This document shows, piece after piece, positions 1 through 64,000 of a stretch of 64,000 nucleotides of DNA; positions within the stretch are counted from its first letter, which is position 1; every line of letters starts with the position of its first letter. Position numbers and translations under genes: made by a program. This stretch comes from Brevibacillus sp. (GTDB lineage: Bacteria; Bacillota; Bacilli; Brevibacillales; Brevibacillaceae). Where the stretch lies: contig JACDOF010000001.1 in assembly GCA_017656235.1 (NCBI GenBank), positions 930,001 through 994,000 of the forward strand, in the 5' to 3' direction. Under the pieces are notes generated by a model. That model did no database searches, had not been told where the DNA came from, and worked only from the letters and a program-made list of their open reading frames with translations.

Positions 1-38
1 TACACGGGCACATCTAGGATGCGCTGCTTCGGAATCAT
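1..38 (-). CDS. start of a gene following trpA, possibly hisC (partial)
   Basis: A Shine-Dalgarno (GGAGTGAT) sits five bases before an ATG at 38, and the reading frame MIPKQRILDVPVY runs off the window edge. In Bacillus the gene after trpA in the aromatic supraoperon is hisC (histidinol-phosphate/aromatic aminotransferase), and a short N-terminus with a 'PVY' motif would suit that family. Only 12 codons are visible, so the identity rests on position. Confidence 0.4.
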   Translation of the reverse strand, partial: MIPKQRILDVPV

Positions 39-67
39 TCCATATCACTCCAGAACGGTTTTTCCTG

Positions 68-886
68 TTATTTTAACGCAGAGAGCAAGTTTTGTACAAA
101 CGTTTTTATGTTGCTGATTCCTTCCTCTCGCCGTGCGCTGTCCTTTAACAACGGTAGATTCCGTTCAATTTCCTGCACAATGGCACTCCCGACGATCACC
201 CCGTCTGCGTGTGCGGCCACCTGCCGCACTTGCTGCGGCGTGGAGATGCCAAAGCCAACAGCGATGGGGATGGAGGTACTGGCTCGTACTTTGGATAAAA
301 ACTGAGCCAGATCATCCGGCAGCTCTTCCCTCGCCCCGGTAACACCAAGCGAAGAGACACAATAGAGAAATCCGCTGGCCCTCTGCCCGATCCGGGCAAT
401 CCGCTGCTCCGATGTGGGGGCGACCAGTGAAATCACATGCAGTCCGTTGGCACGAGCTGCCTGAACCGCCGCTTCGTTTTCCTCCACCGGGAGGTCGGGA
501 ATGACCACGCCATCCGCTCCATGCTGGCGCAGGTCGGCAAAAAAGGCATCGATGCCGTATTGCAGCACCGGATTGTAATAGCTGAACAACACCAGCGGAA
601 CCTCTATCCCTGCTTCCCGCAAGCGCCGGACAAAATCAATGACGTCGCGGATCGTCGTCTTGGACGCAAGCGCCCGCAGTGAAGCACGCTGTATGGTCGG
701 CCCATCGGCCAGCGGATCGGAATACGGCACGCCCAGTTCAATCAGCGAAGAACCGGCCTCAACCAGCGCCTTAACCAGTTGGAAGGAAACCTCAAGAGAC
801 GGGTCTCCCACCGTGACGAAAGGCATGAAATGCTTCCTGCTTCGATCGGCAAACAGGAGGTCTATCCGATTGCCCGCTTGGATCAC
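68..886 (-). CDS. trpA: tryptophan synthase alpha subunit
   Basis: TrpA cleaves indole-3-glycerol phosphate to indole and glyceraldehyde 3-phosphate, passing indole to TrpB through the alpha2beta2 complex. The 272-residue TIM barrel has the usual FVTVGDP segment with the catalytic Glu in '[18 protein letters not shown]' and the phosphate-binding 'VGFGIS' and 'GVIVGSAIV' loops near the C-terminus. The start is a GTG overlapping the trpB stop (GTGA), typical of translational coupling. It is the last trp gene; a further gene begins 30 bp downstream, so the transcript probably continues past the window edge. Confidence 0.97.
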
Positions 887-2103
887 CGCTTCTCGCCCCC
901 TTGTTCGAGATAGTGCTGGATCGCTTCGACATCCTTGTCACCACGCCCGGACAAACAAACAACGATCACCTGATCCGTTCCCATTTGCGGAGCGATCTTC
1001 ACCGCTTCGGCCAAGGCATGGGCGCTCTCCAGTGCGGGAATGATTCCCTCCGTCTCAGAAAGCAGCTGCAATGCGGCCAGGGCTTCCTCGTCAGTAACAG
1101 CGGTGTAGCTGACGCGGCCGATTTCCTTGAGATAGGCATGCTCCGGACCGACGCCGGGGTAGTCCAGTCCCGCCGAAATCGAATGCGCTTCCTGTACCTG
1201 CCCCCATTCATCCTGCAGGAGGTAGGTGAGCGCCCCATGAAGCACGCCAGGTGTGCCCAGTGACAAGGTGGCGGCATGTTTGCCGCTCGCAAGTCCGTGT
1301 CCGGCGGCTTCTACACCGCGCAGGTTCACCTCATCCCCGATAAACGGGTAAAACATGCCCATCGCATTGCTGCCTCCCCCGACACAGGCAATCACTACGT
1401 CCGGCAGCCGGCCAATCTGGGCCATGCACTGCTCTCTGGTCTCTTCGCCGATTATCTTTTGAAACTCGCGCACCATGTACGGATAGGGATGGGGACCGAC
1501 GACAGAACCAATCACGTAAAAAGTATCGTCAACGTGGGACACCCAGTAGCGGATCGCTTCATTGGTCGCATCCTTCAGCGTCCGGGTCCCGGAGGTGACG
1601 GGAACGACCTCGGCGCCGAGCAGTTTCATTCGAAACACATTGAGCGCCTGCCGCTTGATGTCTTCCTCACCCATAAACACTTTGCAGGACAAGCCCAGTT
1701 TGGCCGCCACGGTGGCGCTGGCCACACCGTGCTGACCGGCGCCTGTTTCGGCAATAATCGCCTTTTTGCCGAGACGTTTGGCCAAGAGCCCTTGGCCCAG
1801 TGCGTTATTCAGCTTGTGAGCTCCGGTGTGGTTCAGATCTTCCCGTTTCAGGTAGATCTGCGCTCCTCCCAGCGTCTCCGACAGTCGTTCTGCCTCGTAA
1901 AGCGGCGTCGGTCTTCCAGCGTAATGGCACAGCAGGTGGTTCAACTGCGCGAGGAACTGCGGGTCCCGCCTGGCTTCTTCAAAAGCTGTCTCCAGTTGGT
2001 CAAGTGCGTTCATCAGCGTTTCCGGCACAAACCGTCCGCCAAAAGAACCGAAACGTCCCTTCTCGTCGGGAACCTGTTTATACGCAGCGGTTGTTTTGGT
2101 CAT
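883..2103 (-). CDS. trpB: tryptophan synthase beta subunit
   Basis: TrpB condenses indole with serine to tryptophan using PLP. The 406-residue protein has the PLP lysine in 'TGAHKLNNA', the 'AETGAGQHG' loop, the phosphate-binding 'GGGSNAMG' stretch and a C-terminal 'LSGRGDKD'. Length is normal. It overlaps trpF by 26 bp and trpA by 4 bp in the compact trpEDCFBA order of Bacillus. No second beta-like gene is in the window. Confidence 0.98.
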
Positions 2104-2734
2104 ACGCTCTCACCCTTTCCACCAGGTCTCGTATCTTGTCAGGATCTTTTGCCCCATCTGTTTCTACACCGCTCGAGATGTCTACCGCTTGCGGACGGTA
2201 GTTGGCAAGCAGTTCTCCAATATTGTCGGGGGTGATTCCACCAGCCACAAAAAACGGCTTCCCATCAGCCAACCGGGACAGGAGGGGGATTTTATCCCAC
2301 GAAAAGCAGCGCCCGGTTCCTCCTGCCACCACGGGGTCGTGGGTGTCAAACAAAAACGCGTCAACCACACTGCGGTACCGATCGATGTCGCGTGCCATCT
2401 CCGATCCACTCCTGACACCAAGTGCCTTCCAGACCACCGCGTTGTAACGGCTGCGCACCTCTGCACAAAAGGAAGGCGGCTCTTGCCCATGCAGTTGTAT
2501 CACCTTTAACGGCACATGTGCCAGCACCGCGTCCAGTTCCTGCCTGTCCGGATTGACAAACACGCCAACAGCATCAGGATGGTGGGGCACTCTCCTTAGC
2601 AGTTCACCAGCCTCTTTTGGGGTAACCCGGCGGCGGCTTTCGGCAAAAACAAAGCCAGCGTAATCGGCGCACAAGTCACCAAGCAGACGCAGCGTGGCGG
2701 CATCTCGAACTCCGCAAATCTTTATCATCGTCAT
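2078..2734 (-). CDS. trpF: phosphoribosylanthranilate isomerase
   Basis: TrpF performs the Amadori rearrangement of phosphoribosylanthranilate to CdRP. The 218-residue barrel begins with the family signature 'IKICGV' containing the catalytic Cys, has 'VGVFVN' and 'VIQLHGQE' strands and ends with '[10 protein letters not shown]' and 'VDISSGVE', including the catalytic Asp and phosphate loop. The start overlaps the trpC stop (ATGA). In some organisms trpC and trpF are fused; here they are separate genes. Confidence 0.97.
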
Positions 2735-3540
2735 CGGATGTCACCGAATGCCTCCGAGGCGCTTGTGCCAACGAGATCCAGCACAGCCTGTCGGATGTCG
2801 TCCTGCCGCATAAAATGCTCACCCACCAGGACGGCCCGCGCCCCCGCCTGCTTTAAAAAGGAAATATCATGCGGATGGGCAATACCGCTTTCACTGACAA
2901 CCGGTATTTCCGGTGGTACAAGCGGCAGCAGTCGGGCTGTCGTTTCCAACTGCGTGTCAAAGGTGCGCAGGTCGCGGTTGTTGATGCCCAACAGGGAAGG
3001 GGTGACGTGATTCAAAACCATGTCCAATTCGGCCCGGTCATGGATCTCAATCAAGGTATCCATCCCCAACTGCTCAGCGGTCTGAACAAAGTGGACAAGC
3101 CGGGGGCCGTCCAGAATGGCGGCGATCAGCAAAACGCAATCGGCCCCACATGCACGCGACTGGATGATTTGCCACTCGTCGATCAGGAAATCCTTGCGCA
3201 GTACCGGAACGTCTGCAGCCGCGCGTACCTGCTCCAGGTAGCCGAGGCTCCCCTGAAAATAGGTTTCGTCTGTCAAAACAGAGATTGCTTCCACGCGGGC
3301 CGCGGTGTACTGGCGGGCGATCGAAACCGGATCAAAATCTGCCCGGATCACCCCTTTGGAAGGAGATGCTTTCTTTATTTCCGCGATCACGCTAACCGGC
3401 CGGGGGCTCTCCAGAAGCGAGCGGCGAAAGCCGCGCGGAGCGGATATGGTTCGGGCCTGACGGAGCAGTGCCTGTTCCGTCGCTACCTTTTTTTGCCGTG
3501 CCACTTCCGCTCGTTTTGTTTCCACAATCTTATGAAGCAT
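2731..3540 (-). CDS. trpC: indole-3-glycerol phosphate synthase
   Basis: TrpC closes the indole ring, making indole-3-glycerol phosphate from CdRP. The 269-residue barrel has 'IAEIKKASPSKG' with the catalytic Lys, 'VLRKDFLID', 'GINNRDL' and 'VSESGI'. An upstream TTG at 3546 is in frame, but GGAGG lies eight bases before the ATG at 3540, so that ATG is chosen. It overlaps the end of trpD by 11 bp. Confidence 0.97.
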   Translation of the reverse strand: MLHKIVETKRAEVARQKKVATEQALLRQARTISAPRGFRRSLLESPRPVSVIAEIKKASPSKGVIRADFDPVSIARQYTAARVEAISVLTDETYFQGSLGYLEQVRAAADVPVLRKDFLIDEWQIIQSRACGADCVLLIAAILDGPRLVHFVQTAEQLGMDTLIEIHDRAELDMVLNHVTPSLLGINNRDLRTFDTQLETTARLLPLVPPEIPVVSESGIAHPHDISFLKQAGARAVLVGEHFMRQDDIRQAVLDLVGTSASEAFGDIR

Positions 3541-4555
3541 GTGCAATTCCTCCTGCCACTACCCGGATTTGCTCCAGTTTGCGACTCGCCGCTCCGCTGT
3601 CAATCAGGCTGGCCGCCAGCTCTACTCCGTCGGCAATCGAAGCGGCTCGATCTGCCAGGTACAGAATCGCCCCGGCATTCAGCAGCACAATGTCGCGGGC
3701 AGCCCCTGGTTTGCCGGCAAATACTTCACGGATGATCGCGGCGTTCTTCGCGGCGTCTCCTCCCTGCAGCTGTTCACCGGTGTAACGGCCAAGTCCAACC
3801 TGCTCCGGAGTCAGCTCAAAGGTCTGAATGCGTCCTTCTAACAGTTCTGCGACGCAGCTTTTTCCGGTTACGGTCAGCTCATCCAGGCCATCTTCTCCCG
3901 CCACCACCAGCGCGCGCTTTACTCCCAGCTCTCGCAGCACTTCAGCAACCGTCACCAAGAGCGAACGGTCGTATATGCCGAGCAACTGCCGATCGGCACC
4001 CGCCGGATTGGTCAACGGTCCCAGCAGGTTGAACACCGTGCGAATCGCCAGCTCACGGCGCGGACCGGCGGCATGTTTCATCGCCTGATGGTAAAGGGGG
4101 GCGAACAAAAAGCACATCCCGGTTTTTTTCAGACAGGAAGCAGCCCCCTCCGGAGTCAAGGAAATGGGAATATCCAATGCTTCCAGTACATCTGCACTGC
4201 CGCTTTTGCTGGAGACGGCCCGATTGCCGTGTTTGGCGATGGATACTCCGCCGCTCGCAGCCAGAATCGCCGCTGCTGTTGAGATGTTAAACGTGTTTGC
4301 GCCGTCTCCACCTGTCCCGCAGGTGTCAACCAATCCGTCCACCGCCAGCGGCACCCTGGTCGCCCGCTCCCTCATGGCTTGGGCAAAGCCGATAATTTCC
4401 TCGGTTTTCTCCCCTTTTGCCCTGAGTGCGGCCAAAAACGCGCCGATCTGGGCCGGAGTGGCCGCACCGTCCATGATTGCTCCCATCGCCGCCCGGGCCG
4501 TGTCACGATCCAGATGTTCGCCGCGGACGATTTTTTCCAGCACGGTGGTCAGCAT
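3530..4555 (-). CDS. trpD: anthranilate phosphoribosyltransferase
   Basis: TrpD transfers phosphoribosyl from PRPP to anthranilate. The 341-residue protein has the glycine-rich PRPP-binding motif 'DTCGTGGDGANTFNIST', 'KHGNRAVSSKSGSADVLEALG'-like sequence (here ending in ALD), and 'FNLLGPLTNPA'. GGAGGTGA precedes the ATG. It overlaps trpE by 7 bp. No glutamine amidotransferase (trpG) is fused to it or present in the operon, as in B. subtilis where the amidotransferase is supplied from the folate operon. Confidence 0.97.
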   Translation of the reverse strand: MLTTVLEKIVRGEHLDRDTARAAMGAIMDGAATPAQIGAFLAALRAKGEKTEEIIGFAQAMRERATRVPLAVDGLVDTCGTGGDGANTFNISTAAAILAASGGVSIAKHGNRAVSSKSGSADVLEALDIPISLTPEGAASCLKKTGMCFLFAPLYHQAMKHAAGPRRELAIRTVFNLLGPLTNPAGADRQLLGIYDRSLLVTVAEVLRELGVKRALVVAGEDGLDELTVTGKSCVAELLEGRIQTFELTPEQVGLGRYTGEQLQGGDAAKNAAIIREVFAGKPGAARDIVLLNAGAILYLADRAASIADGVELAASLIDSGAASRKLEQIRVVAGGIAHAS

Positions 4556-6069
4556 GCTTTCACCTCCGCATCAGGAAACAGTTGAGCCGCTTTTTCCAGT
4601 GCGCGTAACAGCGCCGCTGCCTTGTTCATCGTCTCCCGATACTCCAAACGGGGAACAGAGTCGGCCACGATTCCCGCACCGGCCTGAACGTGTGCGTACG
4701 AGTCCTGAAACAATATCGTGCGGATCGTGATGCAGCTGTCCAGATTACCGGCAAAACTGAGATAGCCAATCGCTCCCGCGTAGGTGTGCCGGGCGTCCGG
4801 CTCCAGTTCCGCAATGATCTCCATCGCCCGCAGCTTGGGTGCTCCCGACACCGTTCCGGCGGGAAACGCCGACAACAGTGCGTCAAACGGATGCAGATCC
4901 TCGCGCAGTCTTCCCGTAATGTGGGAGACGAGGTGCATGACGTGCGAGTATGGTTCGATCACCATCTGTTCTTCTACCTTTACGGAACCGTACTCCGCCA
5001 CGCGCCCGACATCGTTTCGTCCCAAATCGAGCAGCATCGTATGTTCAGCCCGTTCTTTGGGGTCGGTGAGCAGCTCCTGTGCCAACCTGGCGTCCTCTTC
5101 CGCTGTAGCGCCCCGTTTGCGGGTTCCGGCGATGGGCCGCATCTCTACTTTGCCTTCCTCTACCCGCACCAATAGTTCCGGCGATGCGCCGACCAATGTC
5201 TCGTTTTTGTACTGGAGGTAGTACATGTACGGCGAAGGATTTAACGTTCTGAGCACGCGGTAGACGGCAAACGGATCAACGCTTGTTTGCACCGAGAAGC
5301 GCTGTGACAGAACAACCTGAAAGATGTCCCCCGCGGCAATGTACTCCTTGGCCCGCCTGACCATCTGTTCAAACTGGGACTGCGTCAGATTTGTCTCCAC
5401 CTGCAAGGTCCCCGGTTTTGCAGGCACTCGATTGTGCCTGCTGGCGACCGTTTCCGGCAGCTCTCCTTCCGCTTGTGCTGCCAGCTGCTGCAGTCGTGAA
5501 ATCACCTGTTCGTATTTTTGCGTGACTTCGGCCGCTGTGTCGCCGGCACTGACATGCAGGTTGACGATCAATTGTATTTCTTGTTTCAGGTGGTCAAACA
5601 CAAGCAGTTCGTCGACAAACAGAAACCGAAGATCAGGTACGTTCAGCCGCTCGGCGCGATGGGCCGGCAGCTTTTCAAAATAGCGAAGCGTGTTGTAGCC
5701 GAAAAATCCGACTGCACCGCCGGTCAGACGGGGAAAATGGGGAAAAGACGGGCTGTTGTAGCGTGCCATCCGCTCTTTGAGAACGCGGACCGGATTACCC
5801 TGACACTGCTCGCGGCTGCCGTCGCGGCTGCTGATTGCAATCTGCTCGCCCCTGGCCTCGATGGTCAGGAATGGCCGCAGCCCAATAAACGAATACCTGG
5901 CCCAGCGGCTCCCCCCTTCGACGCTTTCCAGCAAAAATGAATCGTCACTGCGAAACTTCTGGTAAAGCCGGATGGGAGTCTCCTGATCGGCCAACAATGT
6001 CATGCGGACCGGAATCAGCGAGTACCGGGTTGCGAGACGCTGTACATCTGACAAGGGTGGTTCAAACAC
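4549..6069 (-). CDS. trpE: anthranilate synthase component I
   Basis: TrpE makes anthranilate from chorismate with ammonia or glutamine nitrogen. The 506-residue chorismate-binding enzyme has 'RPIAGTRKRG', 'HTMLLDLGRNDVGRV', 'MHLVSHITG', 'PAGTVSGAPKLRAMEII' and 'QAGAGIVADSVP', all family hallmarks. A longer open frame begins at 6180, but its extra codons run through the attenuator hairpin. A strong Shine-Dalgarno (GAGGTGAT) lies just before the GTG at 6069, giving a normal length. Expression is probably set by the TRAP-controlled leader upstream. Confidence 0.96.
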   Translation of the reverse strand: MFEPPLSDVQRLATRYSLIPVRMTLLADQETPIRLYQKFRSDDSFLLESVEGGSRWARYSFIGLRPFLTIEARGEQIAISSRDGSREQCQGNPVRVLKERMARYNSPSFPHFPRLTGGAVGFFGYNTLRYFEKLPAHRAERLNVPDLRFLFVDELLVFDHLKQEIQLIVNLHVSAGDTAAEVTQKYEQVISRLQQLAAQAEGELPETVASRHNRVPAKPGTLQVETNLTQSQFEQMVRRAKEYIAAGDIFQVVLSQRFSVQTSVDPFAVYRVLRTLNPSPYMYYLQYKNETLVGASPELLVRVEEGKVEMRPIAGTRKRGATAEEDARLAQELLTDPKERAEHTMLLDLGRNDVGRVAEYGSVKVEEQMVIEPYSHVMHLVSHITGRLREDLHPFDALLSAFPAGTVSGAPKLRAMEIIAELEPDARHTYAGAIGYLSFAGNLDSCITIRTILFQDSYAHVQAGAGIVADSVPRLEYRETMNKAAALLRALEKAAQLFPDAEVKAC

Positions 6070-6114
6070 GGAATCATCACCTCTTCCTTTTGTAGAAGAG
6101 GAAGCCGTGGAGAG

Positions 6115-6151
6115 AAACAAAAAGATCCAGGAACAGAAAGAGTCCTGGATC
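6115..6151 (-). terminator. trp operon attenuator (intrinsic terminator before trpE)
   Basis: On the minus strand GATCCAGGA and TCCTGGATC form a perfect 9 bp stem with a 10-base loop, followed at once by TTTTTGTTT. It lies between the GAG-repeat site and the trpE Shine-Dalgarno, the position of the B. subtilis trp attenuator. A candidate antiterminator pairs AGAAGAGTT (6179-6187, inside the triplet repeats) with GACTCTTTCT (6135-6144, the edge of the stem and the loop) with one bulged base, so TRAP binding would free the terminator. Confidence 0.9.
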
Positions 6152-6175
6152 GCAGATGACAAACATACGTCCTGG

Positions 6176-6224
6176 CTCAACTCTTCTCTCCCTCAACTTC
6201 ACTCAACTCGACTCATCTTGACTA
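6176..6224 (-). promoter_or_regulatory. TRAP (MtrB) binding site in the trp leader
   Basis: The minus strand carries about ten NAG triplets (TAG, AAG, GAG, GAG, GAG, AAG, GAG, GAG, GAG, GAG), mostly at a 5-base period, from 6224 down to 6176. Known TRAP targets are 9-11 GAG/UAG repeats separated by two or three bases that wrap around the 11-mer ring. The mtrB gene for TRAP is at 16.9 kb. Two triplets are AAG and one spacing is irregular, so the exact register is approximate. Confidence 0.88.
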
Positions 6225-6250
6225 AACCAAAAAAACACCCAGACCAAATC

Positions 6251-6291
6251 GGGCAGCGATTACGTATCTTCTTAAAACTTCCTTACTGCCC
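6251..6291 (-). other. 5' stem-loop of the trp leader
   Basis: GGGCAG (6286-6291) and CTGCCC (6251-6256) can pair about 10 bases after the predicted transcription start and ahead of the TRAP triplets. B. subtilis has a 5' stem-loop in the same place that helps TRAP bind. The arms are only 6 bp and the loop is long, so this is tentative. Confidence 0.4.
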
Positions 6292-6307
6292 TTCTCAACT
6301 TGGTTAA

Positions 6308-6337
6308 CACTTTATAGCAAGAACTCGAAGCTGTCAA
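6308..6337 (-). promoter_or_regulatory. sigma-A-type promoter of the trp operon
   Basis: On the minus strand a perfect TTGACA (6332-6337) begins right after the aroH stop codon. It is followed by TATAAAGT (6308-6315), which gives TATAAA at 15 bp or TAAAGT at 17 bp spacing. Transcription from here would include the TRAP leader but not the aro genes. Confidence 0.7.
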
Positions 6338-6706
6338 CTACTTGCCGGTCAAATCGGGACGCAGCCGAACAGCCTCCCGCAGGAAGACATGCTCAATCTC
6401 CCGCTGACTGCGCGACGTGTTGACATGCATCATGACCCGGATGCAGCGCGGCAAACTGCCCGGAACGGGAATTTCCCTTGCGCACATCAGGGGAACGTAA
6501 GTCCAATCCGCAAAGGACCGGGCAGCCCTTGCCGGAAAAGCGGCATCCAGATCATCCGTAGTCGTGATGAACACACTGGCAATTTCCTCTGCGGCCACTT
6601 GATTTCGCCTGACCATTTCGGTCAGCAGTTCCCGCGTAGCGGCAATGATCTCTTCCGCCTCGTTGCGATCAACAGTGGTAGCTCCCCTAATCCCCCGTAC
6701 AATCAT
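6338..6706 (-). CDS. aroH: chorismate mutase, AroH type
   Basis: The 122-residue protein is a monofunctional AroH chorismate mutase, a trimer turning chorismate into prephenate for Phe and Tyr. Family features are the N-terminal 'VRGIRGATT', the middle 'SVFITTTDDLDAAFPARAAR' region carrying active-site Arg, and 'VPLMCAREIPVPGSLPRCIRVM' with the second catalytic Arg set. The start overlaps the aroB stop by 4 bp. aroC-aroB-aroH followed by trpE is the B. subtilis order. Confidence 0.96.
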   Translation of the reverse strand: MIVRGIRGATTVDRNEAEEIIAATRELLTEMVRRNQVAAEEIASVFITTTDDLDAAFPARAARSFADWTYVPLMCAREIPVPGSLPRCIRVMMHVNTSRSQREIEHVFLREAVRLRPDLTGK

Positions 6707-7812
6707 GTTGTCTGTTCCTCCCGTGCATCCTGCATCACTTGTAGTACCAGGCTCTCTTCTATATTTTTGACAATTTCCACTCGTCCGATGGCGCGCGGCA
6801 ATACGAGCACGAGCTTGCCGGCAACACTTTTCTTATCCCGCCGCATCACGTCCAGCACATCCCTGGGGGACAGTGAACCCGGCCAGCTCACCGGCAGGTC
6901 AAACGACTGCAGCAGCGTCTTGATTCTTCTTGCCGTGCCATTGGGAGCAAGCTCCATCCGCTCGGCCAGTTCCGCAGCCAGCCCCATCCCGATTGAGATG
7001 GCCTCGCCGTGGTTGAGTTTTGCGTAATCAAGCAGGGCCTCGAAGGCGTGGCCAAAGGTGTGCCCCAAATTGAGGATGGCTCTCAGTCCCTGCTCTGTTT
7101 CATCCTGTGCGACCACACGGGCCTTGACTGCACAGCCCCGCTCTATCGCCTCGCTTATAAAGAGCGAATCCAGCGCTTTCAGCCGATCCACATGGTTCTC
7201 CAACCAGGTGACGAAGTTTTCATCGGAGATCAGACCGTGCTTGATCACTTCCGCGAAGCCGGCGGAAACTTCCCGCTTCGGCAAGCTGTGCAGCGTGTCC
7301 GTGTCGTAGATCACCGCAAGCGGTTGATGAAAAGCGCCGATCAGGTTTTTGCCGAGCGGGTGATTGATCGCTACCTTGCCCCCGACTGAGCTGTCGTGAG
7401 CCAGCAGGGTGGTCGGTACCTGTACGAACGCGATGCCGCGCATGTAGGTAGCGGCGACAAATCCCCCCAGGTCGCCAATCACGCCGCCGCCCAGCGCAAG
7501 CAGCAGCGATTTTCGATCCAGTCCGGCCTCGATTGCCGCCGTCATTACCTGTTCGTAAACTGCCAGCCGTTTGGCCTGTTCCCCTGCCTCCACCACGCAG
7601 CTGGCCACCGGATAACCGGCTGCGGCTAGTGTTGAACATACGGTATCCAGATACAGCGGAGCAACATTCTCATCCGTGAGAACAAACAACTTACGCGACC
7701 TCTCTACCCCGGCTGCCTGCAAAAAATCAGGCACTTCCTTCAAGAGACCCGGCCCGATGTGAATTGGATAAGAGCGTTCCGCCAAGTCGACCTGCAGCGT
7801 TCTTTGCTCCAT
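6703..7812 (-). CDS. aroB: 3-dehydroquinate synthase
   Basis: AroB turns DAHP into 3-dehydroquinate, the second shikimate step, using NAD and a metal. The 369-residue protein has 'LALGGGVIGDLGGFVAATYMRG', 'FVQVPTTLLAHDSSVGGKVAINH' and the metal-ligand 'NLGHTFGHAFE' motif. The start touches the aroC stop (TGATG) and the end overlaps aroH, so the three aro genes are translationally coupled. Confidence 0.97.
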   Translation of the reverse strand: MEQRTLQVDLAERSYPIHIGPGLLKEVPDFLQAAGVERSRKLFVLTDENVAPLYLDTVCSTLAAAGYPVASCVVEAGEQAKRLAVYEQVMTAAIEAGLDRKSLLLALGGGVIGDLGGFVAATYMRGIAFVQVPTTLLAHDSSVGGKVAINHPLGKNLIGAFHQPLAVIYDTDTLHSLPKREVSAGFAEVIKHGLISDENFVTWLENHVDRLKALDSLFISEAIERGCAVKARVVAQDETEQGLRAILNLGHTFGHAFEALLDYAKLNHGEAISIGMGLAAELAERMELAPNGTARRIKTLLQSFDLPVSWPGSLSPRDVLDVMRRDKKSVAGKLVLVLPRAIGRVEIVKNIEESLVLQVMQDAREEQTT

Positions 7813-8972
7813 CAGAATCGCTCCGTGTAAGCCCGGTATTGATTGACGTAATCGATCATTTCATCAAGAGAATCACAGGGGAATTTCTCACACATGGCAC
7901 GAGCGATCTCCCATGCGACCACTGCCTCCGCCACAACACTGGCGGCAGGCACGGCACAACTGTCGGAACGCTCGATACTGGCGGCAAACGGCTCTTTCGA
8001 ATCAATATCCACGCTCATCAGCGGTTTGTACAGGGTGGGTATCGGCTTCATCACTCCGCGGACGACAATGGGCATCCCGGTGCTCATTCCGCCTTCCAGT
8101 CCCCCGGCCCGGTTGGTCTTGCGGTAGTAGCCTCTTTCTTCCGACCAGGCGATCTCGTCGTGAACCTGGGAGCCGGGGCGTCCTGCCGCTTCGAAGCCGA
8201 TGCCGATCTCAACTCCCTTAAAGGCCTGGATGCTCATGACGGCCTGTGCCAGGCGTCCATCCAGCTTGCGATCCCACTGTACGTGGCTGCCCAAGCCAAT
8301 CGGCACTCCTTCAACGATCACCTCTACGATCCCGCCGAGCGAGTCACCTTCCTCCTTGGCTTTGTCAATCAGGGCCATCATCCTGGCTTCCGCCTCTTTA
8401 TCCAGGCAGCGAACCGGTGAAGCTTCTGTCCGTTCGATCAGTTCTTCAATCGGCACATCAATGCGTTCTGCCCGCACCTCGCCGATCTGCAGCACCTGTC
8501 CGGCCACCTTGATGCCAAATGCCGCCAGAAGCTGGCGGGCAACGGCGCCAACAGCCACCCGCACCGCGGTCTCCCGCGCACTGGAACGCTCCAGAATATT
8601 CCGCATATCACGCTGACGGTATTTGATGGCTCCATTCAAGTCAGCATGCCCGGGACGGGGCCGGGAAACCCGGCGGCGTTCTTCTCCTTCCTCCACCGGT
8701 TCCACGCTCATGATCTTCTGCCAATGTGTCCAGTCCTTGTTTTCCACAACCAAGGTGATCGGAGCACCCGTCGTATAACCGTGACGCACACCGGACAGAA
8801 TTGTCACCCTGTCGGATTCGATCTGCATCCGCCGTCCACGCCCGTATCCCTTCTGACGGCGCGCAAGCTGTTCGTTTATTTGTTCGATCGAGATGGCCAG
8901 GTTGCTTGGCATCCCTTCGACAATGGCTGTCAGTTGGGGACCGTGCGACTCCCCCGCTGTCAAGTACCTCAT
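7812..8972 (-). CDS. aroC: chorismate synthase
   Basis: AroC (called AroF in Bacillus) makes chorismate from EPSP with reduced FMN. The 386-residue protein starts '[20 protein letters not shown]', has '[13 protein letters not shown]' and '[20 protein letters not shown]', and ends normally. An in-frame start ten codons upstream is rejected because GGAGGA lies eight bases before the ATG at 8972. It is the first gene of the aromatic supraoperon, with its own promoter and a terminator just beyond. Confidence 0.97.
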
Positions 8973-9013
8973 GCTCTCTCTTCTCCTCCTACCCTTTACC
9001 ACTTTTATGCGTT

Positions 9014-9042
9014 ATCATATCACACCCACCGGGGGATGAAAA
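9014..9042 (-). promoter_or_regulatory. promoter of the aro operon
   Basis: TTTTCA (9037-9042) and TATGAT (9014-9019) on the minus strand are 17 bp apart and lie about 40 bp before aroC. This fits a sigma-A promoter with a good -10 and a fair -35. It starts inside the terminator of the upstream small gene, so aroC should be transcribed independently of cheR. Confidence 0.6.
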
Positions 9043-9076
9043 CCAAAAAAACAAAACGCTTCTCGCGAGGAGAAGC
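9041..9076 (-). terminator. terminator after the small gene at 9094
   Basis: The minus strand has GCTTCTC-CTCGC-GAGAAGC followed by GTTTTGTTTTTTT, a strong intrinsic terminator. It separates the cheR unit from the aro-trp unit. Confidence 0.85.
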
Positions 9077-9093
9077 TGCTGTCACAACGGATT

Positions 9094-9261
9094 TTACAGA
9101 TGATCGGCCACAACATAGGGCTTGGTCGGTAGAGAACGGCGCATGTGTTCAATCGAGACGAGATCATCCAGTTGTGACCTTTCCGCTCCCAGTATTTGAC
9201 CGCATTCTTGCAGTGTGATCAAACCACGTCGGTATGCCTCAATCACCTTCTGTTTATCCAT
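9094..9261 (-). CDS. small uncharacterised protein
   Basis: A 55-residue basic/amphipathic protein beginning MDKQKVIEAYRRGLITLQEC. A longer frame is open to 9336, but GGGAGG sits just ahead of the ATG at 9261. The segment 'VIEAYRRGLITLQECGQILG' looks like a helix-turn-helix-type helical pair, so a small regulator is possible; this is inference only and I do not recognise the family. It follows cheR by about 70 bp, is followed by a strong terminator, and may be co-transcribed with cheR. Confidence 0.7.
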   Translation of the reverse strand: MDKQKVIEAYRRGLITLQECGQILGAERSQLDDLVSIEHMRRSLPTKPYVVADHL

Positions 9262-9332
9262 GTCGTACCTCCCTGGTCTGGCTTCCTTTTTATTGTTGGA
9301 AAATTCTTGGAGGCATATACGTCGTTTCTGGT

Positions 9333-10115
9333 TCAAGCTTCTTTTTTGCGGTAAAAGAAGGTGTCTTCCGACTCAAACTGGTATTGCTGCGGCTGAAAGA
9401 TTTGCTCTGTACTTCCGACAAACAAAACACCGCCAGGACGGAGCGCGCGGCTGAACTTCTGATACAGCTCGTGCTTGGCCTCTTCCGTGAAATAGATCAT
9501 CACGTTGCGGCAAATGATCAAATCAAAACCGGTGTCGAACGAATCAGCCAACAGATTGTGCCGCTTGAAGGTGACGGACTGTTTGATTTCAGGCGCCACC
9601 TGGTAGGTTTCCGCATTCTTTACAAAATACCGGGTGAGCAGGTCTTTGGGGCAATCCTGCAGTGACCGTTCCGGATAAACAGCCTGTTTCGCTCTGGCGA
9701 GAGCCCCCTCATCGATATCAGTGGCCAGAATGGAGGCGCTGTGCAAAAGGTTCATCCGCTTCAGCACCAATGCAAGCGTATACGGCTCTTCTCCTGACGA
9801 ACAGGCTGCACTCCAGCATTTCAGACGGGCGGACTGCTGTCTCAGCCGCGGCAAGATTTTTTGCTCCAGCACCTGCCAGCGTCCCGGGTTGCGAAAAAAT
9901 TCCGACACGTTGATCGTCATCCGGTCGAGGAACTCGTCAAACAAGGAGCGATCCTGAATAATCGCTTCGAAATAGGCGGCAAACGTGGAAAAACCCCGTT
10001 TGGTACGCAGCGAGGTAAGCCGCCGTTTCATCTGTGCTTCCTTGTACAAGGCGAGGTCAATACCGGTGCGCTCCTTGACTTTTGCAATGAACTGTAGAAA
10101 GTCGCGGTCTTCCAT
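9333..10115 (-). CDS. cheR: chemotaxis protein methyltransferase CheR
   Basis: CheR methylates glutamates of chemoreceptors with S-adenosylmethionine. The 260-residue protein has the helical N-domain ([16 protein letters not shown]), then the methyltransferase domain with '[15 protein letters not shown]' as the SAM motif, 'ATDIDEGAL', '[13 protein letters not shown]' and '[13 protein letters not shown]'. In B. subtilis cheR also sits between ndk and aroF. No other chemotaxis gene is in the window. Confidence 0.96.
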
Positions 10116-10165
10116 GCAGGAATATCCTCCTTGTCCAAACGTGCCCTTGCATGCGGGCTGCTACG

Positions 10166-10193
10166 AAAAAAGACTCCGTGCACGGAGTCTTTT
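10166..10193 (-). terminator. terminator after ndk
   Basis: AAAAGACTCCG-TGCA-CGGAGTCTTTTTT on the minus strand is a perfect palindrome with a U-run, between ndk and cheR. It suggests ndk and cheR are separate units, or that cheR depends on readthrough. Confidence 0.9.
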
Positions 10194-10209
10194 CCCGTTT
10201 TTTCCGGCG

Positions 10210-10653
10210 TTAAATCCAGCGCTGGATCGTTTTTTCGTAACTGAGGATCTCCTCTTCGGAAAACCACAAACTGATTTCGCGTGCTGCACTTTCCGGAGAA
10301 TCGGAGCCGTGGATCACATTCATCCCCACCGAAACGGCAAAGTCGCCACGGATCGTACCCGGTGCCGCGTCGACAGGGTTGGTCTTGCCCATCATGTTTC
10401 GGGCGGTGCTGATCACGTTTTCTCCCTGCCATACCATCGCAAACACCGGCCCGGAAGTAATGAAGTCAACCAGTTCGCCAAAGAACGGACGCTCCTTGTG
10501 TTCAGCGTAATGTTTCTCCGCCAGTTCACGGCTCACCTGCATCAACTTGGCGGCAACAAGCGTGAATCCTTTTGCTTCGAAGCGGGAAACAATCTCGCCG
10601 ACCAGATTGCGTTGAACACCGTCCGGCTTGACCATGATAAATGTCTTTTCCAT
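10210..10653 (-). CDS. ndk: nucleoside diphosphate kinase
   Basis: Ndk balances NTP pools by moving phosphate between nucleoside di- and triphosphates through a phosphohistidine. The 147-residue protein starts '[21 protein letters not shown]' and has the active-site signature '[12 protein letters not shown]' with the catalytic His. A 27-codon upstream extension is rejected because GGAGG lies just before the ATG at 10653. Confidence 0.97.
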
Positions 10654-10705
10654 TCCTGCCTCCATCACAACTATGTATTGATAAGTGTCGTTAACACCAA
10701 TGACC

Positions 10706-10734
10706 ATAATATCAAAAGAGCAGCGGGCAAGCAA
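10706..10734 (-). promoter_or_regulatory. candidate promoter of ndk
   Basis: TTGCTT (10729-10734) and TATTAT (10706-10711) are 17 bp apart on the minus strand, about 50 bp before ndk. The -10 is good and the -35 only partial. Confidence 0.45.
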
Positions 10735-10753
10735 GGCGCACTCGAAAAAAGAG

Positions 10754-11722
10754 CTAGAATTTGCGCTCCACGATAAAGTTGGCTATCTCCAGGAGAGAGC
10801 GCTTGGTCGCGTTGTCCGGCAAATCGGCCAGCGCTGCTCTCGCCCGATCGAGATATCGTCCGGCCAGCGCGCGGGAATACGCGATCCCCTCCCCACCGCG
10901 GATCAGCGCTATCGCTTCCTCAATATGCTCGTTCAGCTTGCCTTCTTCAATCCATGACCGCAAGCGGTGACCGTCACGCCCGCCGTTCCAAAGGCTGTAG
11001 AGGGCCGGAAGAGTGATGTTTCCCTGGCGCAGATCGCTGCCTACAGGTTTGCCGAGCTGTTTCTCGGTCGCGGTGAAATCGAGCAGATCATCAGCGATTT
11101 GAAAGGCCATCCCCACGTTGTATCCGTATCGGTACATCGAATCAATCCGCTCTTCAGGCGCTTCGCTGGCGATAGCCCCAAGTTGACAGCTGATCGCAAT
11201 CAAAAGGGCCGTCTTCCGTTTGATGCGGCGCAGGTAATGTTTCAAACCCTGATTCCAGTTGTATAAATCCCGGATCTGTTCGATTTCTCCCTTGCACATT
11301 TCCACGATCGCCTTGGACAGAATCTGGTGGACGCGCGGATTATCCAGACGGGTGGCGATGTTCAGGGCCCGGGCGAAGATGTAGTCACCGGTGTACATGG
11401 CAATCCGGTTATTCCATTTGGCTTTGACTGTCTCCCTGCCGCGCCGCTTGTCGGCATCATCGATGACGTCGTCGTGGACCAGCGTCGCCATGTGAATCAG
11501 CTCCAACGGTACAGCTACCAGCTTTAACCGCTCAAGGTCGTACGAGCCCCATTTCCCGCCCAGCAGGACAAAGACGGGTCTGATCCGCTTTCCCCCCGCC
11601 TTAAGCAGATGCGTCGAGGACTGATACAACTCCATGGTGCGTGCATCCATCGAACGCTCCAATTCCCGTTCGATATATTCCACATCACCTTTCAACTGCA
11701 CATAAATATCTACGAGGTTCAT
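10754..11722 (-). CDS. hepT: heptaprenyl diphosphate synthase, catalytic component II
   Basis: HepT is the catalytic long-chain trans-prenyltransferase subunit that makes the menaquinone side chain, together with HepS. Both aspartate-rich motifs are present: '[15 protein letters not shown]' and '[11 protein letters not shown]', with '[14 protein letters not shown]' near the N-terminus. The ATG at 11722 has AGGGTGG five bases ahead and is preferred to an in-frame GTG at 11731, giving 322 residues. It is the last gene of the menaquinone operon, directly after mqnA. Confidence 0.94.
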
Positions 11723-11732
11723 CCATTCCACC

Positions 11733-12599
11733 CTAACTCAATGACGTAGTCTGGGTCGCCTGTGCACCCTCCTGCCAGAGATGTACGACTGCCGGCTCAT
11801 TCAGCAATCCCAGTTCTGCCGCACAGGTGTAGTAGTACATCAAGCCGGTCTTCTGCTCCGCAGTAAAATCGTACTGCAAGCCGCGGAAGTACGTAAACCA
11901 AAACGTTTCCTCACCGCCAAACTGCTCCTTAGCGTAGGCCACAACTTGATCAAGCTGGCGCAGGCTGCGCTGTTTGCTTGCAAGAAATGCGGCATGAACC
12001 TGACGAAGCAGCGGCCCGAATTCTTTTACCGCTTGTTTGCGCACCGCCCACAGGGCGAACGTCATGAAATAACCCGTGTGGCGGTACCAGAGTTCCGCCA
12101 GATCGTACGCGTGATACTGCCGGTTATGTCGATTCGCAACCAAGGCCTCGTCGCCGATCAGCAGCGCGGCATCTGCCGAGTTCATCATCTTGTCCAGCAC
12201 GGGATCCTGTGTTTGGTACGTGACAGTAAGGCCGAGAAATTTCTGAAGGATGATCTTCAACAGATTGACGGAGGTGGCTGAAGTGTTGGTCAAGGCCACC
12301 TTGGCCCCGTCCAACTCCTCGATTGGCCGTTTGCTGAACAGGTAGATGGAACGTACTTTTTCCCTGGCACTGATGGACAAGTCAGGCAGGGCCAGGTATT
12401 CCCGGTAATGCTCGGCAAAACTGAAGGAGGAGATCGGTCCCACATCGATCTCCCCGCGCGCCATCGCCCGGTTCAGTTGGGCCGGATACTGCGTGATGAA
12501 GTCGATTTGATCGCGAAACTGCTGCTCATCAAAAAAAAAGTAGACGGGCAGCGTGTTGGTGTAGATAATTTGACCTACCTGCAGCCGTTTTTTGGTCAT
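11733..12599 (-). CDS. mqnA: chorismate dehydratase MqnA (menaquinone, futalosine route)
   Basis: MqnA dehydrates chorismate to 3-enolpyruvylbenzoate, the first step of the futalosine pathway. The 288-residue protein has the periplasmic-binding-like fold of the family: 'VGQIIYTNTLPVYF' at the N-terminus, 'GEIDVGPISSFSFAEH', 'ALTNTSATSVNLL' and 'AALLIGDEAL'. It overlaps ubiX by 4 bp and ends two bases before the hepT GTG. B. subtilis, which uses the Men route, lacks it at this locus, so this marks a real pathway difference. Confidence 0.92.
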   Translation of the reverse strand: MTKKRLQVGQIIYTNTLPVYFFFDEQQFRDQIDFITQYPAQLNRAMARGEIDVGPISSFSFAEHYREYLALPDLSISAREKVRSIYLFSKRPIEELDGAKVALTNTSATSVNLLKIILQKFLGLTVTYQTQDPVLDKMMNSADAALLIGDEALVANRHNRQYHAYDLAELWYRHTGYFMTFALWAVRKQAVKEFGPLLRQVHAAFLASKQRSLRQLDQVVAYAKEQFGGEETFWFTYFRGLQYDFTAEQKTGLMYYYTCAAELGLLNEPAVVHLWQEGAQATQTTSLS

Positions 12600-13198
12600 G
12601 ATTCACTCCCCCAGCGTGTAAACAGCGTATGGGGTATGTCAAAAGCGTCCAATGCCTTGCCGACGATAAAGTTGACCAGATCGTCGAGCGTCTGTGGTTT
12701 GTGGTAATAACCGGGCATTGCCGGCAAAATTTTGACCCCCATGCGGCTGAGTTTCAGCATGTTTTCCAAGTGTATCGCGTTAAGTGGGGTCTCCCGCGGC
12801 ACCAACACCAGTTTTCGTCCTTCTTTCAGCGTGACGTCGGCAGCACGCTCCAGCAAGTTGCCTGATGCTCCAGTGGCGATACCGGAAAGCGTCCCCATTG
12901 AGCAAGGAATCACGATCATGCCGTCGCTCTTGGCCGATCCGCTGGCGACGGGCGAAGAGAAATCGCGCAGCGTCCAGTACTTCAGTTTTCCCGGAAACTG
13001 CTGCTTCAGCCGTTCCCGTAACAATTGTTCCCTGTCACCAGAGGGCCAGTCCAGTTCGTCGCGGAACACCTGCCAGCCCGCTTCGGTAATCATCAGGTGA
13101 ACTACGTGTCCATCCTTCAGCAGCTCCTGCACAAAGCGCACACCGTAAACCGCACCGCTCGCACCCGTGATGCCAACCGCAATTGTCTTTACGTCCAT
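12596..13198 (-). CDS. ubiX: flavin prenyltransferase UbiX
   Basis: UbiX makes prenylated FMN, the cofactor of UbiD-type decarboxylases. The 200-residue flavoprotein has 'VGITGASGAVYGVR', 'MIVIPCSMGTLSGIATG', 'NLLERAADVTLKEGRKLVLVPRETPL' and a C-terminal 'DDLVNFIVGKALD'. In futalosine clusters it is thought to serve the decarboxylase acting on 1,4-dihydroxy-6-naphthoate; no UbiD homologue is in this window. It overlaps ubiA by 10 bp. Confidence 0.95.
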   Translation of the reverse strand: MDVKTIAVGITGASGAVYGVRFVQELLKDGHVVHLMITEAGWQVFRDELDWPSGDREQLLRERLKQQFPGKLKYWTLRDFSSPVASGSAKSDGMIVIPCSMGTLSGIATGASGNLLERAADVTLKEGRKLVLVPRETPLNAIHLENMLKLSRMGVKILPAMPGYYHKPQTLDDLVNFIVGKALDAFDIPHTLFTRWGSES

Positions 13199-14064
13199 GT
13201 CATCACCAGGTCAATCAGGGTGAAGGTGAACACGACCACACTGAGAATCCCGTTCATGGTAAAGAATGCCACATCCAACTTGGACAAGTCGGTCGGTTTG
13301 ACCAGGCTGTGTTCGTAGACCAGAATCAGTGCGGCGATTACCACGCCGAGCAAAAACCAGATGGAGAGCGCTGCCTTCAGGAACAAGGCAAACAGCCCAA
13401 CGACCGTCAGCAGATGGCAGCCCCTGGCAATCATCAGCGCCGTGGCGATTCCGAAGCGGCTGGGAATGGAGTACAGCCCCTGCTCGCGATCAAAATCGGT
13501 ATCCTGGCAGGCGTAAATGATATCGAACCCGGCCGTCCAAAGCATTACCGTGGCAAACAGGAGCAGTGCCGTAGCGTCTACTTGTCCAGTCGTGGCTATC
13601 CAGCCTCCCAGCGGGCCAAAGCCGATCGCCACGCCCAGCACGAAATGACAGGCCCAGGTAAAGCGCTTGGTGTACGAGTACAAGATCAGGACGAATACGG
13701 CGAGCGGAAGCAGCTTTACGGCCAGATCATTCAGTTGGTACGCGGCAAAAAACAGAAGCGCAAACGACAAGAGGATGAACAGCACCACTTCTGTAATCGA
13801 AATCAGTCCGGCGGGAATCGCTCGATTGGCGGTACGCGGATTCTTTGCGTCGATGTAGCGGTCTATGACACGGTTGAGTGACATCGCCGCACTGCGGGCG
13901 CCTACCATCGCCATCGTTACCCAGAAGATCTCCCACCAAGTGGGCCAGGTGTCTTCCACCACGATGTTCCCAAGAACCGCTCCCATGAACGCGAACGGCA
14001 GGGCAAAAATCGTATGTTCAAATTTGATCATTTCCAAAATAATCTTTACTTTCCGAAGGACCAT
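13189..14064 (-). CDS. ubiA: UbiA-family prenyltransferase (MqnP-like)
   Basis: A 291-residue polytopic membrane enzyme that attaches a polyprenyl chain to an aromatic acceptor. Both Asp motifs are visible: 'SLNRVIDRYIDAKN' and 'ACQDTDFDREQ'. The frame is open to a GTG at 14106 overlapping the menG stop, but family members begin near 'MVLRKVKIILEMIKFEHTIF', so ATG 14064 is used. The name UbiA describes the family; with mqnA next to it the acceptor is more likely 1,4-dihydroxy-6-naphthoate (MqnP role) than 4-hydroxybenzoate. Confidence 0.9.
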   Translation of the reverse strand: MVLRKVKIILEMIKFEHTIFALPFAFMGAVLGNIVVEDTWPTWWEIFWVTMAMVGARSAAMSLNRVIDRYIDAKNPRTANRAIPAGLISITEVVLFILLSFALLFFAAYQLNDLAVKLLPLAVFVLILYSYTKRFTWACHFVLGVAIGFGPLGGWIATTGQVDATALLLFATVMLWTAGFDIIYACQDTDFDREQGLYSIPSRFGIATALMIARGCHLLTVVGLFALFLKAALSIWFLLGVVIAALILVYEHSLVKPTDLSKLDVAFFTMNGILSVVVFTFTLIDLVMTWT

Positions 14065-14102
14065 TCCTACGCACTTCCGATCTGTACGATACTCGGTTGC
14101 CT

Positions 14103-14822
14103 TCACTTCTTGATCCCGATGTGAAGTGCCGCAACGCCGCCCATAAACAGTTTTACCCGCACGGGATCCAGTCCTGCCTGCTGAAACATCGCGGCCAGTT
14201 CCCGGCTGTCCGGGAAGTTGGTCAGCGATTGCGGCAACCAGGCGTACTCTTCATACTTGTTGACGAACCACTTGGCGATATGGGGCAAGATGTTGTAAAA
14301 ATACAGGTAAAAAAGCTTCCGATAAGGCAAAAACGGGGGTTTGGACACTTCCAGGGAAACAACTTGTCCGCCCGGTTTTACCACGCGCGTCATCTCGTTC
14401 AGCACCGTCTGCACATCCGGCACGTTGCGCAGGGCAAAGCCGATGGTCGCGTAGTCAAACGTATTGTCCTCGTAAGGAAGCTGCATGGCATCCGCATTTA
14501 CCAGGGTGACGATGTCGTCAACACCCTCCCGGGCCACCTTGTACGCCCCGACATCCAACATGTTTTGACTGAAGTCCAACCCGATTACCCGTCCTTCTTT
14601 TCCAACAGCGCGAGCCAGTTGAATCGTCCAGTCACACGTTCCACAGGCGACGTCAAGAGCTGCTTGTCCAGGCTGCACGCGCATCTGTTTCATCGTGTAA
14701 TTGCGCCAGGCGACATGACAGCCGAAACTGATGACATTGTTCATCCGATCGTACTGATCAGCGATGCTTTCGAAGACGGAATGGACGAATTGGGCTTTTT
14801 GACGCATCTGCTCGTTGTTCAC
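14103..14822 (-). CDS. menG: demethylmenaquinone methyltransferase
   Basis: MenG/UbiE performs the final C-methylation of menaquinone with SAM. The 239-residue protein has 'FDSI'-like 'VFESIADQYDRMNNVISFG', the SAM motif 'ALDVACGTCDWTIQLA', 'GLDFSQNMLDVG' and 'GFALRNVPD'. The GTG start has GGAGGAG nine bases upstream, within the end of hepS three bases away. hepS-menG-hepT is the B. subtilis operon; here three genes are placed between menG and hepT. Confidence 0.96.
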   Translation of the reverse strand: MNNEQMRQKAQFVHSVFESIADQYDRMNNVISFGCHVAWRNYTMKQMRVQPGQAALDVACGTCDWTIQLARAVGKEGRVIGLDFSQNMLDVGAYKVAREGVDDIVTLVNADAMQLPYEDNTFDYATIGFALRNVPDVQTVLNEMTRVVKPGGQVVSLEVSKPPFLPYRKLFYLYFYNILPHIAKWFVNKYEEYAWLPQSLTNFPDSRELAAMFQQAGLDPVRVKLFMGGVAALHIGIKK

Positions 14823-14825
14823 GCG

Positions 14826-15659
14826 CTACAACTCCTCCACTACCCGCTTGAGCCGGTCGACGCGGTGGGTATAGCGGGAAGTCAGCCAGGTCAGTACATT
14901 TTGCTGATCGGTGGGATACAGGTTGCCGACCAGCTTCTCACAGACTCCGATCAACTCCAGCGCCTTCTGTTCAATTGCGTCCAGCACGTGAGCGATGGTA
15001 GAACCAGGCTTTTGCAGCAGGTACTGGGCAAAGCCGAACGGTACCCGTTTTTCCCACTGAAGCTGTTCCCACTCGCCGATGAACTGTTCCACCGCCGATG
15101 TTTTTTCGATCAGCGTCTGCCAGAAGTGTCGCGCCTCCGGCGTCGGAGCATAATGCTGTACAAACCCTACGTACAAAGCCGTATCTATCGTTTTGCGCAG
15201 CGCGTAATACGTCTCCCAGGGCAGTTTGTTTTCCTTTTCGCACACGTACAACTGCATTTTGGCCTCATTGATCTCTTCGATTGCGCGGGCCAGTATTTGA
15301 ACGGCTTCCAATTCGTTGGCCTGGGCCAGCAAATGGTAGTAGTGGCTGCTGAAATAATCACCGGCGAGCACAGAGAGCTGTCGGTTACGCTCCGCACTCA
15401 GCGAATCTCCGTACTCCAGCCTCACCGTCTCATGGGTATCCAAACCCAACTGAACCAGGGTGGTGGTCACGCAAAGAATCTGGGCCCGCGGTTTGGCCAT
15501 CCCACTTTCACATAAAAAGAAGTAGAGAAGGGCCAGCCGATTCTCCGCAATCGGCGGCAGGTCGACGTACCGCTCGATATACGGCTCCGCAATCAACTGG
15601 CGGACGCGGTCCGCAATTTCCCTGATGTCCTTCGTAAAAACAGCTGTTTCTCTGTTCAT
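14826..15659 (-). CDS. hepS: heptaprenyl diphosphate synthase component I
   Basis: HepS is the small, non-catalytic partner of HepT. The 277-residue protein shows 'PYIERYVDLPPIAENRLALLYFFL', 'LVQLGLDTHETV' and 'VLAGDYFSSHYYHLLA', which match the HepS/MenG-upstream family. GGAGG lies six bases before the ATG. It opens the six-gene menaquinone operon behind a roughly 180-base untranslated leader. Confidence 0.92.
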   Translation of the reverse strand: MNRETAVFTKDIREIADRVRQLIAEPYIERYVDLPPIAENRLALLYFFLCESGMAKPRAQILCVTTTLVQLGLDTHETVRLEYGDSLSAERNRQLSVLAGDYFSSHYYHLLAQANELEAVQILARAIEEINEAKMQLYVCEKENKLPWETYYALRKTIDTALYVGFVQHYAPTPEARHFWQTLIEKTSAVEQFIGEWEQLQWEKRVPFGFAQYLLQKPGSTIAHVLDAIEQKALELIGVCEKLVGNLYPTDQQNVLTWLTSRYTHRVDRLKRVVEEL

Positions 15660-15858
15660 ATGCTTCCTCCAATTGGAAAAGCCTCACCCGTAGACTTTTC
15701 ACGAGAAGTAACTGGCTGCCGGATAAAGGAAGCTTGGCCCGACCGCTGTCGCCATACCACTGAACTGGTTCGTTCTACCCAACCGGATTGCGAAGCTTCC
15801 TCACGAGAGCGGATGCACGTTTCAAAGTCGCCAACCCCAAGTATAGCACATTTTCCGG
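15660..15858 (-). promoter_or_regulatory. extended -10 promoter and long leader of the menaquinone operon
   Basis: TGCTATACT on the minus strand gives TATACT at 15840-15845 with an upstream TG, an extended -10; no clear -35 is seen. The leader of roughly 180 bases to hepS holds AGGAAGCTT (15727-15735) and AAGCTTCCT (15793-15801) that can pair, and two direct copies of CCGGAT-n-GAAGCTT. A 68-codon frame here starts upstream of the -10, so is not expected to be made. Function of the leader is unknown. Confidence 0.5.
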
Positions 15859-16377
15859 TCATCGGATAAATCTCTCGTCGTATCCAGGCTCAATGCGGAT
15901 TCTAGCCAAACCATGGATGACCTGCTGTGGATTGTCCATTTGCTCCGGCGGCGGAAAGTGAAAGACGCCCCGCGGGCGATCTGCCTCAATGGCGATCAGC
16001 AGTTTGGCCGAACGATCCCGTTCCTTTTCCAGCAGTCGAAAAAAAAGGTGCTCCACGTTGCGGGTGAGTTGGAAGGAACGGTAGAGAAGCGAATACACGT
16101 CACGGTACAACATGTGCTCTTCCAGGCGCTCTGTGGGCGTGACGGCGATATCCACGTACAAGGAACGGTTCTCCCACTTTACATGCTTTATATTATAATG
16201 AGTCGGTAGTATTGTAAACAAATCGACCAGATTTTGTTCACTGAGGACCATCGGCGTATAGGGGCGGTAGGCGGCAATGTCTCCTCCTTGGTCAGTGCGA
16301 GTGACTGCCGGCACAAGCGAGATGACGAGTGCCAGACACGCGGAAACGGCTAATGCCATCAACATATTGCGGGGCAT
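15859..16377 (-). CDS. unknown protein with N-terminal membrane anchor
   Basis: A 172-residue protein. A hydrophobic segment (about residues 5-24) suggests a signal anchor or uncleaved signal peptide; the rest looks soluble and exported, with an Arg/Glu-rich helical middle ('NVEHLFFRLLEKERDRS') and a proline-rich C-terminal part. AAGGAGG lies six bases before ATG 16377; an earlier in-frame start is rejected. I do not recognise the family. It stands between hepS and mtrB and is separated from mtrB by repeat copy A and a terminator. Confidence 0.75.
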   Translation of the reverse strand: MPRNMLMALAVSACLALVISLVPAVTRTDQGGDIAAYRPYTPMVLSEQNLVDLFTILPTHYNIKHVKWENRSLYVDIAVTPTERLEEHMLYRDVYSLLYRSFQLTRNVEHLFFRLLEKERDRSAKLLIAIEADRPRGVFHFPPPEQMDNPQQVIHGLARIRIEPGYDERFIR

Positions 16378-16408
16378 CGGCAAACCTCCTTTCCTCACCA
16401 TTGTACAA

Positions 16409-16432
16409 ACAAAAAAAGCAGGCTATGCCTGC
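16409..16432 (-). terminator. terminator downstream of mtrB, at the edge of repeat A
   Basis: GCAGGC-ATA-GCCTGC followed by seven T on the minus strand. It is 457 bp beyond the mtrB stop. A partial second copy (TATGCCTGCT on the plus strand) lies at 16871-16880, only 8 bp after mtrB, with the repeat element between the two. Confidence 0.85.
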
Positions 16433-16515
16433 TCTCAGGGTATAGACAAACATATCCCGAAAGGACACACGTCCTGCTCGCGCCGCTGCCTGGCCAGTAT
16501 GCAGACAAAGGTGTC

Positions 16516-16861
16516 TGAATGGCAAAGTCGTTCGTGCGGAAAATGGCCGCTCTCCCGTCAGAACTCGCCGTCTTGGGACGAACAGGGCGCCATACGATGC
16601 TGGACGAATCTCAGAAATCTTGCTTGGGAACGAGTGTGGGCGTTTTTTCGCCAGCGAACGAACGGTTGGGCCAACCTGCCAGCGAAACGACGTATCCGCA
16701 GGGAATCGCAGCGGCAGCAGCATCACGTCGAAAGCGTGATGTCGTTTTGGCGCTGCCCCTATGGATCGTCGTGAAGTAATCCTGGACTGCTTCTTTGCTG
16801 GTTGGCCAGCGCGACTGAGGGCGAAAAACGCCCCACTCGTGTTTTCGACAGGTTGTCTGCA
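16516..16861. repeat. non-coding repeat copy A with a 209 bp imperfect hairpin
   Basis: This stretch is clearly similar to 54883-55262, with long matching runs and scattered changes. The core 16631-16839 is a long inverted repeat: the outer arms begin CGAGTGTGGGCGTTTTTTCG and end with CGAAAAACGCCCCACTCG. Further inner arms include GGCCAACC with GGTTGGCC and CATCACG with CGTGATG at the tip. Short open frames cross it on both strands, but frames do not stay aligned between the copies, so I treat it as non-coding. The bases 16434-16515 to its left are not shared with copy B. Confidence 0.85.
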
Positions 16862-16888
16862 AGCTGAGCTTATGCCTGCTTCCCGGTG

Positions 16889-17140
16889 CTACTCCTCCGA
16901 CGTGTCAAGCACGCCGTGGCGGGTCATGATGAGTGCCTTGCCCCGAACCTTGATCGCGGACGTATGCTCGGTAAACTGGGCCAGCATTACTTCTCCCTTG
17001 TCCAGTTTCTCGGTATGGTGAAAGCGTGTATCGGTGCCGCGCGTCAGGCCAATGACATGAACGCCGTTTTCCTTGGCCTTGATGACAAAGAAATCCTGAT
17101 GGATCGAAACGTTTGGCAACGAATCTTTTCGCTGTTCCAA
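16889..17140 (-). CDS. mtrB: trp RNA-binding attenuation protein (TRAP)
   Basis: TRAP forms an 11-subunit ring that, with bound tryptophan, wraps the GAG repeats of trp leader RNA and causes attenuation. The 83-residue protein has '[21 protein letters not shown]' features and '[10 protein letters not shown]' with the conserved Lys and Arg that contact RNA. The start is TTG with AGAGGGGG ahead. It has about eight more N-terminal residues than the B. subtilis protein. In B. subtilis it follows folE (mtrA); here about 2 kb with two genes and a tRNA lies between. Confidence 0.95.
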
Positions 17141-17175
17141 CGCAGTTCCCCCTCTTGGCTTGATTCCTATCTATT

Positions 17176-17205
17176 ACTATCGCTTAGTTTGCCCACCGAT
17201 GTCAA
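17176..17205 (-). promoter_or_regulatory. promoter of mtrB
   Basis: A perfect TTGACA (17200-17205) and GATAGT (17176-17181) stand 18 bp apart on the minus strand, about 36 bp before the mtrB start. This gives mtrB its own promoter, consistent with its separation from folE. Confidence 0.6.
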
Positions 17206-17244
17206 ACGGTTTCCGCAATCAGGGGGACGGAACCCGCTCATGGA

Positions 17245-17817
17245 TCAGTTTTGTTGATTCGCCTGCTGGGAAGCCTTAAACTCCTCCAGTTTTTTCATCT
17301 TGAGTGGTTTGAGCTTTTTGCCAGCCTTTACATCCTTCCTGGCGAGGGACCATGTATCCGTCGAACCGTCTTTTTGAAACCAGTAGATATGGTTTTTCCC
17401 ATCTTCTGACGACTTGAAGAGGACAAACGCTTCGTTGCGATCATCTTTGTTGAGGAACAGACCGGGTTTGATATCTCCCCGCTTAATCTCCTTGTCATCT
17501 CCTAGTACAGATTCAAAAACAGCGCTCTTTAGCTGCTGAGCCGAGTCCTCCGAGAGTTCTTGTATCTCTTCCGCTTTCACGTGCAAATCGTAGTATTGGT
17601 ACTTTTCCTTGTCAATGCCGAATACAGCCATACCATCGTCATACGCTTCAAACAATTTCTTGTTAATTTCCGCGTGTACATAATCCACCCATTCATGTTC
17701 TACCGCCGTTTTGGGTGTAAATTTGTCAGTATCGGCCCCTGTCGAAGATACGGTAAAACCGGTTACCGCTAACGCCGCAACAAGACCACCCGTAACCATA
17801 AATTTATTTACATTCAT
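17245..17817 (-). CDS. unknown secreted protein
   Basis: A 190-residue protein starting MNVNKFMVTGGLVAALAVTG, a signal peptide with likely cleavage after the 'SSTGADT' region. The mature part is rich in Lys, Glu and Asp, with a C-terminal lysine-rich tail and Gln/Asn end. GGAGG precedes ATG 17817; an upstream in-frame start lacks a ribosome site. I do not recognise the family. The gene and especially its upstream region (17818-18000) are richer in A+T than the surroundings, so it may be a lineage-specific insertion between mtrB and the slt gene. Confidence 0.75.
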   Translation of the reverse strand: MNVNKFMVTGGLVAALAVTGFTVSSTGADTDKFTPKTAVEHEWVDYVHAEINKKLFEAYDDGMAVFGIDKEKYQYYDLHVKAEEIQELSEDSAQQLKSAVFESVLGDDKEIKRGDIKPGLFLNKDDRNEAFVLFKSSEDGKNHIYWFQKDGSTDTWSLARKDVKAGKKLKPLKMKKLEEFKASQQANQQN

Positions 17818-18000
17818 GCTCTTCTTCCTCCGTCCGGTTTGTTCTTTGAATTCGGTCCAATTGCAGACCCGGTCGGATTTCTTCACCCGGTAAACTGATG
17901 ATCGCTTAGATTGGATCGTTTGCTATTTACATCATAAAATGCAGACTTGAAGAAGTAAAGAAAATAATGTTAATTAAAGAGATAATAGGAAATTGCAACA

Positions 18001-18038
18001 AAAAAGAAAGTCCTGGAGCAAAACTCCAGAACTTCTTT
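18001..18038 (-). terminator. terminator after the lytic transglycosylase gene
   Basis: On the minus strand GTTCTGGAG-TTTTG-CTCCAGGAC is followed by TTTCTTTTTT. It lies 60 bp past the stop of the gene at 18102. Confidence 0.85.
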
Positions 18039-18101
18039 ACTTGATGTATTTACATGTTGTAATGGAGATCAGCCCTCCGCAATCATTGATCCAAACCGAA
18101 T

Positions 18102-18785
18102 TCAGAACTGAAGCCGGGCGCTGATCCTGGCCACATACCGCTGTGTTTCGGCAGGCAGCAGCGAGGCCTTCTCTTCGTATGCGGCGTCGGAGTCGATGCC
18201 GAGCGAATCGATGCGGGCAGGACCGGCATTGTAGGCAGCCAGCGCTACCTTGACACTTCCATATTTGTCCAGAAGCTGTTTTAGGTAACGGGTCCCTGCC
18301 TCCACATTCTGCACAGGGTCGAAGGGATTGCGAACACCCAGCGAACGAGCGGTCCGATCCATCAACTGCATCAACCCTTTCGCTCCGGCAGGGGAAACGG
18401 CGAATGGGCGAAAGTCAGATTCAGCCCGAATCACTTCGCGTACCAGTTCAATCGCAACACCGTGCCGCCGAGCTGCCTGCTCGATAATCCGTTCAAGATG
18501 TGTGCGATCGGTCAAGACCGGACGAGTCAGACGAGCATGCCCGAACAGCGGCTCCGCCTTGACATCATGCTGCGGACTGCCATCCAGTTCGGCTTTGATT
18601 TGTTCCGCGGTTATGACCTGCCTTCCTTCCGCCATTCTGGCCGTCTGCAGTTGGACGGCAAGCATCTGAGCAAAACTGTCCGCAGGTAGTGAGAGATCTC
18701 CTCTTCCCGCCGACAGGCTGCCCGGCTGCCCCTGCTGTCCGGAAAGCTGACGGAGCAGTGCATAAAAAGGAATATGGACGTTCAT
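18102..18785 (-). CDS. lytic transglycosylase, SLT domain
   Basis: A 227-residue protein with a C-terminal SLT/lysozyme-like domain (about residues 100-225) that would cleave peptidoglycan glycan strands. Motifs are 'VREVIRAESDFRPFAVSPAGAKGLMQL'-type sequence with the catalytic Glu, 'DPVQNVEAGTRYLKQLLDKYG' and 'ALAAYNAGP'. The N-terminal 90 residues are low-complexity and no signal peptide is obvious, as in B. subtilis YjbJ (CwlQ), which is the closest relative I can name. The ATG at 18785 is preferred; a start ten codons earlier is possible. Confidence 0.88.
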   Translation of the reverse strand: MNVHIPFYALLRQLSGQQGQPGSLSAGRGDLSLPADSFAQMLAVQLQTARMAEGRQVITAEQIKAELDGSPQHDVKAEPLFGHARLTRPVLTDRTHLERIIEQAARRHGVAIELVREVIRAESDFRPFAVSPAGAKGLMQLMDRTARSLGVRNPFDPVQNVEAGTRYLKQLLDKYGSVKVALAAYNAGPARIDSLGIDSDAAYEEKASLLPAETQRYVARISARLQF

Positions 18786-18884
18786 CCCAACACCAGCCCA
18801 TCCAGAAAATCGCACAAGTTTGTCATGCTTTCATTATACGTACTTGTTATTAACACACCAAGACGAAATGTCTGCACAGGAAAA

Positions 18885-18912
18885 AGAAAAACTCCCCGAA
18901 TGCGAGGAGTTT
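18885..18912 (-). terminator. terminator after tRNA-Pro
   Basis: On the minus strand AACTCCTCG-CATT-CGGGGAGTT is followed by TTTCTTTTT, 12 bp after the tRNA 3' end. Confidence 0.85.
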
Positions 18913-18923
18913 CTGTTGGTAGA

Positions 18924-19000
18924 TGGTCGGAATGCAGGGATTTGAACCCTGGACCTCACCCACCCCAAGGGTGCGCGCTACCGGGCTGCGCCACATCCCG
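18924..19000 (-). tRNA. tRNA-Pro (GGG)
   Basis: The minus strand folds as a tRNA: acceptor CGGGATG/CATTCCG (one G-U), anticodon stem CACCC/GGGTG around the loop TTGGGGT with anticodon GGG, T-loop GGTTCAAATCC, discriminator A and an encoded CCA. It would read CCC and CCU proline codons. It is a single tRNA gene, not part of a cluster, and has its own terminator. Confidence 0.95.
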
Positions 19001-19133
19001 ACTTCACACAAGTTAGTATAGCAAAATAAATTAATGAATGTCAAGGTTAATTTTTCATTTTTACTGTACTTTTTTACCTGTGCTTTGCGCCGGATTGTCT
19101 CCCTTCCAGCCGCACGTCATATCAGGTCAGGCC

Positions 19134-19697
19134 TCATCCCTTGATCAGGCTGAACACTTCCGCCCTGGCCGCACTGTCATGGGCGAAAATACCGCGCACC
19201 GCAGACGTAACCGTCACCGCCCCCGGCTTTTTCACGCCGCGCATGGCCATGCACATGTGCTCCGCTTCGATCACGACGACCACCCCATGCGGCTCCAGCT
19301 TTTTCATGATCGCATCCGCGACCGTTGCCGTAATCCGCTCCTGCAGCTGCGGCCTGCGGGCTACCGCCTCCACAGCCCGAGCCAACTTGCTTAATCCTAC
19401 GACGCGTCCGCCCTGTGGAATGTAGGCAACATGCGCCTTTCCGAAAAACGGAACCAGATGGTGCTCACACATGGAGAAAAACGGTATATCTTTAACGAGA
19501 ACCATCTCTTCGTGTTCTTCGCTGAAAATGGTATTAAAATACTCTTCTTCGTCAATATGCATGCCCGCAAACACTTCAGCATACATCTTGGCCACCCGCT
19601 TGGGTGTATCCAGCAGTCCTTCGCGGTCCGGGTTTTCCCCTACTGCTTCCAAGATCATGCGTACCGCCTGCTGGATCTTTTCCAAATCGACACTCAT
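19134..19697 (-). CDS. folE: GTP cyclohydrolase I
   Basis: FolE converts GTP to 7,8-dihydroneopterin triphosphate for folate synthesis. The 187-residue protein has '[18 protein letters not shown]', the zinc-binding '[22 protein letters not shown]' region and '[10 protein letters not shown]' with the second Cys. AGGAGGT precedes the ATG. It lies downstream of HU as in B. subtilis, but mtrB, which normally follows it, has been moved about 2 kb away. Confidence 0.97.
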
Positions 19698-19820
19698 ACT
19701 TTTTACCTCCTGACCCCTGGAACAAACAACAAGCCCATCTTACCACAAGATACTGAAAAAAAGCAAAAGCGGATGTGCTCGATGCGCTGCGCTGGATAAA
19801 CCTTCCGGAAGACGACGATG

Positions 19821-19854
19821 AAAAAGCACCTGATCGTAATCCTCAGGTGCTTCT
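19821..19854 (-). terminator. terminator after HU
   Basis: On the minus strand AAGCACCTGA-GGATTACGA-TCAGGTGCTT is followed by TTTC, 50 bp after the HU stop. Confidence 0.85.
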
Positions 19855-19904
19855 TGTAAAACCAGACATAAAAGGTCCTATGTATAGACCATTTGTCCTA
19901 CCAA

Positions 19905-20177
19905 TTAACGGATAACGTCACGGAGTGCTTTACCAGGCTTAAATGCAGGCACTCGGCTGGATGCGATTTCGATTTCTTCTCCGGTTTGCGGGTTGCGCCC
20001 CTTGCGAGCGGCACGCTCACGAACTTCGAAGTTACCGAAACCGATCAACTGCACCTTCTCGCCTGCTTTCAGTGCCTCGGCAATTGCGTCGAGAACTGCA
20101 TCAACTGCCTTGGTTGCATCCTTCTTGGTGAGTTCGGTGGTTTCTGCCACTTTCGCAATCAGTTCCGTTTTGTTCAT
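19905..20177 (-). CDS. hup: DNA-binding protein HU
   Basis: HU is the main nucleoid protein. The 90-residue protein starts [20 protein letters not shown], has '[25 protein letters not shown]', including the DNA-intercalating Pro of the arm, and '[14 protein letters not shown]'. GGGGAGGTGA sits eight bases before ATG 20177; the in-frame GTG at 20189 overlaps that ribosome site and is rejected. A strong terminator follows. Confidence 0.97.
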
Positions 20178-20361
20178 GACTTTCTTCACCTCCCCTCAAG
20201 GAGTTATCGACAGCAACTGCAAGTCATCGGTTATTACATGTCTGTACCGAAACACTTGATTTTATACGCATATTGGCTGTTTTTACCGTTCTGACAAGCT
20301 AATAGTAATACAGTGTTTCTATAAATTCAAGCCCTTTCCTGTCGAAAGAAAGGGAATAAAC

Positions 20362-20391
20362 GAAAAAAAGGCTTCTAGCAGACTAGAAGCC
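20362..20391 (-). terminator. terminator after spoIVA
   Basis: On the minus strand GGCTTCTAG-TCTG-CTAGAAGCC is followed by seven T, 40 bp after the spoIVA stop. Confidence 0.9.
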
Positions 20392-20430
20392 CTCGTTTCA
20401 GGTTGTGATTATGGTACATTTGACCTAGTT

Positions 20431-21909
20431 CTATAGAATTATGGCGATTAACCCGCCAGATCCCTCGTTGATGATTCGCCCAAGTGTCTCCTGCAGTTTG
20501 TACCGTGCCGTATCCGGCATCATCGTGATCTTGGCCTGAATTCCTTCACGAACAATGGAGTGAAGCGATCGGCCAAATATGTCGGAATTCCAGATTGCAA
20601 GCGGATCATTGTCGAAATCCTGCATCAGGTAGCGTACCAGTTCCTCGCTCTGCTTCTCCGAACCGATAATCGGCGCAAACTCGGATTCAACATCCACGCG
20701 AATCATGTGAATGGACGGGGCCGTCGCCTTCAGCCGGACACCAAAGCGTGAACCTTGACGGATCATTTCCGGTTCGTCCAGGGACATTTCGTGCAGGGAC
20801 GGCGCCGCGATGCCGTAGCCGGTCGTACGAACCATATGCAGCGCTTCCGCCACCTGATCATACTCGCGTTTGGCGTGTGAAAACTCCTGCATGATTTTTA
20901 ACAAATGGTCTTTTCCTTTTATTTCAACACCGACGATTTCCATCAGGATGCGGTCATACAAGTCATCTGGTGCATACAGGTCAATCTCGGCTACTCCCTG
21001 CCCCATCTGCATGCCGGACAGAACCGCCCGCTCCACGAAGTCATACTCGCTGAAAAAGCCGACTACCCGGTCCACATCGCGCAGACGACGAATGTCCTTG
21101 ACCGTCTCCCGTACAGCTTCTTCGTAGTTTTGCCGCAGCCAGTGTCCACTTTCCAGAACCATGACCCAACTTGGCAGGTTGACGTTAACTTCATGCACCG
21201 GGAATTCAAACAGTACTTCGCGCATCAACAGCAGCACATCTTGTTCCGTCATCTGATCGACGGACAGAGCGACGACCGGAACGTCGTGTTTCTCCTCCAG
21301 TTCCTGCCGAAGGCGCTGCGTTTCTTCGGAGCGTGGACGGGTGGAGTTGACGAGGATGACAAACGGTTTGCCCACTTCTCGCAGTTCGTTAATCACCCGC
21401 TCTTCTGCGTCGATGTATCCCTCTCTCGGGATTTCGGAAATCGAACCGTCCGTCGTAACCACAATACCGATCGTTGAATGTTCCTGAATCACTTTGCGCG
21501 TGCCCACCTCAGCGGCCTCTTCAAACGGCACCGGCTCTTCGTACCAGGGCGTATTGACCATTCGCGGTCCGTTTTCATCTTCGAACCCTTTCGCTCCCTC
21601 AACTGTGTAGCCCACGCAGTCAACCAACCGCACATTGATGCTCAATCCCTCGGTTACATTGACCGTCACGGCCTGATTGGGGACAAATTTGGGTTCGGTA
21701 GTCATGATGGTCCGTCCCGATGCACTCTGGGGCAGTTCATCAATGGCCCGTATCCGATCCGCTTCGGAGGGAATGTTCGGAATGACAACCTGCTCCATAA
21801 ATCGCTTGATAAAGGTCGATTTTCCGGTACGAACCGGACCGACTACCCCGATGTAGATGTCGCCCCCGGTACGCTCCGCAATGTCTTGAAAAATATCATT
21901 ACGTTCCAC
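20431..21909 (-). CDS. spoIVA: stage IV sporulation protein A (spore coat base ATPase)
   Basis: SpoIVA is the ATPase that polymerises on the forespore surface as the base of the coat and is also needed for the cortex. The 492-residue protein has the Walker A 'GVVGPVRTGKSTFIKRFMEQ' stretch at about residues 22-41, and a TRAFAC-type 'VRLVDCVGYTVEGAKG' segment. Length matches the family. The start is GTG with AAGGAGGT eight bases ahead. A candidate sigma-E promoter lies upstream and a terminator follows, so it is probably monocistronic. Confidence 0.97.
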   Translation of the reverse strand: MERNDIFQDIAERTGGDIYIGVVGPVRTGKSTFIKRFMEQVVIPNIPSEADRIRAIDELPQSASGRTIMTTEPKFVPNQAVTVNVTEGLSINVRLVDCVGYTVEGAKGFEDENGPRMVNTPWYEEPVPFEEAAEVGTRKVIQEHSTIGIVVTTDGSISEIPREGYIDAEERVINELREVGKPFVILVNSTRPRSEETQRLRQELEEKHDVPVVALSVDQMTEQDVLLLMREVLFEFPVHEVNVNLPSWVMVLESGHWLRQNYEEAVRETVKDIRRLRDVDRVVGFFSEYDFVERAVLSGMQMGQGVAEIDLYAPDDLYDRILMEIVGVEIKGKDHLLKIMQEFSHAKREYDQVAEALHMVRTTGYGIAAPSLHEMSLDEPEMIRQGSRFGVRLKATAPSIHMIRVDVESEFAPIIGSEKQSEELVRYLMQDFDNDPLAIWNSDIFGRSLHSIVREGIQAKITMMPDTARYKLQETLGRIINEGSGGLIAIIL

Positions 21910-21941
21910 CTTAAATGACCTCCTTGTGTTTGTCTATTTCT

Positions 21942-21969
21942 ACTCTATGACTGTTCTTCCGATTTATCC
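21942..21969 (-). promoter_or_regulatory. candidate sigma-E promoter of spoIVA
   Basis: On the minus strand GGATAAA (21963-21969) and CATAGAGT (21942-21949) are 13 bp apart, resembling the sigma-E elements KMATATT and CATACANT. spoIVA is known to be sigma-E controlled in B. subtilis; the match here is partial. Confidence 0.35.
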
Positions 21970-22049
21970 CTCACACACCTGCGTATCGGAGAAGTCTCGT
22001 ACTAGAGTCTGGACAGTACCAATATATGTGCAAATGCGGTTCGTAGAAC

Positions 22050-22088
22050 AAAAAAAGCGACCTCTTTGCGAAGAGACCGCTTTTTTTC
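22050..22088 (-). terminator. terminator after the YphF-like gene
   Basis: On the minus strand AGCGGTCTCTT-CGC-AAAGAGGTCGCT (one mismatch) is followed by TTTTTTT. Confidence 0.85.
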
Positions 22089-22098
22089 TGGCTGCAGA

Positions 22099-22827
22099 CT
22101 ATTGCGAAGCCAGAACCGGCTCGTCACCCTTCATCGTGTAGGGAAACGACTTAACCGGCACAAACATCGATTCTCTGGCCAGGATATGGCGGGGATCGGT
22201 ACCTTCCGTCACAACCGACTTGGTGCTGCGAATGATCGCGGCAATATCAGCCGCATAGTCTATCCCGACCATGCCTTGTTCGTTGATTACAAATGGCAGC
22301 AGTTGATTGCTGACCAGGCTCTCCACCTGCTGCTCCTTCATGTTGAGCTGATCGAAGTCGATGGTGTGGTATCCGCCCGCCAGTTCTTGCCCAAACGGCC
22401 ATTTCCCGTAATTGCGGTGGTAGTTGTTGACGGCCAGCTGGACATTCGCCACCTGACTCACTACCCCGAGATGAAGCAGCCGTACCGTGGGCTTCGTCTC
22501 CACGTCAATCAGCACGTACTTGTAAATACCCCCTTTTTCAAAGGAGTTGCCGGGGTAATCGGGGAGGTATTTCGGCATCAACCGCTTAAAGTCGATTTCG
22601 TACTTCTCAAAGATCGGCGTATCGTATTGTTTGGTCAAAATCGGCAGTACACCCTGTTCCGCTTGAAACTGTTCAATCGCCTTTTGGGTCATCTCCAGAT
22701 AAACGGTACTCGGAACCTGATTTTCCACCCGACGCTCCTCCGGATAGAGGCATCCTCCCAGAAGCGCGGAAAGAATCAACATGAGAACGGCGGCAGAGAC
22801 ATGCCGCCTGCATCTTGCTGTATTCAC
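22099..22827 (-). CDS. YphF-like lipoprotein
   Basis: A 242-residue predicted lipoprotein: a signal peptide with lipobox 'LLGGC' at about residue 26, then 'YPEERRVENQVPS' and 'GVLPILTKQYDTPIFEKYEIDF', which recall B. subtilis YphF ('NQVP...LPIKTKDADTPIYQKY'). 'NSFEKGGIYKYVLIDVETKPTVRLL' is also shared. YphF lies next to spoIVA in B. subtilis, so both sequence and position agree. The function is unknown. Two ferredoxin genes lie directly upstream. Confidence 0.85.
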   Translation of the reverse strand: MNTARCRRHVSAAVLMLILSALLGGCLYPEERRVENQVPSTVYLEMTQKAIEQFQAEQGVLPILTKQYDTPIFEKYEIDFKRLMPKYLPDYPGNSFEKGGIYKYVLIDVETKPTVRLLHLGVVSQVANVQLAVNNYHRNYGKWPFGQELAGGYHTIDFDQLNMKEQQVESLVSNQLLPFVINEQGMVGIDYAADIAAIIRSTKSVVTEGTDPRHILARESMFVPVKSFPYTMKGDEPVLASQ

Positions 22828-22842
22828 GCAATACCATCCCCT

Positions 22843-23187
22843 CTACCATTCCTCTGCTTCTTCTTTCTGCCGAGCCAGCGCGGCAGCGACGACAGAACGC
22901 AATTTGTTCTCGGGAATGCGGATCGTACAATCCAGTCCGGTTAACTTCGTCTGGCAGGCGAGACGGGTCCCTGCCCGAAGATCAGCTTCCATCATCTTGC
23001 GTCGCTCCAAGGCTGATGGTTCGGACACGCTTCCCGCCTCAACGATCACCTTGCACATCTGACAAGAGGCGTGTCCACCGCATCGCTGCGGGATCACCAC
23101 ACGGGCTGACCGGGCCAGGCTGATCAGCGATTGGCCAATTCGTCCCCTGACTTGTTTGCCAGACGGCAAAAACGTAACGTTTGGCAT
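22843..23187 (-). CDS. 2Fe-2S ferredoxin, C-x5-C-x2-C type
   Basis: A 114-residue ferredoxin fold with cluster ligands C36, C42, C45 and C78 ('RCGGHASCQMC' then 'LACQT'), the C-x5-C-x2-C spacing seen in adrenodoxin-like proteins. A Lys/Glu-rich helix forms the C-terminus. GGAGG precedes ATG 23187, 13 bp after the end of the upstream ferredoxin. It probably transfers electrons to a partner not in the window. No reductase or oxygenase gene adjoins it. Confidence 0.9.
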   Translation of the reverse strand: MPNVTFLPSGKQVRGRIGQSLISLARSARVVIPQRCGGHASCQMCKVIVEAGSVSEPSALERRKMMEADLRAGTRLACQTKLTGLDCTIRIPENKLRSVVAAALARQKEEAEEW

Positions 23188-23200
23188 CCATTTACCTCCA

Positions 23201-23497
23201 TCAGTACGGAACATGAACGAGCTTGACTTCGCCCGGGCGCTTCAGTTTGATTTGACAGCCCAAGCGAAATCCCACTGCACGCTCCGCTTTTCGCAACCTA
23301 AGTTTCTCCTCTTTGGTCACCTCGTTGAGGCACTCCGCTCCCGCTTCCACTTTCGTGCGGCATTGGGCGCATATTCCCCGCTCACAGGCATGGCCCCACG
23401 CGATCTTGTGCTGTTTGGCCAGGTTGACAATCGTTTGATCGGTCACCGCCGGTACCTGGTGTGTTCCGTTACGGGTGACCAGAGTAAGAATGGTCAC
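23201..23497 (-). CDS. 2Fe-2S ferredoxin, C-x4-C-x2-C type
   Basis: A 98-residue ferredoxin with ligands C38, C43, C46 and C81 ('HACERGICAQC' then 'LGCQ'), the plant-type spacing. An extra Cys at 56 is not a standard ligand. It is only distantly similar to the ferredoxin next to it despite the tandem position, so this is not a recent duplication. Partner and role are unknown. Confidence 0.9.
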   Translation of the reverse strand: MTILTLVTRNGTHQVPAVTDQTIVNLAKQHKIAWGHACERGICAQCRTKVEAGAECLNEVTKEEKLRLRKAERAVGFRLGCQIKLKRPGEVKLVHVPY

Positions 23498-23509
23498 CTT
23501 CCACCCTCC

Positions 23510-23698
23510 TTATGCAAAAATAACCAACAAAATCATAAAAAAGACAGCGAGCAAGAGGAGAAATGCCACCGTTTTAATCAGAAAACGGACAAAAGCATGG
23601 TTCAGCTTACGGGCGAAAATCATCATTACATTGCAGACAAACATCAGTGCAATTGCCACGAGTGATATATTCATTTTGGTCATCGGATCGATCGCCAT
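23510..23698 (-). CDS. small membrane protein, DUF2768-like
   Basis: A 62-residue protein with two hydrophobic helices (about residues 9-28 and 38-61), starting MAIDPMTKMNISLVAIALMF. Size, topology and place between gpsA and yphF resemble B. subtilis YphE (DUF2768). AAAAGGATG lies ten bases before the ATG at 23698. It stands 12 bp before the ferredoxin pair and is probably the first gene of that operon. Confidence 0.7.
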   Translation of the reverse strand: MAIDPMTKMNISLVAIALMFVCNVMMIFARKLNHAFVRFLIKTVAFLLLLAVFFMILLVIFA

Positions 23699-23817
23699 GT
23701 ACAAACTGCATCCTTTTCTCTTTTTTGCCTTCATTATAGCACAGGGCGGGATACGAACCTAGTATCGGACATTCGCATAGACTATTCTGATGATTGGTCA
23801 ATGGAGGGAAGGATGGA

Positions 23818-24309
23818 ATGGATATGCGTACATGGCGAAATCCTTATCTGCCAATTCACAAGCGAAAAGAACGGAATACGTCCAGCTCGGCCCAACCGGT
23901 TGCCGCCGGTTCACTTGCCGTAACGCCGAGGAAACTGGCAATTCCAATGGACCTGCGCACCTCGGTCACGCGTATGCGAACCAACATAAAAGGGATCAGC
24001 CACACGATACGGCAAGTGGAAGAGACAATGGATACAATATACGGCGCGATGGAGATGCTGGAATCACTCGGAAAGTCAGGTGCACGCCCGCCGGCTCCAT
24101 CGCAGGCCACGTCCAGCCGACCGGTTAAACCAGCGGAGGATCACCACACGTCCAGTGAACCGGCTCCAGAATCTGCTTCACCGTTGGGTGGCGCCCTTGG
24201 CAGTCTTGACGTGAACCAACTGCTGTCGATCCTGCAATCGCCGCTTGTGCAGTCCTTGTTAAACCAACAAACGAACAGCGGCACAACCAAACGAAAAAAA
24301 GAGGGGTAA
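23818..24309 (+). CDS. unknown protein, possible spore coat-associated
   Basis: A 163-residue protein on the opposite strand from its neighbours. It has a basic N-terminal half, a helical stretch 'MRTNIKGISHTIRQVEETMDTIYGAMEMLESLG' predicted as amphipathic, a Pro/Ser/Ala-rich linker, and a C-terminal 'LDVNQLLSILQSPLVQSLLNQQ' segment ending in a lysine cluster. GGAGGG precedes ATG 23818. Low-complexity, basic make-up and the sporulation neighbourhood make a coat or spore-associated role plausible, but this is inference. Confidence 0.7.
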   Translation: MDMRTWRNPYLPIHKRKERNTSSSAQPVAAGSLAVTPRKLAIPMDLRTSVTRMRTNIKGISHTIRQVEETMDTIYGAMEMLESLGKSGARPPAPSQATSSRPVKPAEDHHTSSEPAPESASPLGGALGSLDVNQLLSILQSPLVQSLLNQQTNSGTTKRKKEG

Positions 24310-24331
24310 ACCACATCCCCCTCTTTTTTTC
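24296..24331. terminator. bidirectional terminator between the coat-like gene and spoVIF
   Basis: AAAAAGAGGGG and CCCCCTCTTTTTTT flank a 10-base loop, with T-runs on both strands. It can serve the plus-strand gene ending at 24309 and the convergent spoVIF. Confidence 0.9.
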
Positions 24332-24443
24332 GTTGTTGCTACTGTAGGCCAGCCATGTCCCTGTAGAGCATGATTGTTCCTAGTCATACTGTATGTGATT
24401 CGATGCTTGAAGGAACAGGCATAACCGCCCATTTCTCGCCCTA

Positions 24444-24701
24444 TTACTTCAGCAGTTTGGACAGTGACTTCAAGTCGTTGGGATTGATCTGCTTTTCGCG
24501 GATCATCGCCACAATGCGGTCCTCTTTTTCCTTCGAGATGGCAGAGCCGCTTACCGAGGCAATCGTTTTGATCAGTTTCCGCAGTTTGTCCTCATTGGTC
24601 AAATCTTCTCTTGTTACACCGCTAGCGATGCTGCGGAGCTGCGCTTCATCCACTTTCCCCTGCAGTTTTTCCAGTAATCGTCGCGACAAATTGTTTTCCA
24701 T
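24444..24701 (-). CDS. spoVIF: stage VI sporulation protein F
   Basis: SpoVIF is a small mother-cell protein required for proper coat assembly in B. subtilis. The 85-residue protein is all-helical: 'RRLLEKLQGKVDEAQLRSIASGVTREDL' then 'KLRKLIKTIASVSG' and 'INPNDLKSLSKLL', a pattern I recognise from that family. AAGGAG precedes the ATG. It has lain between gpsA and the coat-like gene as a single gene. Confidence 0.85.
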   Translation of the reverse strand: MENNLSRRLLEKLQGKVDEAQLRSIASGVTREDLTNEDKLRKLIKTIASVSGSAISKEKEDRIVAMIREKQINPNDLKSLSKLLK

Positions 24702-24776
24702 GCTTCTTCTCTCCTTCGCCTCTAGGGTTCTCCCTATCCTATGTGCGAAGGAAGATGGGGGTGCGTGTATCTGTTG

Positions 24777-25802
24777 TCACTGGTTTGGTGCCAGGTCTTC
24801 CATTTCCATGGTCGCGTCTCGTCCCATCAATTCTTCCACACCACACCGCGGCGATGTCCCCTCAAACAAAATCTTGTACAACAACCAAGTGATCGGCATG
24901 CGCACCTCTTCCCGTTTGGATAACGCCATCGCCGCCTTGGTGGTGCGCACCCCTTCCACGACCATCCCCATCTGGTCAAGAACATCCTCCAACTTGTGCC
25001 CTTGTCCGAGCATGTATCCGGCTCGCCAGTTGCGGCTGTGACGACTTGTGCAGGTCACGACCAGGTCGCCTACACCGGCCAATCCGGAGAAGGTTAGCGG
25101 ATTGGCGCCGAGCTTTACGCCAAGACGGCTGATCTCCGTAAGGCCGCGGGTAATCAGCGCCGCTTTGGCATTGTCCCCAAAACCTAAACCGTCCGACAGC
25201 CCAGCTCCCAGCGCGATCACGTTTTTCAGCGCACCGGCGATCTCCGCTCCTACCAGATCCGGGTTGGTGTAAACGCGGAAATAGCTGTTATTCAGCAGCT
25301 CCTGCGCCTGCTTTCCACTCGCTGCGCACTCGGAGGCGACCACCACCGTCGTCGGTGAGCGGCGAACCACTTCTTCGGCATGACTGGGACCCGTCAGTAC
25401 CACCAACCTTTCGCCCGCCGACTTCGGCACTTCCTCCCGAATTACCTGCGACATTCGCTTCAGCGTATCCAGCTCCAGTCCCTTGGTAGCGTGGATCAAA
25501 AGAACATGCTGCGGTAAAAAGGGAGCGAGCTGTCGCACCACTTGTCGCATGGCATGGGATGGCAGTACGAGAAGCACTGCATCGGCTTCACAGACTACCG
25601 CTTTCAGGTCGGAATTCGCTCTGATCGAGGGAGCCAGCGTTACATCGGGCAGGTACTTCCGATTGGTGTGATGCGTGTTGATCTCGTCCACCATACGGGA
25701 ATCACGCACCCAGAGGGTGACCTGGTGCCGGTTGTCGGCACAGACGGAAGCAAGCGCTGTTCCCCAGCTCCCTGCGCCAATAACGGCTATCTTTTTGATC
25801 AA
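24777..25802 (-). CDS. gpsA: glycerol-3-phosphate dehydrogenase [NAD(P)+]
   Basis: GpsA makes sn-glycerol-3-phosphate from DHAP, the start of phospholipid synthesis. The 341-residue protein starts with the Rossmann motif 'IAVIGAGSWGTALA', has 'GPSHAEEV', 'GAEIAGALKNVIALGAGLSDGLGFG' with the catalytic Lys, and 'AGVGDLVVTC'. The start is TTG with GGAGGAG seven bases ahead. plsY, the next lipid gene, lies 16 bp upstream, so the two are probably co-transcribed. Confidence 0.97.
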   Translation of the reverse strand: MIKKIAVIGAGSWGTALASVCADNRHQVTLWVRDSRMVDEINTHHTNRKYLPDVTLAPSIRANSDLKAVVCEADAVLLVLPSHAMRQVVRQLAPFLPQHVLLIHATKGLELDTLKRMSQVIREEVPKSAGERLVVLTGPSHAEEVVRRSPTTVVVASECAASGKQAQELLNNSYFRVYTNPDLVGAEIAGALKNVIALGAGLSDGLGFGDNAKAALITRGLTEISRLGVKLGANPLTFSGLAGVGDLVVTCTSRHSRNWRAGYMLGQGHKLEDVLDQMGMVVEGVRTTKAAMALSKREEVRMPITWLLYKILFEGTSPRCGVEELMGRDATMEMEDLAPNQ

Positions 25803-25818
25803 AACGCTTCTCCTCCGT

Positions 25819-26430
25819 TCAGTTTAGTTTTCGCGTGGACTTCTCGCCCAGTTTTCGCTCTTTTCCCTCCAACAGATTGACGATGTTCGTATAATGTCTC
25901 ATGTATGCAAACAGGGTAATCAACAAGCTGATCCAAACATAGGCCGATTCGGCAGCGAACAGATACAAAAAAACGGGTAAAACGGTAACATAGACCAATG
26001 AACCCAACGACACGTAGCGGGTGAAGTAGATTACGGACACGGTGATCAACGCTGAAAGCAAAAACGCGGTTGGAGAAAGCCCGAGCGATACCCCAAGGGT
26101 CGTGGCGATTCCCTTCCCACCCTTGAAACCGAAAAAGACGGGCCAATTGTGTCCGATGATCGCGAACATTCCTGCGAGAGCGTAAGCGACAGGATCACCC
26201 CCGGTCAGCCAGTACGCAACTCCCATCGCGGCCAGGCCCTTTACCGCATCAAGAATGAGGACAACGATTGCCGGGCCAATACCCAAGACACGCAGTGTGT
26301 TGGTCGCCCCGGCATTTCCACTGCCCACCGTACGGATGTCAATACCAGCCATTTTCTTGCCCAAGAGGTAACTGAAACTGATGGATCCCAGCAGGTAGCT
26401 GATCAGAAGACTAGCAGCCCAGCTCATCAT
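25819..26430 (-). CDS. plsY: acyl-phosphate glycerol-3-phosphate acyltransferase
   Basis: PlsY is the membrane enzyme that acylates glycerol-3-phosphate from acyl-phosphate. The 203-residue polytopic protein carries 'GSISFSYLLGKKMAGIDIRTVGSGNAGATN', 'GHNWPVFFGFKGGKGIATTLG' and a third cytosolic loop 'RHYTNI', matching the three PlsY motifs. Two consecutive ATGs open the gene; the second (26427) is slightly better spaced from GAGGGG. It lies between der and gpsA. Confidence 0.96.
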   Translation of the reverse strand: MMSWAASLLISYLLGSISFSYLLGKKMAGIDIRTVGSGNAGATNTLRVLGIGPAIVVLILDAVKGLAAMGVAYWLTGGDPVAYALAGMFAIIGHNWPVFFGFKGGKGIATTLGVSLGLSPTAFLLSALITVSVIYFTRYVSLGSLVYVTVLPVFLYLFAAESAYVWISLLITLFAYMRHYTNIVNLLEGKERKLGEKSTRKLN

Positions 26431-26441
26431 ATCCCCTCTCC

Positions 26442-27755
26442 CTACGTCTTTTTGCGCGTCAGAATGCGGATCGGCGTCCCTTCAAAGACGAATGCTTCGC
26501 GGATTTTATTCTCTATGTACCGCTCATACGAAAAGTGCATCAGTTCCGGATCATTGACAAACAACACAAAGGTGGGCGGTTTGACGGCAACCTGGGTCGA
26601 ATAGTTGATCTTGAGCCGTTTGCCCTTATCAGACGGCGGAGGTGTCATAATCGTCGCGTCCGTAATCAGGTCATTTAGCGTGGAGGTCGCAATCCGCATG
26701 GCGTGCGCTTCTGCTACCTCGTTAACTTTGGGCAGGATGGTATGAACACGCTGTTTGGTTTTGGCCGACACATACAGGATGGGAGCGTAATCAAGGAACT
26801 TGAATTCTTCCCTGATCAACTGGGTGAACCGCTGCATGGTCTTGTCGTCTTTTTCAACGGCGTCCCACTTGTTGACGACGATAATGATGCCCTTCCCTGC
26901 TTCATGGGCGTAGCCGGCAATCTTCTTGTCCTGTTCGATGATTCCTTCTTCACCGTTCAGCACGACCAACACGACGTCAGAGTCTTCAATGGCCTTGAGG
27001 GCGCGCATCACACTGTACTTTTCTGTCGTCTCGTACACCTTGCCCCGCTTTCGCATACCGGCGGTGTCGACCAATACATAGCGCTGGCCGTCCCATTCAA
27101 ACGGGGTATCTATCGCGTCGCGCGTCGTTCCGGCAACCTCGCTGACGATGACCCGTTCTTCGCCGAGGATCGCATTCGTTAGCGAGGACTTGCCGACATT
27201 GGGCCTTCCTATCAGCGAAACCCGGATCACGTCCTCAGCCTCATCTTCATCAGTCCGGTCGGGAAAGTGTGCAAATACCGCATCCAGCAAATCTCCGAAG
27301 CCCAGTCCATGACTGCCGGATACGGGGTACGGATCGCCGACACCCAGTTGATAGAAATCGTAGATCTCGGCTTTCATGTCGGGGTTGTCTACTTTATTGA
27401 CAGCCAGTACGATCGGTTTTTTGGTCCGCTTCAACATCCTGGCCACTTCCAGATCGGAATCGGTGACGCCGGAGCGGCTGTCTGCGACCAGGATAATGAC
27501 GTCAGCCTCGTCAATGGCCAGTTCAGCCTGGTGTCTAATCCGGGTGAGAATCTCGTCGTCTTCCCCGATTTCAATCCCGCCGGTGTCAATCAAGTGGAAG
27601 TGCCGGTTCAACCACTCCCCCTTGCCGTACAGGCGATCTCGCGTAATCCCCGGCTTGTCTTCGACGATCGCAATCCGCTCGCCGACCAACCGGTTAAATA
27701 TCGTAGATTTGCCGACATTCGGTCTGCCGACAATCGCAACGACTGGCAATCCCAT
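26442..27755 (-). CDS. der: ribosome biogenesis GTPase Der
   Basis: Der (EngA) is an essential double GTPase needed for 50S assembly. The 437-residue protein has two G domains, '[14 protein letters not shown]' and '[14 protein letters not shown]', each with 'DTGG/DTAG' and 'NKVD/NKWD', then a C-terminal KH-like domain. The ATG at 27755 is used because the family begins '[12 protein letters not shown]'; an in-frame GTG at 27767 is possible. Confidence 0.97.
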
Positions 27756-27897
27756 ACTACTCAACACTCTTTTCTGTGTCTAATTTATCGATGTCGAATC
27801 AGTGTCCAATACTTGAATATCATACCACACTCAGTCTGTGACGAACAACGTTCGCCCGGGCAGTCCAAAGGGTGTCACATCCGCGGCTGGCGACGTT

Positions 27898-28554
27898 TTA
27901 CTGCTGCGTAGGGGGCTTGGCCTTCCAGCTGCGGCGCAGCGTATTGGACACCGCAGCAGAGATCAGCCAGCTGCGGCCGGCAGCGACTGCAGCCAGTGAC
28001 AATGTCCAGAGGATAATCGAACACCACAACAGATCTTGCGCCGCCGGTCCCCCGATCGTCAACCGGGAGGTATACAGGTGAAAACTGAACGCGTAGATGG
28101 CATCAGAAAGCGGCACAGTCAGCAGGATGGTCACCACTTGCCCGGCGGCACCGCGCATCAAGAGGTGGAGAACAATCAGCAGCAGGCCCGGCACCATCAA
28201 CCGCTCATCGGCGAGCATCAGTACTGGATCCAGAAACAGCAGCTTGCGGACAAAGAACACCAGCGCCAGACACAGAGCCGCGGCCGCCAATACGTATGCA
28301 CGGCTGCCCGGTCGTACTGCTCGCCAGATACAACCTGCCGCCAGAAGCGGCAAAATCGCTCCACTCAGATAGATGTCGACGGAAAGAATGGAAAGCTTCC
28401 ACCCGGCAAAAGTACAAACAATAAAAGCCAGCAGCCAGACCAATGTACCTTTTGCCGACAGTTTCAGCTGCCGCAAGATCCGGTCCATTCCGCCCATCCA
28501 TACCAGGCAAAGAATACACCATTGCGCAATCAGCGCAACAATCCCTTCTTTCAT
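27898..28554 (-). CDS. YphA-like polytopic membrane protein
   Basis: A 218-residue protein with about six to seven hydrophobic helices and a basic C-terminal tail. AAGGGG precedes ATG 28554. Position between fni/ypfD and der matches B. subtilis YphA, a membrane protein of unknown role, and topology agrees, but I see no catalytic motif. Named by position and general character. Confidence 0.75.
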   Translation of the reverse strand: MKEGIVALIAQWCILCLVWMGGMDRILRQLKLSAKGTLVWLLAFIVCTFAGWKLSILSVDIYLSGAILPLLAAGCIWRAVRPGSRAYVLAAAALCLALVFFVRKLLFLDPVLMLADERLMVPGLLLIVLHLLMRGAAGQVVTILLTVPLSDAIYAFSFHLYTSRLTIGGPAAQDLLWCSIILWTLSLAAVAAGRSWLISAAVSNTLRRSWKAKPPTQQ

Positions 28555-28614
28555 CTCAAACCCCTTGTAATCGTTTGGCTTTCTCCTTCCCAGTATGCCT
28601 CCAAAGCACCCCAA

Positions 28615-29700
28615 TCATAACGTATGGTGGTCTTCGTCCCGCAGCGTATACCGGCTGAGCACGATCCCCCTCTGACGGGCCCATTCGGCCACCTCAGGAG
28701 AAAACGTCAGCGCAGCCCGCTGTAAATCACGCGGTTGGGCAGCCCCCAGGGCGGTCATGGCGACCCGAAGCTGATGGTGCAGGTGATCCACTTCTTCAAG
28801 GCATCTCTCCATTGGCAGCTCATGTACCAGTCGCAAGAAAAAGCCAGCCATACCGACAGCGGAGGCACCAAGCGAGAGCGCTTTGGCAATATCGAGACCG
28901 TGCCGAATACCGCCGCTGGCAATGAACGACACCTGCCCCACCCCGCTTGCCGCTGCTTCCAACAAGCTTTCCAGTGTACTCGTCCCCCAGCTCTCAAACA
29001 TTGCCAACGGCTTCTCTCTCCGTTGATTTTCAATCCTGGCGAAGTTGGTACCGCCCGCCCCTCCCAGATCAATGATCTTGACGCCCGCATCCGCCAGTTG
29101 ACGGATGGATCGGCGGCTCATTCCAAATCCAACTTCCTTCACGATCAGCAGCACGTCCGGCCGATACCTGGCCAATTCCTCCGCAATTCGTTCGATGCGG
29201 AACAAACAGTCGCTGAAATCCCGGTTTCCTTCCGGCATCAAAAGCTCCTGTACCACATTGAGGTGAATCTGAAGTCCGTCGGCAGCAATCATCTCAACGG
29301 CACGGACTGCCTCATCACTTGTCGCCTCGGCTCCCAGGTTGGCAAACACCAAGCCATCCGGGTTTTCTCGGCGAACAATCTGATAGCTGTCAGCCTGAGC
29401 CGGATCACGTAAAGCGGCCATCTGGGAACCTACTGCCATCGCCAGTTTCTTTTCTCGGGCAATCACCGCCAGTTTCTGATTAACCTGTTTGGTTTCCGGC
29501 GATCCGCCCGTCATCGCGTTGATCATGACGGGGGAGGATAGGGACAGGTGATGCAGCTGAACGGTCAAGCTGATGTTACCATAAGACATGTTCGGTAAAC
29601 TATTCGGCAGAAAACGAACCTGGTCAAGACCTTTCTGCTCCGCCTCTTTTTCGTCCAGTGCGTGTTGGATGTGCTCCCACTTTCTTTTTGAACGGCTCAT
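28615..29700 (-). CDS. fni: isopentenyl-diphosphate delta-isomerase, type 2
   Basis: Fni (Idi-2) is an FMN- and NADPH-dependent enzyme interconverting IPP and DMAPP. The 361-residue barrel begins 'RKWEHIQHAL', has 'MINAMTGG', 'GSQMAALRDP', 'QIHLNVVQELLMPEG' , 'IVKEVGFGMS' and 'DLGGAGGTNFARIE'. It is typical of the Bacillus enzyme and supplies precursors for the heptaprenyl chain. AGGAGGAG lies ten bases ahead of the ATG. A terminator separates it from ypfD. Confidence 0.96.
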   Translation of the reverse strand: MSRSKRKWEHIQHALDEKEAEQKGLDQVRFLPNSLPNMSYGNISLTVQLHHLSLSSPVMINAMTGGSPETKQVNQKLAVIAREKKLAMAVGSQMAALRDPAQADSYQIVRRENPDGLVFANLGAEATSDEAVRAVEMIAADGLQIHLNVVQELLMPEGNRDFSDCLFRIERIAEELARYRPDVLLIVKEVGFGMSRRSIRQLADAGVKIIDLGGAGGTNFARIENQRREKPLAMFESWGTSTLESLLEAAASGVGQVSFIASGGIRHGLDIAKALSLGASAVGMAGFFLRLVHELPMERCLEEVDHLHHQLRVAMTALGAAQPRDLQRAALTFSPEVAEWARQRGIVLSRYTLRDEDHHTL

Positions 29701-29792
29701 CAGATTGGCCCTCCTCCTTTGTGCCGACTAGGAACCCCGAGCGGGACTCGGGCAGCGTGTAAACGAAGGTGTATCCGCTGCCAATCAACAGT

Positions 29793-29829
29793 CAAAAAAA
29801 GGATACGCAGCTGCGTACCCTTTTTTTGA
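29793..29829 (-). terminator. terminator after ypfD
   Basis: On the minus strand GGGTACGCAG-CTGCGTATCC, nearly perfect and self-complementary, is followed by seven T. Confidence 0.9.
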
Positions 29830-29839
29830 CCTTAGGCCA

Positions 29840-31018
29840 TTATTTCAGTTTGTCTCGTAAATCCCCGAACAAGTCGCCAAGCGTTACGCCCAACCCTTGA
29901 TTGTTTTCTTGTTGGTACGCTTGTTGTTCCCGTCTGCTTGCCCGCTCCGCCCGTTCGCCGCGTTCTTCTTCCAGCGCGCGAATGCTCAAGCTGATGCGCT
30001 GTTCGGAAACGTTGACATCGAGGATTTTGACCTGTACTTCCTGGCCTTCTTTTAATACCTCACCCGGAGTTGCAATGTGGCGGTTGGCAATTTGCGAGAT
30101 GTGCACCAAGCCTTCTACGCCAGGTGCAATCTCCACGAACGCCCCGAAGCTGACCAGGCGCTTGACTGTACCCGTTACAACGTCACCGGCTTTAAACTGC
30201 TCACCAGCCTTTTCCCACGGACCAGGCTGCGTTTCCTTGATACTGAGGCTGACGCGCTCATTCTCCTTGTCAACCTTGAGCACTTTTACGCTTACCCGAT
30301 CGCCTTCTTTTACGACGTCAGATGGTTTCTCGACGCGCTCCCATGCCAGCTCGGAGATGTGTACCAAGCCATCCACACCGCCAATATCGACAAATACGCC
30401 GAAGTCGGTGAGGCGCTGAACCGTCCCCTCCAGGATTTGCCCAGGAGCGAGACTCTCCAGCACTTGCTGTTTTTGTTTGTTTGCCTCTTCTTCCAGTACC
30501 GCTTTGTGCGAGAGAATCACTTTGTTTTTTTCGCGATCCAGTTCGACCACTTTCAGCGGCAGCGTACGACCCTTGTAGTCGGAGAAATCTTCGACAAAGT
30601 GGCGCTCTACCATTGACGCCGGAATAAAGCCTCTCAGTCCTACGTCAACAACCAGGCCGCCTTTCACCACTTCTTTTACCGTAGCCTCAAACACTTCGCC
30701 CGATTCCAGCTTGGCAGTCAGGACGTCCCACGCCTTTTCGGCGTCGACGGCCCGCTTGGAGACCACCAACTCCTCCTTGTCGTCGTTCAGTTTGGTTACT
30801 TTTACCTCAAACTCGTCACCGACGGAGACGACGTCAGACACTTTTTCCACATGAAGGCTGGACAGTTCACTGATCGGAATAATGCCGTCGTATTTGTAAC
30901 CGACGTCAACCAAAGCGTGTTTATCTTCAACCTTGGTTACCTTCGCTTTCAGTATGTCGCCGACAGAGACCGTCTTCACCTCCGTCAGGCTTGGGCTGTT
31001 GCTCGTTTCTTCCACCAT
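29840..31018 (-). CDS. ypfD: S1 RNA-binding domain protein YpfD (ribosomal protein S1 homologue)
   Basis: A 392-residue protein with four S1 repeats, each with a 'GDIL...V..V..HALVDVG' or 'G.V..L..FGVFVDIGGVDGLVHISEL' pattern, spaced by 70-85 residues. It binds RNA but in Bacillus is not an essential ribosomal protein, unlike E. coli S1. The 36-codon upstream extension is rejected because AAGGAGGT lies just before ATG 31018. The acidic-to-neutral C-terminal tail is low complexity. Confidence 0.95.
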   Translation of the reverse strand: MVEETSNSPSLTEVKTVSVGDILKAKVTKVEDKHALVDVGYKYDGIIPISELSSLHVEKVSDVVSVGDEFEVKVTKLNDDKEELVVSKRAVDAEKAWDVLTAKLESGEVFEATVKEVVKGGLVVDVGLRGFIPASMVERHFVEDFSDYKGRTLPLKVVELDREKNKVILSHKAVLEEEANKQKQQVLESLAPGQILEGTVQRLTDFGVFVDIGGVDGLVHISELAWERVEKPSDVVKEGDRVSVKVLKVDKENERVSLSIKETQPGPWEKAGEQFKAGDVVTGTVKRLVSFGAFVEIAPGVEGLVHISQIANRHIATPGEVLKEGQEVQVKILDVNVSEQRISLSIRALEEERGERAERASRREQQAYQQENNQGLGVTLGDLFGDLRDKLK

Positions 31019-31181
31019 TGACGAAACCTCCTTGATACCATCCGTCACACGATAATCGATGATGAAGCGGGATAGTGTAGTATTATATAAACCACCGCCG
31101 GATGGCGGGTGGTCTACGGTTTTCAAGCGGAGATGTACAATCGTAGTATTCTTCCATCTCCAGAATTCGATACTTGTTCCG

Positions 31182-31775
31182 CTACGATTTGTGCTGATCC
31201 ATCAGTCTTTGAATCTCCTGCATGATGAAGTCAGTCAATTCCCGCAGCGTATCCGAATTGGGTTTTTCTTTCTTAAACCGACTCAGGTCGAGCGGTTTCC
31301 CGTAGACGATCTTTATGCTGCGAAACAAGCGATACGGGCCGATGATGGCTACCGGTACCACCTGCGCTCCTGATTTTAGCGCAAACATCGCGGCCCCGGG
31401 CTGACCTTTTTTGAGCTTGCCGGTTTTGCTTCGTGATCCCTCAGGGAAAATCCCCAACACCCGTCCGTCTTCCAGAACACGGAGAGTCGTGCGAATTGCC
31501 GCACGGTCGCCAGCACCGCGCCGGACCGGAAAGGCTCCGAACTTCGTGATGATATAGGAGAGGACCGGGATGCGAAACAGTTCTTCTTTGGCCATGAAAT
31601 GCACTTGTCGCTCAAGCGGGGCACCAAGCAATGGCGGGTCAAGGTTGCTGATGTGGTTGGCGCAGAGAATTACCGGGCCTTCCTTAGGTATATGTTCGTT
31701 GCCGATCACTTGCCAACGGTAAAACAAAGAAAAAAAACATCGAAAGAAAGTTCGAAAAAATATGTAGGTTTTCAC
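31182..31775 (-). CDS. plsC: 1-acyl-sn-glycerol-3-phosphate acyltransferase
   Basis: PlsC acylates lysophosphatidate to phosphatidate. The 197-residue protein has the catalytic 'CANHISNLDPP' (N-H-x4-D), 'FPVRRGAGDRAAIRTTL' and the substrate-binding 'GIFPEGSRSKTG'. The GTG start overlaps the cmk stop (GTGA), so the pair is translationally coupled, as in B. subtilis. It is one of three phospholipid genes in the window (gpsA, plsY, plsC). Confidence 0.95.
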   Translation of the reverse strand: MKTYIFFRTFFRCFFSLFYRWQVIGNEHIPKEGPVILCANHISNLDPPLLGAPLERQVHFMAKEELFRIPVLSYIITKFGAFPVRRGAGDRAAIRTTLRVLEDGRVLGIFPEGSRSKTGKLKKGQPGAAMFALKSGAQVVPVAIIGPYRLFRSIKIVYGKPLDLSRFKKEKPNSDTLRELTDFIMQEIQRLMDQHKS

Positions 31776-32443
31776 GAGCCCTGTTCACCTGTCTGTTTGC
31801 AGATTTGCAGCACGCGCTCAACCACTTCGTGGACCTCAAGGCCAGTAGTGTCGACGAGGTGGGCGTCCTCGGCCCGTCTGAGCGGGGCTACGGTACGTTC
31901 GCTGTCGCGTCGATCCCGTTCGGCGATCTCCTGCCGCAGCGATTCCAAATCAACGTCCAGTCCCTGTTGCTGTAATTCTGCCAGCCGCCGCCTGGCTCGC
32001 TCTTCAACAGAGGCCGTTAAAAAAATCTTCACGTCTGCATCCGGCAGCACATGTGTCCCGATGTCACGCCCGTCCATAACGACATTGCCCTCTGCTGCCA
32101 TGGCCCGCTGTAATTGAAGCATCTGTTCGCGAACCTGCGGATAACTGGCTACGATTGAAGCATGGTGACTTACCTTCGGTGTCCGGATCTGTGATGTTAT
32201 GTCTTCGCCATTCCAAAGAACGATCTGTCCGGATGGAGTGCGTTTGAGCGAAATCGCGGAGTCACGGAGCAGGCTGGCTACTGCAGCTTCATCCTCTACA
32301 GGAACTCCGTGATGAAGCACAGCCCAAGCCAAGGCACGATACATCGCCCCAGTATCAATGTAGACGAGGGAAAGGCGCTGGGCGACCAATTGTGCCACGG
32401 TACTCTTGCCAGCTCCTGCTGGTCCGTCAATTGCAATGTTCAT
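31772..32443 (-). CDS. cmk: cytidylate kinase
   Basis: Cmk phosphorylates CMP and dCMP. The 223-residue kinase has the P-loop 'IDGPAGAGKSTVAQLVA', 'YIDTGAMYRALAWAVL', 'VVMDGRDIGTHVLPDADVKIFLTAS' and 'RRLAELQQQG'. AGGTGAT lies seven bases before the ATG. It heads the cmk-plsC pair and precedes ypfD in the B. subtilis order. Confidence 0.97.
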   Translation of the reverse strand: MNIAIDGPAGAGKSTVAQLVAQRLSLVYIDTGAMYRALAWAVLHHGVPVEDEAAVASLLRDSAISLKRTPSGQIVLWNGEDITSQIRTPKVSHHASIVASYPQVREQMLQLQRAMAAEGNVVMDGRDIGTHVLPDADVKIFLTASVEERARRRLAELQQQGLDVDLESLRQEIAERDRRDSERTVAPLRRAEDAHLVDTTGLEVHEVVERVLQICKQTGEQGS

Positions 32444-32550
32444 CTACAAGATCACCTACTGCTGTCTGATGTGCGGGCCGTTCTGCCATGCTTCCACCGC
32501 ACGCGATGTGTGCCGCATTTCCATTGCCAAAAAAAGTGGCTCAGGATGAA

Positions 32551-32573
32551 ACAAAAGCAGGACAAGCCTGCTT
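32551..32573 (-). terminator. terminator after the YpfB-like gene
   Basis: On the minus strand AAGCAGG-CTTGT-CCTGCTT is followed by TTGTTT; stem is short but GC-rich. It lies between the YpfB-like gene and cmk. Confidence 0.65.
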
Positions 32574-32628
32574 ATCTGCTTGCATTACTCTGCCTTATCG
32601 TATCACAAATCCACCGCACAGGCAAACA

Positions 32629-32811
32629 TTAGGGTGGAGAAGAACGGCCTTCCCACCGCTCTGTCTCTATTAGCAGATGACGTAGTGGGTCAAGGACGCA
32701 AGCCGCTTGTCCTGCTGCAAGCAGCAGCGTGACGACCGCGATCAGGGACAGCAACAATTTTTCAACCCGGGTGGACAAATGACAAAACCGCTGATCGTAA
32801 TCGTGTTTCAT
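32629..32811 (-). CDS. small membrane protein, YpfB-like (DUF5359)
   Basis: A 60-residue protein with one hydrophobic helix (about residues 17-39) and a basic/acidic N-terminus. The start overlaps the motI stop (ATGA). Size and position directly between motI (ypfA) and cmk match B. subtilis YpfB. No function is known and little more can be read from the sequence. Confidence 0.75.
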   Translation of the reverse strand: MKHDYDQRFCHLSTRVEKLLLSLIAVVTLLLAAGQAACVLDPLRHLLIETERWEGRSSPP

Positions 32812-33515
32812 CCGCTTTGCTCCTTCTGGTCCGTTTCAGGAAGGACTTTATGTAATTCAAGTTGACGCTCAAAGCAGGTTCGGATAATCTTGGCTCGATC
32901 ATTCTCGCTGATTTCCACAAACTTGATCGATACCCACTGCAAACTCTTGTCGGGATCGGGCTTGTGGACACGGGTACATTCACCTGCTGCCGTGACGTGC
33001 TCCACCGAGCCGGACCTCGTTGGCAGAACCATCCACATTCGAACCCGATCTCCAGGAGCCAAGCGGTACGTGTCTGGACACGTGATGGCCAAACCTCCAC
33101 CGCTGAGATCCCGCGTAAAGGCCAGGAAGTGATAGCTGCGCACGTTGTCTTCCACTTTTACGGCAACTTCCACATTGACGTCAACGCGGACAAAATTGCG
33201 ACGTTGTGTACGCGTAAACTGACTTTTTTCTGGAATCTGAATGAATACGAGCGGAATGTTTTCGTTCCGCTTTTCAACCACCTCTGTTTGGAATTCATAG
33301 CGCGAACCGTCGCTGCCGAAGTACCAAACCAACCACTTCGATCCCTGCGTCAGGAAGATCGGACGCCCTGTCTGCTCGTCTGTCGGTACTTCCATCGCAG
33401 CCATTCCGTTGTCCAAGTCTGCGATCCGAGACTTATACGTGCGATTGCTCTTCTGGAGATCTGCAGCATGCGGACGAAGCCAAATCACCTGACCTAAGCG
33501 CGGCAGTGCAATCAA
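32808..33515 (-). CDS. motI: PilZ-domain flagellar brake protein (YpfA/MotI)
   Basis: A 235-residue YcgR-like protein: an N-terminal YcgR domain (about 1-95) and a C-terminal PilZ domain with the cyclic-di-GMP motif 'RRNFVR' (RxxxR, residues 106-110) and 'DLSGGG' (D/NxSxxG, about 136-141). In B. subtilis MotI binds c-di-GMP and disengages the MotA stator. The start is TTG with AAGGGGAAG ahead. No flagellar gene is nearby, but cheR implies motility. Confidence 0.9.
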   Translation of the reverse strand: MIALPRLGQVIWLRPHAADLQKSNRTYKSRIADLDNGMAAMEVPTDEQTGRPIFLTQGSKWLVWYFGSDGSRYEFQTEVVEKRNENIPLVFIQIPEKSQFTRTQRRNFVRVDVNVEVAVKVEDNVRSYHFLAFTRDLSGGGLAITCPDTYRLAPGDRVRMWMVLPTRSGSVEHVTAAGECTRVHKPDPDKSLQWVSIKFVEISENDRAKIIRTCFERQLELHKVLPETDQKEQSG

Positions 33516-33615
33516 GCTAACTTCCCCTTTCCCCTTCGCTTACCATTATTATACACAGAAGCCGCGGAATACGGCAAATGGGGAAAGCCGCTTCAGCCTT
33601 CCCCATCCCTACGTT

Positions 33616-34998
33616 TCAGACCGTCTCCTGCAGGTTTTCAACATCCATTTTGACGATCTCTTCTTCATCACCGTTTTGGGCATTGATGTAGATCATGTAG
33701 ACATTCCCTTCAAACTTGGTCTGGAATTCGTAGCAGAGTACCTCTTTCCCGTCCCGCTTTCCTTCAATCAGGGCCAGGCGCGGTTCGTTTACACGTAGAC
33801 GGGGATTAATCGATTTGCGTGCTTCTTGCGGACTGATCTTTGCCTCCGGAATGTTCCGCTGCCTGTGATTAAACAGGTACTCGGCTGCATGAAAGCCCAC
33901 TACCTCGCCATTGTCCAACGCCACCTTGACCGTCACTGCTTCCGGATAGATACGGACGCCATTTTGCTCGGTGACAAACGTGTAGACGGCCAACCCCTGA
34001 TACGCGTCCGTCTCGGCCGGTACCATGTTGGGATATCCGCGCGTCTGTAAAAAGTTCCGGGCGCGCGCTTCCGCCTGCGCGAGCGAGAGTTTTGGCTGCT
34101 TCACGTTACGCTCGTTTAACAGCCAGACCACTTTACCGCCCCGTTTGGTCACGTCCATATTGATGGCATCCTTGCTGCCTTTCGTCTTCACGCGCACGCT
34201 GTAGGCGCTGTAAACGTCACTCTTTCCGTTTTCATCCACTTCGACTGAAGCTCCCTGAAGAATGTTGGCCTGCTGTCGGTCGGCGGCCAAGAACCGGCGA
34301 GCGATTTGGGCCGCCTCCTGTTTGCCGATTTTACGGCCGCTCAATCCTTTCATCCGCTCTTTCTTCTTTTGTTCCAAGCTTTGAATACTTACTCCCCAAT
34401 CCACTTCGTCGAACTCCTGTACCTGTTTGTCAATGGTGCGGAAACCGTCAATAATCGTGTTGTCCGTCTTCTTGTCATCTGACGCAAGTGCTGTTTCCAC
34501 ATCCATCCAGCGCAGCCGCTTGTCGATCACTTTTGTCTGTACATGCTGCAGTTGTTGCTGGATTTTTTTGGACTGATGATACAGGCTGCGCAGGGTGTTG
34601 TATTCGGAGTCATTCAGCGGCTGCTGGTTCAGATCGCGGATGGCCACACTGTAAGAGAAGTCGGCTGCCTTTGACAGGAACTCTTCCGTGTTGTTAAACG
34701 GCATCAGCGTCAGTGGTAACTGGCCCACGTCGGACTGCGCCTGATAAGCCAAACGCCAGACGTTTGTCAAGCAAGGCGTGGCCTGCCGCTGGGAATTGAT
34801 CACAAGGGACTTGCCCAATTCATCACTCAACTTGTTGATCGTGTAGGACAGATCGTGAAACGCGCGTTGGTACTGGTTTTCGGCCTTGATCAGAATTGAG
34901 TTTTTTTCGTTGTGCTCCTGATATCCCCAGACACCGGCGCCGATCAATGCCACTACAGCAACCGGAAAAAGTACACGACTTACTGCACCATATACCAT
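33616..34998 (-). CDS. ypeB: germination protein YpeB
   Basis: YpeB is made in the forespore, sits at the inner membrane and is required for SleB to be present and stable in the spore. The 460-residue protein has an N-terminal membrane anchor (about residues 7-27), a helical middle and three C-terminal PepSY-like repeats ('KIGKQEAAQIARRFL', 'KLSLAQAEARARNFL', 'KISPQEARKSINPRL'). AAAGGAGG precedes the ATG. sleB lies 19 bp upstream, forming the classical sleB-ypeB operon. Confidence 0.96.
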   Translation of the reverse strand: MVYGAVSRVLFPVAVVALIGAGVWGYQEHNEKNSILIKAENQYQRAFHDLSYTINKLSDELGKSLVINSQRQATPCLTNVWRLAYQAQSDVGQLPLTLMPFNNTEEFLSKAADFSYSVAIRDLNQQPLNDSEYNTLRSLYHQSKKIQQQLQHVQTKVIDKRLRWMDVETALASDDKKTDNTIIDGFRTIDKQVQEFDEVDWGVSIQSLEQKKKERMKGLSGRKIGKQEAAQIARRFLAADRQQANILQGASVEVDENGKSDVYSAYSVRVKTKGSKDAINMDVTKRGGKVVWLLNERNVKQPKLSLAQAEARARNFLQTRGYPNMVPAETDAYQGLAVYTFVTEQNGVRIYPEAVTVKVALDNGEVVGFHAAEYLFNHRQRNIPEAKISPQEARKSINPRLRVNEPRLALIEGKRDGKEVLCYEFQTKFEGNVYMIYINAQNGDEEEIVKMDVENLQETV

Positions 34999-35017
34999 CC
35001 ATGAATCCTCCTTTCAG

Positions 35018-35551
35018 TTAACGACAAAATATATGTTTGCCGATCCGCTTTACCTGTGGTCTGCTCCAAATCCACTTGGATGTAGCGGTATCAGGGTTGA
35101 AGTAATAGATGCAGCCGTCTGTTGGATCCCAGCCAGCGAGCGCATCACGTACGGCTTTTTTCGCCTGTTCGTTCGGAGTCAACCAGATTTGTCCGTCTGC
35201 GACAGCCGTGAACGCACGCGGTTCAAAGATAACCCCCGATGGTGTGTCCGGAAACGACGGGCTTTTAACCCGGTTCAGGATAACGGCGGCAATCGCCACC
35301 TGTCCGATGTAGGGCTCCCCTCGCGCCTCGCCGTAAACAGCATTGGCCATCAGTTTCAGATCGTTTGCCGACAGCTTGGAGGGATGAAACGTCGTCTGCT
35401 GTTGTTTGGCTGGAGCGGTCCACTCCACTGCCTTTGCCACGAGCTCTGATTCTCCGCCCAAGTGAAGTGAACCAGGTATGTACGCGAAGCCGAGTACGCC
35501 TGCCAAGCAGACAGCAGCCGTAACCCAGATGGCATAACGCATGGTGTTCAC
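35018..35551 (-). CDS. sleB: spore cortex-lytic enzyme SleB, short form
   Basis: SleB is a lytic transglycosylase that degrades cortex peptidoglycan in germination. The 177-residue protein has an N-terminal signal/anchor (about 5-25) and a Hydrolase_2 domain (about 60-177) with the catalytic Glu in 'VYGEARGEP', 'AAVILNR', 'VIFEPRAFTAV' and 'WDPTDGCIYYFNP'. The B. subtilis enzyme is about 305 residues with an N-terminal peptidoglycan-binding domain; that domain is absent here. The start is GTG with GAGGAGG eight to nine bases ahead. Confidence 0.92.
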   Translation of the reverse strand: MNTMRYAIWVTAAVCLAGVLGFAYIPGSLHLGGESELVAKAVEWTAPAKQQQTTFHPSKLSANDLKLMANAVYGEARGEPYIGQVAIAAVILNRVKSPSFPDTPSGVIFEPRAFTAVADGQIWLTPNEQAKKAVRDALAGWDPTDGCIYYFNPDTATSKWIWSRPQVKRIGKHIFCR

Positions 35552-35621
35552 CCTTCATTCCTCCTCGTAAGGGGATCGTAACCTATGGGCATAGTGTTAG
35601 TGGCGGGTTCGTCATTTATGC

Positions 35622-35660
35622 AAAAAAAGAAAGACCTGGCATCTGCCAGATCTTTCTTTT
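35622..35660 (-). terminator. terminator after the zinc-ribbon microprotein
   Basis: On the minus strand AAAGAAAGATCTGGCA and TGCCAGGTCTTTCTTTTTTT form a stem of about 14 bp with a U-run, just after the stop codon at 35664. Confidence 0.9.
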
Positions 35661-35663
35661 TCC

Positions 35664-35825
35664 CTATGGCTGTTCCATCACTTCAAAGTCGTCATCATTG
35701 TTGCACAAACACTGCTTGAATCCCGTTTCAATCTTACCATGGGCACCGCGGCGTCCCCTCAGCGTATAACGTTCTCCACATTTCCTGCACCGGATCAACA
35801 CTTTGGTTCGTTCTTGTACAGCCAC
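35664..35825 (-). CDS. zinc-ribbon microprotein
   Basis: A 53-residue protein, starting MAVQERTKVLIRCRKCGERY from a GTG with GAGGAGGA six bases ahead. Two Cys pairs, 'CRKC' and 'CLC', suggest a small metal-binding ribbon; an Arg/Gly-rich loop lies between them and the C-terminus is acidic. A strong terminator follows the stop. It lies between sleB and prsW. I cannot assign a function; similarly small zinc-ribbon proteins of unknown role are common in Bacillales. Confidence 0.7.
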   Translation of the reverse strand: MAVQERTKVLIRCRKCGERYTLRGRRGAHGKIETGFKQCLCNNDDDFEVMEQP

Positions 35826-35845
35826 GATTGTCTCCTCCTCATCGG

Positions 35846-36520
35846 TTAGTTTGGACGAGTCTTTCGTGCTTTAGAACCGTAATCGTGCGCCAGTTCAACC
35901 TTTTTGAGGCCTCTCCACCACAGGAGCAGCATGAATGGGGTAATCAACCAGATCCAATACTGGCCGCTTAACAAGATCAGGTTGTAGGCGGAGTGCATCG
36001 CCGTCGGCAGAAGGAGGGATACTAACAGACGACGTGCTTTCAAGCTGCCTTGATGTGTAAATTTTCCCAAACCAAGGTAATACCCCATGAAAATGCCAAA
36101 CAAAGCATGGCCGGAAACCGGCAGGAGCGCCCGCCAAAAGGCCATGTCCAGCCCGTTTGTGATCAGGTACAAAAAGTTCTCCAGGGTGGCAAACCCCAGC
36201 GAGACAGCGACTGCATAGACAATGCCGTCGTAAGGTTCGTCGAAGGAAAGGTGCTTGTACGCTGTATAGTACACGATCAGCCATTTGAAAAATTCTTCAA
36301 CCAGTGCTGAAGATACGATGGCCTGGAACCACATGTCCGTCAGGTTCCACTCTACCTGGATTACGTACTGCAGCATCATAATCGGAAAGACGAGCAAAAT
36401 CCCGAACACAAAACTCCGGATGACCATCGAGATGGGCTCCGGCTGCAGATTGTCGCGCAGGTAGAAGTAACTGAGTAAAGCGATACCGGGTGCAAGGGCC
36501 GCACCGACGATAGCAATCAT
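35846..36520 (-). CDS. prsW: intramembrane protease PrsW
   Basis: PrsW is the site-1 protease for anti-sigma factor RsiW in B. subtilis and belongs to the glutamic-type intramembrane peptidase superfamily. The 224-residue protein has about eight helices with 'SALVEEFFKWL' (EE-x2-K), 'SLGFATLENFLYL', 'VSGHALFGIFMGYYLG' and 'PTAMHSAYN', the usual conserved residues. AAAGGAGC precedes ATG 36520; a 67-codon upstream extension overlapping ansA is rejected. Its substrate anti-sigma is not in this window. Confidence 0.94.
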   Translation of the reverse strand: MIAIVGAALAPGIALLSYFYLRDNLQPEPISMVIRSFVFGILLVFPIMMLQYVIQVEWNLTDMWFQAIVSSALVEEFFKWLIVYYTAYKHLSFDEPYDGIVYAVAVSLGFATLENFLYLITNGLDMAFWRALLPVSGHALFGIFMGYYLGLGKFTHQGSLKARRLLVSLLLPTAMHSAYNLILLSGQYWIWLITPFMLLLWWRGLKKVELAHDYGSKARKTRPN

Positions 36521-36607
36521 TGAGCGCTCTGCTCCTTTACATAAGCTAAAAAACATCGTACCATGAAAGATACTGGTTGAAAACCCGTTGTAAGTGAGGG
36601 CTTTTTT

Positions 36608-37579
36608 ATGAGAAGAGTACTCGTCATCAATACAGGCGGTACGATCGCAATGACCGCTGATGATTCCCTGGAAAGCGTAAAACCGCTTGATGATCAGGCC
36701 GTAAGACGCATCCTGCCGCATCTTGCCAAGTACGCCGAGGTTAGGATGTTAACGTACGCCAATCTGCCCAGTCCGCACATTACCCCTGCTTTTATGAACG
36801 ATCTGCGCCAACACATCCTCTCGGAACTAAAGACCACCTCCTACGACGGAATTGTGGTCACGCACGGTACCGACACCTTGGAGGAAACCGCCTACTTTCT
36901 TGATCTGACGCTGCCGTTAACCGTTCCGGTTGTCCTGACAGGCGCGATGCGCAGCAGCAATGAACTGGGAGCGGACGGGCCGGTCAACCTGATCTCTTCC
37001 GTGCGGACGGCGATTGATCCGGCCAGCCGCAACAAAGGTGTGCTGGTCGTCTTTAACGACGAGATTCACGCCGCCCGTCATGTCACCAAAACCCATACCA
37101 GCAATGTGGCCACCTTTCAATCACCGCAGTACGGCCCCATCGGCACCGTCACCAAGCGCAATGTCATCTACCATCACGTCCCACTGGCAAGAGAGTATTA
37201 TCCGGTCGAGCAGGTGGAGGCAAACGTGCCGCTGATCAAGGCGGTTGCCGGAATGGATCCGCGCTGGCTGTCGTTTTTATCCGAACAACCGGTTGACGGC
37301 GTTGTGATCGAAGCCTTCGGACTGGGAAACCTTCCTCCCGCTGTGCTGCCTGCCCTCCAGCAGGTACTGGACAAAGGTGTGCCGATCGTCATCGTCTCAC
37401 GCTGCTTCAATGGACAAGTGCAGGATCTCTACGATTACGACGGCGGCGGCCGTCAGCTGCGGGAGATGGGAATGATCTTTTCCAATGGACTTAATGGCCA
37501 AAAGGCACGCATCAAACTCATGGTCGCCTTGCAGCAGACCAGGGATCGCGATGAACTGGATCGGTACTTCGAGCAGTAA
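36608..37579 (+). CDS. ansA: L-asparaginase
   Basis: Hydrolyses asparagine to aspartate and ammonia. The 323-residue protein shows both catalytic threonine motifs, 'NTGGTIAM' at the N-terminus and 'VTHGTDTLEETAYFL' at about residue 83. It lacks a signal peptide, so it is the cytoplasmic type I enzyme. The ATG follows GTGAGGG. It is divergent from prsW and convergent with the glutamate dehydrogenase gene, with which it shares a terminator. Confidence 0.95.
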   Translation: MRRVLVINTGGTIAMTADDSLESVKPLDDQAVRRILPHLAKYAEVRMLTYANLPSPHITPAFMNDLRQHILSELKTTSYDGIVVTHGTDTLEETAYFLDLTLPLTVPVVLTGAMRSSNELGADGPVNLISSVRTAIDPASRNKGVLVVFNDEIHAARHVTKTHTSNVATFQSPQYGPIGTVTKRNVIYHHVPLAREYYPVEQVEANVPLIKAVAGMDPRWLSFLSEQPVDGVVIEAFGLGNLPPAVLPALQQVLDKGVPIVIVSRCFNGQVQDLYDYDGGGRQLREMGMIFSNGLNGQKARIKLMVALQQTRDRDELDRYFEQ

Positions 37580-37599
37580 CAGTTTACGCGCAGCAATAA

Positions 37600-37640
37600 G
37601 AAACCTCTCTCAACCTGATGGTCGAGAGAGGTTTTTGTTT
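37600..37640. terminator. bidirectional terminator between ansA and gudB
   Basis: AAACCTCTCTC and GAGAGAGGTTTTTG flank a 12-base loop, with U-runs possible on both strands. Confidence 0.85.
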
Positions 37641-37649
37641 ACGACCTGC

Positions 37650-38942
37650 CTATACCCAACCGCGGAAGCGGGAAGCTTCGGCCATTTTACGTACCCCTAC
37701 CATGTAGGCGGCAAGGCGCATATCCACGCGACGGGTTTGTGCCGTCTGATAGACGTTGTCAAATGCCTTTACCATGACTTGTTCCAGCTTTTGCTCCACT
37801 TCTTCTTCCGACCAGTAGTAACCCTGGTTGTTCTGAACCCATTCAAAATAAGAAACAGTAACCCCGCCCGCGCTGGCCAATACATCCGGCACCAGCAGAA
37901 TGCCTCGTTCCGTCAGGATTTTGGTCGCTTCCAGCGTGGTCGGACCATTCGCTGCTTCAACCACAATCGACGCCTTGATGTTGTGCGCATTCTCTCTCGT
38001 GATCTGGTTTTCGATGGCGGCCGGGACGAGAATATCGCAATCCAATTCTAACAATTCCTTATTGGTGATGGTATTGGTAAACAGCTTGGTAACCGTACCA
38101 AATGAGTCACGGCGATCCAGCAGATAGTCAATGTCCAGGCCATCGGGATCGTACAGGGCACCGTAAGCGTCAGAGATCCCGACCACTTTTGCCCCTGCAT
38201 CGTGCATGAACTTGGACAGGTAGCTGCCCGCATTACCGAAACCCTGGACGACGACGCGCGCACCGGCCAGCTCGATACCGCGACGCTTCAGTGCTTCCTT
38301 GATGCAAATGGTAACGCCCTTGGCCGTGGCCGTCTCGCGGCCATGCGATCCACCGAGTGCGATAGGCTTCCCTGTAATAAAACCAGGTGAATCGAACTCA
38401 CGAATTCGGCTGTATTCATCCATCATCCACGCCATAATCTGCGAATTTGTGAATACGTCCGGCGCAGGTATATCTTTTGTTGGCCCCACCAGTTGGCTGA
38501 TCGCCCGCACGTAACCGCGGCTCAGCCGCTCCAGTTCGCGAAAGGACATCTCGCGCGGGTCACAGATGATGCCGCCTTTCCCGCCACCATATGGCAGATC
38601 GACGATCCCTGCTTTTAGGCTCATCCAAATGGAAAGCGCTTTCACTTCATCCTCTGTGACTTCCGGATGGAAACGGATACCTCCTTTTGTCGGGCCAACC
38701 GCATCGTTGTGCTGTGCCCGGTAGCCGGTAAATACTTTCACTTCACCGTTGTCCATCCGGACTGGGATCCGAACCGTCAAGACGCGCAGCGGCTCCTTCA
38801 ACAGTTCGTACATCGCTTCCGGGTAACCGAGTTTTTCCAATGCCTCTTTGATCACCCTTTGGGTGGAAGTGAGCAAGTTCAAGCTCTCTTTCGGATTGTC
38901 AGGTTCTTGGGTGTTTCCGGTTACCGCATCTTGATTTCCCAT
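37650..38942 (-). CDS. gudB: NAD-dependent glutamate dehydrogenase
   Basis: Deaminates glutamate to 2-oxoglutarate, feeding the TCA cycle. The 430-residue protein has 'GPTKGGIRFHPEVTEDEVKALS', 'GGGKGGIICDPREMS' with the catalytic Lys, 'GKPIALGGSHGRETATAKG' and the Rossmann 'VVQGFGNAGSYL'. B. subtilis has two paralogues, rocG and gudB; the name gudB is chosen by length and genomic place near ypbH/mecB. The triplicated stretch that inactivates GudB in B. subtilis 168 is not seen, so it should be active. Confidence 0.92.
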   Translation of the reverse strand: MGNQDAVTGNTQEPDNPKESLNLLTSTQRVIKEALEKLGYPEAMYELLKEPLRVLTVRIPVRMDNGEVKVFTGYRAQHNDAVGPTKGGIRFHPEVTEDEVKALSIWMSLKAGIVDLPYGGGKGGIICDPREMSFRELERLSRGYVRAISQLVGPTKDIPAPDVFTNSQIMAWMMDEYSRIREFDSPGFITGKPIALGGSHGRETATAKGVTICIKEALKRRGIELAGARVVVQGFGNAGSYLSKFMHDAGAKVVGISDAYGALYDPDGLDIDYLLDRRDSFGTVTKLFTNTITNKELLELDCDILVPAAIENQITRENAHNIKASIVVEAANGPTTLEATKILTERGILLVPDVLASAGGVTVSYFEWVQNNQGYYWSEEEVEQKLEQVMVKAFDNVYQTAQTRRVDMRLAAYMVGVRKMAEASRFRGWV

Positions 38943-39416
38943 TCTTTACTCACCTCAGAATTGTTGTCGGTAATCCATCGTTAAGTATACACGTTTGCCG
39001 TAGGGATGAGAAGATGTATTTTCCTATTTTCTTCTCGAACCAGGGAGAGGTACATACCATCTCCTGTGCCACGTTTTCCCCACGTGTGAACGCAAACGGG
39101 ATCACCATTTCCTATCTATTTCCACCTCGAGGATGAAGTCCGCTTCTCAGCCTCACCGCCGTCTTTTGTGCATACAGATGTGCTGACCACTACCTTCCCC
39201 GTGCCCCCCGTCGCGTATTCCTCCAGAAAGACGGTTACACTACGGGCATCAGGGGCACAGCCATTTTTAGGTTCTCCGAATCACCCGGCTTTCATAAGCA
39301 TTACCTGTGCGGACACTTCCTTCAGACCATGTGCGATTTCCGCATCCGGCGTCGCACTCGCCATGGTTTCGTGCCATAATCATGATAAGATCAGACCCTT
39401 ACAGGAGGATATGGAG
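38943..39416. other. intergenic region between gudB and a deacetylase gene
   Basis: These 474 bp contain no gene I can support. The gudB Shine-Dalgarno (AGGTGA) is at the left end. Several open frames exist on both strands, none with a clear ribosome site. One minus-strand frame (39364 to 39116) reads through one in-frame TGA; see findings. Weak -10-like sequences (CATAAT, GATAAG) lie near 39375-39390 ahead of the deacetylase gene. Confidence 0.5.
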
Positions 39417-40166
39417 ATGTCTACCAGACGGTTGTTGTTGGTATTTGCCCATCCGGACGACGAGTCGTTCACCTCGGCGGTTACCATCGCCAAATACGCT
39501 GCAAAAGGAGTTGAGATTTCTCTCGTCTGTGCCACGCGCGGTCAGGCTGGCAGCGCCGGTGATCCACCGTTGTGCAGCCCGGGGGAACTGCCGCAAGTGC
39601 GGGAGAGGGAGCTGCGCGAGGCAGCGCAGATATTGGGCATCCGACATGTGGAGGTACTGGACTACAAGGACAAACACTTGTCCGAAGTGCCGCAAGGGAT
39701 CCTCTGCGAACAGATCAGACAGGCGATCAGGAGTTATCGGCCTCAGGTGGTGATCACCTTCGCCCCTCATGGTATCTCGGGACATCCTGATCACCGCGCG
39801 ATCTCTTCGGCTACCTCCCAAGCGGTACGCGAACGTTCCGAAACGCTGCCAGTGCGAAAGCTGTATCACTGCACCATCCCCTCCACCTCTCCGCAGCCGC
39901 CGGGCCGCACGCTGCATACGGATCCATACGAGGAGATTACAACCGAGATCACCGCGCCTACTTTTGTCCCCACCGCTGCCCGCGCGCTTCTGGCCCACCG
40001 CACGCAGCATAAGTCCGTAGAAGGCGTTTTCCCCGGGATCACGCGGGGAGACTTGAGCCGTGTGCGACACGTTAATCACTTCATCCTGGCATGGCACAAC
40101 CTTCCCGGCTACAGGATTGTGGGAAAGGAGAACGATCTGTTTGCAGGCATACCTGCCTCAGATTGA
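39417..40166 (+). CDS. PIG-L/LmbE family deacetylase
   Basis: A 249-residue zinc-dependent N-acetylglucosaminide deacetylase fold. The zinc motif 'AHPDDES' is at residues about 12-18 and 'GISGHPDHRAIS' supplies the third ligand. The family includes BshB1/BshB2 of bacillithiol synthesis, which deacetylate GlcNAc-malate; this protein could be such an enzyme, but other PIG-L members look alike. AGGAGG lies eight bases before ATG 39417; a longer frame to 39168 is rejected. Confidence 0.88.
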   Translation: MSTRRLLLVFAHPDDESFTSAVTIAKYAAKGVEISLVCATRGQAGSAGDPPLCSPGELPQVRERELREAAQILGIRHVEVLDYKDKHLSEVPQGILCEQIRQAIRSYRPQVVITFAPHGISGHPDHRAISSATSQAVRERSETLPVRKLYHCTIPSTSPQPPGRTLHTDPYEEITTEITAPTFVPTAARALLAHRTQHKSVEGVFPGITRGDLSRVRHVNHFILAWHNLPGYRIVGKENDLFAGIPASD

Positions 40167-40173
40167 GAAACGT

Positions 40174-40207
40174 AGAAAGCACCCTGACATTCATGCCGGG
40201 TGCTTTT
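40174..40207. terminator. bidirectional terminator between the deacetylase gene and mecA
   Basis: AAAGCACCC and GGGTGCTTTTGAT flank a 13-base loop between convergent genes. Confidence 0.85.
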
Positions 40208-40217
40208 GATCTCTCTA

Positions 40218-40814
40218 TTACCAAAAGTGTTTGCAAATCTCTTTTACGGCGTCGTCCTGTAAAACCACCTTCCCGTATTCCTCCAGGACATAGACGGTGG
40301 TTGGTGTTGCTTCACCGTACTCGGACAGGATCGCGATCAAACGCTGGTACCGATCCTGGTCCAAATCCACATCTTCCAGAACGAGGAAGTACTTTTCCTG
40401 ATAGAAGTAGCAGGTACCGCCACTCGTCAGCAAGGTATTGATACGGTGTGCCGCTTCCACCAGGTGTTCAAAATCGCGGAAGGCATATATGATCAAATCG
40501 CTCTCTTCAAGCGTTACTTCCATCTCGTAGACGTCTTCGTCGAACTCTTCATCCTTCTCGCTATTTACGCCGGTTTTACCTCTGGTTACGATAACGACCA
40601 TTCCCTGTGCTGGCAAGGCGAATACTTCAACGGCAACCGGCCCCGACACTTCGAAGCCCAGTTCTTGATAGGCCTGTTCCATCATGTCGTTGAACAGTTC
40701 ATGGACTTTCGGAATGTCACGCCACATGTCTTCTTTCTCTATGCCTCGTTCAGATAGATCATCAAACGTAAGGAAGATTCGTATCTTGTCTTGGCCAAGG
40801 CGTTCTACACGCAT
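40218..40814 (-). CDS. mecA: MecA-family adaptor protein
   Basis: MecA-type adaptors deliver targets such as ComK to ClpC for degradation. The 198-residue protein begins 'MRVERLGQDKIRIFLTFDDLSERGI', has an acidic linker ('SEKDEEFDEDVYE', about residues 85-97) and a C-terminal domain with 'YAFRDFEHLVEAAHRI' and 'YFYQEKYFLVLED'. B. subtilis has mecA and the paralogue mecB (ypbH); position near ypbB-ypbE suggests the ypbH equivalent. GAGGAGG precedes ATG 40814. Confidence 0.93.
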   Translation of the reverse strand: MRVERLGQDKIRIFLTFDDLSERGIEKEDMWRDIPKVHELFNDMMEQAYQELGFEVSGPVAVEVFALPAQGMVVIVTRGKTGVNSEKDEEFDEDVYEMEVTLEESDLIIYAFRDFEHLVEAAHRINTLLTSGGTCYFYQEKYFLVLEDVDLDQDRYQRLIAILSEYGEATPTTVYVLEEYGKVVLQDDAVKEICKHFW

Positions 40815-41188
40815 GACTGTCCCTCCTCGCCATCCAGTCGTATTACAGGGTATGATGCACAGCCTGTAATGGTGCTCCGCACTGCGCCATTCGCCGCTCT
40901 TGCAGATCAACCGATTTCAAGAAAAACGGGCGAATGTCGCGGACGGATCCTATGTATTTATCATACCACAATTTTGGGACAAGAACATAGTCTATCGCGC
41001 TTGGCAAATGGTTGTTCGCACATCTCGACAAGCCCGCCCATTTTTTCCTTCCCGTTGTTGGATGGTGTCAGTTTCTGCGCTTTCCCGGGAAACCATGCTG
41101 CGCATAGGTCTTGACAAAGGAATAAGATGGATTCACAACATTCAGTCGTTTTCCCGATACAGTAAGTATCCAGCTGGAGGTGACATCC
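40815..41188. other. divergent intergenic region upstream of mecA and a lipoprotein deacetylase
   Basis: No gene is supported in these 374 bp. On the minus strand TATGAT (40960-40965) could be the mecA -10, without a good -35. On the plus strand a perfect TTGACA lies at 41111-41116, but the -10 at 17 bp (CACAAC) is poor. Short frames here lack ribosome sites. Confidence 0.45.
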
Positions 41189-42070
41189 TTGCGAAAAGTT
41201 GTCATAACTATTTGTTCCATCTTGTTGTTCAGCGCTTGTTCCTCTGCTCCGTCCATCCTCACCCTTCCCTCACCTTCCCCGCCGGAGGGGATAGCAGGAG
41301 ACGATCAGGCAGCGTCAAAAGAAGTCCAACCGCGGCCAGCAGAAGTTGGGAAACATCCCACCCGCTCCAACTTGACAGATAATCCTGCCGCTGATGGGGA
41401 GGCAGCTCACTCAACCGTCACGTACACCATCAACCCTCGCACATATACCATTGTCAACCCACAGCAGCCGGATGAAAAAATCGCCCTGCTCACGTTTGAC
41501 GACGGGCCGTCGGGGGAATCCACCCTTCAACTGTTGGACGTCCTGGACCGCCATCAAGTCAAATCCATCTGGTTTGTCAACGGCCTGCAGTTGGCCACCA
41601 AGCAGAAGGACGGAACATTCACGATCAAGCCTGAAAAAGCGGATCTGTTGAAGGAAATCCGCAAAAGAGGACACTTGGTGGGAAACCATACATGGTGGCA
41701 CGAAAACTTGCGGAAGCTGCCTCCCGCAAGACAGCGGGAAGAAATACTCAGTACAAGTGAAATCATTGAAGCCATTCTAGGTGAATCACCGCGATTCTTC
41801 CGTCCCCCTTTCGGAGCGTATACCGACATCTCACAAGAGGTGTGTTCCGAAACAGGGATGCAGTCCATCAATTGGTCAGTCGGCTCACTGGATTGGGATC
41901 CCAAGGTGTACAAACAGCCTGGTGCGATTTCCCGGCAGGTGCTCAATCACATGCATCCGGGGGGCAACATCCTTTTTCACGACCGCACATGGACAGCCAA
42001 AGAATTGGATGATGTACTGGGTCAGCTTACCAAGAAAGGGTATCGATTTGTTCTCCCGACAGAGAAATAA
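41189..42070 (+). CDS. polysaccharide deacetylase lipoprotein
   Basis: A 293-residue NodB-family deacetylase. The N-terminus has a signal peptide and lipobox 'LLFSAC', then about 60 residues of Ser/Pro/Glu-rich linker. The NodB domain (about 90-290) has 'LLTFDDGPSG' (Asp-Asp), 'GHLVGNHTWWHENL' with the two zinc His, 'RFFRPPFGAYTD' and 'GGNILFHDR'. It likely trims acetyl groups from cell-wall glycan. The TTG at 41189 is five bases after GGAGGTGA and is preferred to the in-frame GTG at 41180. Confidence 0.92.
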   Translation: MRKVVITICSILLFSACSSAPSILTLPSPSPPEGIAGDDQAASKEVQPRPAEVGKHPTRSNLTDNPAADGEAAHSTVTYTINPRTYTIVNPQQPDEKIALLTFDDGPSGESTLQLLDVLDRHQVKSIWFVNGLQLATKQKDGTFTIKPEKADLLKEIRKRGHLVGNHTWWHENLRKLPPARQREEILSTSEIIEAILGESPRFFRPPFGAYTDISQEVCSETGMQSINWSVGSLDWDPKVYKQPGAISRQVLNHMHPGGNILFHDRTWTAKELDDVLGQLTKKGYRFVLPTEK

Positions 42071-42095
42071 TCCAGGCTGTTTGACCAGAGCAGTG

Positions 42096-42533
42096 CTATT
42101 GACTGCGCCCGTCAGCTCGCAGCACTTTGCTGCGCAATAACCGGTGGCCCCGCCACCTGGAAACTGCCCTTGCTGCCGCCAGCAGCAGGCACCCCAAGAC
42201 CGGTACCGGAAACTTCGCTCCCAAAACGAACAGTAAAAAAAGTGCGTAGACCAACAGAACCACATGCAGCATGCGTCCAGGACCAGGTACTACGGAATGT
42301 CGTATCAACGCGTGTCTTGCGTGTGCGGCGGCTATCCGCCACACCAACCAGAAAGCAAACAAGAAGAAAACGATCACTGCCAAGCAGGCCCCGGGGCGAA
42401 ACATGACAAACGTAAGCCAGTCTGATAATCGGTTCATCTCCAGATACGCAATTGATGATACATAGCGCTCCGCCATTCGGCCGCTTCCCCAGGCCAACAA
42501 TCCCAGCAGCAAATCCCGCCAGAAGATGGTCAT
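42096..42533 (-). CDS. small membrane protein, YpbF-like
   Basis: A 145-residue protein with three or four hydrophobic segments and a basic C-terminal tail. GAGGAGG lies seven bases before ATG 42533. An overlapping frame (42112-42561) is less convincing because it lacks the hydrophobic pattern. In B. subtilis ypbF (a DUF2663 membrane protein) lies at this place between ypbH and ypbE; the assignment rests on position and topology. Confidence 0.65.
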   Translation of the reverse strand: MTIFWRDLLLGLLAWGSGRMAERYVSSIAYLEMNRLSDWLTFVMFRPGACLAVIVFFLFAFWLVWRIAAAHARHALIRHSVVPGPGRMLHVVLLVYALFLLFVLGAKFPVPVLGCLLLAAARAVSRWRGHRLLRSKVLRADGRSQ

Positions 42534-42629
42534 GTTGCTGCCTCCTCTCTGGATGCCACAACGGCTGCAGCCGCGCTTATTACAACATATACGGCCGCAG
42601 GGAAAAGGAGACTTTTTTCGCTCACGATT

Positions 42630-43556
42630 TTACTCCGTGGGAGGAGGCGACACCTCGCTTGGTTCCATCAGCCGCTTGTTGATCCAGATCGCTGCCTGCG
42701 CGCCGTCCCCCATCGCGACCGCCGCCATTTGGGAGTGGGCAACCAGATCCCCTACCGCCCAGATATTGCGGCAGCTTGTTTCTTTCGTTCGCGGATCGAC
42801 AAGTACGTGTCCGCTGGGCAGTATCTTGACGGAAAACGGCTGTAACAATTCGTTGTTGACGCTGCCGCCTGGATTGGCGAGGAATGCCTTGCGGGCTTGA
42901 AGACGAATCCCATTCGCCAATTCTACCGCCTGCAGCTGCCCTTGACGCTGGTCAATCGCGGTCACGTTCGCGCAATACCAGGGGAACCCCGTCTTTTCCA
43001 ATTCAATCAACTGTTCCCCGTCAACGGCAGGTACCCCATGTACGACCAGCGTCTGCTGCCGTGTGTAGTGACACAGCCGCCGAGACATGTGTATCAACTC
43101 TTTTCCTGCACCGATCACAAGGGTCGGCTGAGCCCGCACCTCATAACCATCGCAATCCGGACAGATAAAGATACTTTCACCGAGACATTCCGTCAGCCCC
43201 GGAACCGGCGGAAAGGCGTCCGTCAGCCCCGTTGCCGCCAAAAGCGTTCTCGCCCGGTACCGGCTTTGATCGGCTGTTGTCACCACAAAGATGCCGTCCG
43301 TATCCCGCACCAGTTCCACAACTTCCCCCTGTTTCAGTTCAACTCCAAGTTTGACCGCCTGCTGCATCCCTCGCTTGCGCAGCTCGGGTCCACTCACACC
43401 ATCCGGAAACCCCAGGATGTTCCGGTAGTTTTTCGCCACCACCGAACGACCAGCTTCCTTGTCAATCACCAGTACGCGGCGCAGGCTTCGCCCGAGCTGA
43501 ATCGCCGCTTGCAAACCAGCGATGCCGCCGCCTATCACGATTGTGTCATAGAGCAT
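42630..43556 (-). CDS. thioredoxin-reductase-like flavoprotein
   Basis: A 308-residue FAD enzyme: 'IVIGGGIAGLQAAIQLGR' at residues 6-23 binds FAD, 'CPDC' at 132-135 is in the position of the thioredoxin reductase redox pair, and 'NIWAVGDLVAHSQM' is the C-terminal FAD motif. The second dinucleotide loop reads 'VIGAGKELIHMSRR' in place of the usual GGGDSA, so NADPH use is uncertain. GGGGGG precedes ATG 43556. It lies between the ypbE- and ypbF-like genes, where B. subtilis has nothing. Thioredoxin reductase itself is a different gene. Confidence 0.85.
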   Translation of the reverse strand: MLYDTIVIGGGIAGLQAAIQLGRSLRRVLVIDKEAGRSVVAKNYRNILGFPDGVSGPELRKRGMQQAVKLGVELKQGEVVELVRDTDGIFVVTTADQSRYRARTLLAATGLTDAFPPVPGLTECLGESIFICPDCDGYEVRAQPTLVIGAGKELIHMSRRLCHYTRQQTLVVHGVPAVDGEQLIELEKTGFPWYCANVTAIDQRQGQLQAVELANGIRLQARKAFLANPGGSVNNELLQPFSVKILPSGHVLVDPRTKETSCRNIWAVGDLVAHSQMAAVAMGDGAQAAIWINKRLMEPSEVSPPPTE

Positions 43557-43615
43557 TCTCGTCCCCCCATCGGCCCGATCGTTCGCTTCATTAGCGTACC
43601 CCGTCCAGCATCCAA

Positions 43616-44281
43616 TCATGAACGAGTGGGCGACGGAATCGTCAATACCTTGCCGATTGGCAGCGGATCGTCGGCATTGAGACCATTGTAGCGCGCGATG
43701 CGCTTCCATCCTTGATTGTTCCCATAATAGCGGCGGGAAAGACTAAAGAGGGTATCGCCTTTTTGAACGGTGTGTCTCACCACGTGCTGCTTGACTTTCG
43801 GTTCTGTCTGCGGCTGATCGTTCACTGAAGCGGCTCCTTCCGACTTGACAGCTGCAGTCGACGCTCCTCCTGCCGTCTGCTTTCCTTCCGCCTCGCTCGT
43901 CCCCGCTGTTGATTCCGCATTTACAGGAGCTCTCCCCTCCGCCGTCGGCTCTGCTTCCAGGCTGACCGCTGCCTCCTGCCCGGCGGTTTCCTGCTGCGGC
44001 GGGGAAGATACAGGAGACTGCTGTACAGCCTGCAAACGTTCTGGCGTGGTTGGTTCGTACCGGACTGTCAGCTTGTCCGCGGTTGAGGCTCGGTACAGTT
44101 CGTAACCGATGACAATGATAAAGAGCAGGCCGAAGAGAGCCGTCCCCCCTGCAACCCACACTTTGAAGGACCGCCTTAAAGGGCGTCTGGCATGTCTTAC
44201 CCTGCGCGGCAGCAAGCCGGATGGTGCCTGTGATTCAATCTCTTTTCCAGGACGGAATGACTTCCTGTTTTCGACCTTCAC
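43616..44281 (-). CDS. LysM-domain membrane protein, YpbE-like
   Basis: A 221-residue protein with a basic cytoplasmic N-terminus, one membrane helix (about residues 43-64), a Pro/Ala/Glu/Thr-rich extracellular linker and a C-terminal LysM domain (about 168-216, 'HTVQKGDTLFSLSRRYYGNNQGW'). LysM binds peptidoglycan GlcNAc. Layout and position next to recQ match B. subtilis YpbE. The start is GTG with AAAGGAGG nine bases ahead. Confidence 0.88.
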   Translation of the reverse strand: MKVENRKSFRPGKEIESQAPSGLLPRRVRHARRPLRRSFKVWVAGGTALFGLLFIIVIGYELYRASTADKLTVRYEPTTPERLQAVQQSPVSSPPQQETAGQEAAVSLEAEPTAEGRAPVNAESTAGTSEAEGKQTAGGASTAAVKSEGAASVNDQPQTEPKVKQHVVRHTVQKGDTLFSLSRRYYGNNQGWKRIARYNGLNADDPLPIGKVLTIPSPTRS

Positions 44282-44341
44282 GAGCCAACGCCTCCTTTCC
44301 GTTTTCGCTCAAAGACCGGATACCTTTCCCCCATTGTACCT

Positions 44342-44914
44342 TTACCTGTTACATCGGCGGAACTCTTTTTGGATCAGCAGGGCCGAAATAAAATTGATCA
44401 GCGTATGGGCGACAATCGGCGGAATCAGACTACCTGTAGATGCAAACAGCAGTCCGAGCACGCAACTGGTCAAAAAGACACTGCCCAATAACAGCGGTTT
44501 GCCAAAATATCGGAAGTGGATCAGGGTAAACAGCAAACTGGTCCAGACAACACCGATCAGCGGCTGCAGCACACCACGAAACAGCCATTCTTCCACTGTG
44601 CCGATGACGAGGGAGAGCATGGCGGTCTGGCCGACAGTCAACCCGCGAAAAATCCGGATGTTAATCTGTCCGTCATCTGTCCAGTGAGGAGGAAGAAAGC
44701 GGTCCATGGCGAATCCGACCATCGTGATGAGCAGGGCAAAAGCCACGGCTGCCACCAGCGGAAGCCATCCCGGATAGCTGAACAACAGGGCTAACTCGGT
44801 CCAATCGTACATCCAAAGAGATGCGGCAACGGCTGCCGCCAGCACGCAGCTCTGCGATACATAGAGGTTATAGCGAATTGCAAGATCATCCAGTTCAACC
44901 AAGTCTCGCCTCAC
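44342..44914 (-). CDS. CPBP intramembrane protease, YpbD-like
   Basis: A 190-residue polytopic protein with all CPBP (Abi) motifs: 'GTVEEWLFRGVLQPL' (EE-x3-R), 'LLFTLIHFRYF' (F-x3-H) and 'PIVAHTLINFIS' (H-x3-N). Bacillus homologues next to recQ are called YpbD. The longer frame (44983) is rejected because AGGAGG lies six bases before GTG 44914, which overlaps the recQ stop. Substrate unknown. Confidence 0.9.
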   Translation of the reverse strand: MRRDLVELDDLAIRYNLYVSQSCVLAAAVAASLWMYDWTELALLFSYPGWLPLVAAVAFALLITMVGFAMDRFLPPHWTDDGQINIRIFRGLTVGQTAMLSLVIGTVEEWLFRGVLQPLIGVVWTSLLFTLIHFRYFGKPLLLGSVFLTSCVLGLLFASTGSLIPPIVAHTLINFISALLIQKEFRRCNR

Positions 44915-46500
44915 AGAGATCCTCCTGACTCCAGTCCCGAACGCCGTCCGAGCAATCTGCCCAATACCTGCTCCAGGTCCCATTCCTTATCCGACATGGT
45001 CCGCGCCGCCGCGCCTGTCTGCCGGCCGTAATAGGAACGGTCCAATCCGCAGTGCGAACAACAATACATGTCATACGTCAATCCGTCTGCCTGCTCGCCG
45101 AAGTACGCCGCGATCGCTCGCCGCAAACACCCTGTCTGCTCAAGCCAGTGTTCCATCGCCTGCAGCTTTTCCAGCTTGGCCTGCCGCACACGGGCCAGTT
45201 CTTCGGCGATCCGGTGCGCCGCGATATGCTGTTCACCCGTGCCCAGGTGATACACGTAGCCGTCCTTGGTCAGTACCACGTCAGCAACCATCCCTGCCTG
45301 CTCGGCGTAAAAGAACAAGGCGCGCATCTGGGTTTCGCCAATTCCAAGCTCTGTGTGCAGCTGGGCAAACGAAATTGTTCTCGAGGCTGTGCCTGTCACC
45401 ACCTGCAAGAATTTTTCCACGTCAGCGCGGGACAGGGATTCGGCCCGCAGCAGCCCCTGGTGGATGGCCGTGTCACCCGGCCAGTAAACCAGCCCCGCAT
45501 ATCCTGGCAGCCCGTCCCTGCCGATTCGCCCTACCTCCTGTACGTAGGCCTCCAGACTGGCCGGGTAGTGGTAATGCAGGACAAAACGGATGTCGGGCTT
45601 GTCTACTCCCATCCCGAACGCGTTGGTAGCGACGATGAGGCGGAGCTGATTCCTGAGAAATTGTTCCTGTATCAACACCCGCTCCATCGCCTCCATCCCG
45701 CCGTGATAGCCGTGAACGTTGTCAATCCCTGCTTCCCGACAAAGACGAACCACTTGTTCCACAGCCTCGCGCGTACTGCAGTAGACAATCCCGGAACCGC
45801 CCAGATGCGCAAGTGCGTGAAGCAGCCACTCCCGTTTTTCCTGCTCGGAGTCCACTTTCTGGATGTCATAGGCAATGTTCGGCCTGTTCAAGGATTGCTT
45901 GACCAGGTCATCCCTGTGGATATGAAACAGCCGACAGATTTCCTCTACCACTTCTGCCGTTGCCGTCGCCGTCAAGGCCAGCACAGGCGGTGAACCTACT
46001 GCTTCGACAACAGATGGCAGCCGCAGGTAATCCGTGCGAAAATCATGACCCCACTGTGAGATGCAGTGTGCCTCGTCGATAGCGAACAGTGAGACTCTCC
46101 GCTGCCTGAGAGCGGCGACGACGGCAGGGTGCTTGAGTTTCTCCGGTGACACGTACAACAGCTTGTAGCGGCCGCTGCGAATCTCCCTGAGAAGCTGCTG
46201 CACCTCTTCCGGATTAAGGGCGCTGTTGACGTAGGCCACATCCCGTCTGCCCTGCTGCCTCAATTTCTGTACCTGGTCCACCATCAGCGAGATGAGAGGC
46301 GTTACGACAAGCGTAAGAAAGGGCAGAATCAGAGAAGGAAGTTGATAGATTAGCGATTTGCCGCCACCAGTGGCAAGCAGCCCCAGGACGTTTTTTCCCT
46401 GCAGCAGTTTCTCGATCAGTTCCCGCTGCCCCGGCCGAAAAGACGGATAGCCAAAATACCGCACCAGTGCCTCATCCAGTTGGCCCCGCAGCTTCTGCAT
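44911..46500 (-). CDS. recQ: RecQ-family DNA helicase (RecS type)
   Basis: A 529-residue 3'-5' helicase with 'GLLATGGGKSLIYQLPSL' (motif I), 'IDEAHCISQWGHDFR' (DEAH and RecQ loop), 'GIVYCSTREAVEQV' and 'QEVGRIGRDGLPG' (motif VI), and Zn-type Cys ('YCCSHC'). The length suits RecS (YpbC) of B. subtilis rather than full RecQ: no HRDC domain is seen. It overlaps the upstream ypbB gene by 29 bp and the CPBP gene by 4 bp. Confidence 0.95.
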   Translation of the reverse strand: MQKLRGQLDEALVRYFGYPSFRPGQRELIEKLLQGKNVLGLLATGGGKSLIYQLPSLILPFLTLVVTPLISLMVDQVQKLRQQGRRDVAYVNSALNPEEVQQLLREIRSGRYKLLYVSPEKLKHPAVVAALRQRRVSLFAIDEAHCISQWGHDFRTDYLRLPSVVEAVGSPPVLALTATATAEVVEEICRLFHIHRDDLVKQSLNRPNIAYDIQKVDSEQEKREWLLHALAHLGGSGIVYCSTREAVEQVVRLCREAGIDNVHGYHGGMEAMERVLIQEQFLRNQLRLIVATNAFGMGVDKPDIRFVLHYHYPASLEAYVQEVGRIGRDGLPGYAGLVYWPGDTAIHQGLLRAESLSRADVEKFLQVVTGTASRTISFAQLHTELGIGETQMRALFFYAEQAGMVADVVLTKDGYVYHLGTGEQHIAAHRIAEELARVRQAKLEKLQAMEHWLEQTGCLRRAIAAYFGEQADGLTYDMYCCSHCGLDRSYYGRQTGAAARTMSDKEWDLEQVLGRLLGRRSGLESGGSL

Positions 46501-47611
46501 GCATCATTCCCCCTTCCTGCGCCAACGCCAATCGAATCTGCAAGTAGCTGCACTGCTCTCCCAACATGTCCTTGATTATGCGCAGCCTTTTGGTACCTGC
46601 TTTCCGGCTGGTGTGGAGAATGAGCTGTTTCACCTCTTCGGGCAAGTAAGGGGAGATGTCCCACTCCGGACAGTGCAGGGCAATTTCTACGAGATGATCC
46701 TCTACGGTCCCTCTTTTCAACCTGCGTCGGTTCATAATTTCCTCTATCCCCAATCCCTTCTTCAACAACCGATAGGTCTCCCCGGCACTTGCCGAGAGCC
46801 GCGGATCACGAGCTGATTCCACCGCCGCCAGCGCTGACAGAACCGGATAGCGCTGCACTCCTGCCTCCACCACTTCGCAAAGCAGGCGAGTAAGCAGCCA
46901 CTTCATCTTGAGCTGAACCAGGGGCAGCGGTTCTCCGCTTCGAACGGATATTTGCTCCAACGTATGCCCGACCTGCGTCGCTCCTGACAATTGATCCACC
47001 AACAGTCTCTGCATGTCCTTGTCGTAGGGTGAGAGCACTTCCAGCAGTTCGTTGTACAATTGGTCGTTTTCCAGCCGATGTCTCATCAACGGCCTGGTGA
47101 GGTGCTGCTTGACCCACGCCTGTACCTGCTTCCGCTGTACAACCGGGTAAAAGGCATGCTGACGACGCTTCAGGTGCGAGATGGTCTGCACCAGCAGATG
47201 CAATCGCATCCAGAACAACTCCAGTCGTTCGCCGTAGACAATTCCATTGAGCGGGGACAGCCAGTAATCAAGGCGGTAGCGCTCATTGCCGCGTTGAACC
47301 TGTTGACGGCCCGCCTCCGTAATCGCAAACGTAAGCTGCCGAACCTTGTCCCCTGCTTTTTTTCGTTCCATCCAGCCGGATTGCAAAAAATATGTAACAA
47401 ATTCTTGCCAACGCTCTTTCAAAAAACCAGGAAACAGCCGATAATATGGATGAAGTCGGTAATGGTGGACATCCTGTATGGTTTGATTTGCCTTTCGTCC
47501 CACCAGTACATAGTAGAGCGACTGCGGCGTCCGCTCTCCTGCGAGCTGAAGCAGTCCGCCAAGTATCAAGGGCGCCATCACGTCAAACTCGCGTGGTGTC
47601 AGTTGATTCAT
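46472..47611 (-). CDS. ypbB: YpbB family helix-turn-helix protein
   Basis: A 379-residue protein, largely helical. The N-terminus 'LGGLLQLAGERTPQSLYYVLVGRKANQTIQD' and the C-terminal 'RRRLKRGTVEDHLVEIALH' helix-turn-helix are features of YpbB, which always sits before recQ in Bacillus. The C-terminal domain resembles that in RQC-like partners, so a role with RecQ in DNA repair is possible, not shown. AAAGGGG precedes ATG 47611; an upstream extension is rejected. Confidence 0.9.
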   Translation of the reverse strand: MNQLTPREFDVMAPLILGGLLQLAGERTPQSLYYVLVGRKANQTIQDVHHYRLHPYYRLFPGFLKERWQEFVTYFLQSGWMERKKAGDKVRQLTFAITEAGRQQVQRGNERYRLDYWLSPLNGIVYGERLELFWMRLHLLVQTISHLKRRQHAFYPVVQRKQVQAWVKQHLTRPLMRHRLENDQLYNELLEVLSPYDKDMQRLLVDQLSGATQVGHTLEQISVRSGEPLPLVQLKMKWLLTRLLCEVVEAGVQRYPVLSALAAVESARDPRLSASAGETYRLLKKGLGIEEIMNRRRLKRGTVEDHLVEIALHCPEWDISPYLPEEVKQLILHTSRKAGTKRLRIIKDMLGEQCSYLQIRLALAQEGGMMHAEAAGPTG

Positions 47612-47705
47612 ATCATAACCCCTTTGCTGCTTCGTTTGTACTTGCCATATCGAATATGTCACAGTTTCTTTGCAGAACCATATGTGTCGTAAACGGAGGC
47701 GAATC

Positions 47706-48629
47706 ATGACGAGATTAAAAAAGTCGGACTATTTGTTCACCTACATGATTATCATATCATTTGCCTGTTTTGTTGGCGGATTTTTTTTGGGTGCAAGCGT
47801 GATGAAAGCCCGTATGGCGGAACAAGTAGCCGCCATCACGAAAGCGGAACGGGAACAGGCACTTCGCGAAGTGATGCTGAAAGAACAGAAACTGTACCGG
47901 GAGCAGGACTTCGTCAGCTTTTATTACGGCGTATACCTTCCGCTGGAGGAGTTCCGCGAGGCCCATTTCCGATATCTGACCAACCTGCAGGGCAAACCGC
48001 GCAGCGAGCAGTTGGAAATCAGTGAAGAAATGCGCAAGGTGGTGGACACAAAGCGCCAGGAGGTCGAAAACGGCCAGGTGCCCCCCACGTCTCCTTTGTT
48101 GGTAAAAGCGAAAACAGAGTATATCAACAGCCTGAACGCATATACTGAGGGTATTGAACAAGTGTTGGACAAAAAAAATCTGAACGCGTTTAGTGCGGAG
48201 GACATCGCCGCCGGCCGCCACCTGGCTCCGTTTTACTCGCTCTGGCTGCGCGGTCAGGCCGACCTGTACAAGGCCGTAGCCCTTTGGGAATCGGCCTATG
48301 TAACAAAAAAGGAGATCCCGGACACCATCCCCGCCAATATCAGCATCAGCCAATGGAAGTCGTATCCGTTCCACTATCGAAACTACATCGCCGCCGAGTA
48401 CCTGACCAAGCAGCCGGGTATTACCGAATACAACCCCGAGGATTTGACGGCTCGCCTGGACTCGGTGATCCTCACCAACCAGGCCGCATCGCTCGGCTGG
48501 GAGGATATTCCTTACGCCCTGCGCGTCCTGAATGCCACAAACGCCGTGCGCAAAGGAGATTACCTGTCGCTCAAGGAGAAACTCTACTCCGAGGTGAAGA
48601 CACCGGAAATGCCAATCTTTACGGATTAA
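47706..48629 (+). CDS. unknown exported protein
   Basis: A 307-residue protein starting MTRLKKSDYLFTYMIIISFA, with one N-terminal helix (residues about 10-30) and a soluble, mainly helical exterior part rich in Lys and Glu. 'KSDYLFTYMIIISFACFVGGFFLG' has a Cys but no clear lipobox. GGAGG precedes ATG 47706. It has no domain I recognise. It is divergent from ypbB and about 100 bp before ferredoxin; this gene is not found at the B. subtilis locus, where fer directly follows. Confidence 0.75.
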   Translation: MTRLKKSDYLFTYMIIISFACFVGGFFLGASVMKARMAEQVAAITKAEREQALREVMLKEQKLYREQDFVSFYYGVYLPLEEFREAHFRYLTNLQGKPRSEQLEISEEMRKVVDTKRQEVENGQVPPTSPLLVKAKTEYINSLNAYTEGIEQVLDKKNLNAFSAEDIAAGRHLAPFYSLWLRGQADLYKAVALWESAYVTKKEIPDTIPANISISQWKSYPFHYRNYIAAEYLTKQPGITEYNPEDLTARLDSVILTNQAASLGWEDIPYALRVLNATNAVRKGDYLSLKEKLYSEVKTPEMPIFTD

Positions 48630-48654
48630 GTCCATTATTAGATGGCATTCATTC

Positions 48655-48683
48655 TTGAAATCTCCTGTTACAATGAATAAAAT
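48655..48683 (+). promoter_or_regulatory. promoter of ferredoxin
   Basis: TTGAAA (48655-48660) and TAAAAT (48678-48683) are 17 bp apart, about 47 bp before the fer ATG. Confidence 0.6.
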
Positions 48684-48691
48684 GAATATGA

Positions 48692-48940
<249 letters not shown>

Positions 48941-48951
48941 TCATAACGGGA

Positions 48952-48992
48952 AAGGACCACTCATCGCGTAAGGCGTCTGAGCGGTCTTTTCT
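48952..48992 (+). terminator. terminator after ferredoxin
   Basis: GGACCACTCATCGC and GCGTCTGAGCGGTC pair imperfectly around TAAG, followed by TTTTCTT. Confidence 0.7.
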
Positions 48993-49039
48993 TATTGTAT
49001 CCCCTTTTTTATGTCCCCTTTCCGTCACAGCCGGATAAC

Positions 49040-49068
49040 TTTTCATCCACAGTGGTTCTTGTTATAAT
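49040..49068 (+). promoter_or_regulatory. promoter of ppa
   Basis: TTTTCA (49040-49045), 17 bp, then a perfect TATAAT (49063-49068), about 45 bp before the ppa ATG. Confidence 0.65.
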
Positions 49069-49113
49069 GGTAAAGGTTTTTATCGTCCACCAAATGTGAA
49101 GGAGGAACAGTTC

Positions 49114-49611
49114 ATGTCGTTTTCCTGCAAAGTAGTAGACGCATTCATCGAAATCCCCACCGGCAGCCAGAACAAGTATGAATATGACAAAGAGGCTGGC
49201 GTGTTCCGTCTTGACCGGGTTCTGTACTCGCCGATGCACTACCCGACCGAATACGGTTACCTCGATCAAACCCTTGCTCTTGATGGAGATCCGCTGGACA
49301 TCCTCGTGTTGACGACGTTTCCGACGTTTCCCGGCTGCGTGATTAAAACCCGTGTCATCGGCGTGCTGGTGATGTCCGACGACAAAGGGCAGGATGAAAA
49401 GCTGTTGGGTGTGCCGGTTGACGACCCCCGTTTCGATCATGTCCAGTCGATCGATGATGTTGCTCCCCATGTATTGAAGGAGATTTCCCACTTCTTCGAG
49501 CGCTACAAAGACCTGGAAAACAAAGTGACGAAAATCGAAGGATGGCAGGGGCCGGAGCAGGCTGCGAAGCTGATTGACGAATGCCTCGCCCGCTACCAAC
49601 AGAACAGGTAA
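49114..49611 (+). CDS. ppa: inorganic pyrophosphatase, family I
   Basis: Hydrolyses pyrophosphate from biosynthetic reactions. The 165-residue protein has 'VVDAFIEIPTGSQNKYEYD', 'YPTEYGYLDQTLALDGDPLDILVL' with the metal-binding aspartates, and 'DDPRFDHV'. It is the soluble family I enzyme rather than the family II type common in B. subtilis. GAAGGAGG precedes ATG 49114. Confidence 0.96.
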   Translation: MSFSCKVVDAFIEIPTGSQNKYEYDKEAGVFRLDRVLYSPMHYPTEYGYLDQTLALDGDPLDILVLTTFPTFPGCVIKTRVIGVLVMSDDKGQDEKLLGVPVDDPRFDHVQSIDDVAPHVLKEISHFFERYKDLENKVTKIEGWQGPEQAAKLIDECLARYQQNR

Positions 49612-49636
49612 GTCTACATAGCGGTGATCACTCGCT

Positions 49637-49672
49637 GACACGGGTATTCCTTGGCAGGATGCCCGTGTCTCC
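49637..49672 (+). terminator. likely terminator after ppa
   Basis: GACACGGG and CCCGTGTC form a stem followed by TCCTTGTCTT; the U-run is weak. Confidence 0.5.
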
Positions 49673-49824
49673 TTGTCTTCCGGGCAGACCGTCCCCTCTA
49701 TTTCCCCTGGCAAGGATTCGGAAATCACGAAGGTACAATCTCCCCCGCCGAATATTCAGAGGATATTCCCGAACGATCAAATAAAATTTCTCGATATTGT
49801 TCTTGTTTTATCGTTCTCATTCTC

Positions 49825-49853
49825 TTGACGCCTTCGAAAACGCGTGATAAAGT
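49825..49853 (+). promoter_or_regulatory. promoter of the serine operon
   Basis: TTGACG (49825-49830), 17 bp, then TAAAGT (49848-49853), directly upstream of the T-box leader. Confidence 0.7.
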
Positions 49854-49889
49854 AAGATACAAGTTTATCGACATCGACAAACAGTAAAC

Positions 49890-50175
49890 AAAACAGTGAA
49901 CAACGATGATGAAGAGAGGCTGTTCGCTTGGAAACCCCCAGAGAGCCGGTGGTCGCTGCAAACCGGTGGTTCCACGTAACAGATGAGCACTTCGGAGTTG
50001 TCAAACCGAACGGAAAGAAAGCGTCCCAGTAGGTTTGTCCGGTTGAACCGTTATCTCCAGGTCTTGTACCTGACAAGGTTTTCTCTTGCGAAAGGGAAAA
50101 CAAATGAGGGTGGCACCACGAAGCAAAAACCTCTCGTCCCTCACTACGGCAGTAGTGGGCGTACGAGAGGTTATT
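49890..50175 (+). promoter_or_regulatory. T-box riboswitch, serine-specific
   Basis: The T-box motif AGGGTGGCACCACG is at 50107-50120. Stem I carries the AGAGAG bulge (49940-49945) and a distal loop between CCGGT and ACCGG. A lower part pairs ACAAC with GTTGT, TGAAG with CTTCG and CTGTT with AACAG, leaving an internal loop with AGC at 49986-49988 followed by A: the serine codon in specifier position. The TGGC in the T-box matches GCCA, the end of tRNA-Ser with its G discriminator. GAGGG pairs with CCCTC as antiterminator. Uncharged tRNA-Ser would turn on the operon. Confidence 0.93.
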
Positions 50176-50180
50176 TGTTG
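50128..50180 (+). terminator. T-box terminator
   Basis: AACCTCTCGT (50128-50137) and ACGAGAGGTT (50163-50172) form the terminator arm with an inner CACTAC/GTAGTG hairpin, followed by a U-rich ATTTGTTGTTT. It shares bases with the antiterminator. Confidence 0.85.
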
Positions 50181-50210
50181 TTTCCACATATACGATAGGA
50201 GGTAGAGAGA

Positions 50211-51365
50211 ATGTTTGCAGACAAACAGATTTTGCGAATTCCCGGTCCAACCCCCATCCCGCCCCGCATTCAGCAAGCGATGAACCGCCCGATGGTCGGT
50301 CATCGAAGCGGTCAGTTCTCCGCCTTGTTGGCCGATACGGCCAAGCGTCTCAAGCCGCTGTTCGGCACTGAACAAGACGTGTACATCCTGACCGGCAGCG
50401 GTACCAGCGCACTGGAGATGAGCGTGGTCAACACGGTACAACCCGGCGAGGAAGCAGCCGTGCTGGTCAGCGGCGCGTTTGGAGACCGCTTTGCCAAAAT
50501 CTGCGAACGTTACGGAATTGTTGTCCATCGACTGGAAGTAACCTGGGGTGATGCCATTACGCCGGAAGCGCTGGCTTCTTTTCTGGAACAGCATCCGCGA
50601 GTAAAAGCGGTTTTTGCCACCTACTGTGAAACCTCTACCGGCGTACTCAATCCGGTCCGCGAACTCGCCCAGGTGATTCGCGAAAAGACGGAAGCGCTGT
50701 TTATCGTTGATGCCGTCAGCTGCCTGGGAGCCGTGCCTTGCGAAATGGACGCATGGGGCATCGACATCCTCGTCACCGGGTCCCAAAAAGCGCTGATGCT
50801 TCCTACCGGTCTCGCCTTCCTGGCTGCCAGCGAACGCGCCTGGCGGGTGATTGACCAGATGAAACCATTGGCCTTTTATCTGGATCTCAAAGCGTACCGG
50901 AAAAGCTTGGCCGACAACACGACACCGTACACACCGGCTGTTTCGCTGGTCTTTGGACTGGCCGAAGCATGTGCGATGCTCGAAGAAGAAGGTTTGCCGG
51001 CCGTCATCAAACGGCATGAGTTGATGCGCGACATGACCCGTGCGGCTATGCGCGCCCTCGATTTGCCGCTGATGACCGAGGACGCGTATGCTTCCCCTAC
51101 CGTCACTTCCATTGATCCACAGGGCAAGTTTGACGCTGAAGAACTGCGCAAGGTGCTCCGAACCCGGCACAATCTGGTGGTTGCCGGAGGCCAGCAGCAC
51201 CTCAAGGGGAAAATCTTCCGCATCGGCCACATGGGGTACTGCGAGCCGCTTGATGTATTAACAACGGTCGCCGCAATCGAAATGGCCCTGCGCCAGATCG
51301 GCGTTGACGCACCGCTCGGCGCCGGTGTCAAAGCAGCTCAGGAGGTGTTGATCAACCATGTTTAA
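50211..51365 (+). CDS. class V aminotransferase of the serine operon
   Basis: A 384-residue PLP enzyme of the small-domain class V group (serine-glyoxylate/alanine-glyoxylate aminotransferase-like). 'LRIPGPTPIPPRIQQAM' opens it, 'LTGSGTSALEM' and 'VDAVSCLGAVPCEMDAWGIDILVTGSQKALMLPTG' hold the PLP Lys. Many such proteins are annotated PucG-like. Here a serine T-box and the adjoining serA suggest it serves as the phosphoserine or serine-forming aminotransferase, in place of classical SerC. Its stop overlaps the serA start by 8 bp. Confidence 0.9.
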   Translation: MFADKQILRIPGPTPIPPRIQQAMNRPMVGHRSGQFSALLADTAKRLKPLFGTEQDVYILTGSGTSALEMSVVNTVQPGEEAAVLVSGAFGDRFAKICERYGIVVHRLEVTWGDAITPEALASFLEQHPRVKAVFATYCETSTGVLNPVRELAQVIREKTEALFIVDAVSCLGAVPCEMDAWGIDILVTGSQKALMLPTGLAFLAASERAWRVIDQMKPLAFYLDLKAYRKSLADNTTPYTPAVSLVFGLAEACAMLEEEGLPAVIKRHELMRDMTRAAMRALDLPLMTEDAYASPTVTSIDPQGKFDAEELRKVLRTRHNLVVAGGQQHLKGKIFRIGHMGYCEPLDVLTTVAAIEMALRQIGVDAPLGAGVKAAQEVLINHV

Positions 51366-52941
51366 AGTACTGATTAGCGACCCGCTCAGCGAGCAGGGAA
51401 TTCAAAAATTGCTGGAAGCACCAGATGTGGAAGTGGTGCAAATGACCAACCTCTCCCCCAGCGATCTTCTGGCTGTGATTGGGGAATATGACGCACTGCT
51501 GGTGCGCAGTCAGACACAGGTGACCGCCGACGTCTTCGCTGCGGGCAAACGATTGAAAGTGGTGGGACGAGCCGGCGTAGGTGTCGACAACATCGATCTG
51601 ACTGCGGCCACCGAAGCGGGTGTGGTCGTGATTAATGCCCCGGACGGAAACACGATTTCCACGGCCGAACACTCCTTCGCGATGCTGATGGCCGTAGCGC
51701 GCAATATCCCGCAAGCGCACAAAAAGCTGGTGGACGGCACGTGGGACCGCAAAAGCTTTCAGGGGGTCGAGCTGAACAAAAAGACGCTCGGCGTGATTGG
51801 GATGGGGCGCATTGGGTCGGAAGTGGCCAAACGGGCAAAAGCATTTAACATGAAAGTAATCGGATACGATCCCTTCTTGACTGACGAACGCGCGCAGAAG
51901 CTTGGCGTTATCAACGGAACCGTGGACGATATTCTGCGCGAAGCCGATTTTATCACGGTGCACACCCCGCTCATCAAGGAGACTTATCACCTGATCAGCA
52001 CGGACGAGTTTGCCAAGATGAAGGACGGCGTACGAATCATCAACTGCGCACGCGGCGGAATCATTGACGAAAAGGCACTTTATGAAGCCATTTTGAGCGG
52101 TAAAGTGGCCGGTGCGGCCCTCGACGTTTACGAAGAAGAGCCGCCAAAGGACAATCCCTTGATCGGACTGCCGCAGGTCGTCACCACCCCGCACTTGGGC
52201 GCATCCACTGTCGAAGCACAAGAAAACGTGGCCATTGATGTATCCGAAGAGCTGCTCAAAGTGCTGCGTGGGGAACCCTTCAAAAACGCGGTCAATCTCC
52301 CGTCTATTCCCGGTCACGTCATGGAACGGGTGCAGCCGTACTTCGACCTCGGGGAGAAGCTGGGCCGCTTCCTGGCTCAGGTGACGGTCGGCGCCTTGCA
52401 GGAAATTACGGTTACCTACAGCGGTGAACTGGCCGACGTGGATACCTCGCCGCTCACCCGGACAATCCTGAAAGGAATTCTTTCGTATCGGTTGGGCAGC
52501 GAAGTGAACTTTGTGAATGCCCCCCATCTGGCCAAAGTGCGCGACATCAACGTGACCGAACAGAAATCGTCGCAGAGCCGCGGTTTTACCAACCTGATTA
52601 CCGTGGCCGTCAGCACCAACCTGGCGACTCGGATTGTGGCCGGAACCCGCCTGAATGGCTACGGCGCCCGCATCGTCAAGATCGACAATTATTCGATCGA
52701 CCTGGCCCCAGAGGGACAGCTTCTCTACATTCACCACAACGACCGACCAGGTGTAATCGGTCGTGTGGGGTCGATTCTTGGCTCCAACGACGTGAATATC
52801 GCCACCATGCAGGTGGGCCGTCGTGATGTGGGGGGAGACGCGATCATGGTACTGACCGTCGACAAGCCCCTGTCTCCCGAACTGCTGGATACGCTCGGTG
52901 AGTTGGGCGAAATTACCAGTGTCACCCAAATCGAACTGTGA
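51358..52941 (+). CDS. serA: D-3-phosphoglycerate dehydrogenase
   Basis: First step of serine synthesis from 3-phosphoglycerate. The 527-residue protein has the substrate domain, NAD motif 'GVIGMGRIGSEVAKRAKAF', catalytic 'NCARGGIIDEKAL' Arg and 'TTPHLGAST' His, an ASB domain and a C-terminal ACT domain ('LLYIHHNDRPGVIGRVGSIL', about residues 455-525) that probably gives serine feedback. It is translationally coupled to the aminotransferase gene and is under the T-box. Confidence 0.97.
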   Translation: MFKVLISDPLSEQGIQKLLEAPDVEVVQMTNLSPSDLLAVIGEYDALLVRSQTQVTADVFAAGKRLKVVGRAGVGVDNIDLTAATEAGVVVINAPDGNTISTAEHSFAMLMAVARNIPQAHKKLVDGTWDRKSFQGVELNKKTLGVIGMGRIGSEVAKRAKAFNMKVIGYDPFLTDERAQKLGVINGTVDDILREADFITVHTPLIKETYHLISTDEFAKMKDGVRIINCARGGIIDEKALYEAILSGKVAGAALDVYEEEPPKDNPLIGLPQVVTTPHLGASTVEAQENVAIDVSEELLKVLRGEPFKNAVNLPSIPGHVMERVQPYFDLGEKLGRFLAQVTVGALQEITVTYSGELADVDTSPLTRTILKGILSYRLGSEVNFVNAPHLAKVRDINVTEQKSSQSRGFTNLITVAVSTNLATRIVAGTRLNGYGARIVKIDNYSIDLAPEGQLLYIHHNDRPGVIGRVGSILGSNDVNIATMQVGRRDVGGDAIMVLTVDKPLSPELLDTLGELGEITSVTQIEL

Positions 52942-52960
52942 TACGCCGTCTCGCAGCAGG

Positions 52961-52999
52961 AAAAGTGCCGGTCTTTGGACTGAGCACTTTTCTTTCTTT
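52961..52999 (+). terminator. terminator after serA
   Basis: AAAAGTGC and GCACTTTT flank a 15-base loop, then TCTTTCTTTG. Confidence 0.75.
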
Positions 53000-53051
53000 G
53001 TCATTACCAATATAATGATACAAGACACTATAAACATGAGAGGAGTTCGTT

Positions 53052-54332
53052 ATGACAAACCAAGCAATTTTCGCCATCGGACTTTTTCTTCTAACCTATG
53101 CATTTATCATCAGTGAAAAGATTCACCGTACGATTGTCGCCATGTCCGGCGGACTGCTGATGGTCCTGTTTGGCGTTGTCACGCAGGAAGAAGCGCTTCA
53201 CCATGTTGACTTCAACACACTTGGGCTTTTGGTCGGCATGATGATACTGGTGGCGATCACAGCGCAGACCGGTGTGTTCAAATACATGGCCATCAAAGCA
53301 GCCAAGGTGGCAAAAGGAAATCCGCTGCAGGTGCTGATTTATCTCTGTCTGATTACAGCCGTTGCCTCGGCCTTTTTGGATAACGTCACCACGGTACTGC
53401 TGATGGTGCCGGTCACGTTCAGCATTGCCCGACAGCTGCAGGTAAATCCTCTCCCCTTCCTGATCAGTGAGATCATTGCTTCCAATGTGGGAGGAACCGG
53501 TACCTTGATCGGCGACCCGCCCAACATCATGATCGGAAGTGCCGTTCCCGAGCTGGACTTTTTAGCCTTCCTGATCAACCTGGGCCCGATCGCACTCATT
53601 ATTCTCGCCGTTACGATCGCGCTTCTGGCCCTGATCTACCGCAAGGATCTGAAGTCGTCTCCGGAACTTCAGGCCAAGCTGATGGATTTGAATGAGAACG
53701 ATGAAATCACCGATGTAACACTGCTGAAGAAGTCGCTTTCCGTGCTCGGCTTGACAATTCTCGGATTCATGCTGCATGGTGTGCTCCATCTTGAATCAGC
53801 CACTGTCGCACTGGCCGGGGCCTTCCTGCTGCTGCTCCTGACTGGTGAGCACTATTTGGAGGATGCCTTGGGGAAAGTGGAATGGAACACGATTTTCTTC
53901 TTTGTCGGGTTGTTCGCTCTCGTGTCCGGTCTTGTTGAGACAGGCGTAATCGCGATGATGGCAGAAGCGGCGATTGAATGGACTGGCGGCGACGCATTGA
54001 AAACATCCGTACTGATCCTTTGGCTGAGTGCCATCGCTTCCGCTTTCGTTGACAACATTCCGTTTGTTGCCACCATGATTCCCATGATTCAGGAGATGGG
54101 CAGCCTGGGCATCAACAATCTGGAGCCGCTCTGGTGGAGCCTCGCCCTTGGTGCCTGCCTTGGTGGCAACGGAACGATCATCGGAGCCAGCGCCAACGTA
54201 ATTGTTGCCGGGATGGCCGCCAAGGAAGGGCATCACATCAGTTTCCTCGGCTTCATGAAAGTGGCGTTCCCGCTGATGCTGCTCTCGATCATCATGGCGC
54301 ATGCCTATGTCTATCTGCGCTACTTCCTGTAA
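53052..54332 (+). CDS. ArsB/NhaD (ion transporter superfamily) membrane protein
   Basis: A 426-residue polytopic permease with about eleven to twelve helices. The two repeats carry 'TAVASAFLDNVTTVLLMVPVT' and 'SAIASAFVDNIPFVATMIP', with 'NVGGTGTLIGDPPNIMIG' and 'GGNGTIIGASANVIVAG', the paired motifs of the ArsB/NhaD/SLC13 superfamily. The substrate could be Na+/H+, arsenite or a dicarboxylate and cannot be read here. No arsR or arsC gene is nearby. A -10 TATAAT lies just after the serA terminator. Confidence 0.88.
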   Translation: MTNQAIFAIGLFLLTYAFIISEKIHRTIVAMSGGLLMVLFGVVTQEEALHHVDFNTLGLLVGMMILVAITAQTGVFKYMAIKAAKVAKGNPLQVLIYLCLITAVASAFLDNVTTVLLMVPVTFSIARQLQVNPLPFLISEIIASNVGGTGTLIGDPPNIMIGSAVPELDFLAFLINLGPIALIILAVTIALLALIYRKDLKSSPELQAKLMDLNENDEITDVTLLKKSLSVLGLTILGFMLHGVLHLESATVALAGAFLLLLLTGEHYLEDALGKVEWNTIFFFVGLFALVSGLVETGVIAMMAEAAIEWTGGDALKTSVLILWLSAIASAFVDNIPFVATMIPMIQEMGSLGINNLEPLWWSLALGACLGGNGTIIGASANVIVAGMAAKEGHHISFLGFMKVAFPLMLLSIIMAHAYVYLRYFL

Positions 54333-54379
54333 ACGTGCTTGAAGCAAGGGAGATACCATGAGAAGGGAGGCTTGTAAAC

Positions 54380-54655
54380 ATGATCCGTTATACGTACGAT
54401 ACCAATCAAATCGAGATAAGGGAGTCGAAAAATGAAGGCGACGTCACGTTCAACGTCATCGTGAAGACAGATGACATGCGTGATCGTGTCAAGCAGCTGC
54501 GTGCCTTCTTCGAGGAAAACAATGATTATACCGACGCGATGTTTTACTCGCATCAGGACGGCCATTACGAAGTAATCGTCCGGAACAACAACTACCTGAT
54601 TTTCCTGCTTCACGCTTTCCGCTTTCGCTGCCTTGAATCGATCTCCTGGACCTAG
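54380..54655 (+). CDS. small unknown protein
   Basis: A 91-residue acidic protein, about 45 bp after the permease gene, with GGGAGG ahead of the ATG. 'VKQLRAFFEENNDYTDAMFYSHQDGHYEVIVRNNNYLIFLLHAFRFRCLESISW' suggests an alpha/beta fold with a single Cys. I do not recognise it. The stop lies 10 bp before the terminator hairpin that forms the left edge of repeat copy B. Confidence 0.65.
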   Translation: MIRYTYDTNQIEIRESKNEGDVTFNVIVKTDDMRDRVKQLRAFFEENNDYTDAMFYSHQDGHYEVIVRNNNYLIFLLHAFRFRCLESISWT

Positions 54656-54665
54656 GGCAACACGA

Positions 54666-54702
54666 AAGGACCGTCAGGAATGGTATCCTGGCGGTCCTTG
54701 CA
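54666..54702 (+). terminator. terminator after the small gene, left boundary of repeat B
   Basis: GGACCGTCAGGA and TCCTGGCGGTCC pair around ATGGTA, then CTTGCATT. The U-run is degenerate. An almost identical hairpin lies exactly 600 bp further on. Confidence 0.75.
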
Positions 54703-54725
54703 TTAGACAACGGGTCTTGATAGAG

Positions 54726-55262
54726 GGAGGCGGCCATTTTCCTTCCTCACTCCGTGGCCAACCACCAATGATGCTGGGCTGTCCGCTTCGCCATCCCAGA
54801 GCGGGCGGGCTCAAAAGCAGTGCTGCTGCGCCGTTTGTCCAAGTTGCGCCCGTATGCCCCGCTTCGGGCTTGCTCCGCTTGGATGGTTGGCCAAGTCGTT
54901 CATTCGGAAAAATGGCCGCTCTCCTGTCAGAACTCGTCAGAACTCGCTTTGTATTGATTCTGAAGTATCTGTCGGCTCTTCGGGCAAACGAGAACCATAG
55001 GGTGCCGAGTGTGTTTCAAAGCTTTCGCATGGGACGAGTGCGGGCGATTTTTCGCCAGCGAACGGTTTGGCCAACCTGCCAGCAAAACGACGTATCCGCA
55101 GGGAAATCGCAGCGGCAACAGCATCACGTCGGCAGCGGGACATCGTTTTGACGCTGCCCCTGCGGATCGTCGTAAAGCGGTCCTGGACTGCTTCTTTGCT
55201 GGTTGGCCACCGGGAGTGAGCGAAAAAAACGCCCCACTCGTGTTTACGACACTTTTTCTGCA
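54726..55262. repeat. non-coding repeat copy B with two hairpins
   Basis: Similar to copy A (16516-16861) over 54883-55262. It has a right hairpin 55035-55240 with outer arms CGAGTGCGGGCGATTTTTCG and CGAAAAAAACGCCCCACTCG and inner arms ATCCGCAGGG and CCCCTGCGGAT. A left hairpin pairs 54726-54763 with 54885-54924 (the GCGGCCATTTT ... GGCCAACC block and its inverse); copy A keeps only one arm of this. Overlapping frames change reading phase relative to copy A, so no protein is proposed. Confidence 0.85.
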
Positions 55263-55265
55263 ATC

Positions 55266-55304
55266 TGGGACCGTCAGGAATGGTATCCTGACGGTCCTTT
55301 TTTG
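55266..55304. terminator. second terminator copy, right boundary of repeat B
   Basis: GGACCGTCAGGA and TCCTGACGGTCC pair perfectly around ATGGTA and are followed by CTTTTTTG on the plus strand. Differs from the left copy by one base in 32. It also lies 30 bp after the stop of the convergent HAD gene, where the stem could act with the run of A on the other side. Confidence 0.85.
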
Positions 55305-55331
55305 TCTGTACGTTCTCCTCATGTAACGAAC

Positions 55332-56465
55332 TCAATTAAACAGACTGGCAATCTCGCTTACGTCATTCAAGATGTAGTCAGCCTGTTCCTGTTCAAACTT
55401 TGTACGGGCTGCCTGCCCGGACAAACCGGTCAACGTGGCAGCAAACCGGCAGCCAATCGCTCGTGCTGCCAGCAGATCGGCCAGGGAGTCACCGACGATC
55501 AGAACCTCATTACCATTGGAAATCGGCAGCGGATAAGACAATACATCCCGATCGTTGGTCTCTAAACCCAGCAATCCCTTGACGTAGCAGAACGGGTGCG
55601 GTTTCGCCAACGGGGCCTGATCCGGATGTGCATTTTCCGCCGCCAGGACATGGCTGGCTGTAACGATCCGCTCCTGCTCAAACAGGTCAAGAAGACCCAA
55701 TTCGGCAAGAGGGACATGCGTTTCAATGGTCGGCCGACCGGTTCCAATTCCAAGCGACAGCCCCTTCTCTTTTAGAGAAAGCAAAATCTGACGCAGTTTG
55801 TCCGGTTCCACAATGGGAATCTCGTCCTTCAGGAACCCCCTTTTCCCCGGTTGTGCCGTCGGCCGTCCAATCGATTCCGCTACCCGTTCATCTCCCAGAT
55901 ACCACTCTTGAAACGTTTCCTGACACAACTTCCATAACTCGCTGTTCCGTGAAAAGCTGTCCGTCTCAACAGCACAGCACTCTTTGACAATATGATTGAG
56001 ATAGAGCAGCAATTCTGACTTTTGGGCATGTCCCTTGCCGAAGTCGGTGGAAAACGCGGCATAATCAAGCGAGGTGCAGCCTGCCTCGTGCAGCCACTGA
56101 CCAAGCTGCCGCAGTTGGGGTTGATTGATTTGTCCGCGCAGAAGCTGACTCACCTGTTCAGGCATGGTCGACTGCAGCTGCTGGCATAGGCGGATCAGCT
56201 GATAGGAAAACGTGAGATAGACCATGTCCCAATTGGAGTTGATCCCGCGCGACTTGATAAAGTTGAGGACATCGTCATTGGCAAAAACCGTTTGCCGCAC
56301 CCGACGAATCACCGTCTCATCAGGTGAAGGCGTAAACTGGTCACCTGCAAGCCCAAGATAGCGGGGACTGTGCAGCAACTCCCAGACAGTCAGCGCTGAA
56401 GCGTCAAAGTATCGCTCCTCGCTCAACATAACGCCGTCAACATCAAACAATATCGTTTTGATCAT
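55332..56465 (-). CDS. HAD-family hydrolase with large insertion
   Basis: A 377-residue haloacid-dehalogenase-like phosphatase: motif I 'ILFDVDGVML' at the N-terminus, motif II in 'SLGIGTGRP', Lys in 'APLAKPHPFCYVKG' and motif III 'LIVGDSLADLLAARAIG'. Between motifs I and II lies an unusually long, mainly helical cap of roughly 230 residues. The substrate is unknown. GAGGAG lies ahead of ATG 56465. It follows resE by 38 bp on the same strand and may be co-transcribed. Confidence 0.88.
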   Translation of the reverse strand: MIKTILFDVDGVMLSEERYFDASALTVWELLHSPRYLGLAGDQFTPSPDETVIRRVRQTVFANDDVLNFIKSRGINSNWDMVYLTFSYQLIRLCQQLQSTMPEQVSQLLRGQINQPQLRQLGQWLHEAGCTSLDYAAFSTDFGKGHAQKSELLLYLNHIVKECCAVETDSFSRNSELWKLCQETFQEWYLGDERVAESIGRPTAQPGKRGFLKDEIPIVEPDKLRQILLSLKEKGLSLGIGTGRPTIETHVPLAELGLLDLFEQERIVTASHVLAAENAHPDQAPLAKPHPFCYVKGLLGLETNDRDVLSYPLPISNGNEVLIVGDSLADLLAARAIGCRFAATLTGLSGQAARTKFEQEQADYILNDVSEIASLFN

Positions 56466-56503
56466 AATTGTGAACTCCTCTCTTTCTCTCATCGACCCTC
56501 GGG

Positions 56504-58285
56504 TCAGCTCTGCCTGCCGCCGCTGTCCAAGGTAATGGTAAAGGTAGTTCCCTCACCTACTTTGGAATGCACCGTGATGGTGCCGCCATGAGCTTCGACA
56601 AGGTTCTTGGCAATCCCCAGACCGAGCCCGGTTCCCGCCCTGCCTCGGGTACGCGCCTTGTCTGCCTTGTAAAAGCGCTCGAAGACAAAAGGCAGATCAT
56701 CCTGCGGGATGCCGCTGCCTGTGTCGCTTACTTCCATGACCAGCGGTTTTCCGCCGCGCACGCTCAACTTGACCATTCCTCCCGCCGGGGTATGGCGCAG
56801 CGCATTGTCGAGCAAGTTGGTCAACACTTGTTCCATTCGGTCAGGGTCAATCCATACCTTTTCCACGTTGGTCTTCATTTCCAACTGGAGCGCAATCTCA
56901 CGCTCGCGGGCAATGTTGGCGAACTTGCGCTGGATTCTGGATAAATAAGGATGAAGTGCAACCCATTCCCGCTTCAGTTCGACGTGACCAGCCTCCATCC
57001 TGGCCAAATCCAGCAGTTCGTTAACCAGTTTGCTCATCCGAACCGATTCGTCGTAGATGATTTTGGCCAGCTCCTTGTGCTCTTCCGGCGTGGCGGCGAT
57101 GTCGTCGACTATCGCTTCGCTGTATCCCTGCAGCATGGAAAGCGGCGTGCGCAGTTCATGCGATACGTTGGCGACAAAATCCTTGCGCAGTTTGTCCAGT
57201 TTGCGCTCTTTGGTCATGTCGCGCAAGACCGCCACCGCACCTCTGATCTGATCTTTCACGTAAAGCGGAGCCACGACGACGGACCAAATCCTTCCCTGCA
57301 GAGGAATGTCTTCGGTAATCTCCTGTTCGCTTTCCAGCACTCGTTGGTACAAAGAAAAAATGGGACTTGGCTCACTTTTTTGTTCGTACTCCCAATCACG
57401 TAAAAACTGCTCGGCGGGAGGATTGGTGACGGCGATACGCCCCTCCGCATCAATCATGATCACCCCGTCTACCATACTGCGCAGCACGCTGGCCAACTGC
57501 TCCTTTTCACGCGAAAGTGCGTGCACCAACTCATCCAGCCTGCTGGCCATGGTATGGAACGAAGACGCCAGTTCGCCAATCTCATCATTCGTGCGGATGG
57601 GGATCTCGGCGTGGAAGTCGCCCTCGGCAATTCGGTGTGCCGTCTGCTTCATCTGGCGCAGCGGATAGGTGATCCGCGAAGACAGGAAAAAGGCAAAGAC
57701 AGTGGTCGAAATAAATCCCAGCACGCCAACGACGAAGATTAACTTGCGGATCTCTTCCATCGTTTCATTGAAATCTTCCAGCGCCTGGTACATCACGATG
57801 GCACCGTTCCGCCCGGTACCAAGATCCAGCGGAGCCGTGACCGCAAGGAGTTGCGTCCGGTCGTTTCCGGGGGAGACTCCATCGTGAAAGATGATGCGGG
57901 TCGGTTCCGGATGGCCGCCGGCCAGCGCTTCCTTTAGAGGAAGCTGACGATGGTGCAGCAGCTGCTCCACGCTGACCGCAGGCAGGATTGACCTGTCGGG
58001 CGTGCTGGCGAGCAGTCGGTATTCTTCATCGACGGCGAGCAGCCCGGTACGGTAGACCGAACCAAGCTCTGCCGCCAATTGCACGATTCGCTCTTTATCC
58101 GCCGCCCCAACGACACTCTCCGAAAGTCGTTCCGCCAGAGCCCGTAAATCGTCGGTCTGCTTCTTCAGGTAATAGCTGTCAAAGAACTGCACAATCAGCA
58201 GACTGAAGATTGTCAACACCAGCGCGAACAAGGCAATAATCGTCATCCACAGTTTGCCGACGACACTGCGAAACAGTACGTCCAC
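56504..58285 (-). CDS. resE: sensor histidine kinase ResE
   Basis: ResE senses oxygen limitation or the redox state and controls ResD. The 593-residue protein has TM1 (about 12-34), an extracellular PAS-like region, TM2 (about 181-203), HAMP (about 203-255), a PAS domain (about 265-365), HisKA with the phospho-acceptor His376 in 'VANVSHELRTPL', and HATPase with 'NLLDNALRHT', 'DTGSGIP' and 'GTGLGLGIAKNLV'. The start is GTG. It is the last of resA-B-C-D-E and overlaps no gene but lies one base after resD. Confidence 0.95.
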   Translation of the reverse strand: MDVLFRSVVGKLWMTIIALFALVLTIFSLLIVQFFDSYYLKKQTDDLRALAERLSESVVGAADKERIVQLAAELGSVYRTGLLAVDEEYRLLASTPDRSILPAVSVEQLLHHRQLPLKEALAGGHPEPTRIIFHDGVSPGNDRTQLLAVTAPLDLGTGRNGAIVMYQALEDFNETMEEIRKLIFVVGVLGFISTTVFAFFLSSRITYPLRQMKQTAHRIAEGDFHAEIPIRTNDEIGELASSFHTMASRLDELVHALSREKEQLASVLRSMVDGVIMIDAEGRIAVTNPPAEQFLRDWEYEQKSEPSPIFSLYQRVLESEQEITEDIPLQGRIWSVVVAPLYVKDQIRGAVAVLRDMTKERKLDKLRKDFVANVSHELRTPLSMLQGYSEAIVDDIAATPEEHKELAKIIYDESVRMSKLVNELLDLARMEAGHVELKREWVALHPYLSRIQRKFANIAREREIALQLEMKTNVEKVWIDPDRMEQVLTNLLDNALRHTPAGGMVKLSVRGGKPLVMEVSDTGSGIPQDDLPFVFERFYKADKARTRGRAGTGLGLGIAKNLVEAHGGTITVHSKVGEGTTFTITLDSGGRQS

Positions 58286-58286
58286 C

Positions 58287-59003
58287 TTACTTCGGCACCT
58301 CTAGCTTGTAGCCGACACCCCAGACGGTTGCGATCATCTGCGCCGCCCGCGGTGATACCCTGTTTAACTTCTCGCGCAGCCGTTTAATGTGCGTATCAAC
58401 CGTCCGCAGGTCGCCGAAAAAGTCGTAGTGCCAGACATCCTTCAGGAGCTCTTCACGGGAAAACACTTTATCTGGTGACTGCGCAAGGTAATGCAGCAGC
58501 TCGTACTCTTTCGGTGTCAGGTTAACCTCTTGGCCGCTGGCGACCACTTTGTGGGCGTCGTGATCAATGGTCAGGTCGGGAAACACGATGATCGAATGGC
58601 TTTGCGTATGTTCCGTCTTCAGGTAAGCGGTTGCCGAAGCGCGCCTGAGGATTGCCTTCACCCGATACACAACCTCGCGCGGGCTGAACGGCTTCACCAC
58701 GTAGTCGTCAGCGCCGGCCTCAAAACCATGCACGCGATTGGCTTCCTCCCCTTTAGCTGTCAGCATGATAATCGGGGTCGCCTTGTGCTCGCGAATTTTT
58801 TGGCATACCTCGATCCCGTCCATACCCGGCAGCATCAGATCAAGCAGGATCACGTCGTAATCGGTGGCCATAGCCATTTCGTACGCCTGCTCCCCTTGCT
58901 CCGCCTCATCAATCTGGTAGTTCTCCCGTTCCAAATACATGCGGAGCAACCTGCGAATACGCTCTTCATCGTCAACGACCAGGATTCTTGCCTCTTTGTC
59001 CAT
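58287..59003 (-). CDS. resD: response regulator ResD
   Basis: ResD is an OmpR/PhoB-type activator of aerobic/anaerobic respiration genes, including the res operon. The 238-residue protein has a receiver domain with Asp11/Asp12, phospho-acceptor Asp55 in 'VILLDLMLPGMDG', Lys in 'MLTAKGEE', and a winged-helix domain (about 140-235, 'LTPKEYELLHYLAQSP' and 'VDTHIKRLREKL'). AGAGGTG lies ahead of ATG 59003; an upstream in-frame ATG at 59033 lacks a site. A terminator separates it from resC. Confidence 0.96.
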   Translation of the reverse strand: MDKEARILVVDDEERIRRLLRMYLERENYQIDEAEQGEQAYEMAMATDYDVILLDLMLPGMDGIEVCQKIREHKATPIIMLTAKGEEANRVHGFEAGADDYVVKPFSPREVVYRVKAILRRASATAYLKTEHTQSHSIIVFPDLTIDHDAHKVVASGQEVNLTPKEYELLHYLAQSPDKVFSREELLKDVWHYDFFGDLRTVDTHIKRLREKLNRVSPRAAQMIATVWGVGYKLEVPK

Positions 59004-59038
59004 CTGTATCACCTCTTTTGAAATCGGATTCATATGCC

Positions 59039-59066
59039 AAAAAGCTGGTTCATAACCAGCCTTTTG
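59039..59066 (-). terminator. terminator between resC and resD
   Basis: On the minus strand AAGGCTGG-TTATGAA-CCAGCTTTTTGG. It would reduce readthrough from resABC into resDE. Confidence 0.75.
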
Positions 59067-59078
59067 GCAGCCTTTCGC

Positions 59079-60305
59079 CTATACGCCCGCATAGGAATGC
59101 AGCCCAGCGATGACCAGGTTGACCACAACCAGGGTGATCAAGATTATGACGAAGCCAATCACCGACATCCAGGCCGAACGGGTTCCCATCCAGCCGCGCG
59201 ACAGGCGCAAATGAAGATACGCACTGTAGAACAGCCACACGATCAAGGCCCATACTTCCTTCGGGTCCCACCCCCAGAAACGGCCCCAGGCTTCAGCCGC
59301 CCATATCATCGCAAAAATGAGCGCTCCGAGCGTAAATACAGGGTATCCGATGGCGATGGCCCGGTAGCTGATCTCATCCAGCAGATCTGGTTCGATGTCA
59401 TCCAACAGGGGCTTCAGCACTGCCCCCAGCCGCTTGCGGAGCACCAGGCGGAACAATCCGTATAACACCAACCCGGAGATAATGGACCAGAGCATCGTAT
59501 TCAGCTTGCGGGCTGCATCCTGTCCTTCCATCCAGGCGGGCGCTTCGAACCACGGTGTCATCGGACCAGGGGTTATGATGGTTGACTGATAAGGCGCAAC
59601 GACCGCCGGCAGCAGGTATTCCACTTCCAGCGTTTTTTCAACGTTTCCTGACGAATCAAACTGAGGCACTTGAAAGACCGTCTTCTGATCCAGGTTGGCA
59701 AACGTACTCACCATCAGGATGAACCCGACCAGCATCAGCACGACGACCAGAACGATTTCCAGCCAGGCTGTGCTTTTGCTTGGCCTCTCCTGGGGGACTG
59801 TCCGAACCAGATACATTAACCCCGCAGCAAACCCAACGGCAAGAATCCCTTCGCCCAATGCGGCTGTTGTTACGTGGATGTGCAGCCAGTAACTTTTCAA
59901 CGCCGGAATGAGCGGTGTTACCTTGCTGGGAAAGACGCTGGCATACGCGAGCATGATGATTCCGGTGGGAATGACGAACACGCCCAGTACCGTCAGTCGG
60001 TAAATCCGATAGATAATCAGGAACGCCAGAATGATGCAGAACGAAAGAAATGTCATGAATTCAAACATGTTGCTGGTTGGGCTGTGCCCACCAGCAATCC
60101 AGCGTGCAATCACATATCCAAGCTGGGCCAGAAACCCGACAACAACCAGGTAAAACCCGGCCCTTCCGTAGCGCTGTTCGTGCTCCTTTGGTTCACGATT
60201 GGCCCAGCGCCTGCCGGTAATCGCCAGCACATAGACGATTGTCGCTGCCACGTACAGGAAAAAAGACAGCAGCAGAAGCCATTCGCTGATGGTAATTAGT
60301 GACAC
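59079..60305 (-). CDS. resC: cytochrome c biogenesis protein ResC (CcsA/CcsB family)
   Basis: ResC with ResB forms the system II haem-handling and cytochrome c ligation complex. The 408-residue polytopic protein carries the tryptophan-rich 'EAWGRFWGWDPKEVWAL' motif and conserved His near helix ends. The start is GTG with AAGGAGGG six bases ahead. It lies 40 bp after resB. Confidence 0.95.
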   Translation of the reverse strand: MSLITISEWLLLLSFFLYVAATIVYVLAITGRRWANREPKEHEQRYGRAGFYLVVVGFLAQLGYVIARWIAGGHSPTSNMFEFMTFLSFCIILAFLIIYRIYRLTVLGVFVIPTGIIMLAYASVFPSKVTPLIPALKSYWLHIHVTTAALGEGILAVGFAAGLMYLVRTVPQERPSKSTAWLEIVLVVVLMLVGFILMVSTFANLDQKTVFQVPQFDSSGNVEKTLEVEYLLPAVVAPYQSTIITPGPMTPWFEAPAWMEGQDAARKLNTMLWSIISGLVLYGLFRLVLRKRLGAVLKPLLDDIEPDLLDEISYRAIAIGYPVFTLGALIFAMIWAAEAWGRFWGWDPKEVWALIVWLFYSAYLHLRLSRGWMGTRSAWMSVIGFVIILITLVVVNLVIAGLHSYAGV

Positions 60306-60345
60306 CCATGTCCCTCCTTTGGCTCAAGTTCGCCTTGCTGCCGAT

Positions 60346-62019
60346 TCAGGTCGGCTTCTCCTCTTCCTTCGTCTTGTTCTCGGCAGCTGAATTCTTTGAT
60401 TTCGAGTCCAGGACAAGCGACATCGGCAAAGCAAGCTGTTCGACGAGGAACTCTGCTTCCCGCTTAAGCCCAAACCAGTTTTTGTTGGTATGTCCGGCCA
60501 GATACAGGCGCCCCTGCTCCAGGTGGAGCCAGATACGTCGATGCTGCCAGTAGAAGCCCATGACCAGTCCAACCATCACCACAAAGCTGCCAAAGTAGAT
60601 AAGCGGAAGCATCTTGTCCTTGCGCACCATCAAACCGGTAATATCGGTAAAATCGGGCATCTCAATCTGCAGGGTATAGCGTCCGCCTTCCGACTCCGGG
60701 ATAATCCGGCCGGAGACGTAAATCATTTTTTCGGCGGCGCCATCCTGCGCGGAACGGACTTCTACCGCAAACATCGGATTGTTCGGCTGACTGGTCCTCG
60801 TAGCAGGCTGGCCGCTTTCGTCCATGTAAAAGTCGGGAAAGTAGCTGATTACACGTACGGTTATTCCCTCTGCAACCACCTGTTCCTGCTCTGGTTCGTA
60901 CAGGTCCAGTTTCACCCGGCCAAGCTCTTTGTTCCCCGCTTGTTTGTCAATCAGGGTGAAGTTGAGCGCGGCCAGCTGCATCTCCTGATTGGAAGCCTGA
61001 TACAAGTACAGGTCTTCGTACACAAATGGATTGTTGACCGTGATGGAACCGGATTTCACTTCCCGCAGCTTGGGTTCTGCGCCTGGCAGATCGGCGTTCT
61101 CATTGACATAGAGTACGGCATCCGTCTGAAAGTTTTTGGGGATGAGACGATTTTCCAGGTCAAGCTGTTCGGGAAACTCGTCTTCTCTGTAGTATTCCGT
61201 CTTGTACTCTACATTTTTCAGGTAATATGGCGTCTCCGGTACCGCTACCGTCTGTCCTTCGCGCACCCAAATAAACTCATCCAGATACATTCCCGGCAAT
61301 CCGCGCAGAAGAACCCCGAGCAAAAACAGGATCAGTCCGATGTGGTTGACATATGGTCCCCAGCGGCTGAAACGGGCTTTTTCGCCCAACAGGGTGGAAC
61401 CCTCCCGATAAATCCGGTATCCTTTTTTCTTAAGAATGGCGGCTGCCTGGGCCAATGTCTCGTCAGCTGCAAAATCACTTCCTGGTTCGCACTCTCCCCG
61501 CAGCCGCTGCCCCTTTAAAAAGGAGAGATGCGGATTGACCCGCGGTTTGCTCAGCGCCTTGTACAGCGGTACAATCCGATCCAGGCTGCAGATCACCAAC
61601 GACATCCCAATCATCACCAACAGGGTGACGAACCACCACGACGAGTACAGCTTGTGAAAGCCGAGCAAGTAGTAGATCTCGCCCAGCATTCCATAGGTAT
61701 CCTTATAAAATGCAGCAACACCGCTCTCCCCGGAAACCGGCACCGGAATATAACGCTGCTGTGGAAAGATCGTCCCGACGGCTGCCGCGATGAGCGTGAT
61801 CACGATCAGGATGATGGCGATTTTCACCGACGAGAAGAAATTCCAGACGTGGTCAACCAGCGTTTTGTTGTGCGTCTGGGAACGTCGGGCCATACCCTCG
61901 TAGCGCATGCTGGGAAAGGCGCGGTCGCCATTCTCCTCAACCGGCTTGCCACAGAACTCGCACAGGACGGTACCGACGGGATTGGTGTGTCCGCATTCAC
62001 ATTTCCGTTGGTCTGCCAT
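60346..62019 (-). CDS. resB: cytochrome c biogenesis protein ResB
   Basis: The 557-residue partner of ResC, holding haem for attachment to apocytochrome c. A zinc-ribbon-like start has C7, C9, C20, C23 ('CECGHTNPVGTVLCEFC'), then helices ('VKIAIILIVITLIAAAVGTIFP') and a large extracytoplasmic domain before the last helix near the C-terminus. It lies 13 bp after resA. Confidence 0.95.
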   Translation of the reverse strand: MADQRKCECGHTNPVGTVLCEFCGKPVEENGDRAFPSMRYEGMARRSQTHNKTLVDHVWNFFSSVKIAIILIVITLIAAAVGTIFPQQRYIPVPVSGESGVAAFYKDTYGMLGEIYYLLGFHKLYSSWWFVTLLVMIGMSLVICSLDRIVPLYKALSKPRVNPHLSFLKGQRLRGECEPGSDFAADETLAQAAAILKKKGYRIYREGSTLLGEKARFSRWGPYVNHIGLILFLLGVLLRGLPGMYLDEFIWVREGQTVAVPETPYYLKNVEYKTEYYREDEFPEQLDLENRLIPKNFQTDAVLYVNENADLPGAEPKLREVKSGSITVNNPFVYEDLYLYQASNQEMQLAALNFTLIDKQAGNKELGRVKLDLYEPEQEQVVAEGITVRVISYFPDFYMDESGQPATRTSQPNNPMFAVEVRSAQDGAAEKMIYVSGRIIPESEGGRYTLQIEMPDFTDITGLMVRKDKMLPLIYFGSFVVMVGLVMGFYWQHRRIWLHLEQGRLYLAGHTNKNWFGLKREAEFLVEQLALPMSLVLDSKSKNSAAENKTKEEEKPT

Positions 62020-62032
62020 GCTGCTACCTCGC

Positions 62033-62554
62033 TTACGGCATTATTTTTGCCAACTTTTCTTCGATCATCTCTTCCGTCAGTTGAACCACCAGGATGTCTG
62101 TTATTTTGCCATCCTTGTCAATAAAATAGGTGGTGGGAATCGGACCGATCTTGTACAGTTTCGTAATCTCCCTTTCCCGGTCGAGCAGGATCGGGAAGGT
62201 GACACCAACTTGCTTGACAAATGTTTCAACCGTGACCGGGGTTTGCCCAATGTTGACCCCGATGAAGACCACACCGTCATCCTTATGCTTCTGATACTGC
62301 TTCTCCAGTTCGGGCATCTCCGCTTCACAGGGCTTGCACCAACTGCCCCAGAAGTTGAGGACAACCCCCTTGCCGCGCAGGTCGTTCAAGGTAATCGAGC
62401 CCCCTCCCAACTGCTCCAGTTGGAAGTTTGGTGCAGCATCGCCAGCTTTCAGCACGGAATCCGAAGCCAGACTGGAATATACGGCAAAGACCAGTGCGGC
62501 CAACAATACGCCGAGAATGGCGACGCGTATGAACATCCGGTTTTGTTTGCCCAT
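62033..62554 (-). CDS. resA: thiol-disulfide oxidoreductase ResA
   Basis: ResA reduces the cysteines of apocytochrome c outside the membrane. The 173-residue protein has an N-terminal anchor (about 9-29) and a thioredoxin fold with 'WGSWCKPCEAEMPEL' (Cys73, Cys76) and 'GPIPTTYFIDKDG' holding the cis-Pro. B. subtilis ResA has CEPC; CKPC here may alter redox potential. The second of GTG-ATG starts is used, with AGGAG eight bases ahead. Confidence 0.95.
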   Translation of the reverse strand: MGKQNRMFIRVAILGVLLAALVFAVYSSLASDSVLKAGDAAPNFQLEQLGGGSITLNDLRGKGVVLNFWGSWCKPCEAEMPELEKQYQKHKDDGVVFIGVNIGQTPVTVETFVKQVGVTFPILLDREREITKLYKIGPIPTTYFIDKDGKITDILVVQLTEEMIEEKLAKIMP

Positions 62555-62659
62555 CACACATACTCCTGTTCTTACTTTCGAGGTTCATCCCCCCATCCAA
62601 AGGGGATTGGGTCCGGTTGACAGCTTCAGCATACGCTTCAGCCGCTTTTTCTTGTACCT

Positions 62660-62665
62660 ATTATA
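62660..62665 (-). promoter_or_regulatory. promoter of the res operon (-10 only)
   Basis: A perfect TATAAT on the minus strand, about 100 bp before resA. No good -35 lies 17 bp upstream (GTCGGG). CTGTTCATAAATG lies just before, resembling a ResD-type TTGT-AA site, which would fit autoregulation known in B. subtilis; the match is loose. Confidence 0.4.
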
Positions 62666-62719
62666 ACGTTCTCGCGGTTTGGCCCGACCTATCATTTATG
62701 AACAGATTTTGAACGATCC

Positions 62720-63457
62720 TTACAGCCTTGGGGAAGGGACAAGCAGTTCCCGCTTCAGTCGTGCCACTTCGTCCTCCGTCAAGTAACGATATTGACCGGG
62801 TGTCAATCCATCCAGGGTGAGAAACCCAAGGCGAATCCGCTTTAAGGCAAGTACCGGATGGCCTACTGCTGAGCACATCCGCCGAACCTGTCTGTTGCGC
62901 CCCTCGTGGATGGTCAGCTCCAGCAGGGCCCGGCCGCCAGCGGTGTCCTCCCTGATCAGGCGGGCCTTGGCAGGAGCAGTCATCCCGTCCTCCAGAGGCA
63001 CGCCTTCGGCAAGCAGGCGGATGCTCTTCATTGCGGGAACCCCCTTTACCCACGCATGGTACACTTTCTCGATTTCAAATGACGGATGGGCGATGCGATT
63101 GGCCATATCCCCATCGTTGGTTAACAGCAGCAAACCGGAGGTATCGTAATCGAGCCGACCAACCGGAAAGACACGCTGTTTCACGCCGTGGAGCAGGTCA
63201 GTAACAACGGGACGCCCCGCGGGATCACGCAAACTGGTTATGACGCCGGTCGGCTTGTACAGCAGCAGGTAGACGTACGATTCTCGCCGGATTGGACGGC
63301 CGTCAACACGAATCTCGTCCTGCTGCGGATCCACCTTGGTACCCAGCTCGCGTACGGTCACACCGTTAACCTGAACGCGTCCCTCTCTGATCAGATCTTC
63401 ACATTTGCGGCGAGAAGCTACGCCTGCCTGCGCCAGCACTTTTTGCAAGCGTTCCAT
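62720..63457 (-). CDS. rluB: 23S rRNA pseudouridine synthase RluB
   Basis: A 245-residue RsuA-family synthase: an S4 domain ('MERLQKVLAQAGVASRRKCEDLIREGRVQVNG') then the catalytic domain with 'VGRLDYDTSGLLLLTNDG' holding the catalytic Asp. AAGGAGGTGA precedes ATG 63457. It lies between res operon and spmB, as ypuL does in B. subtilis. Confidence 0.95.
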   Translation of the reverse strand: MERLQKVLAQAGVASRRKCEDLIREGRVQVNGVTVRELGTKVDPQQDEIRVDGRPIRRESYVYLLLYKPTGVITSLRDPAGRPVVTDLLHGVKQRVFPVGRLDYDTSGLLLLTNDGDMANRIAHPSFEIEKVYHAWVKGVPAMKSIRLLAEGVPLEDGMTAPAKARLIREDTAGGRALLELTIHEGRNRQVRRMCSAVGHPVLALKRIRLGFLTLDGLTPGQYRYLTEDEVARLKRELLVPSPRL

Positions 63458-63513
63458 ACGCTGTTTCACCTCCTTCTCATGATACCCATTTCTTCCAACG
63501 TGGACAAGGAAAA

Positions 63514-63546
63514 CGAAAAAAACTTCCCACAGCACATGGGAAGTTT
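63514..63546 (-). terminator. terminator after spmB
   Basis: On the minus strand AAACTTCCCA-TGTGCTG-TGGGAAGTTT is followed by TTTTTCG. Confidence 0.85.
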
Positions 63547-63567
63547 CTGGAAAGGGGAAGCAATTCG

Positions 63568-64000
63568 CTACAAGAAAACAAGGTAAACGATGAGAACGGA
63601 GGCAACGACACCCACCAGATCGGAGAGAAGACCAACTTTTAATGCGTACATCCCGTTGCGAATGCCGACCGCTCCAAAGTAAACGGTCAGTACGTACAGT
63701 GTCGTATCGGTGCTTCCCTGCATGGTCGAAGCCAATCGTCCGATCAGTGAATCAGGACCGTGTTGGGCAATCAGGTCCGTCGCAATCGCCAGCGAACCGG
63801 TCCCTGACAGCGGCCGCAGCAGTGCAAGCGGGACAATCTCCGCTGGTACGTGCAGCAGCGTGAGCAGCGGCTTAAGTGCCCGCAGCACCAGCTCCAGGGC
63901 GCCGGATTCACGGAACAATGTAATCGCCACCATCATCGCCACGAGATGCGGCATGATCTTGATCGTGGTGACGAGTCCACCTTTTGCTCCATCCACAAAC
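63568..64000 (-). CDS. spmB: spore maturation protein SpmB (partial)
   Basis: SpmB with SpmA is needed for spore core dehydration in B. subtilis. The visible 143 C-terminal residues are polytopic: 'IKIMPHLVAMMVAITLFRESGALELV' and 'GSTDTTLYVLTVYFGAVGIRNGMYALKVG' match the family. The frame continues past the window edge, so the N-terminal part (about 35 residues) is missing. Confidence 0.93.
   Translation of the reverse strand, partial: FVDGAKGGLVTTIKIMPHLVAMMVAITLFRESGALELVLRALKPLLTLLHVPAEIVPLALLRPLSGTGSLAIATDLIAQHGPDSLIGRLASTMQGSTDTTLYVLTVYFGAVGIRNGMYALKVGLLSDLVGVVASVLIVYLVFL

Follow-up and report, generated by a model that had tools for sequence, protein, structure and literature searches.

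What are the two related, hairpin-rich stretches at 16516-16861 and 54883-55262 of this Brevibacillus window (the whole 64,000-nucleotide stretch of DNA that was analysed, C1:930001-994000 of the host genome)? The first-pass annotation left the choice between a mobile, non-autonomous hairpin element, MITE- or REP-like, and a structured RNA. Our analysis favors the MITE. Both stretches most probably belong to a MITE family whose mobilising transposase is of the IS1182 type and takes stem-loops as its targets, a reading to which we assign a probability of about 0.93.

The two stretches are homologous, as proposed, with 86% identity over 246 bp (E 4e-79) and a second aligned block of 60 bp. The long imperfect hairpins described at 16631-16839 and 55035-55240 are also present, CGAGTG...CACTCG ends included. 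Folded as single strands, the stretches of 346 nt (A) and 380 nt (B) have minimum free energies of about -153 to -155 kcal/mol. The boundaries first drawn were too narrow, however, and a second, unrelated long hairpin in B had been overlooked. The larger elements, A and B, and their surroundings are as follows.

16417-16433: left target hairpin at A, AGCAGGCTATGCCTGCT, with an A-tract before it from 16411 (direct reading).
16436-16866, plus strand (L149 1442-1872): element A, 431 bp, mosaic, missing from both sister species when they are aligned here; terminal inverted repeats (TIRs) CAGGGTATAGACAAAC and CAGCTTGCAGACAACC, two mismatches each.
16631-16839, plus strand: M2 hairpin of A.
16867-16881: right target hairpin at A, a decayed copy, AGCTTATGCCTGCTT.
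54668-54699: left target hairpin at B, GGACCGTCAGGAATGGTATCCTGGCGGTCCTT, sharing 96.9% identity with 55268-55299 over 32 bp.
About 54697-55267, plus strand: element B, about 571 bp, a composite of M1, spacer and M2 with an approximate left end; TIRs CTTGCATTAGACAACG (left, degenerate) and CAGATTGCAGAAAAAG (right, minus strand).
54728-54922, plus strand: M1 hairpin of B, GAGGCGGCCATTTTCC...GGAAAAATGGCCGCTC, the one overlooked.
54946-54961, minus strand: internal TIR-like end of B, CTTTGTATTGATTCTG, with the family consensus CAGATTGAATACAAAG on the other strand (direct reading).
55035-55240, plus strand: M2 hairpin of B.
55268-55303, plus strand: right target hairpin at B, with the U-tract TTTTTT directly after it.

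Both elements have a common TIR form, CAGNNTGNAGACAAAG at the left and its inverted form at the right. Aligning the copies revealed modules: M1, a hairpin of about 195 bp (GGCGGCCATTTTCC...GGAAAATGGCCGC); a variable spacer; M2, the hairpin of about 206 bp noted at the outset; and a third type of about 250 bp, T3 (L145, L150, L152, L159). M1, M2 and T3 are all bounded by these same outer ends. Family interiors are modular and mosaic, some copies are truncated, and elements range from about 150 to 610 bp. In element A itself, a left end of T3 type is followed by a remnant of M1 and an intact M2 hairpin. The M1 hairpin also occurs as stand-alone MITEs in two sister species, G001 and G002. The internal end at 54946-54961 of B may be the right end of an M1 unit, as if two MITEs had fused, and its consensus form is present among the genomic TIR matches. 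At several sites near-tandem M1-M2 units lie about 470-530 bp apart (L024/L027, L029, L030, L113), possibly amplified by recombination.

Only two copies had been described. The host genome, a 3.6 Mb draft assembly in 31 contigs, holds a high-copy family of many dozens. Searching it with the window stretches gave 53 matching pieces, the best 40 of 128 candidates being scored, and the upstream part of B searched alone gave at least 40 matches (the best 40 of 106 candidates). The TIR pattern has 102 genomic matches at up to one mismatch in the host, against 4 for a reversed-pattern control. The core motif of M2, the 3′ hairpin, has 46 host matches at up to one mismatch; in seven related genomes no match is as close. 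All three species analysed from the genus contain the M1 motif, which has no match in five other family members. As far as seen, these MITEs are confined to one genus. Relatives of a neighbouring transporter gene (the nearest in Brevibacillus, at about 81% protein identity) have no element in their loci, and searches of plasmid and phage collections gave no match to the elements.

Might the stretches be remnants of a conserved protein-coding gene? Several open reading frames of more than 100 aa do cross both copies, but no frame is open throughout (at most 20 of 27 copies for M1 and 21 of 31 for M2), frame lengths are variable whichever of the three phases is read, and searches of Pfam and PHROG give nothing below E 0.05. 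The coding reading was rejected as having next to no chance, and the stretches are non-coding, as first described.

The hairpin at 16417-16433 is the intrinsic terminator of a minus-strand mtrB-like gene, a small open reading frame at about 16888-17140 that we take, by eye, to be mtrB (TRAP, trp RNA-binding attenuation protein), and it is into this terminator that element A has inserted. At B, 31 of 32 bases agree between the flanks (54668-54699 and 55268-55299), and the U-tract is kept at the right copy. Flank reading at many loci finds an intrinsic-terminator hairpin on either side of the element. For quantitation, a curated set of 48 elements from three genomes was preferred to automatic TIR pairing, which gave many false pairs. 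A flanking direct repeat scoring at least 12 is present in 32 of the 48, against 0.13% of mispaired flanks, and a flanking hairpin of -8 kcal/mol or lower in 94%, against 23% of background windows. Identical insertion sequence (IS) copies were left out of this set by de-duplication and are included among 37 clear cases, in which the direct repeat is 15-31 bp long (median 23). In 34 of the 37 this repeat is the hairpin from one foot to the other, and in 33 it lies within 2 nt of both element ends; 8% of random 24-mer draws span a hairpin in the same way. Sixteen of the 48 have no clear direct repeat, which could reflect decay, recombination or false end pairing.

These duplications count against the "REP-like" label. 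Elements of the REP/BIME type, moved by a REP-associated tyrosine (HUH, IS200/IS605-like) transposase, would likewise be intergenic, palindromic, near gene 3′ ends and present in high copy number. Their units are far shorter, however, at 20-60 nt, and they have neither the TIRs of a DDE insertion sequence nor a target duplication; IS200/IS605-type transposition is not known to yield one. The size of the elements described here, TIRs equal to those of DDE insertion sequences and target duplications of 15-31 bp all contradict such an origin, and we see barely any likelihood in it.

The sister species show what the sites look like before insertion. At locus A, the element is absent from both G001 and G002; downstream of the mtrB-like gene each has a single unbroken terminator, AAAAAAAGCAGGCTATGCCTGCTT, which matches the left hairpin copy at A. 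At the right hairpin of A the alignment blocks overlap, by 10 bp for G001 and by 14 bp for G002, as a direct repeat would make them do. Locus B is also empty in G001, where it holds a single terminator, and is rearranged in G002. The same elements could in principle have been placed by recombination or template switching between terminators that were already duplicated, without target-duplicating transposition, and such a history would suit some loci with a mosaic structure or a decayed copy of the hairpin. We regard this as very improbable: orthologous sites hold single uninterrupted terminators, and in three species exact foot-to-foot duplications of unrelated terminators abut the element ends, also where the element is a full-length insertion sequence with a transposase gene.

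Those full-length elements provide a candidate autonomous partner for the MITE family. G001 carries IS1182-family transposons of 1530-1546 bp, about 1.54 kb, whose open frame encodes a DDE transposase (NF033551 up to 492 bits, cut-off 270; domains PF13751, PF05598 and PF01609). Their TIRs, CAGNNTGNNGACAAA, are common to the host elements. Exact or near-exact hairpin duplication is found at most G001 copies (L219, L220, L223, L224, L225, L226, L228, L229). At L218, L221, L222 and L227 the flanks do not match, a pattern that could result from recombination among copies; one copy of a shared hairpin, AAAGAACCGAGTTTTGTCGGTTCTTT, lies at L221 and another at L222, consistent with an exchange between this pair. 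The ends of eight IS1182s from other Bacilli (L191, L192, L194, L196, L197, L202, L216, L217) resemble CAG..TGNNGANAAA, and their direct repeats, 18-28 bp long, are hairpins. This suggests that an IS1182 subgroup may be marked by duplication of the whole hairpin. Direct repeats of IS1182 elements range from 0 to 60 bp in reference tables. The window elements resemble this subgroup in their ends, stem-loop target and hairpin-long direct repeats. They differ from it in being gene-less and only 431 and about 571 bp long, with unrelated interiors, whereas the subgroup copies are 1.53-1.58 kb and carry a transposase gene. The M1, M2 and T3 interiors are not derived from the IS body, and the match is limited to the ends.

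Conversely, the other two genomes appear to have been left with the non-autonomous copies. G002 has a single broken IS1182 copy (G002:C1:2631603-2632309; L316, L318-L320) with a stop and gaps, at 61-84% identity to the G001 transposase. The autonomous element thus seems to be decaying in G002 while the MITEs there are numerous. No transposase had been seen in the window, which holds, and none of the IS1182 type was found in the whole host assembly either, where the best match reaches 26.8 bits against the cut-off of 270, and 15.6 bits, at noise level, with the G001 transposase protein as query. An autonomous IS in the host itself was considered as the mobiliser, and none was found in its assembly. 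Collapsed IS copies could be missing from the 31-contig draft. Because no IS1182-type transposase was found in the host assembly, we infer mobilisation there from the sister species. The host transposase looks to be lost or unassembled, and the host copies look like orphaned, recombining remnants.

Elements A and B are therefore MITE-like in the sense first proposed: they are shorter than 1 kb, lack a transposase gene, share TIRs with a sister-species insertion sequence, are dispersed in many copies, and have empty sites and target duplications (the right copy at A being decayed). Their palindromic, stem-loop target is that of an IS1182-mobilised element. MITEs and insertion sequences have the same ends and the same target, the whole hairpin is duplicated, and the empty sites have a single terminator. 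From these sequence comparisons, a mechanism can be proposed in which the IS1182-type transposase would mobilise the MITEs in trans. It would recognise the folded stem-loop, probably extruded or single-stranded, and the element's 3′ ends would be joined at the 5′ foot on each strand. Repair would then duplicate the entire hairpin. After insertion, one hairpin would still have its U-tract. Termination would therefore be expected to persist, with the element joining the 3′ region of the neighbouring transcript.

A structured non-coding RNA, acting in cis or in trans, would also explain many dispersed copies, with the fold under selection and mobility incidental. One result favors this explanation. 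In the M1 fold across three species, 95.7% of cells are paired and 14 of 54 pairs have changes on both sides. Cells changed on both sides number 66, compared with 18.6 +/- 3.4 when shuffled, and the slid controls collapse. The M1 fold is thus kept by compensatory changes, but palindrome-templated repair between the arms could yield the same covariation without selection. M2 adds little: it is nearly invariant, is known from the host species only, and covaries at 3 pairs. Since every fold was optimised separately for its strand, counts of G-U versus A-C are uninformative on strand. Relative to the terminator U-tract, the elements are inserted evenly in the two orientations (12 versus 11; a further 7 are ambiguous on either side and 2 lack a run), which is a poor fit to a strand-specific RNA read with the upstream gene. 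Even orientation is compatible with a DNA-level role or with palindrome-templated repair, and leaves room for either. Mosaic and truncated copies also argue against an RNA, and an Rfam covariance-model search at the gathering score matched nothing at the repeats. Of the structured-RNA suggestion, then, the covariation of M1 stands, while strand bias and a known RNA family were not found, and the explanation as a whole strikes us as rather improbable. We are also doubtful, if somewhat less so, of a combined proposal: that the stem-loop itself is the target, with strand transfer at both feet and a duplication that preserves the terminator, and that the covarying palindromes, M1 especially, are selected as structured RNA or as cruciforms, in 3′ regions or in transposition.

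The same Rfam search matched only T-box and tRNA in the window. The T-box leader (49897-50144, plus strand, 106.5 bits) precedes two genes that resemble a serine-biosynthesis pair, one for a class-V aminotransferase (50211-51365) and the next for a phosphoglycerate dehydrogenase (51358-52941).

It is already known that elements of the IS1182 type can target hairpins. IS1272 and TnSha1, IS1182-family elements of staphylococci, resemble the MITE family in targeting hairpins without a sequence consensus, often transcription terminators (PMC4923244, PMC5678879). They delete or replace the hairpin (partial deletion in PMC4923244) without target duplication, whereas the window family duplicates it whole. 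Whole-hairpin duplication is drawn in PMC5678879 only as hypothetical pathway b of the IS1272 model; IS1272 itself replaces, and so destroys, its target. PMC4923244 cites Siguier et al. 2015 for palindrome-targeting IS1182 members. What is new here is the MITEs of a hairpin-duplicating IS1182 subgroup. Our literature search found no account of IS1182-type MITEs or of whole-hairpin duplication, which is weak evidence, as most subscription papers lay outside its scope. Like the window elements, MITEs in general and the pneumococcal repeats BOX and RUP (see also PMC3049150) are small, gene-less and present in many copies. Terminal inverted repeats are found in MITEs and in RUP, both of which probably rely on an IS transposase, and BOX is modular. 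The window family differs from all of these in its terminator stem-loop target, its whole-hairpin duplication and the presence of two long palindromes in one composite.

A MITE family together with its putative autonomous partner may be of use in annotating Brevibacillus-type genomes, and its many natural target pairs could help to show how a DDE transposase recognises the structure of DNA and not its sequence. For the bacterium, exact hairpin duplication means that an insertion can leave a working terminator. Such terminator-sparing insertion would be a low-harm route to many dozens of copies.

Follow-up and report, generated by a model that had tools for sequence, protein, structure and literature searches.

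A terminator-flanked repeat in a Brevibacillus genome is probably a MITE of an IS1182-family subgroup that duplicates whole target hairpins

Most DDE transposons leave a target duplication of fixed length, determined by how far apart the two strand-transfer sites lie. For insertion sequences of the IS1182 family ISfinder presumably gives target repeats of 0-60 bp, and the novelty of what is described below would shrink if its entries recorded hairpin duplications. Some IS1182 members use palindromic targets (Siguier et al. 2015, as cited in PMC4923244 and PMC5678879), and IS1272 and TnSha1 of staphylococci insert into terminator hairpins by structure and not by sequence (PMC4923244). With IS1272, stem-loop sequence is lost and the target is not duplicated, whereas at the locus described here the stem-loop is duplicated. 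In the structure-dependent transposition model of Wan et al. 2017 (PMC5678879) the observed IS1272 case corresponds to pathway a, in which the stem-loop is lost, as it also is for TnSha1 (PMC4923244). Duplication of the whole stem-loop is the hypothetical pathway b of the same model; it is the pattern found here. A 2025 paper (PMC12056078) portrays the IS1182 transposases as diverse, some duplicating their target and others not.

Paired terminator hairpins at the two repeats of the window

The window, i.e. the whole stretch of 64,000 nucleotides that was analysed, contains copies A and B of a dispersed repeat. The features at both loci are as follows (strand and basis given for each; G000 is the genome of the window, G001 a sister species):

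16409..16432, minus strand: complete terminator hairpin with U-run at copy A (sequence, flank analysis)
16436..16866, plus strand: MITE copy A, with an M3-type left end, the 3' part of M1, then M2 (repeat searches, flank analysis)
16868..16883, minus strand: probable decayed second hairpin copy, adjoining the stop of an 83-aa gene (16889-17140, minus strand) (sequence, flank alignment)
54380..54655, plus strand: 91-aa gene upstream of copy B, its terminator being the presumed target (gene context, G001 orthologue)
54668..54699, plus strand: left copy of the target terminator hairpin (putative target duplication), no U-run (sequence, flank alignment)
54700..54722, plus strand: degenerate left end of copy B, GCATTAGACAACGGGTC; family form CAGCGTGTAGACAAAGGGTGTC (end comparison)
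54704..55267, plus strand: MITE copy B, a composite of hairpin modules M1 and M2 (repeat searches, folding)
54724..54930, plus strand: module M1, a long imperfect hairpin of about 205 bp (repeat searches; M1 also occurs alone in G000 and two sister species)
55027..55246, plus strand: module M2, a long imperfect hairpin of about 220 bp (repeat searches, folding)
55245..55267, minus strand: right end of copy B, on the plus strand CGACACTTTTTCTGCAATCTG; family form CACTTTGTCTGCAATCTG (end comparison)
55268..55303, plus strand: right copy of the terminator hairpin with intact U-run (sequence, flank alignment)
55332..56492, minus strand: convergent gene 3' of copy B, its end adjoining the right terminator copy (homologous sequence in the corresponding position of G001); judged by eye we take it to be HAD-hydrolase-like

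At copy B the terminator hairpin is present twice, as GGACCGTCAGGAATGGTATCCTGGCGGTCCTT at 54668-54699 and as GGACCGTCAGGAATGGTATCCTGACGGTCCTT at 55268-55299, an offset of exactly 600 bp with a 564-bp repeat in between. The two hairpins are identical at 31 of 32 bases (GGACCGTCAGGAATGGTATCCTG(G/A)CGGTCCTT), and the G/A change lies in the stem, where pairing is possible in either form. Directly 3' of the left hairpin stands GCATTAG, without a U-run; the right hairpin is followed by four more T, which makes six in total (55298-55303). The initial annotation had described a 32-base hairpin duplicated 600 bp apart with one difference, its U-run broken on the left and full on the right, and the sequence bears this out. 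Local alignment of the left with the right flank gives a score of 59, compared with a 99.9th percentile of 27 for 9702 mismatched flank pairs. No gene was recognised within copy B. We interpret copy B as a MITE of an IS1182-family subgroup which inserts at the foot of a terminator hairpin and whose target site duplication is the complete hairpin, and put the probability of this reading at roughly 0.88.

In G001 a single terminator hairpin stands between the orthologue of the 91-aa gene and the same convergent gene. Relatives that lack the repeat and nevertheless carry two terminators had been named by the initial annotation as speaking against duplication; this relative has one, not two. (In G002, a second sister species, no match to the 91-aa upstream gene was found.) Tandem terminators do exist in bacteria, and the element might have inserted between, or the arrangement arisen by recombination of, terminators that were already duplicated. 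Given the single terminator at the orthologous G001 site, and recent insertion sequence copies with exact duplications that end at the element border (see below), such an origin is scarcely credible. Duplication upon insertion is also to be weighed against a group IIC intron, or another structured RNA element, inserting beside the terminator. Group IIC introns prefer terminator stems, and copy B with its flanks folds into a much more stable structure than shuffled sequences (z -11.9). A search of the window and of loci L002-L004 against Rfam gave no match in the element and no group II intron, the inverted-repeat ends match those of an IS1182 insertion sequence and, to our knowledge, intron insertion makes no target duplication; we see next to no chance for this explanation. 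Elsewhere in the window the Rfam search returned one T-box leader (RF00230, 106.5 bits, 49897-50144, plus strand) and one tRNA.

At copy A the complete hairpin, AAGCAGGCTATGCCTGCT, is preceded by an A run, equivalent to a U-run on the minus strand, and ends at 16432; the right flank holds AGCTTATGCCTGCT only. The flank score of 21 is just below the 99th percentile (22) of mismatched pairs and thus marginal by itself, so that a duplication at copy A gains weight only because of the rest of the MITE family. The annotation had recognised the same plan here, with a complete terminator on one side and a partial one on the other. The complete left terminator and a shorter right relative are indeed there, but we dropped the reading as a partial duplication: a deletion within a once-complete hairpin suits the family better, and the right remnant is most likely a decayed full duplication. 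Comparison of the hairpins confirmed that the terminators of copies A and B are unrelated in sequence.

The MITE family and its flanks

The query with copy B yielded 62 matching pieces in the 3.6-Mb genome G000 (a draft of 31 contigs), and queries with its parts yielded further ones. When all matching pieces are merged, the dispersed family comprises at least 101 clusters, a lower bound since 40 candidates were scored per query. Its modules M1, M2 and M3 measure about 230, 240 and 250 bp and occur singly or in combination; the fold of M1 and of M2 is a long imperfect hairpin, and M3 has a palindromic look by eye. The ends of the MITEs are constant (5'-CAGNNTGYAGACAAAG ... CTTTGTCTGCAATCTG-3'). 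Among 59 genomes searched, including G000, matches were obtained in five: G000 itself, two species of the same genus (M1-like) and two genomes with one weak match each.

We aligned the left with the right flank for the 99 testable clusters of the 101 and used the 9702 mismatched pairings as background. A score of at least 24 was reached by 21 of 99 matched flanks and by 0.39% of the mismatched pairs. Grouped by preserved ends, the fraction was 18/27 for clusters with both ends, 3/48 with one end and 0/24 with none. Across these 18 clusters the hairpin sequence is specific for the locus, with the same hairpin on either side. Of the nine both-end clusters (9/27) scoring below 24, some look decayed by eye and some show no visible repeat. 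Folding of the adjoining 45-mers gave a median of -13.5 kcal/mol outside preserved ends (n=103) versus -8.9 kcal/mol outside truncated ends (n=97) and -8.8 kcal/mol in the control (n=974); compared with the control, the Mann-Whitney test yields p = 4e-14 for preserved and p = 0.18 for truncated ends. Among 18 MITEs taken from G001 and G002, 15 likewise show a hairpin duplication and three do not. Copies lacking the duplication could be explained by decay, later recombination or other targets.

Tandem M1-M2 arrays were found in G000 at three loci (L009, C10:60054-61159; L032, C10:89454-90543; L021, C1:1207433-1208042). At all three a near-identical short hairpin, similar to GAGGCACGAACTAATCGTAACCTC, separates the units, and the arrays look as if a captured terminator were travelling with the M1-M2 composite. 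A hairpin between units is what one expects from a second insertion at an already duplicated hairpin, or from an array moving as a unit. The recurrence of one hairpin at three loci, where capture seems to happen, would also suit the idea that the hairpins in general belong to the mobile unit as sub-terminal hairpins. Single insertions, by contrast, combine a locus-specific hairpin with constant element ends, and we hold this idea to be very unlikely. REP/BIME elements are numerous intergenic hairpin repeats as well, with mosaic and tandem arrangements; the present family resembles them in these respects and differs in its IS1182-type inverted ends and target duplications.

Transposase-bearing relatives and an independent set of insertions

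The sister species G001 is rich in IS1182 copies. Its transposase scores 491.7 bits against NCBIfam IS1182 (NF033551, cut-off 270), and the ends of the insertion sequence (CAGCCTGTAGACAAAG... and ...GTTTGTCTGCAATCTG) match those of the MITE, terminal inverted repeats CAGCGTGYAGACAAAG / TTGTCTGCAATCTG being common to both; the window element differs from the IS1182 family in having no transposase. Elements of the sister species and of another genus have the ends CAG..TG.AGACAAA ... TTTGTCTGCAATCTG together with a whole-hairpin duplication as in the MITE. At the G001 insertion sequences exact hairpin duplications of 20-31 bp are present; that of L113 measures 31 bp and that of L115 24 bp. A duplication was seen at 11 of 17 insertion sequence loci from G001 and G014 (L116 included), and the six loci without comprise four full-length and two 3'-truncated elements. 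The initial annotation had held that terminator stems and duplicated ends should recur at other copies; both did, in G000 clusters, sister-species MITEs and insertion sequences alike, with a hairpin that differs from locus to locus.

When 14 IS1182 loci, each from a different genome, were scanned for direct repeats, four had a duplication (G014, G048, G018, G035); the other loci, many of them fragmentary, showed no hairpin repeat, and neither did the G001 copy scanned. Two G002 loci with IS1182 matches (L159, L160) lack a duplication. A second IS1182-type element in G001 (L119/L120, 1.78 kb, ends GAGGGTGTCCCAAAAG) has no flanking repeat by eye, so hairpin duplication is not a trait of all IS1182 elements.

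The element is short, multi-copy and without transposase gene, and it shares terminal inverted repeats and target behaviour with autonomous elements of the CAG...CTG subgroup of IS1182; autonomous partners are present in the sister species G001 and were not found within G000. No intact subgroup transposase was detected in the 31 contigs of G000, the best of several weak matches having E = 2.8e-6, and the G000 MITEs are therefore probably fossils spread by a transposase that has since been lost. The only DDE_Tnp_1_6 match of this genome (L063, G000:C12:16454-17338) was rejected as parent: it is IS5-like, with 255 bits to NF033578 (below the cut-off of 275) and 24.5 bits to IS1182, and CAG...CTG ends are absent. 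L063 has an in-frame TAG at the matched position and is by eye apparently broken by a group-II-intron-like stretch.

For an independent set of named insertions we aligned four transposases, searched GTDB genomes with this alignment and took the best 80 of 414 loci, 74 of which had enough flanking sequence to be testable. At 64 of the 74 loci the gene is enclosed by an exact direct repeat of 12 bp or more (one being a masked N run); in the control, left and right flanks drawn from different groups had 12 bp in common in 35 of 740 pairs. The repeat was picked by length before folding; 60 of the 64 then fold as a hairpin, i.e. 60/74 testable loci, and 14/74 lack a duplicated hairpin, one of them owing to the masked N run. 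The set covers many genera of Bacilli and Clostridia, among them Oscillibacter and Romboutsia, though not every locus stands for a separate species: a single Bacillus strain contributes twelve of the 74. The hairpin is nevertheless a different one each time. These data bear on a replacement of the stem-loop as by IS1272, in which the element deletes part or all of the hairpin and the second hairpin is coincidental. IS1272 and TnSha1, which also belong to the IS1182 family, enter terminator hairpins and remove them (PMC4923244; PMC5678879). Deletion of the target stem-loop without duplication was not the pattern of the MITEs, the insertion sequences or the named set, and at the 60 named loci the hairpin is retained and copied exactly, which makes stem-loop replacement highly improbable here. 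Together, the family flanks, the insertion sequence copies, the named set and the single-terminator site of G001 support the original interpretation that the element seems to target terminator stems and duplicate them. The phenomenon is real and general, and its class is IS1182-family structure-targeted transposition.

Target structure and proposed mechanism

The 60 named sites, chosen for having a hairpin, were rebuilt as empty sites. A T-tract is present on at least one strand in 58 of them and on both strands in 35 (control: 21.7% of 1180), and 3/60 insertion points fall within a long frame, versus 343/600 random points. Judged by these sequence features, the targets are terminator-like stem-loops with a T-tract outside genes. 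The duplication is 18-42 bp long (median 26.5, 60 loci), its centre lies within 0.5 nt of the dyad in 55/60, and the first and last duplicated bases can pair in 42/60. Pairing often extends past the border of the duplication (on average 3.45 extra pairs among the 49 symmetric cases, 1.97 in the control), so that the cut is placed near, and not always at, the last possible pair.

The borders of the duplication coincide with the two feet of the stem, and this geometry suggests the following course. The palindrome would be extruded as a cruciform, or form a corresponding hairpin on either strand. With its two 3' ends the element would then attack both stem-loops at their 5' foot, and the entire hairpin would be copied during gap repair. 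As a variant, the target may be seen as a single-stranded hairpin, at the replication fork or exposed by transcription, and not as a double-stranded cruciform. That the targets are terminators with T-tracts would fit such a variant, whereas the dyad-symmetric duplications are most simply explained by two attacks, one on the stem-loop of each strand. The latter point is not decisive, and we regard the single-stranded variant as possible though rather unlikely.

Beyond the present genus, we think it likely that throughout a large subgroup of IS1182 in Firmicutes the two feet of an extruded stem-loop serve the transposase as cut sites, the structure measures out the length of the duplication and the terminator is rebuilt on both sides, so that the host is spared and one target becomes two, while the MITEs spread by the hundreds, form arrays via re-used hairpins and carry captured terminators. 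New in this is that whole-hairpin duplication is the rule in a large IS1182 subgroup, spreading terminator-borne MITEs; no description of such a rule was found in the literature searched. As duplication length follows the hairpin, a branch of the IS1182 model that had been proposed, and in the literature found had not been observed, becomes testable with many natural cases, and a simple rule for finding such insertions is at hand. The right hairpin retains its U-run, so the convergent genes at copy B should stay insulated, and the host is probably little affected. Keeping a terminator on either side suggests a route by which a high-copy repeat can be nearly harmless. Conversely, identical paired terminators should be viewed with caution, as they may be transposon scars.

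The interior of the MITE may be under structural constraint. When three species are compared, 18 of the 59 pairs of the M1 hairpin show changes on both sides that preserve pairing (15 sequences, representing few independent events). Furthermore, a small hairpin is located just inside the left end of the insertion sequence (G001 loci L113 and L118) and of MITE module M3 alike (TTCCGTAAGGAA, TACCGCAAGGTA, GTCCCGAAGGGAC); it may contribute to recognition by the transposase, or protect against transcription reading in from outside.
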